Below, in pieces: positions 1-64,000 of a DNA stretch of 64,000 nt. A model generated the notes under the pieces. That model had not been told where the DNA came from, did not search any database, and saw nothing but the letters and a program-made list of their open reading frames with translations. The stretch's first letter is position 1. Every line of letters starts with the position of its first letter. This stretch comes from Taxawa tesnikishii (nom. ined.) (lineage: Eukaryota > Ascomycota > Dothideomycetes > Dothideales): the NCBI GenBank assembly GCA_030247885.1, contig JAPDRO010000022.1, positions 1 to 64,000 on the forward strand. Reading direction: 5' to 3'. Position numbers and translations under genes: made by a program.

Positions 1-70
1 AACCTAACCCTAACCCTAACCCTAACCCTAACCCTAACCCTAACCCTAACCCTAACCCTAACCCTAACCC
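1..70 (+). repeat. Telomere repeat array (CCCTAA)n
   Basis: About eleven CCCTAA units from the first base, the first slightly variant (AACCTAACCC). This is the C-rich strand of the TTAGGG telomere usual in filamentous fungi, so the window begins at a true chromosome end. The array is short, as expected of a clipped assembly end. Confidence 0.97.
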
Positions 71-110
71 ACTCACTCACTCACTCACTCACTCACTCAC
101 TCACTCACTC
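71..110 (+). repeat. (ACTC)10 microsatellite next to the telomere
   Basis: Ten perfect ACTC units follow directly on the last CCC of the telomere array and run into looser CACTCACTC/TTATTC variants. Like the telomere C-strand it contains no G. Confidence 0.9.
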
Positions 111-821
111 TTATTCTTACTCATTCTTACTCTCACTCACTCACTCTCTTTTTCAATGTTTTTTTCTCTTTCTACTTTATTTCTTTCTTTCTATTTTATC
201 TCTCTACTTCTTTTATTCTTCTTATATCTTATTACTCTACTACTTTATTACTTTACTACTCTATTACTCTACTATTCTATTACTCTACTATTTTATTACT
301 CTATTATTTTATTACTTTACTACTTTACTACTTTATTATTTTATTACTTTATTACTATATTTTTATTACTTTCTTATTCTTTTTAAATATTACTTTAACT
401 CTACTAATTTATTATTCCATTCTTATATTACTATATCTCTATTACTTTACTCCTTATCTTTTACTATAAATCTCTTATTTTAACTTTTTTCTTTTATTTC
501 TTTTCTTTCTTTTATTTTATCTCTTCTTATTTTCCTATTTTTTACTTTTATTCTATTTCTATATTATTATATCCCTATTACTTAAACTTTCTTTCTTTAT
601 TCCTTCCTTATTATAACTCTTATTTTCTAACTTACTTATTTTATTCCTTCTCTTTTTTATTACCTTTTCTTTTTTATTATCTTCTCTTTTTCTTTTATAT
701 TATCCTCCCTTACTTTACTTTCCTTTTTACTTTTTTTCTCTTATTCTTAACTAATCTCCTTTTTCTTTTTATATTCCACTATTTTACTTTAATTTCTTTT
801 ACTTTACTATTAAATCTATTA
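111..821 (+). repeat. G-free T/C/A low-complexity subtelomeric tract
   Basis: Degenerate TTATTACT/CTACTA/TTTCTT words. I find one G on the plus strand in this span (position 158). The methionine-led frame at 156-386 lies wholly in this tract and encodes only L/F/Y/T/S-rich low complexity, so no gene is called. Confidence 0.85.
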
Positions 822-1429
822 GTTTTTCTTTTTCTTTCTTTTATCTTTTTTTATCTTAAGAGATATATCTTTTTCTCTTTAAAATATTATACTTGTTATA
901 GAGAGAAATATTACCTTTTTTTTTGAAAATCCTATATAGAGAAATATTGTTCCTTTCTTTAAAACTTAGCTTTTCTATGATTATCGTCTTCTTCATTTAT
1001 ATACTTACTTTTACCCTTATTTATCTAAACCCTAACTCTTAGTTCTATATTATCCTATATAATCCCTAAGGTTTAAGAAGAACTTTATTATACTTTAGGA
1101 TTCTTTCTTAACTTCTTTATAACTTAGCTTAAGTCTATTTAACTAAGTTACTTTCCTTATCTATTAGACTTCTTCTTAACTACTCTAACTAACTTATTAT
1201 TAGGCGTTTACTTTTTGTTAGGACTCTTTCTTGCTTGTCGGAGCTAGTAAGGACCTAACGTATTTACCTCTTAAGCTATTATCTATTTTTTTCCTTCGCT
1301 ACTTCTTCTGTTTTTTCCTTCACTACTTCTTCTGTTTTTTCCTTCACTACTTCTTCTGTTTTTTCCTTCACTACTTCTTCTGTTTTTTCTTATAGGTCGT
1401 TGCTATTAGTTGTCTCTGACCTCGCTATC
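822..1429. other. AT-rich, RIP-like subtelomeric DNA
   Basis: AT-rich DNA with TpA excess and almost no CpA/TpG between the G-free tract and the helicase stop. It holds the 24-bp tandem repeat listed separately and one interstitial telomere-like word (AAACCCTAACTCTTAG near 1027). In the helicase's reading frame it could be the mutated 3' end of that gene (see findings). Confidence 0.6.
1287..1391 (+). repeat. 24-bp tandem repeat, about 4.3 copies
   Basis: Units of 24 bases carry TTTTTTCCTTCACTACTTCT followed by TCTG; the first has CGCTAC instead of CACTAC, the last fades into TTTTTTCTTATAGG. The period is eight codons. Read on the minus strand in the frame of the upstream helicase it gives an open octapeptide repeat, RRSSEGKN. 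Confidence 0.88.
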
Positions 1430-4400
1430 TTAGAACGACAATAAAGCCTTTGCCGCTACTCTGACTCCCTGTACCGCCATTCCGCCTCCAAATCTTGTCT
1501 CCTCTCCCAACCAGTCAAAGAAATCCTCCACCCCGGCGAATCTGCGCCGGAAGTGGTCCTCTAGCCATCTGGCTCCTCCGGCGCTCACGAATATCCCGTA
1601 ACAGAGCGGCAGGACCACGTCTCCGTGCTCACACGCTTCTTCCTTACTGGTCTTGCTGAGCTCAGCCCTTTGGCAGATGGACTGAGGGTTTAGGCACCAG
1701 AAGCAGCTCGTGTACGGACGCAACCACTTTCGTCCGCGTGTCTCGTGCCGCTGCCGTACTCGACTGCGCTCGTGAAACACCTCATGCCGCCGGGCACACT
1801 TGGAGAACTCGTGCTTCCATTCCTCGTCCATCGCACGGCAGAGCAAGCATGTCCCGCGCACGCTGGCCAGGTCCAGACGGTAGTTGACAAGTTCGGAGTG
1901 AGCCTGCAGCCGCTCTTGCTGGATGAGATCGAGTCCGGTGTGGGCGGTCTGCCGTCTTGTCGCGTCCGAGGCTGCGATTGGATCCTCGTGAGCCGCTTTG
2001 CAGACGTCGCAAGCCACGTCTTCCGGCATGCACCACCTTCGGTGCTGAGCGAGATCGAGGTGTTCGCTCAGCGAAGTTCGGAAACATTGCTCGCCTCGTA
2101 AGTACTTGTGCACGGCCTGCTTGTCCCGTCGCTTGCGAAGTGACACGTCGTCCCTGCAGCTGCCCGTCTGCTCCGAACCGACGTCGACGTCGTCTTCGAG
2201 CTGTGCCTGCCACGTCGCCGGCAGGAGAACCATCGAGTACGCCTCCATCCCGTCGCGGCCGGCCCGACCCGACTCCTGCGCGAAGGTGACCAACGAGTCC
2301 GGCTCCCCTACGTTCATGACCAGACGTACATGAGCGTGGTCGAAGCCTTCGGCAAGAGCGGTCGTGGCAACGAGATACGGGCGGTCGGAGGTATGGATCC
2401 AGCGATCAACGATGAGCTTCTTCTGTTCCGGCGTTCCGCTCTTTGCGGTGTATGCAGCACAACCAAGCAGTTGGCACAGGCTGTCCGCGTCCTCACACGT
2501 TCGGACGTATAGGACGATCTTGTCACGGGAATGATCGAACAGGTCGGAGTCGCGCCACGCGTCTTGCGCTTCGACCGCACTCTGCTCCAGAAGGCTGCCT
2601 TTGCGAGGGTCTGCCCTGCGGACCATGTAGAATATGTTGGGTCGGTTGCTCGATGCTCTGATGGTTGTCGGACGGTAGAGGTAGTTGCGCTCCTCAAACT
2701 CCTCTTTCATGGACGGAGGCAGTGTGGCTGTCAGGTAGACAAACTGCGTCCTGAGATTGCGGACCGCAGTAAGGTCGACGATGCTCGATCGGTAGTCAAC
2801 GGCAGTCACCGTCAGGTGGCATTCGTCGATCACGATTCGATCGAGTTTCTGCTGGACGATCAGGCTTCGTGCGTATTTCGTGAAGTGTGTTGTGGCCGCA
2901 GCCTCAACGCTGACGATTATCAGCGATGCTTCTCGACTTTCTCCCGGCAACCATTCGAGGTGAGCGATGTTCAGTTCCCGTATCCGCCGAAGCAGGTCTG
3001 CCCGAAGGGATACGAGCGGCACGATGAGGATGGTGATCCCGGCATCAGGCAGCGTACACGGCAACATGAAGGACAGGCTCTTTCCGGCTCCGGTTGGCAA
3101 GATGGCCACCACCTGCTCCGTCCACGACATGATCGTGGTGAGGGTCTGTTCCTGCTCCCTCGATTTCCACATCATTCTCTGGTTGCCGTAGAGCTTTCTG
3201 AGCCCTTCCAGCAGAGCCTCTGCCGACCACGGTTTGCGGGGCCGATAGACACCCTTGGCAAGTCGTTCCTTCAGTCGACACTCTTCTCCGTCCCTCTTTC
3301 GCTTCTTGCCTTTTAGCATCGTCTCCACTCCCCAGAAGTCCTGCCACAACGTTGACGCGCGAAGTCCCATTCGGATCAGCCCGTCCCACACGTTGCCGAA
3401 GGTCGCTCCCGTCTGATTGGCATACGCCCTGTTGACCGTGCGTGTCTTGTGGTTGCGCTGTCTCGTCATCGCTCGGATATCCTCCTCCATCTCCTCGGCG
3501 TCCTCGTCGTCTTCGTTGACTTCGAAGCAGCCTATGTTGCTCGCAAACTTGGTCTTGACGATGGCCACGCTCATCTGGCGCCAGTTGGAAACGTGAAGCC
3601 GGGGTGTGCACGCCCGAGCACTGGCTTCCTCCAGACAACGACTCAACCGTCCTTCGCCCCACACCTTTCCGTCTTTCTCCCACAAGAACGAGGAGAGCAG
3701 TGCCTTTGGTGATTGCTGCCGCAGAAAGACCTGTCGTAGCGGCACGACATAGACGAGGTAATCCAGCAACAGGTCGCCCACCGGATTGGCGAGAAACCGG
3801 ATGTTTTCCTTGTACCTGCCCGTCTGCTGCTGACCTTTGTGGTATTTGACATGTATCATGACACGATCGTGGCGGAGTGTGATGGATCGTCGTCGTTGCG
3901 TGTTCCGCCAGGTCATGGAGAAGAACTCGCTTTCGCGGATGGGCTGACCGCCACTGATGTGAACGAGGACACACAAGCGTTTCAAGAACTCCTGCACAGT
4001 TGCCTCGTAGCCGGCTAGCGCACTGTCCCTCCAAACGAAGCCGCTCGCTGATCGACGGTCTTGCTGAAGGAAAAGGCGGCACAGTTGCTCGGAACGCTCA
4101 ACGGCGGCCAACAGAGCTTTGTCCGTCCCCCTCAGCAGGAGAGCGTTGTCACGATGCTGGATCAAGCTCCAGCCGACGGTATCGACGTTGCCGCTATCTC
4201 TAAGCGCCCAAGACTGCATGCGGCGTAGGTCCTTCTGACCCAGCAGCAAGTCGTCGTACAGTAGCCGTTCGCACTCACGGTATTCGGAGAGCAGTAGCGT
4301 GGGGATCTGGTCCATACGCAGCTCTGTATCTTCGTATGTCAGGACCTGTTCGCTTTCGTCCCAACAGGCCTCATGATCACCCACGCTGTCCTTCGAGATG

Positions 4401-5864
4401 CGAAACAGCAACAGGCGCCAGCGGAGTATCTCCCCATCGGCGTCTCGGCCGTCTGCTGCAGATAACTCTCACAGCATTCCTTGACGAGCGCGAGCGTTTC
4501 TCCCCACCCTGCCGCTCTTTGCGAGCACAGTCATAGAAGATCAGCAGCTGCGCGACCCATATCATCGCAGACAGACTGCTGTTGAAGTTGCCGGGTTCCA
4601 TCCAGCCTTGCGTAGACGGCTTGATGCTTAGCATCGCGCAGAAGCTCACTATTGGCGAGCGGTACCGTCGGGCTCCGGTAGTGTGACGGATAACGAGCAT
4701 CCATAACTCAACCAGCCCATCTCTCAGTTGGCCCTTGATCCCTTCACCCGTGCCCGTCGCTCCCCGTTCTGCTAACCGACGGAGGTTATGCCACACCACC
4801 CTTTGCTTGTCCGTCGGTTCGATCACGTCCTCTGGCCGGATCGTCTCCTCCGAGTCAGCACTGAAGTGGTACTCGTCACAGATCGCCACTCGCTCCAGGT
4901 ACGACAGGAACTGTGACGCCAGCTTGAAGTAGACCTTGAGCGTGCCGGGCTCCTTGTAAGGATCGAACGGCCGAACCTTCCCAATCGACTCGACCTGCGA
5001 CGACTGGAACCGACTGAGAACGACGCGACATGGCCAAGTGAGCATACAGTCGGGTCCGTCGAAACACCAGCCGTGCGCCTCCCTGAGCACGTCCTCCATC
5101 GCATCGACGATCGTCCGCAGAGGACATCCTTCGTCTCGCGAGGGCACGGCGATCGCTGCTCGGATCTCGTCTTTCTTCAAGCCGCAGACATGGTCGACGA
5201 TGCCGGTCTCTCTGAGCCATGGTACCACGGTAGAACGATGCTCGTCGAATCCGCGGACACGGTTGGCCGCAGATGCGGCGTCGCGCTCTGCCTGAAGGAT
5301 GTCTTCTTCTTGCGTCCGGAAGAAGTCACGCTGGTGACCGGCTCGCCTCCGACCGCAAATCTCCAGGTCCGCTACTTGGACCTCGAAGTACCTCTGCCAG
5401 CTTCCGACCTTGAAGAAACGCTGACAGGCGCGGTCGCAAGACCACAGCTTGTTGTGGGTATGGACCTGCTTCAAACGAGCATCGCCGCCTCGCTTCTGTC
5501 CGTTGACCCAGCCGTGTTGCCGCTCACAATGATCTTGCATGCCACGCGGAGTGCGGCATATATAGGGACAAAGCCTGCCTTCGCCATCTTTCCCGCCACA
5601 CTTCAAGCCGTCGAAGTACACCGGAAGTCCCGTTACGGGAGGCTCTGTTGCTGCTGGATAGATGACATCTGCCTCGACTTGCGCAAGTTCGGTAAAAGAC
5701 CCGACTTTGGCAATAATGTCCCGCCGTTGTTGTAAGCTGAGACGCTTGTGATGCACACGAAGATGTTTGGCGAGCTGCGAAGGTACGACTGCATACTGAC
5801 AATGGATGCAAACAAGGATGCGGTGCTGGGCGACTACTTGGAAGAGACGATGAAAATCATCCAT
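1430..5864 (-). CDS. Telomere-linked RecQ-type DNA helicase with OrsD zinc fingers
   Basis: Large subtelomeric helicase, probably one gene read from 5864 to 1430 (about 1,480 codons). The upstream frame (4377-5864) opens with an OrsD/DUF3505-type C2H2 finger (CIHCQYAVVPSQLAKHLRVHH, split here as CIHCQY...HLRVHH) and a second finger (CPYIC...CERQH). The downstream frame (from 4411) carries the helicase core: Walker A PTGAGKS near residue 437, DECH box near 527, LTATLPP, and motif VI QESGRAGRDG near 715, then Cys/His-rich C-terminal segments. Such helicases sit beside telomeres in many fungi and are thought to help maintain chromosome ends. The two frames are separated by apparent one-base losses in C4 runs at 4502-4505 and 4432-4435; adding one base to each gives a continuous, sensible protein. 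The stop at 1430 lies exactly where RIP-like DNA begins, so the C-terminus may be cut short. Domain calls are firm; gene unity is inferred. Confidence 0.85.
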
Positions 5865-6310
5865 CTGAGTCTTGGCTTGCCTTCACGGCTGCCATACTTG
5901 CGAGGCCAGACATAGCTATATTACCTTTCTAAGGATTTAAAGGATCCATGTGATGCTCAGGATCAATTGTTTAGAGCGTACTGATCACGTCGCATAGACA
6001 CAGGGCTGGTCTTTGTTTGGAGAGGCCGCCCTGCGAAAATGCGGGGAGTGGCCTATGCACAAGGCGCCTCATCTTTTTCCTTTTAAGACCGCCGCCCTTG
6101 ATGTTCCATGTATATGGCATATATATGAGTGGTGTTTGGCATGCAGAGAGAATAACCTTATGACAGTATAGTGTGTGGGTTTCGAGAAGGTTGGGGCTCG
6201 GGAAGGCAAACGAATCGTGGTCAACAGGTGCAAACGAATCGTGGTCGTTCCTCTAACCCTTAGGGTTATAGCCCACGCAAAAGCAAACGAATCGTGGCCA
6301 TTCGTTTGAC
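5865..6310. promoter_or_regulatory. Upstream region of the helicase gene with repeated 17-mers
   Basis: Normal-composition DNA between the helicase start and the RIP island. It holds three copies of GCAAACGAATCGTGG (6206, 6230, 6283), an inverted partial copy (ATTCGTTTG, about 6300-6308), and a head-to-head telomere-like palindrome CTAACCCTTAGGGTTA at 6253-6268. No gene is seen. A regulatory role is only suggested by position. Confidence 0.55.
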
Positions 6311-8990
6311 TTCTACGAGTAGGTCCTCTTTAATAGCTATATACTATAGGAATACTATTACTCTCTTCTTAACTAGTCTTCCGTTAGAACTATAAAGGAA
6401 GTATAGTAGGGTAATACGTACCTCTCTAGCTTTATAAGGGACTTCCTCCTATTATAGACTATACTTCTCTTTATCCTCCTTACTTTAGATCTTATTATTA
6501 ATGCAAATAACGGCTCTACTAGAAGTCTTATTACTACTACGCTCCTATACGTTATACTACTATTCTTTAAAATGCTAGTAAATACTTTTAATTAAGACTA
6601 TATAGTTATCCTTCGTCTTATTTACTAGGGACATAGTTCCTTAGATTATGTTAGTACTATTACTAGCTAAAAGATAGTCCGAATAGTTATCTAAGTAACG
6701 AAATTCGGTCTTACTAGCTCTAGTCGCGTACTTATAATAGTATAGGTAGGAAACTAACTATTAATTATAATCGAGCTATAAGTATACGTAGGCTAGATAG
6801 TATAGTATATCTTAACGGATAACTTACTAGGTATAGTTATAATAGGCGTTACGTAACTAGCCTTAATCGGATTAACTAGTAGGAAGACGAAGATAATACT
6901 TATATATAGTAAGCTCTTTTAGTATATTCTTTATAAGGTCCTCTTTAAATAGTTAGTCGAACATATTAATATTAATAGTACTATCCTTTTAAAACTAGTT
7001 ATAGGCACTTAGAAAAATAGACTTTATAACGGCTTTATAATTGTATTTTTTAGCTAGAGGAACATAGTATTAATATCTATAAAGACTATAAGTATTAGAA
7101 GTATAAGCCGGCCTATAAGACTTATAAAATTAATTTATAGTCTTAGGGTTAGTTCTAAGCTTAGAAGCTTTACTAGATAAAAACTCTCTTATACGTATAA
7201 TTAGCTACTCCCTACTAAGGGCTCTAATATAGTATCTAGCTTTCTAGTAGAGTTAGAAAAGGTATACCTTATAAAACACTTCGTTGTCCTTATTAATAGT
7301 ACGTAGTACCTTCTTTATTAAGTTAGTAATATTAGGATTTAACATCTTACTCGGGAGTTAATCGATCTCCCTTTAAAGAGCTTTATATTCCCTACTAATT
7401 TAGTAACTATAGCTACTTTTCTTCTTTAGAGCTATTTCCTTTATATCTTTCTTATATTACTCTTCCTCTTCCTCCGAATTAGATAGGATAGGATCCTTAG
7501 GTATCTTATTATTATTTATATTCTTACGGAGATTATTACTAAGGTCGCGAGTGTTTTATTTACTAGGATTATTATATAAATTAGTAAGAGTATCTAGATT
7601 CTAGTTAAGAGGTATATTAGCTATCGTTTTACGCTTACGTTTCTCTACTTCCTCCTCTTTAATCTTACGTCTTACTCCTTCTAGAAGTAATAAAAGGGAG
7701 AGTTTTCTAGTATAAGTATATTCGTATTATTAATATTTATAAGTAGAGTTTAGGCGCGGCTACTATATAATAGTTTAATATTAGCGACTTTATAAACTTC
7801 TCCTTGCTTATTAATAGTATATTCTAATATAGTTAAGTACTCGTATTTTCCTTAATTAAGTAGTAGATATCTCTTAGGGTACTCTTTAATATTTTCTAAG
7901 TCCCTAGGCTAGAATAGCTAACTCTTCTTAAAACCTTTACTTCTAGTATAGTTACGATATATATACTTACGAAGGAACGCGTAAACTACCTACTTTATAG
8001 TAAACCCCTTTCTAGCTAGCCGTCTTATTTTAAAGAGGATTATACTACTAAGGTTAAACTAAAAGATATTCGTATTTCTCGTAATTTACTATAGGTTATA
8101 AAGAGTTCTCCTAGCTTCTACTTACTTATTTCTTTTATCGAGAAGAAGTCTTTCCAATCGGATAGCGTTCTTAAAGTCTTCCTAAAAGTTTAGTTTAAAG
8201 GTTATTTTTCTCCTATAGTAGTCCTATAGTAGTAGGAACTAGTATTTACTTAGTCTTTCTTCTTCTTAGGAGATTTTATTACTTAAGTCGAGGGCTACGT
8301 AGTAGTATTTGTCGTTATTACTAATCCTCTTTACTTCTTTAAATACTTAGTAAAATAACTCGGAAATTAGAACGATAAGGTTATTAGCTTTAGTAGTACT
8401 AATAACTTAACTACTAGGTAAGTTAAGTTACGATATAGTAAGTTATAAGTATAGTTAGACTTTAGTAAATATATAGTAAGGAAATACTATCTTCTAGTAG
8501 GTTTCTAAGGTGTCTATAACTACTATACTTGCGAATTATAGTAGCGTTATTAGTAGTAGCTTTAGGGCGTAGTTTCTAGAGGATTTATAGTCTAGTATAT
8601 AAATTTAAATGTTTATTACGTGTTTTACTTCCTTAAAGGAAAATACGGCTAATATTCGGAGATTTTAGTTTTAGAAGTATCCTTCCTTTTACTTCTTTCT
8701 TATTACCCCTTATTACTACTATTACTTAATCCTTTTAACTTATAGTATAAAAGGAATATCTTTTATATAAATATAAACTTCTTATCCTATAAGCTTTACG
8801 CTTTTATTTAGTAATAAGATAAGACTATTATCTTAAGTAAATAAATAAAGGCCTTATTACGAAAGGGGAATATAAAAATAGTAGAGAAATAAATAATAAA
8901 AGAGATTATTAAAAGAGTTAATAAAGGAAATTATCTAAAGAAATAAATAGAAAGATTATTAAAATAATATAGAAATATACTTTCCTTCTT
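6310..8990. repeat. RIP-mutated repetitive DNA, family not recognised
   Basis: AT-rich DNA with stops in all frames and almost no CpA or TpG. It begins abruptly at about 6310. On the minus strand there are traces of an acidic, lysine-rich coding stretch (EEEEE-like run near 7470), so it once encoded protein, but I cannot name the family. It may be the far end of the neighbouring Gypsy fossil or a separate element. Confidence 0.5.
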
Positions 8991-8999
8991 TTATAAGTC

Positions 9000-11900
9000 T
9001 ATTCCTAGACTTAAGTTTTTATATAGCTCCCGAAGCTATATAAAACCTAGCCTATTAGCTAGCTAGCTACTTTATATAATCCTCGTATTATAATAGATCG
9101 AATCCTCGTAGTACGCTAATAATTACCTTTAGGCTTATATCTCTAATATTTATAAGTAATTCGTCCTCTAGTTCCTTATCTTATAAATTAATTTCTAATC
9201 CTTTATCCTTAGGTAAAGGTATATTACCTTTAGTAGCTACTAACTAATCTTATAGCCGTTTAGGCGTAGTTAGGAGGATAGGCTAAATCTATAGTTTTAG
9301 CCGATTTCGGGTATAAGTCCCCTTTATTTTAATACTATCTAAGGTTTCTAGTACGTAAGTACTTATAGGGGTAACGCTTTTAATCCTAGAAGGACTATAC
9401 TATCGAAATAGTAGCTTATCTCTTCGGATTTTCTTACGTTTCGTATTATAGATAAGGACTTCTTATTTAACGTTTAGTTATTTAAACGTAATATTCTTTC
9501 GATTATTAAATTCCTTTACGTTCTACTCTCGCATTCGCTATTAGTATAGTAATATATCCTCTAGGACTTTATCTTGGTATACTAACTATTATACGCGTAT
9601 AGTTACTAAATCTATAGTAGTTTTAATAGTACTTTAGTTTAATACTTATTATAATAGGAATTCTAGTTCGATTAGAAGAACGACATTTCTTTTATATAGG
9701 ATTTATACTAGAGATATATTAATAGATCGCCTTAGCGTAATTTAGTTTACTTATAAGGTTTCTAGTAACTATACGTCCTAGGGCTTACTAAACCTAAAAG
9801 TAAGCTTTAATAAGTAGTTAATAAGGTTCGAATGTCCGCGTTTTACTAATTTATTACCTTTAAGATAATAAGTAAAAGTAATAATCTTCCGAATTTTATA
9901 CTATATAACTAACGTAAATATATAGCCGAAGTTCTTAGGTCCTTCGTTACTAATTAGTTTAGCGAAGTACTTATATTTATAGATAACGTCCTCGTAAAGG
10001 AATCTTATAATAGCCTAGCTATTAGGCTTACGTAATACTTTAGCTTCTAGTTACCCTAATATTAATTCTCTAGCGATAACGAGGTATTCCTTACTACTAG
10101 ACGCGAGTATAAAGATAATATTTACTAACTATACTTCTAAGGACTTGCTAGTAAACCGGATATAATTCCTTTATATCCTTATAGTTAGTACGTATCTAGT
10201 ACTCTAGGTAGCTCGCGTAGTATTTAGAAATATCTTTAAAGGTATTATTTTACTAGTAATAGTTAGTAACCTTTCTATAAGTAGCTTCTTATCCTTAGTA
10301 GCTACTTTTATTATATAGGCTTTAAATAATCTTTCGCCTCTAATCCTCGCTATTAATTACCCGCTATAGTAGTATATTCCTAGTATTTCTCTAAAATAAA
10401 TACTAACCGCGGACTAGATAGTTAAGCGCCTCTTTCTTAAATACGTAAAATTCCTTAAAATCTATAGCTATAGGCTTTTTTAAAGTCGTAAGGTATTCCG
10501 CTATTTTCTAAGATTTCTCTAAGTAACCTTTTACTAACAACATTCTAATAGCGGCTACTATAGTTATAGGGTATATTTTAATACTCCCGTTAACTATAAT
10601 AATATATATAGAAGTAATAAATAAATCTACGTTAATAACTATGTTAATATCTTACTTGTTTAGTATATTATTATTATCCGAAGGATAGTAAGGTCTCCGA
10701 GATAGCGTATCTATAGTAGTATATTTAGTACTAGGTATATATCGAACCTCGAATATAAATAGTCGTATCTAAGCTACTTATCGAACTATAATAAAACTAG
10801 GAAGATCCGAGGATAATTTATTAAGCTACGCTACTAGCGTTTTAGTATTAATTTCTAAGATAAAGAATACGCTATATAGATACGAGCGTACTTTCTTTAG
10901 GGCCTTAAGTACTCTTCTATATTCGCGTTTTTTAGTATTATAGCCGGATTTTATAGTCGTTTAGAAGCTACTTTCGTATTATATTAAATACTATTTCTTC
11001 TTATTATCTCTAGCTAACTATATTAAAATAGCTCCCTATCCGCGAAGGCTAGAATCTATAGCTAAAATAATAGATCTTACTCCTTTAGTATAATTAATAG
11101 ACTTTAGTACTAGAGTATTAGTAAGCTTCGCCTTTAGTAGCTTAACTACTTATTTAGCTAGTTTTCCGAAGGAAAATACTACGTCTTTTGCATAAGTTTA
11201 TATAGTAGTACTACTATATATATAAAGTTTTTTACTTAGAAATAATAGTATAAACTTAAGTTAAGAAATACTCGAATATTTATAATATTCTTAAACTTAT
11301 CTTATTTTAAGATCTTAATAACCTTAGTAGTATCTAAATGTTTACCTTCTAAGTCGTAAATATAGCTAATAATCTTAATTCCGAATATATAGAATTGGGA
11401 TTTTCTTCTAGTAATAGTATAGCTAGTACGTTCTAAATCCGTAAGAATACTATCTAACTAATAGATATACTTTAGAACGTATTTCCGAATACTAGGTACT
11501 ACTTTTACGTCTCCTTCTTTATTAACTAGGCCTTTAATACTAATATTATTTAGAAATAGTAATACTACGTATAAAATATACGCTTCTAAGATTTTAGTAA
11601 TAATTCTTACGAACTACGCTACTAAGTTAGTAGCTCCTTAAAGTAGCGTTATTTATCTTAGTAGTTTTAGAGGAGTTATAAATCCTATTATATCTCTATA
11701 TTTTATAGTAAGTTCTATCTAATCGTATCTAGAGAAGAAGTCGATAAGGGACGTTATTATAAGTCTTATAAATTACTCGCTAAATTTATTTAAATTTAAG
11801 GGTAGATTTCTATTATAAATAGTAATATAGTTAATATTTATAACTATATTAACGATGCGGAACTTATTTTACTTCTTCTTAGTAACGAGAAACTATAGAT

Positions 11901-14900
11901 TCTAGTATAAGCTATAATAGTATTTTAGTAATTTTACCTTTAGTCGTTCCTATAGTATCTTTACGATCTTAGGGATTATTACCTTAAGTATAGGGAACCT
12001 TAGAGCTTACTATACCTTATAGGGTATTATCCTAATCTCCTAAGGTAGTACTATATTTAGTTTAACCTTTCCGATTTTTAAGAAGTCTTATACTAGTACT
12101 ACTTCCCTATTATATAGTATCTCTAGTAGTAAATTCTTCTCCTTTAGTTATAGTTACTTTCTAGTCTATAGTTTTATAATACGTTCCTTATTAAGACGAG
12201 TACTACGTTAGATCTTAGAGAATTTTAAAATAAGCTATTATTCGTACTACTTTACTAACTATAAAAGTAGTTTCTTTCTTACTAATATTCTTTCCTTCTA
12301 GTTAATAAGTTCTCTTAAAGTTAAGCTATTAAATAAGGATAAATTAACTAAATTAACTTTATTTACCTTTCGCTTATATAGTATCCTCGTATATATTATA
12401 TTATCTCTTCCCTAGCTCTTTATATAGGAGCGTCCTTACTCTTAAATTAAACTAATTATATAGAATAGATCGAATTTTTTAGCTATTTAAATCTTAGTTA
12501 TTTGTAAATCTTTAGATATATATAAGAGGAAAGCTATAAGTACGCCTTTTTAGTACTTTTAGTCTTACGTATTATTATATAACTACGTAGACTAGATCCG
12601 TATATTTAAGTTATTACTATCCGATTATTATAGTTATATTATTCTTCTACTAGTCTTACTAGATACTATATCTAGTATAAGATTTCTAGACCCTAGATTT
12701 AGCGCTAAGCCTTTAGACTCTAAATAACCTCGCGTTCTCGGCGGCGGCTACTAGTTAATTATATTTATATAGCTCCTAGAGCTATGTAAAGATCTACTAA
12801 TAATCTTACTAGTAGCCTCGCTATCGCTAGTACTCAATACTACGTATATACTTATATACGTAACTTTATACTTAAATCTCTCGTCTCTTACTAGTCTATT
12901 TAATAAGGTAAAAGCTCTACTAGTTATAAGGCTACTTACTCTTTTCCCTACCTTACTATAACTAGTACTATAAAGTAGTATAGTATTTCCTCTATAGTAC
13001 GATTTCGATTTATATAAGGACGAATACTAACGAAAGAAGTAAAGATATTACCGGACCTATTATATATAGTACCTTCCTAGGTACTATCGTTATAGTTAAT
13101 TACTTTTAGCCTAGATATACGTTCTTATAACCGTCCTAGGATAATGTTATTAAGGGGTTAGTTTATAATAAGGAAAGAAGTAAGAATCCTAATACTACTA
13201 AGACGGATAATAACTCCTTAAGTTATACTCTTAAAGGTACTTTTCCTAGTTACGCTACGTAATACTAGACTCGACTTATTACTAATAGGAATGCTAGCTT
13301 ACCTTACTATAGAGGTACTTATTAAGTTATATTTAGACTCGAAATCGATTAGGGCCTAATATTTACTTAAGTAGTTATTTAGTAATACTCTTATAAATAG
13401 ACTTCTAATATAAATAAAATCCTTATTTATAGTAGTAAATCTATCGTCTTTAAGGGGTTCCTTCTCCTCGTCTATAACTAGTAGTTCTACTTATAATAGC
13501 CGGATATTAATTCCTTTTCGATCCCTCTTATTATATAGGGAAATAGCGAATTAGTACTATTATCCTTTAATAGAAAATACTCTTATTTATTACTAGCTAT
13601 CGTCCTTAATAGATACGTAATATACTATTAGTTCTACGCTAGTATTTCTAGTAACTAGATCCTCCCTAGCGTATTCTAGATTCTAATATTTAGTAAAGAA
13701 GTACTTAGCTACTACTAGTATAATACTAATAAGTTTATATAATAATAGAGATACTCTTATACTCTTAGTTATTTCGAAGACTTCTTTAGGATCGACTTCC
13801 TCTAGGTTATCTTATCTTATCTTAGCGTCTTTAGCTATATCTTACTATAAACTTTCTATATAATAAAAGGATCTTTTATACTTAGTTCTAGGCCTTCTAC
13901 TATTTAGCTCCGCCTTATATTACTTAGTAAAGTTATATTTAAAGGTTCTAGTTTTATAGAATATTTAACGTATTATTTAGTTTTTATAAATTTTGAGACT
14001 AGAAGCCTACTAGTAGCTCTCTCCTTCTCTTTTAGCTTACTAATCTAGTAGTCCGTAGAATTAGTATTACTTTACTTACTTCCTAGTACCTTATTAGTAC
14101 GTACTATAGTAATACTAATAGTTCTCCGAGAGGTTTCGACTATATAATATTAAATAGTAACCTTATCTTTAGAGTCTTCCTTCTTATTATTAGCTAGTTC
14201 TTTAAGTAATACTTCTAATTCCTCTAGAAGGTCTACTATAAGGAACCTTACTCGTATAAGGCAGCCCGAATATATATCTTTCTCTTCTTTTTTACTCTTA
14301 TTATCCGAATAACTACCTTCTTTAGTCCGAAGTATTTTAATACTTACTCGTACTAAGAAGGTTCTCCTTTTTCCTCTTAGTTATAGAGACGTTTTAAGAG
14401 CTTATTTCTACTACCTAAGAAGATATTATTACTATCACGGTGCGCCTAGCCTTTACGCTTATATTCTTTAAGATATATATAGCTATTCGTACTATAACTT
14501 AGTTTATAGTAAAACTAGTAATTTATAAGTCCTTAAGGGTATATAAAAATAGTATTCGCCCTTATAACTAGGGATCTAGAGGCCCTCTAATACTATCCTC
14601 TAGTAGTTATAAGTATTACTCTTATAACGTTTTCCGAACCTTTTTATATATATACTAGTATAGAGTAATTAACTAGCTAGTCTACGTAAATAAATATCTT
14701 ACTTACTTACTTAGCTAGTTTCTTTATAGCCTTATTAGTATACCCTCTACGTACTTAATTAGTCTTAAAGCTTATAGCTATACTCTTTTTAAAGTATAGT
14801 ATAATTCTACTATTTCCTCGAAACGACTATTATTAGTTATAGGGCCTATAATCCCTTAATAACTAATCTTCTTATTTAAGAACTTCTTAGTTACCTTTAT

Positions 14901-16400
14901 AATCTTTATAAAGTCTCTAAAAGTAGCCGGATCCTCGCTATCTAACTATACCTTCTAATATACCTTCTCCGATATAGAGGGTACTAGTTTACGTAATAAT
15001 AAAGACGCTCGTTCGACTATATTTATATACTTATTTAGTACTCTCTTCTATAGAACCTAGAAGCGCTAATAGTATCCTTTCTAGTCCTTTAGAGTTTTAC
15101 CTTTCTAATCCTTAGCCTTCTTATAGAAAGTAACTAGTATAGACTTAATATTCCTCGGATAGTTAATATTATCCTTTTAGTACTCTTAGAGGATCTTTCT
15201 CTTTAAACTAGTTTATTTCCTATTCGCATAGAAATCTAGAGACTAAATAAATTTAGTAGGTCCTTTATTTATATACTAAGGAAGAGATTTAATAGACTTC
15301 TCTAAAGTAGTAAAGTTATTAATATACTACTCTTCCTAGTCTTTAATAAACCGAGTAATATTACTACTAGTAAACCTTAGAGATTTAGTAGTATCTAGCC
15401 CTAGTAAGTTACTACTAGCGATAAGGCGACGGAGATCTCTAATAGATAAGCCTTACCCTCTACTTATACTAATAGATACCTAAATAGGAGTAGTAAGTTA
15501 AACCGTAGTAGAAGTAGTCGTAGTTTTACCTTAGCTATTACTAGGAGTATAAATAGCTTAACTATTAGACGAGGACGTCTCTATAACTAGTAGAGGCTTA
15601 AGATTACTATCTAGAGTAAGTCTAAAAATATCGTTATAAGTATTAGATAGTATAAAATCCTCGTCGAACTAGTATCTTTTATTAGTAGTACGGAAGGTAC
15701 TAAACGCTTTTCCTTTTCTAAAAGTAATACTTTAAGTAACATTCTTAAATATAGTAAGTTCTATAAATATTATAGCGTAGTAATAATAGTATAGTTTCCG
15801 TTATAGTAAGATTTCTAATATTATCTTTAGTAGATAAATATAGATCTCTATTTAGAGTAGTACTATTATTTCTATCTTTTATAGTAGCTTAGTACCTTAT
15901 ACTTTATTTTTAATTTCTAGTAAAGTTCGTCCCTAATATAAGTATACCTTAGTATTTATATAGTCCTCGTGTTTCTAAATCTAACTAGGCCTTTAATACT
16001 ACTTACTCTTATAAGTACGCCTTCGACCCTTTTAGTCTAGATACGCTCTAATTTTAGAATAAGAAGCCTTAAGATGCCGACTATACGATACCTTATAAGG
16101 GTTCCTTATATACTATATCGCCGATATAGGAGCTATCTCTAGCCTCTAAGGTCCTTCGTATTATTATAGATACGCGAGTAACTAAAGGGGTTAATCGTCC
16201 TCTTAGTATTAACTAGAACTTCTATTATTCTCTTATTACTCTATATACTCCTTCTATTAATTATTTCCTTAAGGGCTTTATTTCTCCCCTTAGTATAGTT
16301 ACTAAAAATATAGTAGGGAGAACCCTATATTAAGTTAGGTTAAGACTATAAAAGGTAGCTACGTAAGTAGTAATAGAGATAGTAGTTAGTAAGATATAAG
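9000..16400 (-). mobile_element. Ty3/Gypsy LTR-retrotransposon fossil, RIP-mutated
   Basis: Minus-strand relic. Traces of reverse transcriptase and RNase H are visible at about 10950-11950, an integrase C-terminal tail at about 9250-9600, and a gag-like region with a possible zinc-knuckle area at about 14400-15300. The order gag, pol, integrase on one strand fits Ty3/Gypsy. It is broken throughout by RIP, with stops too many to count by eye, and is plainly dead. I could not find its LTRs, so the ends are approximate. Age cannot be dated by eye, because RIP adds its mutations quickly. Confidence 0.65.
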
Positions 16401-16534
16401 ATAAGAATAAGATATAAAAAGAATAGTTATTAATTAAATAAGTAACTATCTTATATACGGACTAAATAAGTAGGAATTAAAGGTAACTTCTACGTAACTA
16501 ATAACTTATAACTATCTAGTAGCTACTCTATTAT

Positions 16535-19222
16535 AATAGTACTTTACTAAGAATTTAAACTTATTCGAGATTTTCTTTACTAAGTTTACTAATATTTATT
16601 TAGTCTTCCTCGTTGTTACCTTTACTTCTAGCGTCTCTTATCTTTCTAAGTAAGGCGGCGCTAACCTTACCCTACTCTTTTACAACTATATTAATAGTAG
16701 TTATAAGCTATAGGAAGCTAGCTCTTAATAGGCGCTATTTAATATAAGTAAGTTAACTTTACTCTTAAGCGTTTAACTCGATTTTATTTAAGTTATACTA
16801 CTTACTACTAGGATTCGTTTTATTACTAGTAACTTTTGCTACTTAATACGAAAAGCTTTAAGTCTAGTTTCTAATAATACGCTTTCTAGGATTTCTAAGG
16901 TTAAAGTACTAGACTTTAGAGGCGAAGTATAAGCTTATAATTAAAGTAACCTTATTAAATAGCGTTTTACTAATAAATATAAACTACAAAGTACCCGAAA
17001 GTAGGCCTAGATTTAACTAAATACTCTTAAATGCGCTAATATGTTCGTAGAACTTATTTATAATTACGCGCGTAAACGAAGTATTAATAAGGTTTTCTTA
17101 TATTAAAACGCGTATTATTATCTTTTACTTCTTACTACTTATATTTTTATAGGTAACTTTATTAAACTACTTATTATATCTCTTGTCCTTAAAGTAATAG
17201 TTAGTAAGATAAATATTACTTATAAGTTTCTTTAAAGTCGTAAGTACGACCTATTTCGAATAGCTATTAAACTATAGTAAGAAGCTATTCTATATACTAT
17301 TTATATTTCCTTTATTATCTTCCTTACTATCTTTAATAAGGTTATATATAAGTAAATTTCTAACTAGAAAGAGTTTAGAAATATTAAGTCCCTATTACGT
17401 ATACCTTAGTTCTAGCTACTTTTAACTTAGATAGTATATACTTCTAAGTTAAATAATAGTATCTATAAAGTAATACGTTTTCTCCTTAGTAAAGAAGGCT
17501 TAGTTTCTCTTTATTATCTTTAAACTAGTAAGTATAATCTTAATCTTATTTCTAACAAATTTGCGAATATTATTAATTTACGTTAAGAATAACTTATTTA
17601 TAATAACTATTAAGCTTAGGCTTACTTCGAGTCGCGGCTAAATGTCTTTAAGCTAGTCGTATAAGGCGAGTAGTATCTTAAAGTTAAAGTAGTCGCTCGA
17701 GTATACTTTAGCGTCTAGAAAACGTCCTAACTCCTCTATTATTTATATAAATACCTAGAGCTACGCGATAGTAATATAAGTCTTATTAAGGCCTATATTA
17801 TAAGTATTATAAACTATAGGGCTACTAGAAAGTATTTCCTTTAAAGCCTAACTTATAAAGTAAAACTAGTAAGATAATAAGAAGTTTTTCTTATTTTAGC
17901 CCTTATAAAAAATACTAAATATAAAGTTAAGGTTATTCGAATCGCTATTAAAGAAGCGATATATAACTTACTAAAGAGCGAGTTCTTTATACTTAAAACT
18001 ATAATCTCTTAATATTAGAGCCTAGAAATTAATAGCTACGCTTTTATTATTTCTATTAATAAAGTCTAAGCCCTCGATATTACTACTCGATAGCTACTTA
18101 TATATTATCTAATTACTATCGAAAGTAATAGACGACTTTTACTTTACTAAGAAGCTAGGTTTATAAGTATTACTTTTAATTAACTAAAAAACTTTATAGT
18201 TAAGTATATAGCCTTCTTATAAGCCTTATTATTTACCTTATTATCTAGTTCTTTTTATTTTCTTTTAAAAGTAGCTCTCTCTATAGTAACGTAGTTATCT
18301 TTTAGCTAATAGGAGTTTTCTAAACTAAGAGGAATATCTAGCTTAAATAGATCGTTACTTTCTAATATTAAACCGTTATTTTCTATTATTATAAACTTAA
18401 TAGTAAAACGACGCGTTAGCTTTATAAGAGGTAGCGATAATACTAGTCGACGCTCGATCTTTATAAACGACTTTATTACCTTTATATTCTCTAAAGTATA
18501 CTCGTTTATATTCTCTAAGGTATACTTATTTAAAATAACTTTCTATTTATAAAGCTCGGACTTAAGGATTAGTCGGATATAGTCGAGATTACGTATAATA
18601 AATATTTAGAGCTATTTAATGTCGGCTAAGGTATTTTAGTATACTTCTTAGAGTATACTATTATATAGTAAGCTAACTAATTTAGCTTCGTTTACGTTTA
18701 CTTTAAAATTAATAGTTAAGTTAAACTACTAAAATTCGCGCGTTACTTATTACTAAACGTAAGTAATAAGTTCTTAGACTATTAGTAGCGAAACGCTCCT
18801 AAAATAGTACTAAGTTAACTTACAAAAAGGTTAAGCTTATATACGCTCTTATTAGTATTATAGATAGTACTAAGGCGTAAAGGTATAGCTATAAATAAAC
18901 TAATAAGTATATTTATATTAAAGTAAATAAAGTTAACTTAAACGAATATAAGAAGTATATTACTAAGATCCTTCTTTAACGTTAAGTTACTAATAATTAT
19001 ATTGTCGAAATTGTCGGTTATATTAGTAGATAATATAGTACTATATATACTACTACGTATTTAGCTTTATAAGCGCTCTAAGCGTAATAATAAACGTACT
19101 TTTAACTATAACATTAAACGTACTCTTTTTTACTTTTAGTACTTTAGTTATATTTACTCTTACTATTACTTTTATTTTCGTACTTTACGTCTTATATATA
19201 TATTCGAAGAAGATATTATATA
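16535..19222 (-). repeat. Left arm of a 2.7-kb inverted duplicate pair
   Basis: This stretch is the reverse complement of about 25733-28405 at roughly 90 % identity by eye. Differences are mostly C/T and G/A, as expected if two identical copies were mutated by RIP independently. The inner edge is sharp: similarity stops after GAAGATATTATATAA near 19222. The outer edge fades near 16535. The element family is not recognised. Confidence 0.8.
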
Positions 19223-20000
19223 ACTATCTTAATAAGGTTCGCGTCGTTTTTATTCTTATAAAATAAGTCCGAGTAGTACTAGAGTTAAGGTAGCTTTTCT
19301 TAAGACTTCTTTTAAAGTAATTCCTAAATAGCCTAGCCTTTTACTCTATTAAGAAGGTTATTCTAAATACTAAAGTATTCGCGCTTAGTTATAAGTATCT
19401 TTAAAAGGCTCTCGCGAAGGTATTTAGAATTCCTTAGATAACTTATAACTATATCCTTAAGAATTTACTAGTCGGCTTTATTTACGCTTAAAGTAACGTA
19501 TATAAATCCCTTTATAGTATTTCTTTTAGACTTACCTAGGCCCTTAGTCGTAAGAAAATACTAGAGTAAGTTCTTCGTTTATATAAAGAAATTATACTTA
19601 TCGAAATTAACTAAAGGATTTAAGTTAGAAAGTAGCGGCGCGAAGGACGTAATAGGATTAGCGAGTATACTTATAATAATAGCGCGAAAGTAAAATAATC
19701 GTTCTACGTAGTAAGTTAGAATTTAATATAAGTATATATATAAGTAAAAGGAAAAAATACCTCGGACTAGTAAAAGAAAGAACGTAATTCTAATAGCTTA
19801 CTATAATAACTAAAATAAATAATCGTTTTACGTAGTAAGTTAAAATATAATATAAGTAAGTAAAAAGGAAAAAATACTTCGAACTAGTAAAAGAGAGTCT
19901 ATAAGAATAACTATATAAGATAGCGACTAAATTTAGCGCTAGATAAGGAAATAAAGAAGAACTAATAGTAAGGTATAAGTCTATATTACGCGTATTATAA

Positions 20001-20110
20001 AAGTAGTAACGCGCGTAATAAGAAGATAGTAACGCGCGTATTATAGAAGGTAGTAACGCGCGTAATAAGAAGATAATAACGCGCGTAATAAGAAGGTAGT
20101 AATACGAAGT
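20001..20110 (+). repeat. 23-24-bp tandem repeat with ACGCGCGT core
   Basis: Four to five units of GTAGTAACGCGCGTAATAAG plus AAG. The core GCGCG keeps its CpGs although the surroundings have lost nearly all CpA/TpG, which fits RIP's dinucleotide preference. Confidence 0.85.
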
Positions 20111-20460
20111 AATTAGTATATATATAGAGACAACTTATATAAGCGTAGAAGAATAAGAAAGTAATATTATAATAGTAGCTAAAGATAGCGTTATTAACTA
20201 ACGCGTAACGTATAATATAAACAAAGTCTCTATACTAATATAAATCCGAAAGGCTTAAGAAAACGTAGCGTAAGACGTAATAACTATTAAGTACTAAGGT
20301 AATAAAGGAGTAGAGTAAATAAGATAAGTAGTAGTAAAAGATAAGTATGTAAATATAGCTAGAGAGAGGAAAGGTAGTAACTAAATAGAAGACTTTATTA
20401 GTAAGGAAGTATAAAACGAAAGTAAAGGAATAAGTTTATAAAGTATAAACGAGGGAGTAA

Positions 20461-20672
20461 GTAAGCCTTACTAGTAATCCTACTAGGATATTTATTAAGA
20501 TATAAAGGTAAAGAAAGGATATAAATAAACGAGTATATAAAATGTAAAGGAAAGATTAATAAGGCCCTACTAGTAATCCTACTAGGAGGTTTATTAAAGT
20601 ATAAAAGTAGGGAGGAAATATAAACGAATAAGTATATAAGATATAAAGGAAAAATTAATAAGGCCTACTATA
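20461..20672 (+). repeat. About 105-bp direct repeat, two copies plus a fragment
   Basis: Two copies start near 20463 and 20571 with CTAGTAATCCTACTAGGA, followed by the shared order TTTATTAA, TATAAA, AACGA, AAAGGAAA, ATTAATAAGGCC; a third start (AAGGCCTACTA) lies at about 20660. They differ by small indels and transitions. Confidence 0.75.
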
Positions 20673-22225
20673 ATTATACCTTACTCTATTACTTAACTAT
20701 ATATATAATATAATAAAGGAAAAGGAAAAGAGTACTACTCTATAGAAATTGCTAGTATTAGACTACTAATTAATATAATAAGAAAGGCCTTTTACGTAGG
20801 TAAATAAAGAGTTAAGTTTATACTATTAATAAGGTTAAAGTAAAGTACTAATAGCGGTTCCTATATACGCTAGCGTAGCTTATAAGGACTATCTTCTACG
20901 AAGCTAATAAGATAATTAGATTATAAAGGTATAAAGAATGCAAATAAAATATTAAGGAATATTTACTATTTAAACGAGAGGAATATATAAGTAGTAGCTA
21001 GACGGTATATACGGCTAATCCTAAAGGCCTTATAAGTTAAAGAAGACTAACTAAGCCTCTACTTAATACTTACGTATATTCTTATAAAGATACTCCCTAA
21101 TGCGACTATAACTTTAACTTATAAGTTAAAGAATACTAGTAAAAATAGTAGTTAATTAGTTACGTAAATAATTAAATAGGACTTATAACTAAGCGACTAG
21201 AAATACTACGACTTTTATACTTTTATCGAGAGAATCTTCGTAGTATTATATCTTACTAGAAAGAGTTTTATAATAATCGAAATATAAAACTACGTCGAAG
21301 TTAAAATCTTTACTATAGTCTTAAAGTAATACGACATAATATACTAATTTTACGATACTATATAATTTATATAAATAAATAACGGAAAAGAGTCGTTCTA
21401 AAAGTTAATATATTAAATTAACGTAACCTTTAAGTAATATAGTTATAAGCGTAAAGTTACTTATAATAACGCTAAATTAACTTCTAGTATAAGTTATATT
21501 ATAACTAGCTTAGCTACTAGTAGCGCTAGTAATAAAGACGAAGATAAAGCTAAAATTAAAAGCGTAGAAATAAAGAGTAAAGATAGTAAGAGAAGATACT
21601 ACTATATCTTAACTATAAAGCCTATATAAGTTACGCTTAAGAGTAGTTCGTTTAAGGCTATTAACTTTACGTACGAGATTATAAGAGTTAAAGTAAAAGT
21701 AATAGAGTATTATTACGCCTTAAAGGATTTACTTTTATTACGCTTAGTCGAATTATTAACTATAAAGTAAGAGTTAAATAGCGCCTTAAATTATATTAAA
21801 TTAAATTAAGAAGATAAGAAGCTTACTATAATTAATAATTAAGGTAATTAAGAGAGACTTATTTCGATTTAATATTTATAAGGAAAGAACTTAAAGTTTT
21901 ATATAGTAAGTTTTAAGTATACCCTTAATATATAATACTAATAGAAAGTAAGTTCTAAATTACCTTTTATTATAATTATTTACTACCTTTAAGGTAGTAG
22001 TACTTACGAATATAACTATAAAGCGTATAATACTTATAGTCTCTTTATATAAAATAGTTTACTAAACTACTTATTTTAAAGTATATTAGCTTATACTTAC
22101 TATAATACTTACTTTAATAGTAATAGCTATAGTAACTTAATTAAGGTAATTATATAAGTTTTACTATATAAATAAGTATTATAATTAAATAATAGTTAAG
22201 AAGGTAATATTACTTTATTAATACT

Positions 22226-22400
22226 AACTACTAGGATTACTAATAAGGCGATTCTTAGAAAGTCGCTAGAAAGTCTACTAGGAATACTACTAAGATTATT
22301 ACTAGGATTACTAATAGGGCGATTCTTAGAAAGTTACTAGAAAGTCTACTAGGATTACTACTAGGATTACTACTAGGAGTACTACTAGGATTACTAATAG
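22226..22400 (+). repeat. CTAGGATTACTA 12-bp minisatellite
   Basis: Repeated CTAGGATTACTA / CTAGGAGTACTA words, including a duplicated longer segment containing GGGCGATTCTTAGAAAGT. The 12-bp period suggests a once-coding four-residue repeat, but the frame is destroyed. Confidence 0.75.
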
Positions 22401-25400
22401 GGTAAGTCTTAGAGAAGCTACTAAGGCTACTATTAGTATAACTACTAAGAGTTATATAAACGGCTCGGACTACTACGAATTACTAAAGGAAGCGTTAAAA
22501 CGTATTTATATATATAAAACTTTCTCCTTCTTTTATTTAACTTAACTATATTAACGCGTTCGTTTTATTATATTATATCCTAATACCTTAGTAGAACTTT
22601 ACTAACTATTCGTTTAATACGTTATTTATCTTTAATATATATTATTAAATCTCTCTTATATATTATAGTACTACTAAGTTATCTTAAGGATTAAATAGTA
22701 TTAACTACGACTCGGTTTAAATAGAAGCTATATTTATTTATAATCTTAACTACTTGAGTCTTATTCGAGTATCTTATAATATTAAGTAAAGTTACTAAGA
22801 GCTAGAGGAGCGCTAGAGAATATAAATAATATAACCTTTAGTACTCTTTTATTAAGGAAGAAAAGACCTTAAATAGATTATTAGTTAAAGTAAGCTATTA
22901 TTACTTCTAGCTATATTTCGAGTTTATAAAGTAGTTAAGCTTTATATTATATTTATTTTTACTTCGGAAGTTATACCTTCTTTTAAGAGATAATATACCC
23001 TAGATTTTACTTAGTATCTTAAAACGAATACTAAACGAATAAACTTATTTAGGATATATAGAGAGACGTCTAGTCTATTAAGTAAGAAGTTAACCTAGAG
23101 ACGAAAGTACTACGCGCCCTATATAGGGCCGTAGTTTTTAAAGTATATAATATTCCTAGCTATCCTCGAAGTACTAATATAAATTTAAATACGCGAATTT
23201 ATAAAAACGGCTCGTAATAACTACTCTACTATTACTCGTAAAGAAATAAACGCTTATATTAATCGAAATACTACTAGTAAATATACGTCTTATAATACTA
23301 ATTACTTTAAGTAATAAGTATATAAGAAAGGAAAGGTAAGAGCTTTCCTTTACTAAGATAGCGACGAGGTACTATTATAATACTTATACTAATATTATTA
23401 CGCCGAGTACTAAATAACTAAATAGGCGAAACGTTTCCTAAGTAAGATATTTATCGAGATTATAAGTAAGGTCTACTATAGACGTAATAGCCTTATAGGC
23501 TAAAAAGATACTAGTAAATTCTTCTAGGATATAATATTATATATACTATTTTATTTAGTAGTAACTATAGAGTATATTATTAACTTATAAATAACTAGTA
23601 TATTAGAGACTAATATAATATATAAGCTAAAGTAAAAAACACTAAGTAATAAGACTATATAGCGTATATACGATAAATATTAAGATATATAGTAACGCGA
23701 AAATAGGCCTCTTCGCCGCAAGCGTATCCTTACTATTATAATATATTAGGCGCGTAAATAGCTTAACGTAGTCGATAATAAGATTAAGTAATACGTCGCT
23801 CCTTAATAGCGCTATACCTTTAGTAATAACCTTACTAGACTAGACTTTAGCAAAGAAGGTAAACTATATCCTTATTTCTTTTTAATATAATTTAACGTAT
23901 TATAAATATATTTAGTTTAAAGCTTCGTAGTAGTAACGAAGGTATTAATAGAAACGTTCGATAATTATTATCGCTTACTATAGTTATTATATCCTCTTAG
24001 TTATCGCTCCTTATAGCTACTACTTAAGTTAGTAGTACTATAAACGCTAGTAATAAGAGCCCTAAGCGCTAGCGTGTTAGTTTATATATACTATTTATAC
24101 TTATAAGTAGTAAGTTATTATCCCTTACTATATTTATACTAAAAGTTATTAAGGTAAAGATAAATAAGATTAGTAAAAGGTATTCTTTTACTAAGTTACG
24201 TCTTCGAGTAAGTTCTAGAAGAATATTAAGCTTAAGGTTACTCGCGTAATTAGAAATGTAAGTAGCCTATATATATAGTACTATAATATATATAATAAAG
24301 AAAATAAGGAGATATTAGTACTTATAATTAGTTAAGATAAAAGGGTTTTAGAGGATAAACTACTTAATAGCGCGTTATAGAGCGTAATTAAGAAGACTTT
24401 TAATATAATAAATATATAAGTAAGGGCCTAGTTAAATAAGCCTAGTAAGGAACTTAAGTAAATAAAGTATTTCTATAATAGCGTATAATACGACTACGTT
24501 ATCTCTTATACTTATACTAATTTATACGTATAGTACGAAAGATCTAATAGTAACTATAGTAATAGTATACTTACTAAGTTTATACCTCGTAACTCTACTA
24601 GAAATCCTAATAAAACTAGAGGACTTATACCTTAGGATTATATTAAGTATCTTATTAAGATTATTATAGGCGATATTAATAGTTATACTAGGAACTATAG
24701 ATACTATAGATCGAAGTATATATCGTAGATTCGATACGTAAATCTAAGATATAAGGATTAGTAAATTAAGTACTAGAGAGTAAATTAGTACTATAACGCG
24801 CTAATTTACTTATTAAGATTTCGTAACGTATACTTACTTAACGTACCTTTATATATACGTTAAAGTACTTTAACTACTTTAAAGTAAGCTTATTTATCGT
24901 CTAGCTATTAGCGCTAGTCTTAAGTACTTAGTCGTAAAGTAAGTCTACGTACTAGCTTAATATAAGGACTTTACTATTAAAGATAATAAAGAGTAAGATA
25001 GCTTACTTAGTAGTATAAATACCTTAAATAATTATAACTTACTCCTAGTTACTTAGCTATACCTTTTAAGATTACTTTATTTCTTAGAGCTTATAAAGAC
25101 TATTTAAGTATTAATTATACTTATTATAAAGCCTATCTTATTAAAGTTATATATATCTTCGTTTAAGATATCGTACTTTTCCTTTGTCTTTTTAACTAGT
25201 TTAAACTAGGGCGTTATAATACGTACGTCTTTATTTAAGGCTTACTAATAATCGTATAAATAACTACGTTAAAGCTTAACTTCCTTAGTACGTATTTTAA
25301 ACCTATTTACTTAGTACTTACTAATAGGCCCTTTACTATATATAGCTAGTAAATTGTTAGCTATTTCTTTTATTATAGTCCTTATAGCGCCTATTTCTTA

Positions 25401-25639
25401 CGAGTTTAACTCGAGTATACGTACTACTATTACTTCTTCTTTTATCTTTTATAGCTTCTTTAAGTTAAACTTATAGTTACGTTATATAAGCTTTTTGTTA
25501 CGTTATTATTTTAGAGTTATTTAAAGAACGTCGAATACTTTAAATGCGTATCTTTAACTATTAGGAAGGGTTACTTAAGTAGCCTTAATAGTAAGGTATA
25601 GTATACCTTTATTATAAGTTAATTATACGTTACGTTATA

Positions 25640-25725
25640 AAGGTATTATTATAATAGTCTATAATAGTCGCAATATTAGTAAGGGCAAACCGCTTAGTAA
25701 TAGTAGACTACTTAGTAATAAAATA
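25640..25725 (+). repeat. 90-bp direct repeat, copy 1
   Basis: From TATAAAGGTA through AGTAAGGGCAAACCGCTTAG to TTAGTAATAAAATA this matches about 34470-34556, with small indels and RIP-type changes. It ends at the inner edge of the right inverted-duplicate arm, so it may be the terminus of an element family. Confidence 0.75.
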
Positions 25726-25732
25726 TATTATA

Positions 25733-28405
25733 TAGTATCTTCTTTAAATATATATATAAGACGTAAAGTATAAAAATAAAAGTAATAGTAAAGGTAAATA
25801 TAACTAAAGTACTAAAAGTAAAAAAGAATATATTTAATATTATAGTTAAGAGTACGTTTATTATTATACTTAAAGCGCTTATAAAGTCGAATATATAGTA
25901 GTATATATAATACTATATTATCTACTAGTATAACTAATAATCTTAATAATATAATTATTAGTAGCTTAATATTAAAGAAGAATCTTAGTAATATACTTCT
26001 TATATTTATCTAAGTAAACTCTATTTACTCTAATATAAATATACTTATTAGTCTATTTATAACTATACCTTTACGCCTCGGTACTATTTATAATATTAAT
26101 AAGGGCGTATATAAGCTTAACCTTTTCTATAAGTTAACTTAACGCTATTTTAGGAGCGTTTTATTACTAGTAGTTTAAGAGCTTATTACTTACGTTTAGT
26201 AATAAGTAACGCGCGAATTTTAGTAGTTTAACTTAATTATTAATCTTAAAGCGAACGTAAATAAAGCTAAATTAGTTAGCTTACTATATAATAGTATACT
26301 CTAAGAGGTATACTAAAATACCTTAGTTAATATTAAATAACTTTAAATATTTATTATACGCGATCTCGACTATATCTAATTAATCCCTAAGTCTAAGCTC
26401 TATAAATAGAGAGTTATTTTAAATAAGCGTACCTTAAAGAAAATAAATAAGCGTACTTTAAAAAATATAAAGGTAATAAAGCTATTTATAAAGACTAAGC
26501 GTCGACTAGTACTATCTCTACTTCTTATAAAGCTAACGTATCGTTTTACTATTAAGTTTATAATAATAGAGAATAATAATTTAATATTAGAAAGTAATAA
26601 TTTATTTAAGCTAAATATTCCTCCTAGTTTAGAAAACTCTTATTAGTTAAAAGATAATTATATTACTATAAAGAAAGCTACTCTTAAAAGAAAATAAAAA
26701 GAGCTAGATAATAAGGTAAATAATAAGGCTTATAAGAAGGCTATATACTTAACTATAAAGTTTTTTTAGTTAATTAAAAGTAATACTTACGAACTTAGCT
26801 TCTTAATAAAGTAAAAGCTATCTATTACTCTTAATAGTAATTAGATAGTATATAAGTAGCTATTAAGTAATAATATCGAGGGCTTAGACTTTATTAATAG
26901 AGATAATAAAAGCGTAGCTATTAATTTCTAGGCTCTAATATTAAGAGATTATAGTTTCGAGTATAAGGAACTTACTCTTTAGTAAGCTACGTATCGCTTC
27001 TTTAATAGTAATTTAAATAACCTTAACTTTATATCTAGTATTTTCTATAAGGGCTAAAATAAAAAGAACTTCTTATTATCTTACTAGTTTTACTTTATAA
27101 GCTAGGCTTTAAAGGAAATACTTTCTAGTAGCCCTATAGTTTATAATACTTATAATATAGGCCTTAATAAGACTTATATTACTATCGCGTAGCTTTAAGT
27201 ATTTATATAAATAGTAGAAAAGTTAAGACGTTCTCTAGACATTAAAGTATACTTAAATAATTACTTTAACCTTAAGATATTACTCGCCTTATATAACTAG
27301 CTTAAAGATATTTAGTTACGACTCGAAGTAAGCTTAAACTTAATAGTTATTATAAATAAGCTATTCTCGACGTAAATTAATAATATTCGCGAATTTATTA
27401 AGGATAAAATTAAGATTATACTTACTAGTCTAAAGATAATAAAGAGGAACTAAGCCTTCTTTACTAAGGAGAAAACGTATTACTTTATAGATACTATTAT
27501 TTAACTTAGAAGTATATACTATTTAAGCTAAAAGTAGCTAGAACTAAAGTATACGTAATAGGAACTTAATATTTCTAAACCCTTTTTAGTTAAAGATTTA
27601 CTTAAACGTAACCTTATTAAAGATAGTAAGGAAGATAATAAAGGAAATATAAATAGTATATAGAATAGCTTCTTACTATAGTTTAATAGCTATTCGAAAT
27701 AGGTCGTACTTACGACTTTAAAGAAACTTATAAGTAATATTTATCTTACTAACCGTTACTTTAAGGACAAGAGATATAATAAGTAGTTTAATAAAGTTAC
27801 CTATAAAAATATAAGTAGTAAGAAGTAAAAGATAATAATACGCGTTTTAGTATAAGAAAACCTTATTAATACCTCGTTCGCGCGCGTAATTAAGATAAGT
27901 TCTACGAATATATTAGCGTATTTAAGAGTATTTAGTTAAATCTAAGCCTACTTTCGAGTACTTCGTAGTTTATATTTATTAGTAGAATACTATTTAATAA
28001 GGTTACTTTAATTATAAGCTTATACTTTACCTTTAAAGTCTAGTACTTTAACCTTAGAGATTCTAGAAAGTATATTATTAGAAACTAGACTTAAAGCTTT
28101 CTATATTAAGTAGCGAAAGTTATTAGTAATAAAACGAATCCTAGTAGTAAGTAGTATAACCTAAATAAAATCGAGTTAAACGCTTAGGAGTAAAGCTAAC
28201 TTACTTATATTAAATAGCGCCTATTAAGAGCTAGCTTCTTATAACTTATAACTACTACTAATATAGTCGTAAAAGAGTAAGGTAAAGTTAATACTACCTT
28301 ACTTAAAAAGATAAGAAATACTAGAAGCGAGGGCGACGACGAGGAAAACTAAATAAATATTAGTAAACTTAGTAAAGAAGGTCTTAAATAAGTTTAAATC
28401 CTCGG
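25733..28405 (+). repeat. Right arm of the 2.7-kb inverted duplicate pair
   Basis: Reverse complement of 16535-19222. It begins ATATAGTATCTTCTTTAAAT next to the 90-bp repeat. The plus strand has protein-like stretches despite many stops (near 26890-27100, for example), so the element was probably coding in this orientation. I cannot assign a family; a DNA transposon is possible. Confidence 0.8.
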
Positions 28406-31400
28406 TAAAGTACTATAGACTAAGACTATTAAGTATAATATTAACTATCGATAACTTTTAAATATTAAGACTTACTTATATAAAGAGAATATAAGAGCTA
28501 TATTAATACTATTATATTTAACGTTTAATTATATAGTTAGGATTCTAAAGAGAGAGATAAATTATTTAATACTTACTTAGTAAAAGGTCCTTACTAATAT
28601 ACTTAAGAAAGGTATAAAAAGTCTAGTTTTAGTATATATAACTTTATAACTACTTATTACTATTTCCGCGTCTTTATAATCTTACTTTACTTTAAGAAAC
28701 TCGAGGAAACTAATAAAGCTATATATACGAAATTAGCGAAAGGTATAATAGCTAAGATAACGCCGACGCTTTTAAAGGATCTTTAAAGTACTACTCTCTA
28801 GTAATATATAGTAAAAATTAACGCTACGCTTATAATATAAAAGCTTTATAAGAGCCTTAAGAAAGTACGAGCCTAAAATAACTTTACTAGCTAGTTCTTA
28901 TGTAAAGTTATAATTAGTTCGTTCTTACCTTTTACTATTACTATAGTTAAGATATAAATAATATAGTTACTTAAATAAAAGGCTAAAAGTAACGCTCTTA
29001 CTTAAGACTTCCTTAACTTTACTAATTTCTTAAAGGATATTAAGTTCGTTAATTCCTAGACTAGTAATAAGCTCTAGGTAATTAATAACTTTAAGGGTAC
29101 TAGTAATAAAGAGTATAAGGACGAGCTAGGAGCCTTATTAACTATTATAAGCTAAATTAGTAGTAAAATAAATTTAGTCTCTAGTAACTATATTATCTTA
29201 CTAGACTTTAATTAAACTATATAAAATATATCGTAGCTTATTTATTAAGTAAGATGCGCTAAGATAACGTAAAAGGTAAAGATTACGAAGTACTATTATA
29301 TTATTTATAATTCTAAGCGAATCCGAATTTAAGGATAAATAAATGATTATATTATAAGCGCTAATAAGCTTCGCGCTAAACTAGCTATATATAGTATTAA
29401 GGAAGAGAAACTTAGGAAGTATATAAATCGAGTAATTAATATTAGTAGTAATAAGGAAAGTAATAATAATATATAAATAAAAGGTAATAGTAATAAAAGA
29501 CTAGAAAATTATACTTATATAAATCTAAAAGAAAAAGAATATATATAAATTATTATTCTCGAAAGTAGACTATTTATATAAATAAGATAAAGATTAGTAA
29601 AGTACTTAAAATACTAAATCCTATTAGGATACTTAATAAAGTCGAGCGAATAGCTTAGTATATATAACGTACGAGGCGAAAACGTAAGAATATAAATACT
29701 TAGTAGGGCCGTATTATATTTACGTCTTACGAAGCGTAAGTACCTTAATTCTTTACTATTATACTATTATTTAAATAATAGTACTATAATATTAATATAA
29801 GTATACCCCTATATTAAAGACTAAGATTTAAGAGCGCCTCTAAGTTATTAAAGTATATTACTACTTATATTACTACTTAAAAACTAAAGAATACCTTATA
29901 GGCTAAAGAGAGTATATATATAACTCGTAAAGATAGTAAATATACTAAAACTAATATATAATAAGTCGTATATTTCCTTCCGTACTAGATACCTTATATA
30001 CTAATATAGTATCTTAAGATTTTAATAAACTAGGTAAAAGCGATATTAACGTTATAACGTACGAGAATATTATATACGACTTAATAAGTAATAAATTACC
30101 TTACGAAGGTATAAGAGAAAGTAATAATAAATAAATAAAAGAAGACGAAAAGGTTAAAGAAAAGTCTAACGATAACGAAGAATATAACTTAGCTAGGGAC
30201 TTTATAAACTAGACGTAAATATTAGAGGCCCTCGACTTATAGCCTAGTAATAGTAGTAATAATAACGATAATATAACTCTTATTAACAAGTAAGAAAAGA
30301 TAGTTAATAAGGAAGTAAAAGACGTATATAGTACTACGTATAATATAAGTTTTAACTTAATTTACCTAAGTAGCAAAAGACTATTATTATTAGCGTTAAG
30401 TAAAGTACGTAATATTTTTAAAGAAAAGACGGCTTTAAAAGTAGGCTCTTATAAGATATAGTACGTATAGTATAAAAATTAAATATTAACGTATAGCTAA
30501 TAGTATCTAGTTATAATATATAAAATATAATTAATCTAACGCTACTTAGAAATTTCTAAGACTAGTTTAACTTTAACTTTACGCGATAAATATACTAAGA
30601 AAATATCTCTAAGAATAGTATTAACTACTTACTTAAGACTCTAAGACTAAAACCCCTACTATAGCGCCTTAGCTAAAAGTTAACTAACTAGCTATAAATA
30701 AAGATAAAAAATATACTTATAGTAGTAAATATTAAGTAGTAGTATATAAAGAAAATACGAGTACTAAGTAAGAGTAACTTAACTAGATATATAGCGTATA
30801 GTTTATAATATAGGGATTTAATATAAGTAGTTAAATTCTTTCTAAGTTATATTAGCTTTCGATATAACTTTTACTATAAGTTATACTACGTATAAATAAA
30901 TAAGAACTATAACTATAGAAAGTATACTAATATACTATTTAGTAATTAATAGTAAGATATATAGAAATAAGTTAGCTTAACTATACTTAGAGTTACTATT
31001 ATACTTATTATTATCGTAAGTAATAAGACTAAGTTAATCTTTAATTAAGAGACTTATAAGCTTACGCTATATATATAATAGTTAGTAACTTTAATATAAC
31101 GACGTAATATTCGAATAAATAGCTTAAGTTAATATTATTAGTATTACTACTAATAGTTAATAAGAGTAATATAAACTTAAAAAGTAGGATATTCTATTAG
31201 TATTAAGAAGAAGTCTTTAAACTAGTCGTAAATATATATAAATAGAAAGGAACTAAAATCTCCTACGCTAATAGCTAAATAAGGTAATACTTTCTAATAA
31301 TTACCGTAATTATAACTAACTATAAGGAGTAAGTTAAGCTAATAAGTATACTTAGTAGTTAATACTATATAATATATAAGATTTATCTTAATTTGCAAGA

Positions 31401-33582
31401 GAATCTTAAACTCTTAGTACTCTAGTAAACTAAAGTAAATTCTTAAAATTATATTAAATATTAGTAATAAGCTATTTATATTTATATAAGTTATAATAAC
31501 TCCTCGAATATACTACTATTAGACGCTAGAGGAAAAGATAAGTAAGAGTCTAATAGTATATTAAAAGACTTAGACTTAGAACTAGACTTAAATAAGAGAC
31601 TATATAATATTAACTACTTTATATTTAATATACTAAGTATAGAGATTTACTAATTACTTATAGTCGACATTCTTTACTAGCTTTTAAAGGGCGTTATAAT
31701 ATACGTACTTACTTAGACTTAAGCGTTTATATTAGAGTATATAAAGAATAAGAAGAGTACTTAAATATATAAAGTAGTAAAAAGGTAAACGTAAGAAAAA
31801 AGCGCTAAAAGGCTACTAATTTCAAAGTAGCTAAAGCTATTATTAAGAACATTATTAATAGGTAATTCGTAGTAATTTTACCCTTTCTAACGCTTCGTAT
31901 TTTTAAGAAGCTATTTACTATTTCTTAATAAACTAACGCTAAGCAAAAAAGTATCCTATAGTAAATTATACTAGTATTTATATTATTACTTAAGGAAATT
32001 AGTACTACGGAAGCGAAAGAAGTAATCCGTTTTATACGCGTAATAGTAGATTTTATTACTCTTATAATATATAATAGTTATAATAAATAAACGCTACGTT
32101 ACTTCAAACTTATATTATATAAGATAAATTAATATAAGGAAGTATTTCGAGTATATTATAATTTAAAAGTAAAAGAAGACAAACGCTACTTTAACTTCCT
32201 TAAGTAATATATCTTAACGTACTACGTTTAAATAATTCGCTTATATAACTACGTACCTAATTAGGATATAAGTTATTTTAAATATAAGTACTATACTTAT
32301 ATAAAGGAAGACTTTTAATAAATAAATAGAAAAGACGAGTAGGAAGATTAACTAATAAACTATAATTATTATAGCCTAGATATACTTATATTATAAGACC
32401 TTTTAATAGCTATAAATAGAAGTCTAAAATAGAAACTAAAGAGTAAGTAAAAGAGCCTATATTACCTTCTAAGGCCTAACCTATTATAATTATATTCGGC
32501 CTTCTTAAATCGTATTATTAAGTTAAGAAGTATTTATAGTAACTAGTAAGTAAAGTAGTAGAGTACCTAAGTACTAAGGAAGAGTAATACTTTTATTAGG
32601 TAATAGCTATTTTTATGCGTAAGAGTAAACTAAAAGAGATAATAATTACGCTTATAAGCCTAGCGTCTTAAGAAGTAACTAATAACCTAAATAAAATAAA
32701 GCTTAATAATACGTAGGTAAATAACTATCTTATTTAGCTTTATTACTCTATTAAATGTCGAAAGGAAACTAGTAATAACGCTAGCAATAAGGATATAATA
32801 AAGCGAAACTACGCGTAATATATTTATAACTAATAAAAGTTTAACTAGCTTAGATATAATTAAGTATAAGTATAAGAATATATAGACTTAGTATTAAACG
32901 ACTATAATATAGCTATACTTACGTTTTAGGGACGCTTTCTAGTTCGCCTCTAACTAATTGTTATTATAAAGGATATTAGATTTATATATCGAGGCTATAA
33001 GGAAGCTTATATTAATAATAATAATATAGAAAATAGTAAGACTCTATACTATAGTAGTATATACGTAAATATCTATATAGTAAAGAGGGTAAATAATAAG
33101 GCGAATAATAATTATAAGATAACTATAATTAAGCCTTTAGTAATATACTTAAGTTAAAGTACGCTATAGGAAAGAAGAGTATATCTTTTAACTTAAGTTT
33201 ATTATACTATTTATATAGTACTAGTAGACGAGCGTATCGAGCGAGTTAATAGGAATATATATATTAATAATACTACTAACTAGGTAACGTATAACTTTAT
33301 TTATAATAAGGATTAGAAAGAAAGAATAATTCGTACTATAACTAAGTTAAAGATTAAAAGGATAAGAAGTTTACGTAGTAAGGAAATAGTAGTAATATAA
33401 GTAGTAAGAAAGAAAAGGAAAAGAGAAATAAAGACATAAAGGCTAAGTATATCTAAAATAGAGTTTAAGAGATTAAAAGAGCCGAAATATTATAATATAG
33501 TAAGTAAGAAAAGAAGTACTAGAAATAAAGGAAGATATATATAATAATAAAAGCGCCGTAAGTAATTAAGATAAATATAGGA

Positions 33583-33765
33583 TATTTTACTAGATATCCT
33601 ACTAGACGTCCTATTAAATATCTTACTAAATACTCTACTAGATATCTTACGTAATATCCTATAAAATATCTTACTAGACGTCCTACTAGATATCCTACTA
33701 GATATCCTACTAGATATCTTACTAGATATCCTACTAAATATCCTACTAAATATCTTAGAATATAA
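33583..33765 (+). repeat. 12-bp minisatellite CTACTAGATATC
   Basis: About fifteen units of CTACTAGATATC and variants (CTACTAGACGTC, CTTACTAAATATC). The GACGTC units probably show a less mutated state. GATATC and GACGTC are both palindromic hexamers, so the array offers a self-complementary site every 12 bp. Confidence 0.88.
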
Positions 33766-34469
33766 AGACTTAATATAAATCTTATAGTAAATATATAGTT
33801 AAGTTTAGTAGAGAAGAATAGCTACTTTTTACTAAGGCTAAGTCGAAGTTTAATTTACTTTATATTACCTTAACTTACGAATTTATAAATCCAAAAAATA
33901 GGATTTTATAACGTATAACTTAGGTAAGTACTATTAAAGCTTAATATAGTACTTTATATACTAATACTTATACTATTAGAGACTACCTTATAGGAGTCTA
34001 AAATACTAACTAACTTAAAGGAAATAAAGGCGTAAATAACGTTAGTTTACGAGCGTATATAACTATATAGAAATTCGCTTATTTTACCTCTTTTATAAGT
34101 TATAGATTTACTTACTAAAAGTATAATTATTATAAGTTATAAATTAGAGTTATAAATAAGGGAAATTACAAGTCTTTAAAAGTTAATTAAAGCGTTAATA
34201 AAGTAATATAGTTATAAAAGAAAGTATATTTAAATAAAGGAAAGTCTTATAGTAAGTAATATATAAGATTTAATAGTTAAAAAGGACGATAGTAGTAACG
34301 AGAGTACTAAATAGCTTATAAAGAAAATACGTACGTAAAGGTACTATAAATATTATAGTAAGACTAGCTATAATATACGTACTTATACTATAAAAATAGT
34401 AGATCTAAATAATAGTAATACTTCTAAATAGTACTATAAACTAGAGTATATTTTTATATAGTATTATAG

Positions 34470-34556
34470 TATAAAGGTAATAGTTTATAATAGTCATAAT
34501 ATTAGTAAGGGTAAACTACTTAGTAATAGTAAACTACTTAGTAATAAAATACGTTA
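34470..34556 (+). repeat. 90-bp direct repeat, copy 2
   Basis: Matches 25640-25725 and ends with the same TTAGTAATAAAATA. Sequences on either side of the two copies differ, so both copies share only an element end. Confidence 0.75.
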
Positions 34557-35429
34557 ACTTAATATTATATAATAAATAAGTTACTTTTATTATATAACTT
34601 CTTATAATATAAACTACGAGGAAGTAAAATAGACGAGGAAGCAAAATAGTTAACTTAATATATCTTAGTTTTTCTTCCTTAAAGTTAAAGTCTTTCTTTT
34701 ATAAAGCTTTTATCTATATAAATAAGCTTAGTATTTCGCTTCCCTATCTATCTTACTTCCCTATAGTTTACGTTAACTTATCTTTATCTTTCTTTTAAAA
34801 AGGATTATTTTTAACTTATTTAATCTTATTATTTATAGTATAATTTAATTGTTTATATATATTAGTTATATCTCGTTTTACTAGTTATATTATTACTATT
34901 AAAAAGCTTATATATTTTACTTTTTCTATATATTTTATTCTTCTTTTTTCTTAAATTACATTAAAATATTATATTTAGCTACTTCTTTAAAAGCTAATCT
35001 TTAAAAAGAATAGTAACTTAATATATATATATATTCTAAATATTACTTTTATTTATTATAAATTATAAAAATTCCTATAATTTAAATTTTTTTACTTTTA
35101 TTACTTATAATAATAATATTACTTTTCCCTTTATTTAAGTTACTTTCATTTTATAAGTATATATCTTTAGAGTATATTTAAATAAAAAAGAAAGGAAAAA
35201 ATTAATATATATAGGAATATAATAAATATTATAAGTAGCTTTATAGACCTTAATATAAATAAGTTAATAATAGTATATATAATATAAATAACTTAGTAGA
35301 CTCTAAATATAGTAGCTAATAAGAAGATAAATAATATAAATATCTTAATAAGAAACTTTAAAAGTAAAGTAAAGAATTATAAATAGAAATAAATATAACT
35401 TATAATAATAAGATTATATTAAAAAGATT
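34557..35429. other. AT-rich spacer without recognisable element
   Basis: RIP-like AT-rich DNA between the Plavaka-like relic and the Fot1 element. It includes two near copies of ACGAGGAAG-AAAATAG at about 34616-34650. No gene or terminal repeat is seen. Confidence 0.6.
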
Positions 35430-37284
35430 TATAATATATTTTATAAGTAAGTCGGCTACTTAAGTAAGTTAACTACTTTATAAAACTAGAATACTTACGT
35501 AGTAATATTACGTAATACCTTAATAACGTAACATATAATATACTTATACTAAAGGAAATATATACCTTATTATTTCTAATATTATATCTAAGTAAATTTA
35601 AAGTAAGAAACGCGCTATAATAGTATATATTATACTCTAATTAACGCTATAAGACCGACGCGCTAGATAGCGTTCTTAACGTAACTATAAGCTAAAATTA
35701 AAGTACCTTATAAAACTAAAAGAAAAAGTAGTTATATAGCGTATATTAAATAAGAGTCTATATAATATATTACCCTTAAAGGGAAATATATAAGATATAG
35801 CGAATAAACTACTAAGAAAGTATAATAAGAAGCCTATTAGTAAGAACTAAGTTAATAACTTTATTAAGCGTATACTTAAGTTACGAACGTAATAAAGTCG
35901 TCCGTATAATTACTAGTAAGTTACCTACGAGGATCCGGTAGTTATTTAGCCTTAGTTTATGCTTATTTAGTTAATAAAGGCGAAGTATAATATCTTAAAT
36001 AAGGATACTTATAACTTTAATAAATCTAGCTTTCTAATAAGTAAGATATTATCTTAACTAGTTATTATAGGCTTAGAGAAACTTAGTAAATAAAAGAAAC
36101 TATAGCCTAGTAATTATAAGTAAGTTACCTTAATATAAGGCGTTAGAACTATAAGGCGCGTTATCTTACTCTTTATTATCTTCGTAAGTAAAGTCCTTAT
36201 CTTAACTTAGTTTAACAATTTACTTTATAACTAGATTATTAAGGTCTCTTTTACTAGTTAAACTAATAATAAGCTTACACTTATATAGCTTAAGTACTTC
36301 GATATATATATAAAGATTTATACTATTAGGGTATATAGGCTACTTATTATTAATAGCTATAAGAGTTACTACTTAGTTAAATTCTAGGATTACTATAAGG
36401 AAAATAATATTATAACTCTCTATATACTTTTATATTCCTCGTACTTATTATAACTACTTAATGTCGTTTACTACTTACTACTAAAGCGCCTATATAGTAA
36501 CAAGATCTTAGCCTTAGTACGTAGTTACATTTATTATATTATAAAAGAAACCTTCCTAACTACCTTTAAAGTAACTTTTAAGAAGGTATTTATATAAGAA
36601 AATATCTACGTAAAGTTTCGAGGCGCTAGGCTAATTTTATATAACTTAAAAGCTATATTATCGAAGCTAAATATAAGGCTATATACGCTAACGCTACTTA
36701 TACTAGGTATAGTTAAATAGAAGGCGAAAATACTATATAACGCTAGTAAAATAAAGGCGTAGTTAACGCTAATTTAAAATCGTATATAAAAACATTAGGG
36801 GTTTCTAGTAAGCTCTTTAAATAAGTAAGTTAAGTAACTAACTAAGGGCGCTTAGTAAATAGTATATAAGATAGTATTAATACGCGAAGAAATAGCGCGT
36901 TTATAAGACGTAATTAAGGTAACTATAAAGCGTAAGAGCTATAAAAAGTAATACGTATAAATAGAGGAAACTCTAATAGTAAGTAAGGTAGTTAATTTAG
37001 TTACTACTAAGAAGGGTAGTAGTAGTAATAATAGTAAGAAGATTATAAAGAAAGTATACGTAAAGTAGTATTATAGTTATTATAATAAGACTAAGTATAA
37101 CTCTTATACTTATAAAGTAAAAATAGAAGATATAAAAGATAGTAACGTTTCTAAATAATTATATACTATTTTATAGACTACTATAAAGTATTATAGTATT
37201 ACGTAATATTACTACGTAAGCATTCTAGTTTTATAAGGTAGCCGACTTACTTAAGTAATTAACTTACTTATAAAATACGTTATA
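35430..37284 (+). mobile_element. Fot1/pogo-family DNA transposon, RIP-mutated
   Basis: A 1.85-kb element bounded by terminal inverted repeats of about 80 bp (left from TATAATATATTTTATAAG, right ending CTTATAAAATACGTTATA), next to TA dinucleotides as expected for Tc1/mariner-group insertion. The length matches Fot1 (about 1.9 kb). The plus-strand interior still reads as a Fot1-type DDE transposase through RIP changes: an NKD..NF stretch near 36000 (family NKDETGF), then WRVLIFVS/KVLIL-like and ENNIITLYILLYSSYLL followed by LLNVV near 36380-36470, corresponding to the ENNI...P.HSSHLLQPLDV block. Many stops and lost catalytic residues make it inactive. Confidence 0.85.
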
Positions 37285-37949
37285 GTATAAGTATAAAGAA
37301 AACTTATAAGTAAAACTTTTATATATATTATATAGTATTTAGTAAATAAATAAAGTTATAAATAAGGAAAACTCGATTTTAACTTAAAATCGAAAATTTC
37401 TTAGTTTCTATATATATAACTATAAACTTTAACCTTTTCTCTTATATAATAAATTTCCTCTAAGTTTATATATATATACTTTTATTATAATTCTTATATA
37501 TACTTATTAACGCAATTTTTATGCGTATATAATTATAATATTTATATATATATTATAGTAATTCTTATAAAAAATATACGTACTAAAGAAAGCTAATTAT
37601 AATTCTTAAAACTATTTAGCCTTAGTACTATATAGGCTTTAAATCCTAAGAAAAAGAAACTAATTATAATATATAAAAGTATCTAGTCTTAGTAAAAAAC
37701 TTTAAAAACTTTATTTCTTTTTCTTTTAATAAATAATTATAAATAACTCTATAAGATATAGGAAATATAAAAAATAATATATAGTAAAGTTTTAGATTTA
37801 ATTAAGAAGAATAATTATAATATATAATGTTTTTCTATAGGACTAATATTTATAGATTTATATATAAAAGTACTCTAAGTTAAAAATATTAAAATTTAAT
37901 TAAGTTTCTTTAATATTTAACTTAATCTTAACTCTTAACTACTTTAATT
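37285..37949. other. AT-rich RIP-like DNA, nothing recognised
   Basis: About 660 bp of AT-rich sequence between the Fot1 element and the MITE. No open frame, terminal repeat or domain trace is seen. Confidence 0.6.
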
Positions 37950-38460
37950 TTAAAACTTATTTATTTCGCGTTTTAGTAACTAGTTACTATATAAATTACT
38001 AGAAAACTATTAGTAATCCTTTTTAAATATTATAGTAAATTTAGAAACTTTAGTAACTTATATCACTTTTAATAACTTCTATAAACTTATAATTTCTATT
38101 TAGTAATTTATATAGTAATTAACTCCGACTTTTACTAGTAAAAAAGAGTTACTTTAAGTATAAACTATTACTTATAAGTAAAATTTTACTATAGCTAAGT
38201 ATATTAAGTTTATAGTAACTTTATAGTAACTTATAATAACTTAATAGAAACTTATAGTAATCTTTAGTAACTAGCTTAAAGTTAACTACTAGTTACTAGC
38301 TAGTTACTAGCTTATTATATAAACTCTCTAGTAACTTCTAGTAACCTCCGTAAATTTTTAGGTTACTAGACTAGTAAACAAATAGATAGCTAGTAATAGT
38401 ATAACTAGCTAGTAACTAGTTAGTAACTAGTTACTAAAACGCGAAACAAATAAGCCCTTA
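37950..38460. mobile_element. MITE-like element with 33-bp or longer TIRs
   Basis: Inverted ends: left ACTTATTTATTTCGCGTTTT then AGTAACTAGTTACT; right, reverse complemented, GCTTATTTGTTTCGCGTTTT then the same AGTAACTAGTTACT. The 0.5-kb interior is full of AGTAACT/AGTTACT words. No coding capacity, short length and TA-rich borders fit a MITE mobilised in trans. Differences between the two ends are G-to-A on the left, so RIP struck mainly the left end. This element marks the right border of the RIP island. Confidence 0.8.
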
Positions 38461-38609
38461 GAAACTTTCTATCTAGTACTATAGATACTAAGCTACTAGA
38501 GAGAATAGTAGCAAGTCGCAGGCGCTTCGTAGATAGAGGTACTTAGTGACAATGCAAGTTAACATTAGCTCATACACTACGCCAATAGCAAAATACATTT
38601 CCCGTTGGC

Positions 38610-39560
38610 CTATTCTAGACAACTCTGCGGATTCGCTATTATCGCCGGGATCACCGTAATTCCTGTCGCTGAACCTATCGAACCGTCTCCTACTAGCCAA
38701 GCATCCTGATTACGAGTGGTAACGCTTCCCTGGACATTTGAGCAGACAAGCTTGTTTGTTACGGTGTTGACCGTGCAGCTGACTGGCTTTGCGCCGGAGT
38801 TCGAAGCAAGATAGGGATATCCATTGTCGTATAGAGGCTGGGGGTCGAGGACGTTCCGCTTATCCCTCCGAGAGGTGGCACGATGTAGAAGAAAACGTCA
38901 ATGCAATATTGCGAGCTCCGCTGTAACATGCAGGGGTATACAATGACCCCAGCTGGAAAATTTCGGCGGTAGCAAGGGTTGCATTGAACGCAAGTCCAGC
39001 GCGAGACCCTACACTGTATCATTGTGCGTACCCCTGGTTATAGTCCGCCCGAATGTAGAAGTTCGTAGTCGTTACAGTCGCTGCAGCAACCGTGCTCCCC
39101 GTCGACGTGGGGATTCTCAGGCAAGAACAGGCAGAGGAGATGACACTGCTAACTGTATAACTATTGAAGCAAGAAGGTTGGGCGACAGACCGCTTGGCGA
39201 GGTCGGCTCCATTAGCAATCGCTCGCCTGGTCGCCGCAGCGCCCACCGCACATGTGTACGACGTCGGGAACACGGCTGTCGTTTGGGAGATTGTCAGAGT
39301 CACTGCAGATATGCTCAAATAAGAAGAGAAATACGCAGTTGCAGTGCTTTGGGCGCCAACCGCTGTAACAAGGCTGTCGACTATGGAGCAAAGGCTGCGC
39401 CGGTTGTGGCTGGGGTTGTTGACCCTGTGGGCGTGGTAGAAGTAGTCTTGGGTGTTGTGGATGTCATCTTCGAAGTCGTAGTGCTCTTGGCCTGGTTTGG
39501 ATCTGGGATGGCTGCAGCCAGGGCAGTACCAAGAAACAGGACATGTTAAAGTAAATACAT
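38610..39560 (-). pseudogene. Secreted Ser/Thr- and Cys-containing protein, decayed
   Basis: A minus-strand gene remnant next to the RIP island. An N-terminal stretch reads HVLFLGTALAAAIPDPNQ, a good signal peptide, followed by Thr/Ser/Pro repeats. A second stretch (39318 to about 38870) has CAVGAA...SACSCL followed by a TVAAATVTTTN tail, a layout common in fungal cell-wall and secreted proteins. A third reads LYDNGYPYLASNSGAKPVSC and ends IANPQSCLE at the stop 38610-38612. These stretches are in different frames or split by stops (TAA after MYLL, TGA after GYAQ). The two stops are of CAA/CGA-to-TAA/TGA type, so RIP leakage is likely. One frame change lies at a GGG run. Function unknown. Confidence 0.6.
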
Positions 39561-41885
39561 CTCGGGCAGTCTCTTACTGTAAGATGGTATTAGAGAGATG
39601 GATGAGGAAGTAAGAGGACACTCATTCTCTTTATAGACAGCTCGCTGCTAGTCGATAATAACATACATCGCTAGTATCGGACGTGGTATCTACTTGCCCG
39701 GACATGTCAGCCCATCAGAAAACTTGGCTTGTAACCTAGTAAGACGCTGTGCCAGCTTTCGCTACCTGAGCGTGAAACGGTGTGGTCTCAATCTGGTCTC
39801 AATTTGGTCTAAACTCTGTGGTGTAGAGTTTGGGCGTAAGAAGCCAGATCTTCGCTACTAGCCGGCTATTGTCACAGCTTCAGACATGTTGGCTAGCAAG
39901 AGCGGCCGCCAGCTGCAATAGAGTTCTTGCACGCAGGAGAGGCAGGCGGAGGACGAGTTATAACAGCATATTAGCGAGTTTGGCGTCTTCTAGCGCCTTG
40001 GCGTGCTGGAGAGGCAAGCCAATCGTCAATGCCAAGTCCCCTGCCCTAAACCCGACATCTCACTGTCTCAAAACAGCTTCGAATTTACCACGCGGCTTGC
40101 ACGCTTGCTGGCAGCTCGAAGACAGCGCAAAAAGTTCAATCGTTAACATCATGCGTTGAGACCTTGCAGGTCGAAGACCGTCCAGTCACATTTGCTGGAC
40201 CGTACAACAAAGCAAATGCTCAGCTAAGAGCTTGCACCAGGAGGCTTCGAGCCTATAGAAAGCGGCGTCAGCTGGTGCCACGCAACATACAAGCCTTATA
40301 AGGAAAGCCTACTAGAATAAGATAAAAGGGAAGGTTTCGAAAGCAGGGGCTAGATTCGATAGGCGTCTGTCGGGATTTGCCAAGCTCTCAGGTAAACTAT
40401 CTGCACTAATGGTAGTCTCGTGTAAAGGGACCAAGGTACTCTACTACATCCTCTTCCCACCCTCCCGTTCCGCCGCGACCCAGATTACGTTCACAGTGTC
40501 GCATTGACCGACCAGACCATCGGAGAGCTTTCCGTATCCGCAGCCAGGGTGTCCTAGTCCGGCTCAACATGGGTTATATGCCTCCGCATTGGATCCTCTG
40601 TATAGCCTGAAGCATACACCGTCTCGAACCTCGTAGAACTTGTTCGATTGTTGATGATCTCAAAAACCGTTGCCGCTATTGAGGTCGCCGTCACGGATAT
40701 TGGCACTCAGCTCGTTGCTATCATATTGGGAGGACCTCTCGTGCAACTTGCATTGCACACTCCAGCAGACGAGGCTAGCGCGGTGGCAGCGAACAGACCG
40801 GTCGGATTTGAGACATCGACGGCTGCTAAGTAGTGCAGATATACCAACCACAGCACTACAAATGTACACCGGTGTTGCATCCTCATATCCCTCAAAGACA
40901 GACCATAAACCACTTGTACACAGTGCAAAAACCAGAGTAGGGTTGACGCAAAGACAAGCTTGGAAAAGAGGGAGTTACCACGCTTTGAGGATATACGAAC
41001 AGGATGCAGAATGCTCTATCATAAAGTGTAGGCCAAGACTCAATAGTTACACAGCCGTGCTGCTGTATACAGTATAATGACCTGCAGCCCGCGTTGCTTC
41101 CAGACGGCATTGAGCGCTGACTCCAGGCTCGGGTAAACCATGTACCCGGTCGTGAAACACAGTCCATCAGCCGAGACTCAAGGCCTCGACCCATGAAGCT
41201 AGTGGTGGCCGCGTCAGGGGCTTGGTCAGACCACGAGATCTGGCTCGACGGCCGCACAGTCAGCCCAACATCACCGAGATTCTAAGAGTGGGCAAGATTG
41301 CATCTTCTACGCTGGTTGGTTGAGGCCGAGAGTGGTGTGGTGTCAGCAAGCCATCGATCGACCTTCCTTGTTGGAGAACAACGACTGCTGTAAGACAGAT
41401 GAATCTTTAGCGTCTCGAGAGACATTGTTATTGACGTGCTCAAAACAAAAGGAAGATTGCCAAGATGTAAGTGGTATATATGTTGACATGCAAAAAGCAA
41501 TTTTCTTAGGACCGCGACTCCTTTATGGTGCCTTATTAAAATTCTTAGAACTCTCGCAATTGCAAACTCGCCTACCTGCCTTCGCAAAGTAACAAGCCCC
41601 TACTCGTCTATTCTCAAGTGCTGCGTGCGAGTAACTTGCCCGAAGGTAAGGGTAAAAGAAAGGGATAAAGCGAGGCAAGCCATGGGTGACTATATTATTG
41701 ATACTATTATCTCTCGCTTTGGCTACACTATTTTGTCCCCCTGCCCTATTAGGTTGACTCGTGGATCCCGGATCCGCTTCCTCTTGTACTCTTATCTACT
41801 TGTTCTTATACCTCCTTTCTCCCTTCTCAATGCACTGCCCTGGCTATTCTTCTCGTGCCAGTTTTGTCCATACAAACGGCTGCAT
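39561..41885. other. Intergenic stretch without a convincing gene
   Basis: Normal-composition DNA. Several frames of 60-155 codons on both strands overlap one another and show no signal peptide, domain or intron pattern. Probably degraded subtelomeric sequence. Confidence 0.5.
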
Positions 41886-43234
41886 CTAGAGCCGGACATC
41901 GATGTGGCGCTTAGCGACCTTCTCCTCCGTGACCTCCATATCGGCACGCTTGAACAGGCCACCGCGACGGTAGACGCGGGAGTTCTCGTATCCGGCACGG
42001 CGAACAAAAGTCGAGGAGGCGGTCTCGGTAGCGGTAGCCATGTCAATATCGAGATCGGCGGATGGGTCAGCAGCTGCAGTGCTAACAGTTGAGGTTGGCG
42101 CGAGGGTGGTGGTGCTGGCAGGAGGGATGACGCCGGTGCTGAGGGGCACGGCTGAGGTGGTGTCCGAGGAGGAGGAGGATATTGGGATGCCGGAGGTTGA
42201 GATTACGGAGGTGGAGGTGGAAGACGCGATGTCAGGGATGGAGAAAGTGGTGGTGCTGGAGGAGGTGATGGTCTCGACGACGACGGTGGAGGAGATAGTT
42301 GTTGGACGCAGGGTGAGGTAGATTGTGGTTGGTTCGATTGTTGAGCTTAGAACCTCGGTAGAGGTAGGGATGGATGTAGAGAAAGTCTCGACGGTAGAGC
42401 TGGAAGCATCGGCGGTGGTGCTTGTGGCCTCGAAACTCACGCTGGAGGGACTCTCGACGGCGGAGCTCGACGCTGCTTCGGGGAAGACATCTCGGTAGTA
42501 GAAGAGATGGCAGCAGTGGTGGAAGATGCGGCCGTAGCCTTGGTGAAAGCAGCCTCGATTGATGTCGTTTCTATCGTTGGGGTGACGGTCGAAGTAGACA
42601 GAACGGTAACAGAGCTGGAGGTATCCTGCATAGTGATTGTGCTCTCGGACACGATGAAAGTGGTAGATGGGCTAGCAATGACCTCTGTGGAAGTCGCGAT
42701 CAGAGTCGGGGTCAAAGATAGAACTGAAGACGTGAACGGAGTCGAGGCAGTGGACAGGACCGAAGAAGTGGATGGAACGACGATGCTCGTCGAAGAAATC
42801 GGAGAAGCGGAAGTGGAAGAACCAGCAGCGGAAGTCTTAGCGCTTGCACTGGAGCTGATGCTGCTCGCAACCTTTGCGCTCGAACTGCTGCTGGCAACAG
42901 TGCTGGGTGCTGATGTGGGCGTGGGTGTCGTCTTCGCAGGCTGAAGAGCACTGATTATGTTTCCAATCAGATTCCCCAGTACAGATTTGCCCGACGTGTC
43001 TCCCTTGGACTGTGCCTGCTGCTCGGCGGCTTTCGCAAGGTTTGCGAGATCCTGCGCGATCTGCTTCGCGGCTTGCTCTGCCTCCTGTGCCAATTGAGCG
43101 GCGCGAGCGTTCGCTTGCACGATGGCGGCGGAGTTGGCGTTGGCGTTCGGGAGGTTCAGGTTCAGAGGGTTGGCCTGGGTGCTAGCTGCCAGCAGAAGCA
43201 GAGCCATGGAGGTGGAGCTGGTGGAGGTGCGCAT
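41886..43234 (-). CDS. Ser/Thr-rich secreted cell-surface protein
   Basis: A predicted secreted, probably O-glycosylated surface protein of about 449 residues. It starts MRTSTSSTSMALLLLAASTQ, a signal peptide cleaved near TQA-NP. Residues 25-85 are an Ala/Gln/Asn-rich, probably helical segment (AQLAQEAEQAAKQIAQDL). Then follow about 280 residues rich in Ser, Thr, Val and Pro. The C-terminus has dibasic sites (FVRRAG, VYRRGG, LFKRAD, VAKRHI) like Kex2 targets. The frame breaks once, at the G4 run 42480-42483: before it the frame ends in SPKQRRAPPSRVPPA, while the other frame reads EAASSSAVESPSSVSFEA. One more G joins them and gives exactly 450 codons including the stop. No classic GPI-anchor tail is obvious. 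Adhesin-like role is inferred from composition only. Confidence 0.7.
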
Positions 43235-44246
43235 CTTGAAATTCGGGTGGGAGTGATTAAGGGACTATGGCAGGTAGGTAAGAGATTGTTGTGAGGGGCG
43301 AGTGGTAGGATGAGTGGTCAGATGAGAAGAAGAAGAGATGCCTGATCTGCTGCCCCTACGATGTTTGCCATGAGGCCTGTGATATATAGACCTGAGTGTG
43401 CTATAGAGATGCAGGCTGCTTCCGAGGCAAGCATGCGAAGAGGCATCCTGCCGTTCAATAGACTTTGTCTCGCTCAACCTCCCAAAACTACGCGTGAGAA
43501 TTCCCTCCCTGCTGCTTGTGCACAGCAGGACGTATACCGATGTAGTAGTCGCCCTAAAAATCGGCAGCTATGTTGTGCTGTGATGACTGTTATCGGACGT
43601 TCTTTCAACGTCCGATAGGCCACGTGTGGGTGACACCGCCCGGCAACTCCAGATGTCTCTACCCAGTAGGGCGTATGCAAGATTGCCGTGGCTAGATTCT
43701 TCTAGACAGCCAATGTGTGAAACATCGCGAATTTCTAATCTTCAGTTGGGTTGGGTAACGGGAGAGTTGAAGATACGACGTTGGCGGTTTGTATCGAACG
43801 TTTGGAGCGGTAGACGCCGAACCTCGGCCCCATGGCAGCCATTCAACATCACGCGACAGTGCCAGAAAAGTACAAACATCCCACTGCAATTCCGGCACTT
43901 AACACCAGCGTCGCCTGATCCCAACAGCAAATCACGAAATCACCATGATCAATGTCTTCGTCAGATGACCCTCGTCGGTCTTCTCGAGCTCCTCCAAACC
44001 CTCACCAACTCCGCGCTCTCCGTTAGCAAAAGGCAGCAGATTGGCAAGATGTCCTAGAACTACCGCCGGGTGTGGCGAGTGCTGGACACCTGTGTGAAAT
44101 TGGGCCAATCTGGACATTCCATTCGTGGAACCCAACAGCTAACCCATTGGGTGTAGCTAAGTTCCGAGACGTACGGCAGCACAACTCCGCAGTCATCGTC
44201 AACAACCATTCCCCGGCTCACGGGATCGGGATACAAGTCGGGGTGT
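43235..44246. other. Upstream region of the surface-protein gene
   Basis: About 1 kb with no supported gene. It holds a perfect 11-bp inverted repeat TATCGGACGTT / AACGTCCGATA with a 5-base loop at 43591-43617, 357 bp upstream of the surface-protein start. Overlapping frames of 60-143 codons show no domain. Confidence 0.5.
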
Positions 44247-45720
44247 CTAATCCTTGTTAGACATCCACACGGGTTGGGCTGTTGAATCCATACTGCTGCG
44301 AAGGAGAATCGGTTCGATCGGCTCATCGAGGTGCGCGTCTTTGTTTGATCTACAAAATCCTGCAAGACAGTCGGTGGGCTTCAACCCGGCTCTCTTGAGA
44401 ACCATAGTGGCGATGCCTGCCAAAGCGATCAAGAATCCGAATTTTTGTCAGTTCAGTTGTCGTGTATCTTTCGACCAATTCTCCCCACGACTGCTCCAAG
44501 GCCCGCCTATCGCTCGAGCTGGACTTTGTGAGCTGCTCAATAGTATGCAGATCCTCATACCTCCAATTCGTGAAAAAGTTACGTTGATGAGACAGGTCTT
44601 GCACGCACGAGTTTTGCAGCATTCCCACCATGTTTGGTCCCCGGTGAAATGGACTGTGCGCGGAGCGTGTGCGTGCTGTTGCAAAACCCAAGCTCTCTTA
44701 TCCAACGGGCCATCGACCCGGTGTTCCCAAGCCGTTGGATCTGTACATAAGTAGGGTTGGCTGTTGAACTCGGTCCACCAATTCGGTCCTGCAGCCCAGG
44801 GGTTGGTCCAGGGGTTGGTCCATGAAGCTTTCACAAGAAGAGGGGATACTAGGGAGGTACTTTTGTTCTCGAAAAGCCCTCCGTTTCCGTCAGTTGACGA
44901 TTTTGCTGCGATGGTGAGGAATGAGTTTGAGTAGATTGTCGCCATTATCACTGGTTTCTGTACCCAAGCTTTCTTGGAGGCTTGGATGGTGCAAAGTGAG
45001 TCGATCCATAGGTATTGCACACCTAGTGCTCTTGTGAAGGGAACAGCATCCTGGAACGTGTTTGATAGTGTGGTATGTGGACACTTTTTTTGAACTGTGC
45101 AACCTTCTTTGACGACAATCGTACAGGTCCAAATTGGGAACATAGCTCTGATCCAGATCTACGTCCTCATCTTCAAGTAGCTCCACGTACCTGTCGTTTT
45201 CTAGCGATCTTACATCAAGAAGTCGGTATAGGAGCAGTCCGCTAGAGCTTTGTGAGTGTCTTAGTTTCGGCTGGTCCTAGCAGTTTCCATATTCGTCCTG
45301 ACACGGTGAAGCCCAATCGTATGTCTGAGCGACATGCCCAGGCGGGAAGTTTGCGGACAGATTACTGGCTTCAAGTCTATCTTATTCTCGTCAGCTCGAA
45401 AGGAATACCACAGATCTCTTTTTCTCTTGTAGCTTACCTTCCGACTGAGTAAACCTATTGACATGATGGTGATGTAAGCTCTCGGATCATTGTATCGACC
45501 GTCGATGGAATATCCGAATTCCATGGCAAAGGTCGGCGAGATTACTGAGACATAACTGACAGCTTTCTGAATTTCGGTCCTGATCTGTTCCTCTGGAGCC
45601 ATCTTCCAACGTCTCCGAAGACTTTAGGAGCGTGCACAGTGGACAACCTCTTTGTGTACTGATTTCCAACTCTGCAAACTCAAAATGTGTACACGGACTC
45701 CATTCTCCGTTTTTTGACAT
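44247..45720 (-). pseudogene. HET-domain (heterokaryon incompatibility) gene, decayed
   Basis: A minus-strand remnant of a HET-domain protein (PF06985), a family of fungal self/non-self recognition proteins. The N-terminal part has the usual Cys pairs (CTHFEFAELEI..GCPLCTLL). The core block reads TFQDAVPFTRALGVQYLWID followed by SLCTIQ, then IYSNSFLTIAA and RPLDKR-like GPLDKRAWVLQ with HFTGDQTWWEC. The last part reads W-ELVERYTTTELT and LIALAGIATMV. These lie in several frames, so it is broken in several places unless some gaps are introns. Decayed HET genes are common near fungal chromosome ends. Confidence 0.7.
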
Positions 45721-46779
45721 AGGACGCCAGTATACTCGGCTGGAATCTGCTACGTCTGTTTCGTTTGTGTCAGACGTTCCGTCCGACTCCGGAAAGCTTC
45801 TCGACTAGCATATGAGCCCATCCGCTTCGAAGATATCTTTACGCAGAGCACAGAATCGCGTATTTGCTGCTCACCGCTGTTGTCATGTGAATCTGGTAGT
45901 CGCAATGATATGTGCAAAGACGTCGAATGTCGCCTACGCTTCGGGTCTGTGCTGCGTAGATTGTTGGTATTAGCATTTAGGCCGTTCTCTCTGCATTCTC
46001 CATTCCCGTACAGCGTTTTGTTATGCTTCTTTGTTTTTTATGCACCTTTACGGGCCTCTCTGTCAGTTCCAAAGATAGGGCCACATTTAGGCAGTTGGTT
46101 CACGTGGCAATGGAAGTTTATAGAAGATTGCCAGCGGAGTCAGCCTTGCTGCAATCCTGTCTTAGATGCGGTCAGTTAGGAACGTCTCCCATGCGTGCCT
46201 TCAGGAAACGATGGCCCTCGATAACATGCTGCTGCTCGAAGCATCTGGGAAGTCCTTGCTCAACATCCATGCAGACAGGGTCTCCAGCTGCGGTCAAGAC
46301 CTCCAGTTGCTCCATAGTTGCTAGACCGCAGAGCAGCAGCTCGTTTTTCTTAGTCATTCCTGTTTCTTCCGATTCGGCGTACGAACAAAATGAGGAATAT
46401 ATTCAAGCGGAGAACAACAAAGGAGTTGAGGAGCCATGCAGCAGTAGAAAGTGCTTTACCAGGAGGACAGCCACATAGATGTATGCCCCCTCCCGCAGGT
46501 TTTCTCATTACCCTTAGCAGAAGGCCGTACTACATTCGGGCGTTCTCAAAGTGTTGAGTGTCCAATTAACGAGAGGGCGCTTCAGATCCCGAGTCATTAG
46601 AACTACAAGTGCGTCAGGCTTAGCTCCGCGGCAGGATGTTTGCTGCTCGTCGCTTCACCATACACAGCCTGGCGAGTCGGATTCAGCTGCTGTATAACAG
46701 CAGTGTACTTCCTTCCCTGGGTGGTCGTTGCCTGCTTGCAGATGGAAACTTTGTGTGGGAAACGGTGCGTGCCTCAGGC
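45721..46779. other. Intergenic stretch, no supported gene
   Basis: Short overlapping frames on both strands (up to 151 codons) without recognisable domains. Composition is normal. I see nothing that supports a gene. Confidence 0.45.
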
Positions 46780-46975
46780 AGACCAGAAAGTGTCGGTCTT
46801 CCATCTTGGGAACAAGACCGTCAGCTTGACACTCTTGGTTTCAGTGTCAGACTGAAGTAGGTCCCTCTTGTAGTACCAGACGCTCCAGATTGGGTTGTTG
46901 AGTGCTTTCCAGCCCAGAGGGACCGGCAGGCAAAAGGAGCTGAAGGAATAAAGTCGTCTTGGGATCCGGGCTATC
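46780..46975 (-). pseudogene. Protein-coding fragment of unknown family
   Basis: The minus strand reads IPRRLYSFSSFCLPVPLGWK, then ALNNPIWSVWYYKRDLLQSD and a charged TETKSVKLTVLFPRWKTDTF ending at a TGA. The composition is protein-like with well-spaced Trp and Tyr, but no start or domain is visible. It could be a lone exon or a gene remnant. Confidence 0.3.
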
Positions 46976-47257
46976 CCATCAGTTCCCGAATAACAGGACC
47001 GCCTGCATCGCTTGTTAGGTTGCTAGGACTGGCCGAGCGGGCCTGATAATTGGGACAACAGACAGGTCGAAAGCGGAAGGGTGAATTGGTTGTACGGCTT
47101 CCCAACGATGCTGGACGAATAACATCACAACATGATTTCTCATCCACCAACCTAGTTGAACTCAGTCCACAAAACCCCTGTGGACGCATAGGCGACTGGA
47201 AAGCAGCATCACCGAGAAAAGAGGCCAAGTTCGGAAGGAAGAAGGGAAGAGATAGCC
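46976..47257. other. Upstream region of the small conserved gene
   Basis: Short intergenic DNA. A plus-strand frame starting at 47050 is open into the next gene's exon 2 but is not needed to explain it and has a poor start. Confidence 0.4.
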
Positions 47258-47649
47258 ATGAAGGTTGCGGAGATCCTCTCGGACCTGACTTCGCTCCGTG
47301 CATGCGTACGTCTTCCACCTTCATCCCCCAGCTCCACTCCATTGTTCCTCTCGAATCCTCGAGATACGATGCCCTGATTGTAGCTTCCTGGCTGTTACTC
47401 ATCAGTATCCAGGATCCCAACGCAGCACTCGCTCTCGTCTCTGCCCGACCAGCCACCTCCACCAGTCAAGCTACCTCCACCGCTCTCAACACATTCGTTC
47501 CACAAGATGAGGAGTCAGACGTAGATCTGAAGCGCGCGAAAGACCTCATCGAGCTCCACTCTGGGGTCAGGAGCGCTTACAGTGGCGGCGTTGACCGTGA
47601 GCTGCTTCAGGCTCGGGAGGATGTGAGGAGGGTGCTGGAGCAGGCATGA
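47258..47649 (+). CDS. Small conserved fungal protein of unknown function
   Basis: Two exons. Exon 1 (47258-47305) encodes MKVAEILSDLTSLRAC, followed by a GTACGT donor. Exon 2 starts after CAG at 47413 and reads DPNAALALVSARP... to the stop at 47649. The intron is 107 bp, both exons are in phase 0, and the product has 94 residues. The C-terminal half (ESDVDLKRAKDLIELHSGVR and LLQAREDVRRVL) resembles a short conserved protein I have seen in ascomycete proteomes with a D-DLKRA-DL-LH core; I know no function. I chose this start because MKVAEIL.DL.SLR also fits that family, better than the long upstream frame. The exact acceptor is less certain than the C-terminus. Confidence 0.65.
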
Positions 47650-47980
47650 CCTGGCCGGCTATGGGGATCAGGAAGTACAAGCGGACAAAACAAGAGATAG
47701 TTCGAGGGGAGAAACAAGAAGTAGGATACGGTATTTCCAGGGGTTTACGCAATGCTAGGAAGTGAAACGATGTACAGGCACAGTTCTGCCAGTCTACCGT
47801 AAAGAGACGCGTTTTGAAGTACACCCTCCAAGAGCACATTCTCTCAGCCCGTTTACGAAGTTCTGGGACGTTCCCCTTTCCCTATATCCGTAGCCGTAGC
47901 CGTAGCCATAACCGTGGCCTCAAACTCCAAAACACCTTGCTTGAACGCTTCAACCCAGATCCAAACCCAACAACTCTCAG
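47650..47980. other. Convergent 3' intergenic region
   Basis: 330 bp between the ends of the small conserved gene and EAF6. It includes a repeated CCGTAGCCGTAGCCGTAGCC stretch at 47888-47909. Likely 3' UTRs of both genes; no other feature is seen. Confidence 0.6.
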
Positions 47981-48663
47981 TCAGTCCCTTCCATAGCTAA
48001 CCTTTCCCCTCTTGGCCGGCTTCCCATCCTCGTCCTCATCCCTGTCCGCCGCCTTCTTCTTCTTGTTCGTGTTCTTGCCCGTCCCACTCGCAGGAGTAGC
48101 CCCACTATCCCCTCTCGTCAAGTTCGGAGGAACCGAAGACGTCGGCGTGGGCGCATGCGAAGGTGTATTGGTGGTTGAGCTCGGTGCTGGGGACTCCTGG
48201 CTCTATCACGAAACTGCATCAGCTCATGTGCCTCATGCTAATTCCTGTATCGCCTACCACGCAAGTCGTATGCGCACCAGCCATCCCATCCGTCTCAACA
48301 TAAGCTCTCAGCCTAGGAGAAAAAGAAAACCACACTCACCCTCATCCACCCGACCGAACTTCGAGAGAAAATCCTCTCCTCCTCCCTGATCCTCCCTCTT
48401 CCTTTTCTGTCATCCGCCCTTTTGTCCAACACGGCGCCCTTGACCCAATTATCGAACCCTCTCACAATGTTTCCCGCGCCCGCCGTGTCTTCCAAGTACG
48501 CGCCTTCCAACTTGTAGATACTGTCTTCGAGCGCCGCGAGCTGTTCATCCAGGGCGCGCTTTTTAGCCAAGGTTCCCCGGAGAGTCGCGCGCAGGGACTC
48601 GTAGTATGGGCGGCCGGGTTGGTCGGTGGTGTTGGCTGTGGCTGGGGGTTGGGTGTCGGCCAT
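47981..48663 (-). CDS. EAF6: EAF6, subunit of the NuA4 histone acetyltransferase
   Basis: Encodes the small NuA4 (and NuA3-type) subunit Eaf6 (PF09340), part of nuclear histone acetyltransferase complexes. Exon 1 (48340-48663) holds the coiled-coil domain: YYESLRATLRGTLAKKRALD, then EQLAALEDSIYKLEGAYLED and the family signature GNIVRGFDNWVKG. A 143-bp intron (48197-48339, GTGAGT...CAG) joins SVGWMR to ESPAPSSTTNTPSHAPTPT. Exon 2 (47981-48196) ends with the usual basic/acidic tail KKKKAADRDEDEDGKPAKRG and KVSYGRD. The exons add up to 540 nt and 179 residues, within the usual fungal range. No frame problem. Start chosen at MADTQPPATANTTDQ, the only ATG before the conserved block. Confidence 0.93.
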
Positions 48664-49408
48664 TGTTTTGGGGAAGTTTACTGGTTATGTATACGGAGGT
48701 CGAAAGTCTGGTTAGAGGTTACGGTATGGGCTGGATTGTTCTTCCTGGTGATGCAGGGAGATGATGCGCGAGAGACGTGTTTTGCTGCTCGGTGACGAAT
48801 TGCAGGTTTCGCGAACGCGACCAAAAGCGGGACGAATCCCGCTCGTTTTCACATGCACGAAGGCCTCCTCACCTGCCGCGGGAGCTAGATTTCGATCAAA
48901 TACGTATTTCAATACCTCTGAGCATGGTCGGGAAATTCTGTCCCCGCTATCTTTTACCGCTCATGCTGGCGCGGCCGGAGGTAGGGTGCATGCAGGCTTC
49001 TCTTCCTCAATACACACAGTACCAACTCATGCCACGGATGTGACAATGGAGTTGCGGCAAGACTACAAGGAAGGAGTATGTGCACCTCCATCGGTTGGTC
49101 AATCACAGGTTGGTCCTCGAGAGAGAGAGGCTTTCCGATATCTTTGCCAAACGAGTATGATAGTCTGGTGATATGTTGTGTTGTTGAGCTAGATAGAGCC
49201 TCAAGCCTAATCTACCGAACAAAGCTATAAAGAAAAAACCACAAAGGAGATCATCCCTCCGCTTTCCATTAACCTCTCATCTCCTAGAAAAGGTGTGAAA
49301 CGCTTCACATTCTGCCTCTGTAAACCATAGAGCCAAATCCCGAATACTCAAATCGATGCGACATGGGTATAGAACTTTTGCCAAGAACGCCATTGTCCTT
49401 CGACGTTT
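48664..49408. promoter_or_regulatory. EAF6 upstream region and 3' flank of the PWI gene
   Basis: About 745 bp without a supported gene. Frames of 66-136 codons on both strands have no domain. The part next to 48663 should contain the EAF6 promoter; I recognise no specific site. Confidence 0.5.
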
Positions 49409-51119
49409 CTAGTCGCCGCCAACAGCCGCTCTCTGCTTAGCGAACTCAGCCTTAATCTGCTGTCGGAGCATCTCCGTTCTCGCTCCTCTTACAGCCGACT
49501 TATCGCGTGACTAATCTTGTCAGCAGGAGGAAAGACGAGAAGTCGGAGTACGTGTATCGGTATTATTTGAACGCTACTACGTATACTGGACGGACTGTGC
49601 TTGCTACAGATATCTTTCTGCATGCTCGCTGCTGTTGAGAGCTCTAAGCATCAGAACCCACCTCGTTAGACGCGCCGGCGCTGCTGTCTTGCTCTTGAGC
49701 GCGGTTGCTGCTGCGTGGTACCGAGCCGGCTAGGCTGGAGCTGCGTGTTGGTGTGCGAGAGTCGCTGTTCGGTCTTGCTGCGCGTGTGGCTTGTCGATCC
49801 TTTGAATCATCAGCGCCCTTGACCTGCGTCTTTTCGGTAGATGGGAGGGAACCACGCCGGCTTTGCGGCGATGAGTCACGGCGTTTGTCACGGCGTACTG
49901 GGGACCGGGACCGGGAACGACGTCGATATGTGCGTTTTGGAGGAGGAGAGCGGGAATCACGCTTGCTGCGACGTGGTGGAGGCGAGCGAGACCGCGAGAC
50001 AGATGAAGTGTTCTTTGCGCGACGGCGTCTGGGGAAGGTGAGCGACGTCTGTCCCGTCCACCTCCACGGTAGGAATCCCTGTTGCGTCTAGACCGGTCTT
50101 GGTCTGGCGAGAGGGAGCGGTTTCGAGAGCTCGGACGTCTCCGAGGTGAGCGCGAGCGACGCGGTGAGCCACCTGCTGGCGAGCGGGAGCGGGGACGTCT
50201 TCTGTTGCTGGTTGCTGGGACGTAACTGTCAGTCGCTGAACCTCGACGAAAGTCATCCGATCTACGAGGGCCCCGCGGAGAACGTGACCTAGAGCGATCT
50301 CTTGGGCGACCTGAGTAGTAGGGACGATGACGCTCATCGCGGCCGCGACCTCCACCTCCCCGTCCACCACGGCCATAACCGCGGTCTCTCCGTTCGCGAT
50401 CGCGGATGCTATCCAGCTCCCTCTCGCGATCCCGTTCTTCTTCACGGCGTTTGCGGGCTTCTTCCGCAGCCCTGTCTTTCTCGTGCTGTAGGAAAAGGTC
50501 AGCATGGATTTAGAAATGGCACAAAGCATTGCAGTTCACCATGTCCTGGAGAATTTCCGCTTTTTTGGCCTCCACCAATTGCTGTGGGACTCCGGTCGGA
50601 TTTCGCTGGGCGTCTAAGCATAGCTGCCAGAGTTGCTTGCAGAATGTGGCAGCATCGTTGCCGAGGAAGCCGGTCAGGTGTATCTGTATGGATTTTATGT
50701 CCGGCTGTAACGGTTAGCGAAACTCGTGTGTTTGAGACTGCTTAGTACTCACGTGTTCCGGTTCCAGCATATCGAAAAGAAGATTGATAACGACATCATC
50801 CTCATAGCTGAGGATTCTAGCAACTTCGTCGGAAGCCCAACTTTACACACTGTCAGTCAGCGTGTCTTCCGAGCCTCAGTGACATGTCCATGGGGCTAGC
50901 GGTTCCTAGGTTTCCTCGCTCGAGTGGAAGGAGGAGCCTGGCGAGTAACGCAGGGCGAGGCAAGAAGCAACCCAGCAGTAGACAGGTGAAACAAAAGCGA
51001 ACTCACTTCTTGATAACGGCAGACTGGATCTTCTTCGTATCCACCTTCTGGTTGAACTCTGGCGGGAACTTCGTTGCGCGCAGCAGCTTTTTGTGCGCGT
51101 CTGTAGTGATGGAGCTCAT
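49409..51119 (-). CDS. PWI-domain SR-type splicing factor (SRRM1/SRm160-like)
   Basis: A nuclear pre-mRNA processing factor: an N-terminal PWI nucleic-acid-binding domain followed by an Arg/Ser-rich tail. Five exons: 51007-51119 (MSSITTDAHKKLLRATKFPP...), 50753-50840 (WASDEVARILSYEDDVVINL LF), 50540-50704 (PDIKSIQIHLTGFLGNDAA...), 49662-50485 (RS-rich, with a Gly/Arg stretch and many RSRSP words) and 49409-49510 (LRQQIKAEFAKQRAAVGGD). Introns of 166, 48, 54 and 151 bp have GT-AG ends. In exon 4 the RS frame breaks at the G4 run 50031-50034: before it SPSPDAVAQ, while the other frame gives RRRRAKNTSS VSRSRSPPP. One more base there restores the frame and makes the exon sum 1,293 nt (430 residues). 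The K-N-W variant replaces the PWI tripeptide, as in many fungal members. Confidence 0.88.
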
Positions 51120-51812
51120 GGTGTAAGATGAGGTGTGTGGCAGTAGTGGACGCGTCTGATGCCGCGAATGAGAAGGGTTGGCAAGAGGCGCTAGTGCTTA
51201 GCCGAATGGTGGCCGTGGGCAGCCGAGTCATAAGTCGTGGGATTTCTGCCAAACTGCCAAACTGCCAAACTCAATCGATGATGGCAGTTGCACTTCGTAC
51301 TCCCAAAGCAAACACGTCAAGCACCGAATTTGGCGACACAGTATCCTTAGAACCGCCGAGGTCACGTTGGAAAAAGTAATCGACGCCTGGATTTGTTCTT
51401 GAGGGGGCTGCTTGTGGTCCATCTAGGTTTCGGAAGATCGAAGGGGGTAGCAAAACAGAATTGGTTTTAGTACGGTACTCTCATACCAAGCACGAACCAT
51501 GTCAAATATAAACCAACATCAAACGTACGCGAGAAGAGCTTGGCCAAAGTAGAATAGTTGAAGTTAACAAGTGGGATATCTCGAATAGATTGTAGGAACA
51601 CAACATCATAAATCGTAACACCTTTTGTATGCAAGCATCTTCCAATACCGACGCCATCCACCCAGGGATATATCGCCAGACACATCGCTAAACATTACGC
51701 CGCACGGCATTCCATACCTCTCATGCCGCTCAATCGACCATACACATGCTACATCTGGCGAACAAACGGATTCAAAGAAAACTGGGCGGTAGCGAGATGA
51801 TTCCGCACACGC
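51120..51812. promoter_or_regulatory. PWI gene upstream region and aquaporin 3' flank
   Basis: About 690 bp. It holds the promoter side of the PWI gene (a short triple repeat of AAACTGCC at 51248-51269) and the downstream flank of the aquaporin. No gene is seen. Confidence 0.5.
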
Positions 51813-52745
51813 TTACTCTTGGACGAAGTCGCCACCGGCATCGTCCTGGCCCTCGTTGGCGCCCTCAAGATCACCATTGTTCATGTACTTGACGAAGCGG
51901 TAATATCCGGCAGACAGACCGGCACCCATGAAAGGTCCGATCCAGTAGATCCAGTGGTATCCTGGGAAGCTTGCGCCAGCGACGCAAGGGCCAAAGCTAC
52001 GGGCTGGGTTGAGGGAAGCGCCAGTGTAGTAGACGCCTACAAGAAATGTCAGTTATTTGAACCTGAACTACGGTTGTAAAGAGGGCCTTACCGGCAATCT
52101 CTGCAACAAAAAGAGCCAGGCCAATACCTATTGGTGCAATGAAGGTGTCCTTAGATTTGTCGGCAGCAAGGACCAAGACCGTGAAGCATAGTTCGATGGT
52201 AAGGAACATCTCGAAGAAGACGCCACGGGCAATGGACATGCCTGGCGCGAGAGTGGTTTGCGTCACGTTGATGGAACCTGGGATCATGCACTCAATGAGA
52301 GCAGCGGCTACTATACCGGCGATAATCTGAGTGGGAAAGAGCCAGAGCCCGCGCATAGCAGGAAGTTCGCCGGCAACAACCAAAGCGAGCGTAACACTAA
52401 CACATCGTCAGCCATTGTCCGCCAGCTCATGAGAGGCACGACTAACGCAGGGTTGAAAAGACCACCACTGATACGGTACAAACCCCATACAGTGACCAAG
52501 AGGGAAAGACCGTAGCTCATGGCGATGTAAATGACGGTTTGCGAGCTATTGGTGCCGTTGGGTCCGACTTCGCCAGCTTGTTGGACAGCCATGGAGTGCC
52601 CGGCAAAGGCGAAGTACAAGAAGAGGAACGTTCCGACAAACTCTCCGGTGGCTGCCACAAAGTGTTTGCGGACGGCGGACTGTTGGGACGGGTCACCGCC
52701 ATTTCGCTTGAAGCTCTCGAAGGGCTTCTCAAAGGAGCGAGCCAT
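51813..52745 (-). CDS. Aquaporin (MIP-family water channel)
   Basis: A six-helix membrane channel of the major intrinsic protein family. Three exons: 52447-52745, 52092-52396 and 51813-52036, with introns of 50 and 55 bp; the sum is 828 nt, 275 residues. Both half-helix signatures are present: NPAVTLAL, which is rebuilt across intron 1, and NPARSFGP in exon 3. The Arg after the second NPA is the selectivity-filter residue. Helix 1 reads [18 protein letters not shown]. The N-terminal 30 residues are hydrophilic ([20 protein letters not shown]) and the C-terminus is acidic ([17 protein letters not shown]). The short loops and length fit an orthodox water channel rather than a long-tailed aquaglyceroporin; substrate is inferred. 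The frame is clean. Confidence 0.94.
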
Positions 52746-55121
52746 TGCTGCGGTGGTTGTCCGGGAGTATTGTTAGAGATTTGGGTGTAAAAGGCAGCTC
52801 CGTAAGCTAAGTTGGCCTTCGAAAATTAGGCGGGTTGAGGTTATTACAAGACGGGAGTAGGGTGTGTGTATTTGGTGGGAAGAAGGAGATTTAAAGGAGA
52901 GAGTCATGAAGAACGGATGAAAGACTCGACCAAGCCATGACGTCCCGTGTCGCGTCAGGGATGAGTGTCAGTGTGATGCCATCCCAATGCTTCCACCCCT
53001 GCGCGCCATCACCCAGAACAATCTCTCCGCTCCCACCGGTCCCAGCCCGGAGAGACGCGTATCTGATTCGTGAGACGGAATCCACTGCGGGATCGAACAA
53101 CGACTCAAAGAAACGCCCATGACCGGGGCATGAACCGTCCTTGGAGGGTGGTGGCGCCACTAACGCGGCTCAGAGTTGAGGCGGAGGACGGAAGCATCGC
53201 TAGCTGGACCAACGGCTCTACTCCATAACTTATGCATGGTGATCGCAGTCGTCGATCATGCACGTTTGATCGATGGATGTTCTATTGGGGAGGCAGATGT
53301 CGATCGAAGGTCTTTCAGCAGGAGTCGGCGCTTTTGCTCCTTCAATTCCTTCGCTTGGTGACTCCTCGCAATGCTTTACAAATAAAGGACCTTCCCAGTT
53401 GAACAGAGATCGAAAGATCGGCACGGGACATTGTTGACATGCGCGTTCCCGTACCTCTCTGCTGTACCTGTTGCGCCACTTAACGGCCCGTCCGAAACCT
53501 TCAGCCACGCGCTCTAGCCACGCTCAACCGCGGGGGCAAAATTGAAGGATGGAACTTCCAACCGCGTGAGACGGGACGAAGGCAAGCCCATGACGTTGAA
53601 CCACGCGGCTCGTTCCAGCGGCCTCCCTTTGCCAATCAAATGAATTCGACAAACCCTGCCCCCATTAAACGTGCCGCATCCCCCATCTCTTCGTCGACGT
53701 CACCCGTATGAATTGTCATCCGTACTGGTACACCATTACCGTAGTCCTCTCCGGTCAGGCGACATGCTCTGATACAAGACGTGGCTCAACTCCTTATATC
53801 GGTGTTGTTATTGTACCCAGCCCCTTGCTTCACAACCCATTGTTTCGGTCGTCAAGGTATTGCTTTGGATTCTCCCTAGGCTTTAAGGTATCACATAGAT
53901 TAACTGCAGCAGAATCCTAATCTCTGCCCCCAAGAAAGCGGATTGACGGTTTTGAAGTCCGCAAGGATCAAGCGTGCAATTACCGCGAACTGATTGAAGC
54001 TTACTCGTGCATTGTACGGATCTGTGGTACAGTCATTTGCTCAGACGGTAAAATCCATTTCTTGTAGGGTCATTGCGAGCGCTAGTACTTCGGATCATGG
54101 CATATTTACCCACGGCATCTCGGACACATATCCGCGCGCGTGTTGTTTGCGGAGCGTTGGAAAGGCAGTTCAACGCCTATTGGTTGTAGCAGCCGCTGGC
54201 TGGTCGTTAGAGGGAACATCGCTTGTGCTTGTTGAAAGAATTCGTTTATCAGATGCTCGCTTGAACCGTTATTACAGCATCCTCTGCTCAGGCGTCTTCG
54301 CTAAATACGTTCTGCTACCTCTACAATTTTGTTGTGTCAAGCCCCATCACAGCGCTTGCCGCTGCTCTGTCGGCAACTAGAGCACAACGGCCTCATCATA
54401 AGAAAACAAGGCCACACTCTTTTCAGCACCAGTATGGGATAGTCGATGCGCGAACGGGGCAACAATCGAAGTCCTGCTTGTCGACTAAAGAATTGTCGTC
54501 AACGTTGACGAAGCAAGAAGTCAGTGAAGGCTGTACGTGCGTGTTAAACCATCGAAGCCACCCTACTGAGAGCGGTGATGCTAGTGTGATTAGCCGTTTC
54601 TCGCAGTCTGCAGCGCTTCACCACTATCTCGGCCACTCGTTCCTGCTCCCGCCCGTGCTCCTCCACTCCATACAGTGCCGGCTCAGTAACCTACGGCGTG
54701 ACGGAGTTATCTCATCACGCCAACCTCACCGCCATGTTAGCTTAGTCCCGACGGACATATTTACAATCTTCCTTCCTTACCTGGACCACAACATCACAAG
54801 CTTTCCATCTTCCTCGCCGCAGCATCTCGACCACGACCACCCTCGAGTCAGCCGGGAAACTGGCTCCGCCGACCCAATCAACTGCCACCACCTCCATACT
54901 GACCAACAGAGGGCACCATCCAAGTTCGTGTATACATATGACTGGTGGTTATGAGCCATGTATGGGAGCACGTGCCAACTGGTCAAACACTGATATTCTG
55001 CTGCAGGGATTCGGAGCTTCTGTGGTCCACCGTCAGACTTCATGCTCTCGGACAAGCTCGCGGCCAGATAGAGCGCCACCAGCAGCACGACTGCTGCCGG
55101 GTTACGTTTTCGCGTGTGCCG
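52746..55121. other. Long intergenic region without a supported gene
   Basis: About 2.4 kb. The first part is the aquaporin's upstream region. Several frames of 60-206 codons (for example 54334-54954 plus) overlap others, are low in domain signal and lack intron structure. A CCAAT word lies at about 53632. I see no gene I can support. Confidence 0.45.
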
Positions 55122-55855
55122 TCACGCCGCGAGACGCCGGAATGTGAACGTGTAGTCTCCTTCGAAGACCAGCCCATAGCCAGTTGCTGGCAATGGAGGC
55201 CAGATAGCCATGCCACGAGCACAGGGCAGGTTCTGCTGGTCCACTAGCACTGGCGTGAAGCAGAGGTAGAAGTTCTGGTCGGCGAATGAGCAGTACGTGT
55301 GTTCATTGGAACCACACCAGCTAGGGTGGTGAGATTCGGTGGTCGCCTGATCGGAATTACCATCACAATCTTGATGCGAGTAGAGATTCACATGTTCGGT
55401 GCGCTCGTGCTGCCATAGAGTTCTCGATGGAAGGTGTTGATGAACACTGACCCGGAGATTTGGGAGTTGTGGGATTTGGCACGAGTCGTCCACGCAAGAG
55501 ACCGACAGTTGGCCGACGTAGGTGACGGACGTTGAGCCGTGGTATTGAAGACTAGCAGGCGAGGGTCAAAGTTGGCCTTGGCATAATGCGGGTCGGGTTG
55601 GGGCGAGAAGAATGGCCGTTGGAAAATGCTGAGGGTTGCTGTTGGCATATCAATCCATTGGATTATATTTGACAGGAGTCCATTCACTGTGAACCTGATC
55701 ATGGCGAATGCTTCCCACCACGCTAATTCCTCACCGCTTGGTTGTGAAGGAGATACTCATCGGTGGAGATGCTGGTGTCTGACACCCTGCACTTACCAAA
55801 GGCTTGGACAGTCAGAACAGCAGGGTACGACAGGATGACGAACACTATCAGCCTC
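55122..55855 (-). CDS. Putative secreted protein of unknown family
   Basis: The minus strand carries a hydrophobic leader (RLIVFVILSYPAVLTVQA) ending in a signal-peptidase-like VQA, then a GTAAGT intron (55756-55796, 41 bp) after which the frame continues as FVSPSQPSGEELAWWEAFAM and ...IQWIDMPTATLSIFQRPF. The later part has four Cys (QDCDGNSDQ, SWCGSNEHTYCSF, YLCF) and ends DYTFTFRRLAA. Two irregularities: no ATG is in frame with the leader (ATGGAGGCTG would need one G fewer), and the frame changes at about 55401, where GCACCGAAC would need one more C. Either these are sequence errors or the gene has begun to decay. I recognise no family. Confidence 0.45.
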
Positions 55856-57794
55856 CATCAACTGATCAGCCCTGTGCTTGTCTTTGAAGGAGGGTCGAGC
55901 CTTCCCATCCAACATCCGCCGCTTAGAGCATCAGGTGTAGATCTAACAGGCATGAGTGTAACTGGCGTCGAGAGATTTGGATGGAGGAGGCTCAGTGCGA
56001 GGATGTTTGGGCCGTGAGCTGATCGTACTGGCGTGCAACTCGCGCAGGTAAGACAACTGGGCTGCCGGCTTGAGCTGTTCCGCTAGAACCTAGGGAAGAC
56101 CTTTGAAGCGATCGAGATCCTCCAATTTTCAACCCGCTGGATGTACTCGTCAATGTCCGCCGTAGTCTATTTGAGTAACGGAAGCGGCAGAAGGATGACA
56201 TGATGGGTTATTTCTGCCATGGCCCATGGCCAGATATACCTATCGTTTCGAGTATGATGCAGAAGACATGCACTCATATCGCCATGGCAGAAAGACTGAT
56301 TCACGCTTGATCCTCACCGCCTCCGCTAGTGCGGTTCTGATGGAGACACATATCCTCCCTCTTGTGACGAAACAGTTCCGTAGGACTGGGAAACGCGGCA
56401 GACGCATGTGCAAAGATTACTGGGACTAGCATATGAGAAGAACGAAGCTGCGACGGAGGGCAAGACGGTGCTTCCATCAGTAGGATCAGCCAGTAGCTAC
56501 TCACTGGACGGGGCGGTTCTTCGTTATCTTGGTCTTCGCAGTGGTCGGCGTATGTTGTCTGTGACCTGTGCTTCTATGTGTTGCATACCATATGACCATA
56601 TCGTTGAGTTTTATGCACTAACGAGTGTACGTGTACGAGAGTCAGCTACTCTCATGGGGTAGTTGCGCGTGAGTGATGGCATCCACACGCACGTTTGGCA
56701 AGCCCCGCAGTCATCGCATTCATACATACGTGTATTCGATATCAATGAAACGACTTCCGCATCGTGGCAGGTACCAGGTACCAGGTACCTCGTTCCGACG
56801 CGATAAAATGCGCGAGGTGCGTGTGATTGGCTAGACAGATACCGCCTATACAGGCATACAGGCGCGAAAGAGGTACAATGTACGACATAGGCGCTGTCAT
56901 GCAATAGACTGTTCAGATATATGGAAACGCATGGCCTTCGACCCGTCTTCGAGAAACGAGGGACGGACGAATGGCGGCATGGCTTCGTGTCATGCGCGAG
57001 TCACGCTTTCTTGGTGGGTTTGCGCCGCCGACAAGGATCAGAGTAGAGCTTAAGCCGCAGGACGGGCAAGATTAGGGAAACGATGCAGTGCCAAATCTCG
57101 ACCACCTGAGCCGTGTTTTTTGCGGTGCATTCTATCCTCTAAAGGGACGGTGCGGCCAGCAACTTCTCTTGCTCTGCTCCTCAAACCTTGCCTAGGCTTG
57201 CCGACCATCACCATCACCATCACCATCACCATCACCGTCACACGCTCCTTTGGCCCTTTCACTCTGGGTCTTCTTCCCTTTGTCGTTTTTGTTTGTCTCT
57301 AGCACCTGCCATTCGCTGCACTGACACTGCCCTGATACTGCACTGATACTGCCCTGCTACCACCCCTACTACCGGCCGGTGATAAGGTGTTGAACCGTCG
57401 ACTTTTTTGAGGGGAAATTGGGCAGATCAGGGCGGCGATCTGCACGTCTGTTCCCGATCGCCAGGCTGCGAAGTCGATAACGCGCAGAGTCCGAGGCCCC
57501 ATTGAGATCGATCTGAAGCAGGCCAGCAGGGCCATCAGGCCATAGGGGAAAGTCCTGCCACAAGCTGCACGGCCGACCTGCGCGTGCTTGTGCGCGTGCT
57601 CGTGCTCGTGCTTGTGCTTGTCTGATAACAACGCCAGGTTGGCACGAATTCCTTTCCTGGAAGCTGCAGCCATCAACCGCAGCTTGCGAGAGCTGCTGCT
57701 CGCTCGCTCTTCTCCTTTATCGTCACTGCCCTTTTGATCCTCGCCGCGCACCGCGACGCTTGCACTCGTTGTTGCTGGCAAGCGATGAGCCGCC
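55856..57794. other. Intergenic region and SSK1 upstream region
   Basis: About 1.9 kb. The minus strand near 56000-56190 reads EDLDRFKGLP..VLAEQLKPA AQLSYLRELH with stops between, perhaps a gene relic. At 56769-56789 GGTACCA is repeated in tandem. At 57204-57239 there is an (ACCATC)6 microsatellite, and at about 57580-57622 a GTGCTCGTGCTTGT array. The last two lie in what should be the SSK1 promoter or 5' UTR. Confidence 0.45.
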
Positions 57795-60754
57795 ATGTTC
57801 GACCTTAGGAGGACGATGCGGAGCATGCTCAAGCGTCAAAAGTCGTCGAAATCGGCCCACTCGGCAACGACTGAAAGCCAATCCAGCAGAGCCGCAAGCA
57901 CAAACTCGACGAACAACACTGCTCCGTCCACGCCCACACCTCACGCTCCCTTTCACGACAATCCTTACAGACGTCCTCGCAAGAGTGCCTCTACTGCTTT
58001 GCTGCAGGAAAAGTGCTATCCTGCGTGTTCGATAGCCGAGGAAGCCGTTGAGGTGCCTAGCGACGACGAAGAGGAGGAGGGCAAGGACGAGAGACAGAGC
58101 CAAGTCGAAACGCTCGCGGATCGCCGATTGCCTCTCCATCTCGATAAACCACACGACACACAGGACACGCACGACCTCCGACTGGAGCACGTCGATGGAC
58201 TGCAGCAGCAGCAGCAGCAGCCGCCAACCCTTGCAGTACAGGAGCCCACTCCGGATGCTTTGAACAACCCTGCGAGCCTGCCAGGCACCTTCCCCAGAGA
58301 CGACGCAGAACACACTCCTGGGTAAGAAAACATGTCTCTCTGGACCAGACGACTGTCCATCTCTATACTAGACACCGCCGACAGCCTCCTGTCCTGCAAA
58401 CATTCGCGGCTCAACCCACACCTACATACATGTATCCCTACAGTCGATCACTCTCAACTCTAATCCCCGGCTTTTCTCTTCCGCTTGCTCCATCCTCTTT
58501 CTTGTTTTGCACTGCTGACCATGATCCACCCTCGCCAGACCACAGCCACAGCCACAACCACAACCATCTCATTCAAACGAATCCCTCAATCCCAACACTG
58601 CCGACCATCGCGACTCGATAGCCTCTGGCACCTCTCCCGGCGCCACTCCTGCCGTCCGTCCTACAGACACAACTGTCCGCCGACAGTCCATCGTCAACGG
58701 CGCCAACGCTCGTCTCATCAAGACACTACTCGACACCTCTAGCGGTCCTCGTCCCTTCTCGCCTGTTACACCCTCGGCGCCCGACTACTTCAGCCAAGTC
58801 CCTACCACGAACATAGCAAGCATGCTGCATCGAAAGATATGGGTCAAGCGAGCCGGTGCTTCCCCAACAATGGTGTCGATACGGGAAGATGATTTGGTCG
58901 ACGATGTGCGGGACATGATCCTCAAGAAGTACGCCAATTCGCTGGGAAGGAGCTTTGATTCGCCAGACGTCATACTGCGCATAGTGTCCCGGGCAGAGAG
59001 TCAGCGCGACCAAGTAAAGGAAAGGATGCTGGGTCCGGAAGAGGAGATGTGCAGGACATTGGACGCCTATTACCCTGGCGGACAGACGGTCGATGAGGCT
59101 CTCATCATCGATGTTCCACAGCGACGAACACCACGGCCATCACCCCGTGCGTTCCATCAGATGCCGACCGGTTACAGCGCGCTTGACGACTACCGTCCCG
59201 CAGAGACTGGCACAGACTACTTTCCTCAGATGCCTGCGGTTATTCCCCGTCGAATCCGGCAACCGCTAGCTCTCACGACACCCGATCAACGCTCCTCAGC
59301 GGCAATCCGGCGATACCTGAGCATGCCCGCTCTATATCTGTGCTCAACACTGGTCAGGTCCCACCACTTCCTTCTCCAGGTGGCAGAAGCCGTCTCCAGC
59401 GAGAACACCGCCCCAAATACCAGCGCCAACACACCTCCTCGCCAACCATCATCATGAGCCAGCAACCTTCCCACGCATCTAACGCCGGCGCTGTGGCTGC
59501 TAATCCTCCCAACCTCGCCGCCCTTCAACACCTCACGCATCGTAACTCTGCCCGTCCACGTCTCGAATCCACCGCATCCGACCATAGCAGCATACCCGCC
59601 GCACCTCCTCTCCCCACTCCTCCTGCACCTGAAGCTCCTCCCACTGGAAAAGGAGCCGGTGGAAGCACGCCCCCAACTCCAAATGGACCACCACCACACC
59701 GACCGTCACGGGGTCGGAAGACCAGGAAGCCGACGCCAACGAACGGCACCTCGCCCTCTGAACTAAAAGCCACCACTCCCAACCCGTCACTGCCGTCCTC
59801 ACTACTGGACGGCTCGGTTCCACCCATCAACGTGCTGATCGTCGAGGACAACCTGATCAACCTGCGCTTGCTGGAGGCGTTCATGAAGAGGTTGAAGGTG
59901 CGCTGGAGCACGGCCATGAACGGGCAAATCGCTGTCAACAAGTGGCGCGCCGGCGGCTTCCACTTGGTGCTCATGGATATCCAGCTCCCAATCATGAGCG
60001 GTTTGGAAGCGACCAAGGAGATCAGACGGCTTGAAAGGGTTAATGGGATCGGTGTTTTCAGTAGCAGCACGCCAGCGAGTCCAGAGGCTAAGAACGGCGC
60101 GTCTGAGAGCTTGAATGGGGCCATCGGGGAGGATGGGGCTGATGGGGAGCAGGCAAATGGGGAAGAGAGCGCGGCCGAGAAGAAGAATGACCCGAGTGAC
60201 GACAAGTTGAGTATGGAGGAGGGGCTGTTCAAGAGTCCGGTCATTATTGTTGCACTCACGGCCAGTTCGCTGCAGAGTGATCGGCACGAGGCGCTGGCTG
60301 CTGGGTGCAATGATTTCTTGACAAAGGTATGTGAAGAAAAAACCCCATTACCACCGCGCTCCTATCCTACACCATCCACCACACCAGTCCATCTGGCTAA
60401 CTCCATCTCCAGCCCGTCAACTTTGTCTGGCTCGAGCGAAAAGTTAAAGAATGGGGCTGCATGCAAGCGCTCATCGACTTTGACGGCTGGCGCAAGTGGA
60501 GGGATTTCGCTTCTGATGCCAACGTTAAGAACAAGTCGGCCAGTGGCGTGGGAGAAAAGAAGGACGCCAAGGGCGACAAGTTGGCCGAGTTGGCGGCCAA
60601 GAAGGCGAAGAGGGAGAAGAGGGTCAGTGCGGATGCGCAGGGGTTAGCAAGGTCGTGGCTGTGGAGCAGGGGTTGGGGGATGCTGTTGAGGGATAGGAGG
60701 AGGAGGAGGAGGAGGAGGAGAAGAGACAATGCAGGGAGGAGATGGAGGAGGTGA
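57795..60754 (+). CDS. SSK1: SSK1-type response regulator of the HOG stress pathway
   Basis: Cytosolic response regulator that receives phosphate from a histidine phosphotransfer protein and controls the Ssk2/22 MAPKKK of the osmostress (HOG) pathway. Exons: 57795-58321, 58539-60326, 60413-60754, with introns of 217 and 86 bp. Exon 1 starts MFDLRRTMRSMLKRQKSSKS and has a Q6 run. The conserved KIWVKRAGASPTM...DDLVDDVRDMILKKYANSLG block lies in exon 2. The receiver domain reads INVLIVEDNLINLRLLEAFM, phospho-acceptor Asp in VLMDIQLPIMSG, ALTAS and NDFLTK|PVNF across intron 2, with a long Gly/Glu-rich insertion before ALTAS, usual for fungal Ssk1. The frame breaks at C4 59245-59248; one more C gives VIPPSNPATASSHDT. 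The literal end at 60754 yields a poly-Arg tail; a frame ending at 60800 (EYVLLGDGSEASHTV) looks more natural. Confidence 0.92.
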
Positions 60755-60962
60755 GTATGTGTTGCTTGGAGATGGCTCGGAGGCGAGTCATACGGTATGA
60801 GCTGGAACGACTCTCTCCGAATTCTCGATCTTCCGACTGTACGAGGCGATTCAAGCTTGGACGCATATTTTCGTTTGTCTTTTTTCTTTTCTTCTAACCT
60901 TTTTCCGAAACGCTGTGCTTTGAGCGAATGAGCGGCATTTGACTTTCTATTCGAGCAGCGGG

Positions 60963-61484
60963 ATGGATATGGAAGCATCTGTGGTTCTTCTTGTTGGATC
61001 CAATGAAGATCCTGTCTACCACTTGAGTTTGTGCACCTTCATCGCCTTGCCTGGTGCTGCTATGAGCGTTCAATATGCAAATGTGGTATGGAAAATTGAG
61101 CTAAGGTGAGGATGGAACCCTTCGCAGACCAGCCGTAGAACTGATCGATCCGTGCAATGGGGTCACTGTTGTCGCCTTTTTTCGAACACCAACTCCGCGA
61201 CCTGCCGCTTCTTCACGTAACCGAGGTATAGGGCCATAGTCATCTCTTTGTTCGACATGAGGCAAGGCTTCTTCTTGCTGTTGTATGGTCAGGATGAAGT
61301 GGAATCGAGACTAGCGGAGGAAGCTGTAGATATCCTGAAAAGATACGCCAGTAAGAACGGTGGAGGTAGCATAGTCCGGATTTCGTTCTGTGAGAAACCA
61401 TACTCGGGAGAAACTGAGAGGAGAATGGGCGAGTGGCTCTTGAGCTTATATAGACGTACGGAAAAGAGTGATGCGGAGACGTAG
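60963..61484 (+). CDS. Small hypothetical protein, two or more exons
   Basis: Tentative gene. A first exon from the ATG at 60963 reads MDMEASVVLLVGSNEDPVYH and continues to KIELR, where AAGGTGAGG offers a donor near 61101. A last exon after GGTCAG at about 61292 reads DEVESRLAEEAVDILKRYAS, then GGGSIVRISFCEKPYSGETE and ends RRTEKSDAET at 61484. The middle is not resolved; one more small exon may lie between. Composition is protein-like, with no domain I know. It ends 30 bp from the convergent cyclase stop. Confidence 0.4.
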
Positions 61485-61514
61485 CCGGAGATCGTTCGGA
61501 AAAGACAGACAGCA

Positions 61515-62787
61515 TCAGAATACAGCAACCGCGTTCGGCGGGCTTCCGACACCCCCAATCACGTTCAACGGCTCACTGCTAACGAAGAAAGTCCACCTGT
61601 TATGCTTCTTGCATTGCTCTGCAAGGTCTTCCAAATCGAACAGCTCTCCGATTGGCATTCCAAAGCCAGCTAGTATGTATTCGTGCATCGTCATGTGTCC
61701 CGGACCTGTAGGACGCGTCGCGTTAGCCGTCAAAATTCTAGTGGCAGGACACGTTGCCTCGCTGTTCCTCACCCCAAGCCTCAAATCCCGGACAGTCAGA
61801 CGCAACGGCGGCAAATCTCGAATCCCACAGCCATTCCAAGGACTCCAGACTGCCGTGAAGCCCCGGGTAGAAATACTGTGACTGGCCCATGCGCTCGGCG
61901 ACCTCTTCTTCGGGCAAACTTTCGTATTTCTGAGTGAAGCCTGACGCCGAGTCAGCGTGGTGGGTGGGTGAAGGATCTTGCCAGTCTTACCGGTACGGAG
62001 GTACAGTATATCGCCGGCCTTGAACGTGATACCGCGGACTTGCGCAATTTCCTTAATCTGCTGAACGGTGATCTCGTAGTAACTCCACGCATCGTACTCA
62101 ATCCCGTTCTCCTCCGCATATGCGTAGAAGTCTATCAGGATGCCGCGACCTACGATGCCCTTCTTGGCCCATTCTGTTCGCCGGTGGCACCGATTAGCTC
62201 GCGGGTCGGGGGAGCAGCGCCGTACAAGGAAGTCTGTATACCGTGTATCCCGTTCCTAGAGTCCTTACTGACGGGCGTCGTGCGGACTTCATTTTGCATC
62301 ACGCCGTTATACAGCCTTCCGTCTGGATAGGCGCAGTGTCTGAAGCTGTCCCATTGAGAGCTCGTCTGCGTATTAAACTCTACGCGATCGTCCTGTTCAA
62401 TCAGTCAGGGCTTTGCCCCACCCTCAAACACACGGCAATGCTCGTTACCAGAAACTGTCCACCGATACTGAAGATCTCATGCTTCAACGTGCTCCGATAT
62501 GGTGGCGGTGAGGACATTTGGTGCATCTCCCAGTTCAGCCCGACGGATGTGCCGGTCTGTATCTCTTTGGCGGCGGCAACGACTCGTTCGGGTGTGAGGT
62601 GATTCAGGCAACCCAGCTGGTCATCCTTCCCCCATAGAAACCAGGCGGAGTGGGGAGGGTGGCTGGGATCCAACGGGAGGTCCTTGAACTTGGGAAGGTC
62701 GTCTGTCGGATCGGTCAATACCATCGGTGCCTTCCTCTCAATACCATGAGCATCTGTCGTACCCTGGGTCTGCTTGGAGATATCCAT
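61515..62787 (-). CDS. Cyclase-family (kynurenine formamidase-like) metal hydrolase
   Basis: Member of the putative cyclase family (PF04199), whose relatives include kynurenine formamidase and isatin hydrolase. Five exons: 62449-62787, 62242-62392, 61991-62173, 61773-61940, 61515-61705, with introns of 56, 68, 50 and 67 bp, all GT-AG; the sum is 1,032 nt, 343 residues. Landmarks: HSAWFLWGKDDQLGCLNHLT (exon 1), VEFNTQTSSQWDSFRH (exon 2, metal-site region), WAKKGIVGRGILIDFYAYAE and ITFKAGDILYLRTG (exon 3), VASDCPGFEAWG (exon 4) and GFGMPIGELFDLEDLAEQC with ...GGVGSPPNAVAVF at the end. The start at MDISKQ is preferred; an in-frame ATG 24 codons upstream (62859) is possible. Substrate is unknown; fungal members of this subgroup are poorly characterised. 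Confidence 0.9.
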
Positions 62788-62859
62788 GGCGCCGAGTGAT
62801 GTCTTGCACCGGAACAGATGAGAGAGATTGAGAAAGGAGATTGCAAGGCAAGGCGTCAC

Positions 62860-63346
62860 CTGGAAAGAAATATCCTACTGCTTTTATCCGAACATTGTAG
62901 GCATCGTGTGATTCGTAACCGGCTTGACTCGCTGGTGAAGGTGATCTTCGCTTTCGAAGAGAAGAATAAATTTCAGCCTACGAATAGTGATAAATGCGGT
63001 CTGGTACAGTCCGTTCTCCTACTTTTCTTATGAGACCTATTGCGAACTTAGAGGATCATGTGAGGGTTTTCTGACAGCTAAAAGGGGTGTGGCCGGAAAG
63101 GTGTACCAAGGCGAAGATGCAATGTTCCGGGAAGATTTACCGAACGGCCGGTTCCGGCTGCAGCAAGGTGCTAATCACTAACCGAAGCGCTAGCCGAACA
63201 GAGCAATATCAGGCAAAAGCGAGTTCTGAGGCGTCTCCAGCATCTCCATCGACTCGCAACACATTTCTGAGTAACAGCAGGCATCCAAAGTGACAAAAAG
63301 TGGTCAGTACGGGGACCATAGCGGCGCTACTCTTACAGCGACGACG
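62860..63346. other. Intergenic region upstream of the cyclase gene
   Basis: About 490 bp between the cyclase start and the AAC repeat. Small frames on the plus strand have no domain. It should include the cyclase promoter; no specific site is recognised. Confidence 0.5.
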
Positions 63347-63506
<160 letters not shown>

Positions 63507-63507
63507 C

Positions 63508-64000
63508 CTACGGCCAACTGTTACCAGACACGGTCATCTCCCAGTACAAGCTAGTACTGTCAGAATCCCACTTCAGCTGAACGTCCTTCCGCCCCGCCGG
63601 CTTTCGAGGGACCTGGATACCATGCACTTTGTTGAGATGTTCGTACAATTTGTCTCGCCTCGTAAACCCATTCCCTGGTTGGCGTTTACATTTACCGTGG
63701 CCATACACGGGACAGTCTATCAGCGCAAGCGTTTCCCGATTGTGGACGATGTCGATGTGGCGCTGGAGGTCGGCAGCGCGAGCAAAGCTCGTGTTTGAGC
63801 ACGACGGATACAGGCATGGATATCTGCTTGTTCTTGTTATGTCCTTAGCAACACCGACGAGCTCCTTTCTACCACAAGTACTTACTCTCGTCGCATTATG
63901 GGTGCCGTTGGAAGACTCTGAGGGCTCCCGCTAGCTGCATAGGATTCGTTGGATCCCCAGGTCCCTCGCGACCATACGATCCAGTCGGAAAGTAGCCTTC
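63508..64000 (-). CDS. C2H2 zinc-finger protein, 3' part (runs off the window)
   Basis: The last two exons of a gene continuing beyond the right edge. The upstream exon (63886-64000, partial) reads SDWIVWSRGTWGSNESYAAS and ...PTAPIMRR. A 62-bp intron (63824-63885, GTAAGT...GCAG) joins RR to EYPCLYPSCSNTSFARAADL. The last exon has finger 1 with CLYPSC and QRHIDIVH, and a looser second finger with CPVYGHGKC and YEHLNKVH. It ends WEMTVSGNSWP at 63508. Paired fingers of this layout, with a long insert in the second, occur in many fungal C2H2 proteins of unknown function; DNA binding is likely but the target is not known. Confidence 0.75.

Follow-up and report, generated by a model that had tools for sequence, protein, structure and literature searches.

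Genes for telomere-linked helicases (TLHs) are a long-recognised feature of chromosome ends in fungi, where their function is unsettled. Other chromosome-end or recombinase-encoding elements include the Y' elements of yeast, which are terminal repeats with a helicase gene that spread by homologous recombination, the telomere-dwelling HeT-A, which is spread over chromosome ends, and the Cryptons, small elements that encode a tyrosine recombinase (YR) and use a short target. In excerpts of PMC12857005, FoTeR is described as living at telomeres and spreading across chromosome ends, and tlh-containing regions of F. oxysporum are set out in a table of full and truncated units. For the Ustilago TLH family, an OrsD domain is reported (excerpts of PMC10532341), and the YR gene of Starships is typically the first gene at the 5' end of the element (excerpts of PMC12289983). 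A possible role in telomere maintenance is mentioned in excerpts of the TLH literature. Neither a recombinase module nor an exact inner end with a target preference is mentioned in the excerpts of PMC12857005 and PMC10532341, and a count of the word "recombinase" in the main texts of PMC12857005, PMC10532341 and PMC8381367 gave 0. No description of a recombinase in a TLH was found in the titles and abstract openings of the literature searched, itself a partial coverage, and the novelty of the module described below is judged against that partial literature.

Here the analysis covered a window of 64,000 nucleotides that forms one end of contig C15 in a genome of 29.4 Mb and 34 contigs. With the TLH families of Magnaporthe, Fusarium, Ustilago (UTASa/b) and S. 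pombe (tlh1), this locus shares a RecQ-type helicase gene repeated beside telomeres, and its RecQ core, multiple copies and telomere-adjacent position identify it as a TLH. We consider it probable that this TLH is the gene of a 6.3-kb chromosome-terminal mobile element that moves its own unit onto chromosome ends and that combines OrsD fingers, a YR-like module and a RecQ helicase. The unit and its gene are laid out as follows.

1..70, plus strand: telomere repeats (CCCTAA)n, the outer end of the unit (sequence)
1..6322: the TLH unit, a block common to chromosome ends that runs inward from the telomere and stops at a single exact base (blastn, 51 exact inner ends, 36 junctions)
1433..4468, minus strand: downstream open frame of the TLH, 1012 aa (P0001), with the YR-like module, the RecQ core and a Cys-rich C-terminus (ORF list, domain search)
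2234..3202, minus strand: RecQ-type helicase core with TGAGKS (Walker A) and a DECH box (domain search, PDB profile)
4380..5882, minus strand: upstream open frame of the TLH, 501 aa (ORF list, domain search)
6313..6322, no strand: terminal palindrome CTACGAGTAG, with 6322/6323 as the junction with unique chromosomal DNA (junction reads)

The TLH frame starts at 5882 on the minus strand, about 440 bp from the inner end at 6322, and points into the unit. A profile search placed an OrsD zinc-finger-like domain at 5511-5846 in the upstream frame (E 1.5e-23), and the best PDB relatives of the helicase core (DEAD/Helicase_C) were RECQL5 (E 1e-25). In a Pfam-type search of both frames, only the OrsD, DEAD and Helicase_C domains scored above the cut-off; these are the only recognised domains of the unit in a search that covered the two TLH frames, which are overlapped by other open frames of at least 100 aa and up to 350 aa. 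The two TLH frames themselves overlap, the window frame being broken between the OrsD part and the module part, and a 52-nt GT-AG stretch at this break could be read as a putative intron. The frames vary among TLH copies through small indels. Elsewhere in the window, a 435-aa frame at 59340-60647 (plus strand) contains a response-regulator receiver motif and is one we take to be SSK1-like, and a frame at 44448-45143 (minus strand) contains the motif LWIDSLC, presumably a HET-like motif.

The inner end of the unit was found to be exact. A search with the terminal 22 bases (...CTACGAGTAG|) returned 51 places in the genome, all without a difference though two mismatches were allowed, and the same pattern read backwards gave no match. 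By contig end, the 51 inner ends pair with 51 close copies of the TLH OrsD region (50 whole and one partial), the other eight OrsD matches in the genome being divergent. Fifty of these inner ends, one of them at the join in scaffold C2, sit 6.2-6.4 kb from a contig end or telomere, with C16 outside this count; the TLH unit is carried by 50 of the 68 contig ends when C16 is counted. The right end of C2 reaches a telomere, with a different TLH further in. At ~865,180-865,700 in the same scaffold (L251), a run of N lies between two telomeres, so that two chromosomes stand end to end, and the copies on C2 at ~850-891 kb were dropped as internal TLH copies because they are close to the joined telomeres. 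In blastn comparisons across nine loci with terminal copies and the C2 copy, the terminal copies matched the window to 6322-6324 and no further, three loci starting inside the unit. Specifically, all 36 distinct junctions (36 of the 51, from 38 views with two same-place repeats, L028 and L031, dropped) read the end ...CTACGAGTAG| at the same base, each with a different flank, and some of the flanks belong to the same repeat families cut at different points.

In the part of the genome sequence compared, element-free relatives were found for 25 of the 36 flanks and none for the other 11, and the two bases before the junction in these relatives were AG in 18, AA in four, TA in two and TG in one. 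The frequency of AG thus stood at 18/25 against a background of 7.7% (binomial p 2.5e-15). Because the relatives are diverged repeats (identity of 70 to 98%), the original site is an inferred one, and the AA or TA sites may be mutated AG. When the alignments were limited to those starting at flank base 1, AG was present in 15 of 20, and a scan of 33 offsets gave 18/25 at the junction with a next best value of 7. Both the G at -1 and the A at -2 survived correction for 300 tests (1.7e-9 and 7.9e-6, respectively); a G/C preference at +12 was significant in the 25 relatives (corrected p 5e-4) and not in the 36 flanks (0.4). Since one exact junction base stands beside 36 different flanks and the targets prefer AG, we conclude that the TLH unit is a discrete element, one whose inner end is defined and which has a target preference, and that it has not spread by homologous recombination alone. 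Its mobility is well supported, and the exact end together with the target preference points to an enzyme that recognises the end.

A hint of defined ends also comes from a different TLH (L249:3355-8501 and L034:1585-6727), which stands at the start of a block that two chromosomes share, 14,323 and 14,336 bp away from their telomere ends. The long frame lies ~238 bp downstream of the start of each copy of the block, the flanks of the two copies are different, and the sequence is shared over the ~8 kb compared downstream, a comparison that stops ~6 kb short of the telomere. This boundary could be secondary, since one of the flanks ends at a 54-bp inverted repeat. A possible pogo/Tc1-type transposon (type assigned by eye) with 54-bp terminal inverted repeats, at L249:1893-3355, abuts the second TLH unit.

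The first-pass annotation, made from the window alone, had read the residue layout of a tyrosine recombinase at 3400-3960, between the OrsD fingers and the helicase core. The downstream frame P0001 does read GGQPIRESEF, HVKYHKG, SNWRQMSVAIVKTKF and NHKTRTVNRAYA there, and the domain search agrees on the position between OrsD and the helicase core. The five residues are all present, and only their numbering, which had been given about 20 too low, needed correction, as below.

3332..4030, minus strand: YR-like module, about residues 147-379 of the downstream frame (conserved columns, profile alignment)
3935..3937, minus strand: R178, box I Arg (R-x-x-E, with E181 invariant too; alignment)
3836..3838, minus strand: K211, candidate beta-hairpin Lys (YHKG; alignment)
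3578..3580, minus strand: R297, box II Arg (WRQ / YRH / YRQ; alignment)
3449..3451, minus strand: H340, box III His (alignment)
3422..3424, minus strand: Y349, candidate nucleophile, nine residues past H340 (alignment)

Conservation of these residues was compared among divergent relatives from the same genome, obtained by genome searches and alignments: L009, L249/L034B (two near-identical copies of one gene), L034A, L028, L032, the stop-containing L029 and L035. The heavily degraded L035 was in neither half alignment, L029 was left out of both, and the Lys of L034A in the N-half is unreadable owing to a frame break. The N-half alignment (window, L009, L249, L032 and L028) gave 86 ungapped columns with four invariant (R178, E181, K211 and R224), and the C-half alignment (window, L009, L034B, L028 and L034A) gave 95 ungapped columns with six invariant (R297, I303, F315, Y349, W375 and F378). 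With five rows per half, R178, K211, R297 and Y349 are therefore four of the 10 invariant columns among 181 ungapped. The suggestion that R, K, R, H and Y might be held constant among homologues was thus borne out in that they do not vary freely and four of them are invariant. At least four of the five named columns would be invariant by chance with a probability of ~2.4e-5 (hypergeometric, treating all columns alike, which is generous, and taking K211 and not K208 as the intended Lys). As the positions had been named before any homologue was seen and four of them fall among the 10 invariant columns of 181, this agreement exceeds chance.

Closer examination of the individual motifs showed the box I Arg as R-x-x-E, with R178 and E181 invariant in five rows, an invariant Lys between the two Arg boxes in the form of K211, at a candidate hairpin position, and, in the window protein, the box III His nine residues before the Tyr. 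That position is His in four of the five aligned rows and Arg in L034B; box III of L032, read separately in another frame, also has His nine before Tyr, and the stop-containing L029 retains the two Arg residues as well as the Lys and Tyr, with Tyr replacing H340. One of these relatives, L009 on C2, shares 41% identity with the window protein over the aligned stretch, with values of 45% in the module, 47% and 38% in the helicase pieces, 32% in the linker and 27% in the C-terminus, so that the module is conserved between the two to about the same degree as the helicase. At L034:457-1305 and L028:3168-3863, a module is found downstream of an OrsD match with no helicase directly after it; tentatively, an OrsD-module pair may exist apart from RecQ, perhaps as separate genes, the frames being broken there.

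Next to the inner end, the unit contains a set of repeats.

6206..6297, plus strand: three direct copies of GCAAACGAATCGTGG, at 6206, 6230 and 6283 (sequence comparison)
6254..6268, no strand: telomere-like palindrome TAACCCTTAGGGTTA (sequence)
6284..6308, no strand: inverted repeat CAAACGAAT-CGTGGCC-ATTCGTTTG with 9-bp arms and a 7-bp spacer (repeat scan; 9-pair stem)

The inverted repeat at 6284..6308 is 14 bp from the inner end and is one of two in the unit (arms of at least 9, spacer 3-12), the second 9-bp-arm repeat being at window 2044-2072 in the C-terminal coding region of the TLH. As single-stranded DNA, the 122-nt inner-end stretch folds better than 200 of 200 shuffles (z -3.6), and in its best fold the last arm pairs with an outer repeat and not with the near arm. 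In loxP-type sites the junction lies within the spacer of the inverted repeat. A loxP-like crossover site was not adopted for the TLH unit, its junction being 14 bp outside the repeat.

The module appears to be the sole part of the TLH able to break and join DNA, and catalysis by it would account for movement of the unit in the following way. The TLH would bind the repeats and the inverted repeat adjoining the inner end, and the Tyr of the module would break and join one strand at ...GAGTAG|. An AG site in subtelomeric DNA, which may be an eroded end, would then receive the inner end, the distal DNA being lost or having gone beforehand; such a reaction would be one-ended, which we infer from the outer side of the unit being telomere. 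The RecQ part could open the unit and replication could copy it out to its telomere, a process that RecQ activity would suit, or the unit might be carried over together with its telomere, and the outcome would be a new telomere-capped copy on another chromosome end.

One alternative keeps the unit mobile and makes of its module an inactive or domesticated recombinase, or a plain DNA-binding domain, strand transfer being carried out by host or other enzymes. The box II His/Lys at -3 (HxxR) was not found in the six rows, which have Ser, Ser, Leu, Gln, Arg or Val instead, and this, along with the Arg of L034B in place of H340 and a register with known recombinases that hinges on the catalytic columns themselves, would be in keeping with such a loss of activity. 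Invariance of R, K, R and Y amid an otherwise diverged module is the pattern of an active site, however, and the two TLH frames yielded no other domain for strand transfer, so that we regard an inactive module as unlikely while giving it real weight.

It is improbable that the likeness to tyrosine recombinases is due to chance, the module being some other DNA-binding fold with a conserved Arg, Lys and Tyr. The module had no match above the cut-off in Pfam, PHROGs, NCBIfam or PDB profiles, as a chance likeness would predict, and the sub-threshold names were unrelated (for the window piece of the module, SFTA2 at E 0.016 and DUF3108 at E 0.019 in Pfam, and two PHROGs at E 0.3). The PDB profile search of the module gave nothing at E 10, PF00589 had no match in the whole genome at E 10, and PF11917 (DUF3435) had none in the TLH frames, with one sub-threshold place elsewhere (C24, E 0.02). 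The AlphaFold2 model of window 3281-4147, run on the single sequence without an alignment, had a mean pLDDT of 32.2, too low to tell one fold from another. Outside the genome, no relatives of the module were found in viral contigs or, by tblastn, in plasmids, and a contig search of other genomes returned one match, to query residues 125-161, in a bacterial MAG.

The module was further compared with a profile of 72 tyrosine recombinases, comprising lambda Int, Cre and 70 sequences from viral contigs with a typical box III motif (80 loci listed, 10 of them without a usable frame). Profile-profile alignment with eight module rows, including L029, brought the five columns into register under each of three gap settings, and at the middle setting the score of 37.8 exceeded all 60 column shuffles (22.0 +/- 2.5, maximum 29.0) and the reversed module (24.4). 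Masking these columns in both profiles left a score of 26.9 at the middle setting, above that of masked shuffles (17.9 +/- 2.4, maximum 24.7) and of the reversed module (21.5), but the register was lost: R178 was shifted by two columns and H and Y by 11, while K211 and R297 had no aligned partner. With hhalign against the 72 recombinases, only box I was in register, at a probability of 3%, although the score of 21.9 exceeded the best of 40 column shuffles (14.4) and the reversed control (15.9). Because masking destroys the register, the sequence is better evidence for an active site like that of recombinases than proof of the complete fold. What argues against chance is that the residues were named beforehand, that the R-x-x-E box and the nine-residue His-Tyr spacing are present, and that the unmasked, in-register alignment outscored every shuffle. 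The TLH module likely belongs to the tyrosine recombinases, though it lacks the box II His/Lys and a profile match.

Ordinary subtelomeric spread, by homologous recombination, break-induced replication or duplicative capture between ends, is as doubtful as a chance likeness. Copying of terminal blocks of this kind is described for failed telomeres of Pyricularia in excerpts of PMC8381367, and the TLH copies are near-identical, so that copying between ends is ongoing or recent: those compared had 0-1 mismatches over 4.35-6.3 kb, with indels as the main differences. The comparison over 4.35-4.55 kb took in 25 loci, made up of the window itself, four repeats of a place and 20 other places. These indels look more like sequencing noise than decay. 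Spread of this type would be expected to leave varying breakpoints or carried flanks, whereas the 36 junctions share one base beside different DNA and their targets prefer AG, and the data thus oppose it as the sole mechanism. An AT-rich, RIP-like composition marks the DNA flanking the unit, both at window 6323-9000 and in the majority of the 36 flanks, whereas the TLH unit, for all its copies, is nearly free of substitutions; its spread therefore seems to post-date the last RIP.

Still less probable is a different chemistry, either Helitron-like rolling-circle transposition or telomeric retrotransposition in trans. Helitrons have a 3' CTRR after a hairpin, insert at A/T and encode a Rep/HUH protein. 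The inverted repeat 14 nt from the inner end of the TLH unit recalls such a hairpin, but the unit ends in GTAG and not CTRR, its insertion follows AG and not A/T, and neither a Rep/HUH nor a reverse transcriptase domain scored above the cut-off in the two frames, the nearest RT-related name being a sub-threshold zf-RVT match (E 0.27). Retrotransposition with priming at the 3' end of a sense TLH transcript would place the 3' end of the gene inward, whereas here the 5' end is inward. An assembly artefact in which terminal sequence was pasted onto contig ends is barely credible, for although scaffold C2 is chimeric, with two telomeres joined via a run of N, and most differences among the copies are indels of the sort that noisy long reads produce, pasting would not yield an AG preference in element-free relatives and the copies have indels of their own.

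The preferred reading, a terminal element moved by its own recombinase-like module, sets the TLH unit beside several known systems. In common with Starships, the TLH frame comes first at the inner border and points inward, and its YR identity is a candidate one; the unit would work, by analogy, like YR elements with a captain-first layout. It differs from Starships in having no DUF3435 match, in being only 6.3 kb with one recognised gene and a RecQ fusion, and in having a telomere at its far end in place of a second chromosomal border, and because of these differences the unit is not a Starship. From Cryptons, compared by description only, it differs in having no match above the cut-off to YR-related Pfam families, in the helicase fusion and in its terminal position. 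Of the mobile-element descent or chromosome-end role suggested in the first-pass annotation, the general idea gains from the junction evidence, which was not available at that stage, and a specific Crypton or Starship ancestry finds no support in any match. The yeast Y' elements differ in that TLH junctions read exact at one base. Spread over telomeres is shared with the telomeric retrotransposons MoTeR, FoTeR and HeT-A, but the TLH unit has no reverse transcriptase domain, its polarity is reversed and its junction follows AG in other DNA and not telomere repeats.

If the module is active, TLHs would be mobile elements that add copies of themselves, telomere included, to chromosomes. Their copy number, identity and position would thereby be explained, and they would provide a DNA-transposon counterpart to the telomeric retrotransposons. 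The question can be addressed directly, since it turns on a single tyrosine, a defined DNA end and a dinucleotide target. More tentatively, and with slightly less than even confidence, we propose that TLHs act as transposases for a class of DNA elements of its own, the terminal tyrosine-recombinase/RecQ elements, which would have one sequence-defined end and one telomere, join AG sites and replicate to the telomere, so that a selfish element caps most chromosome ends.
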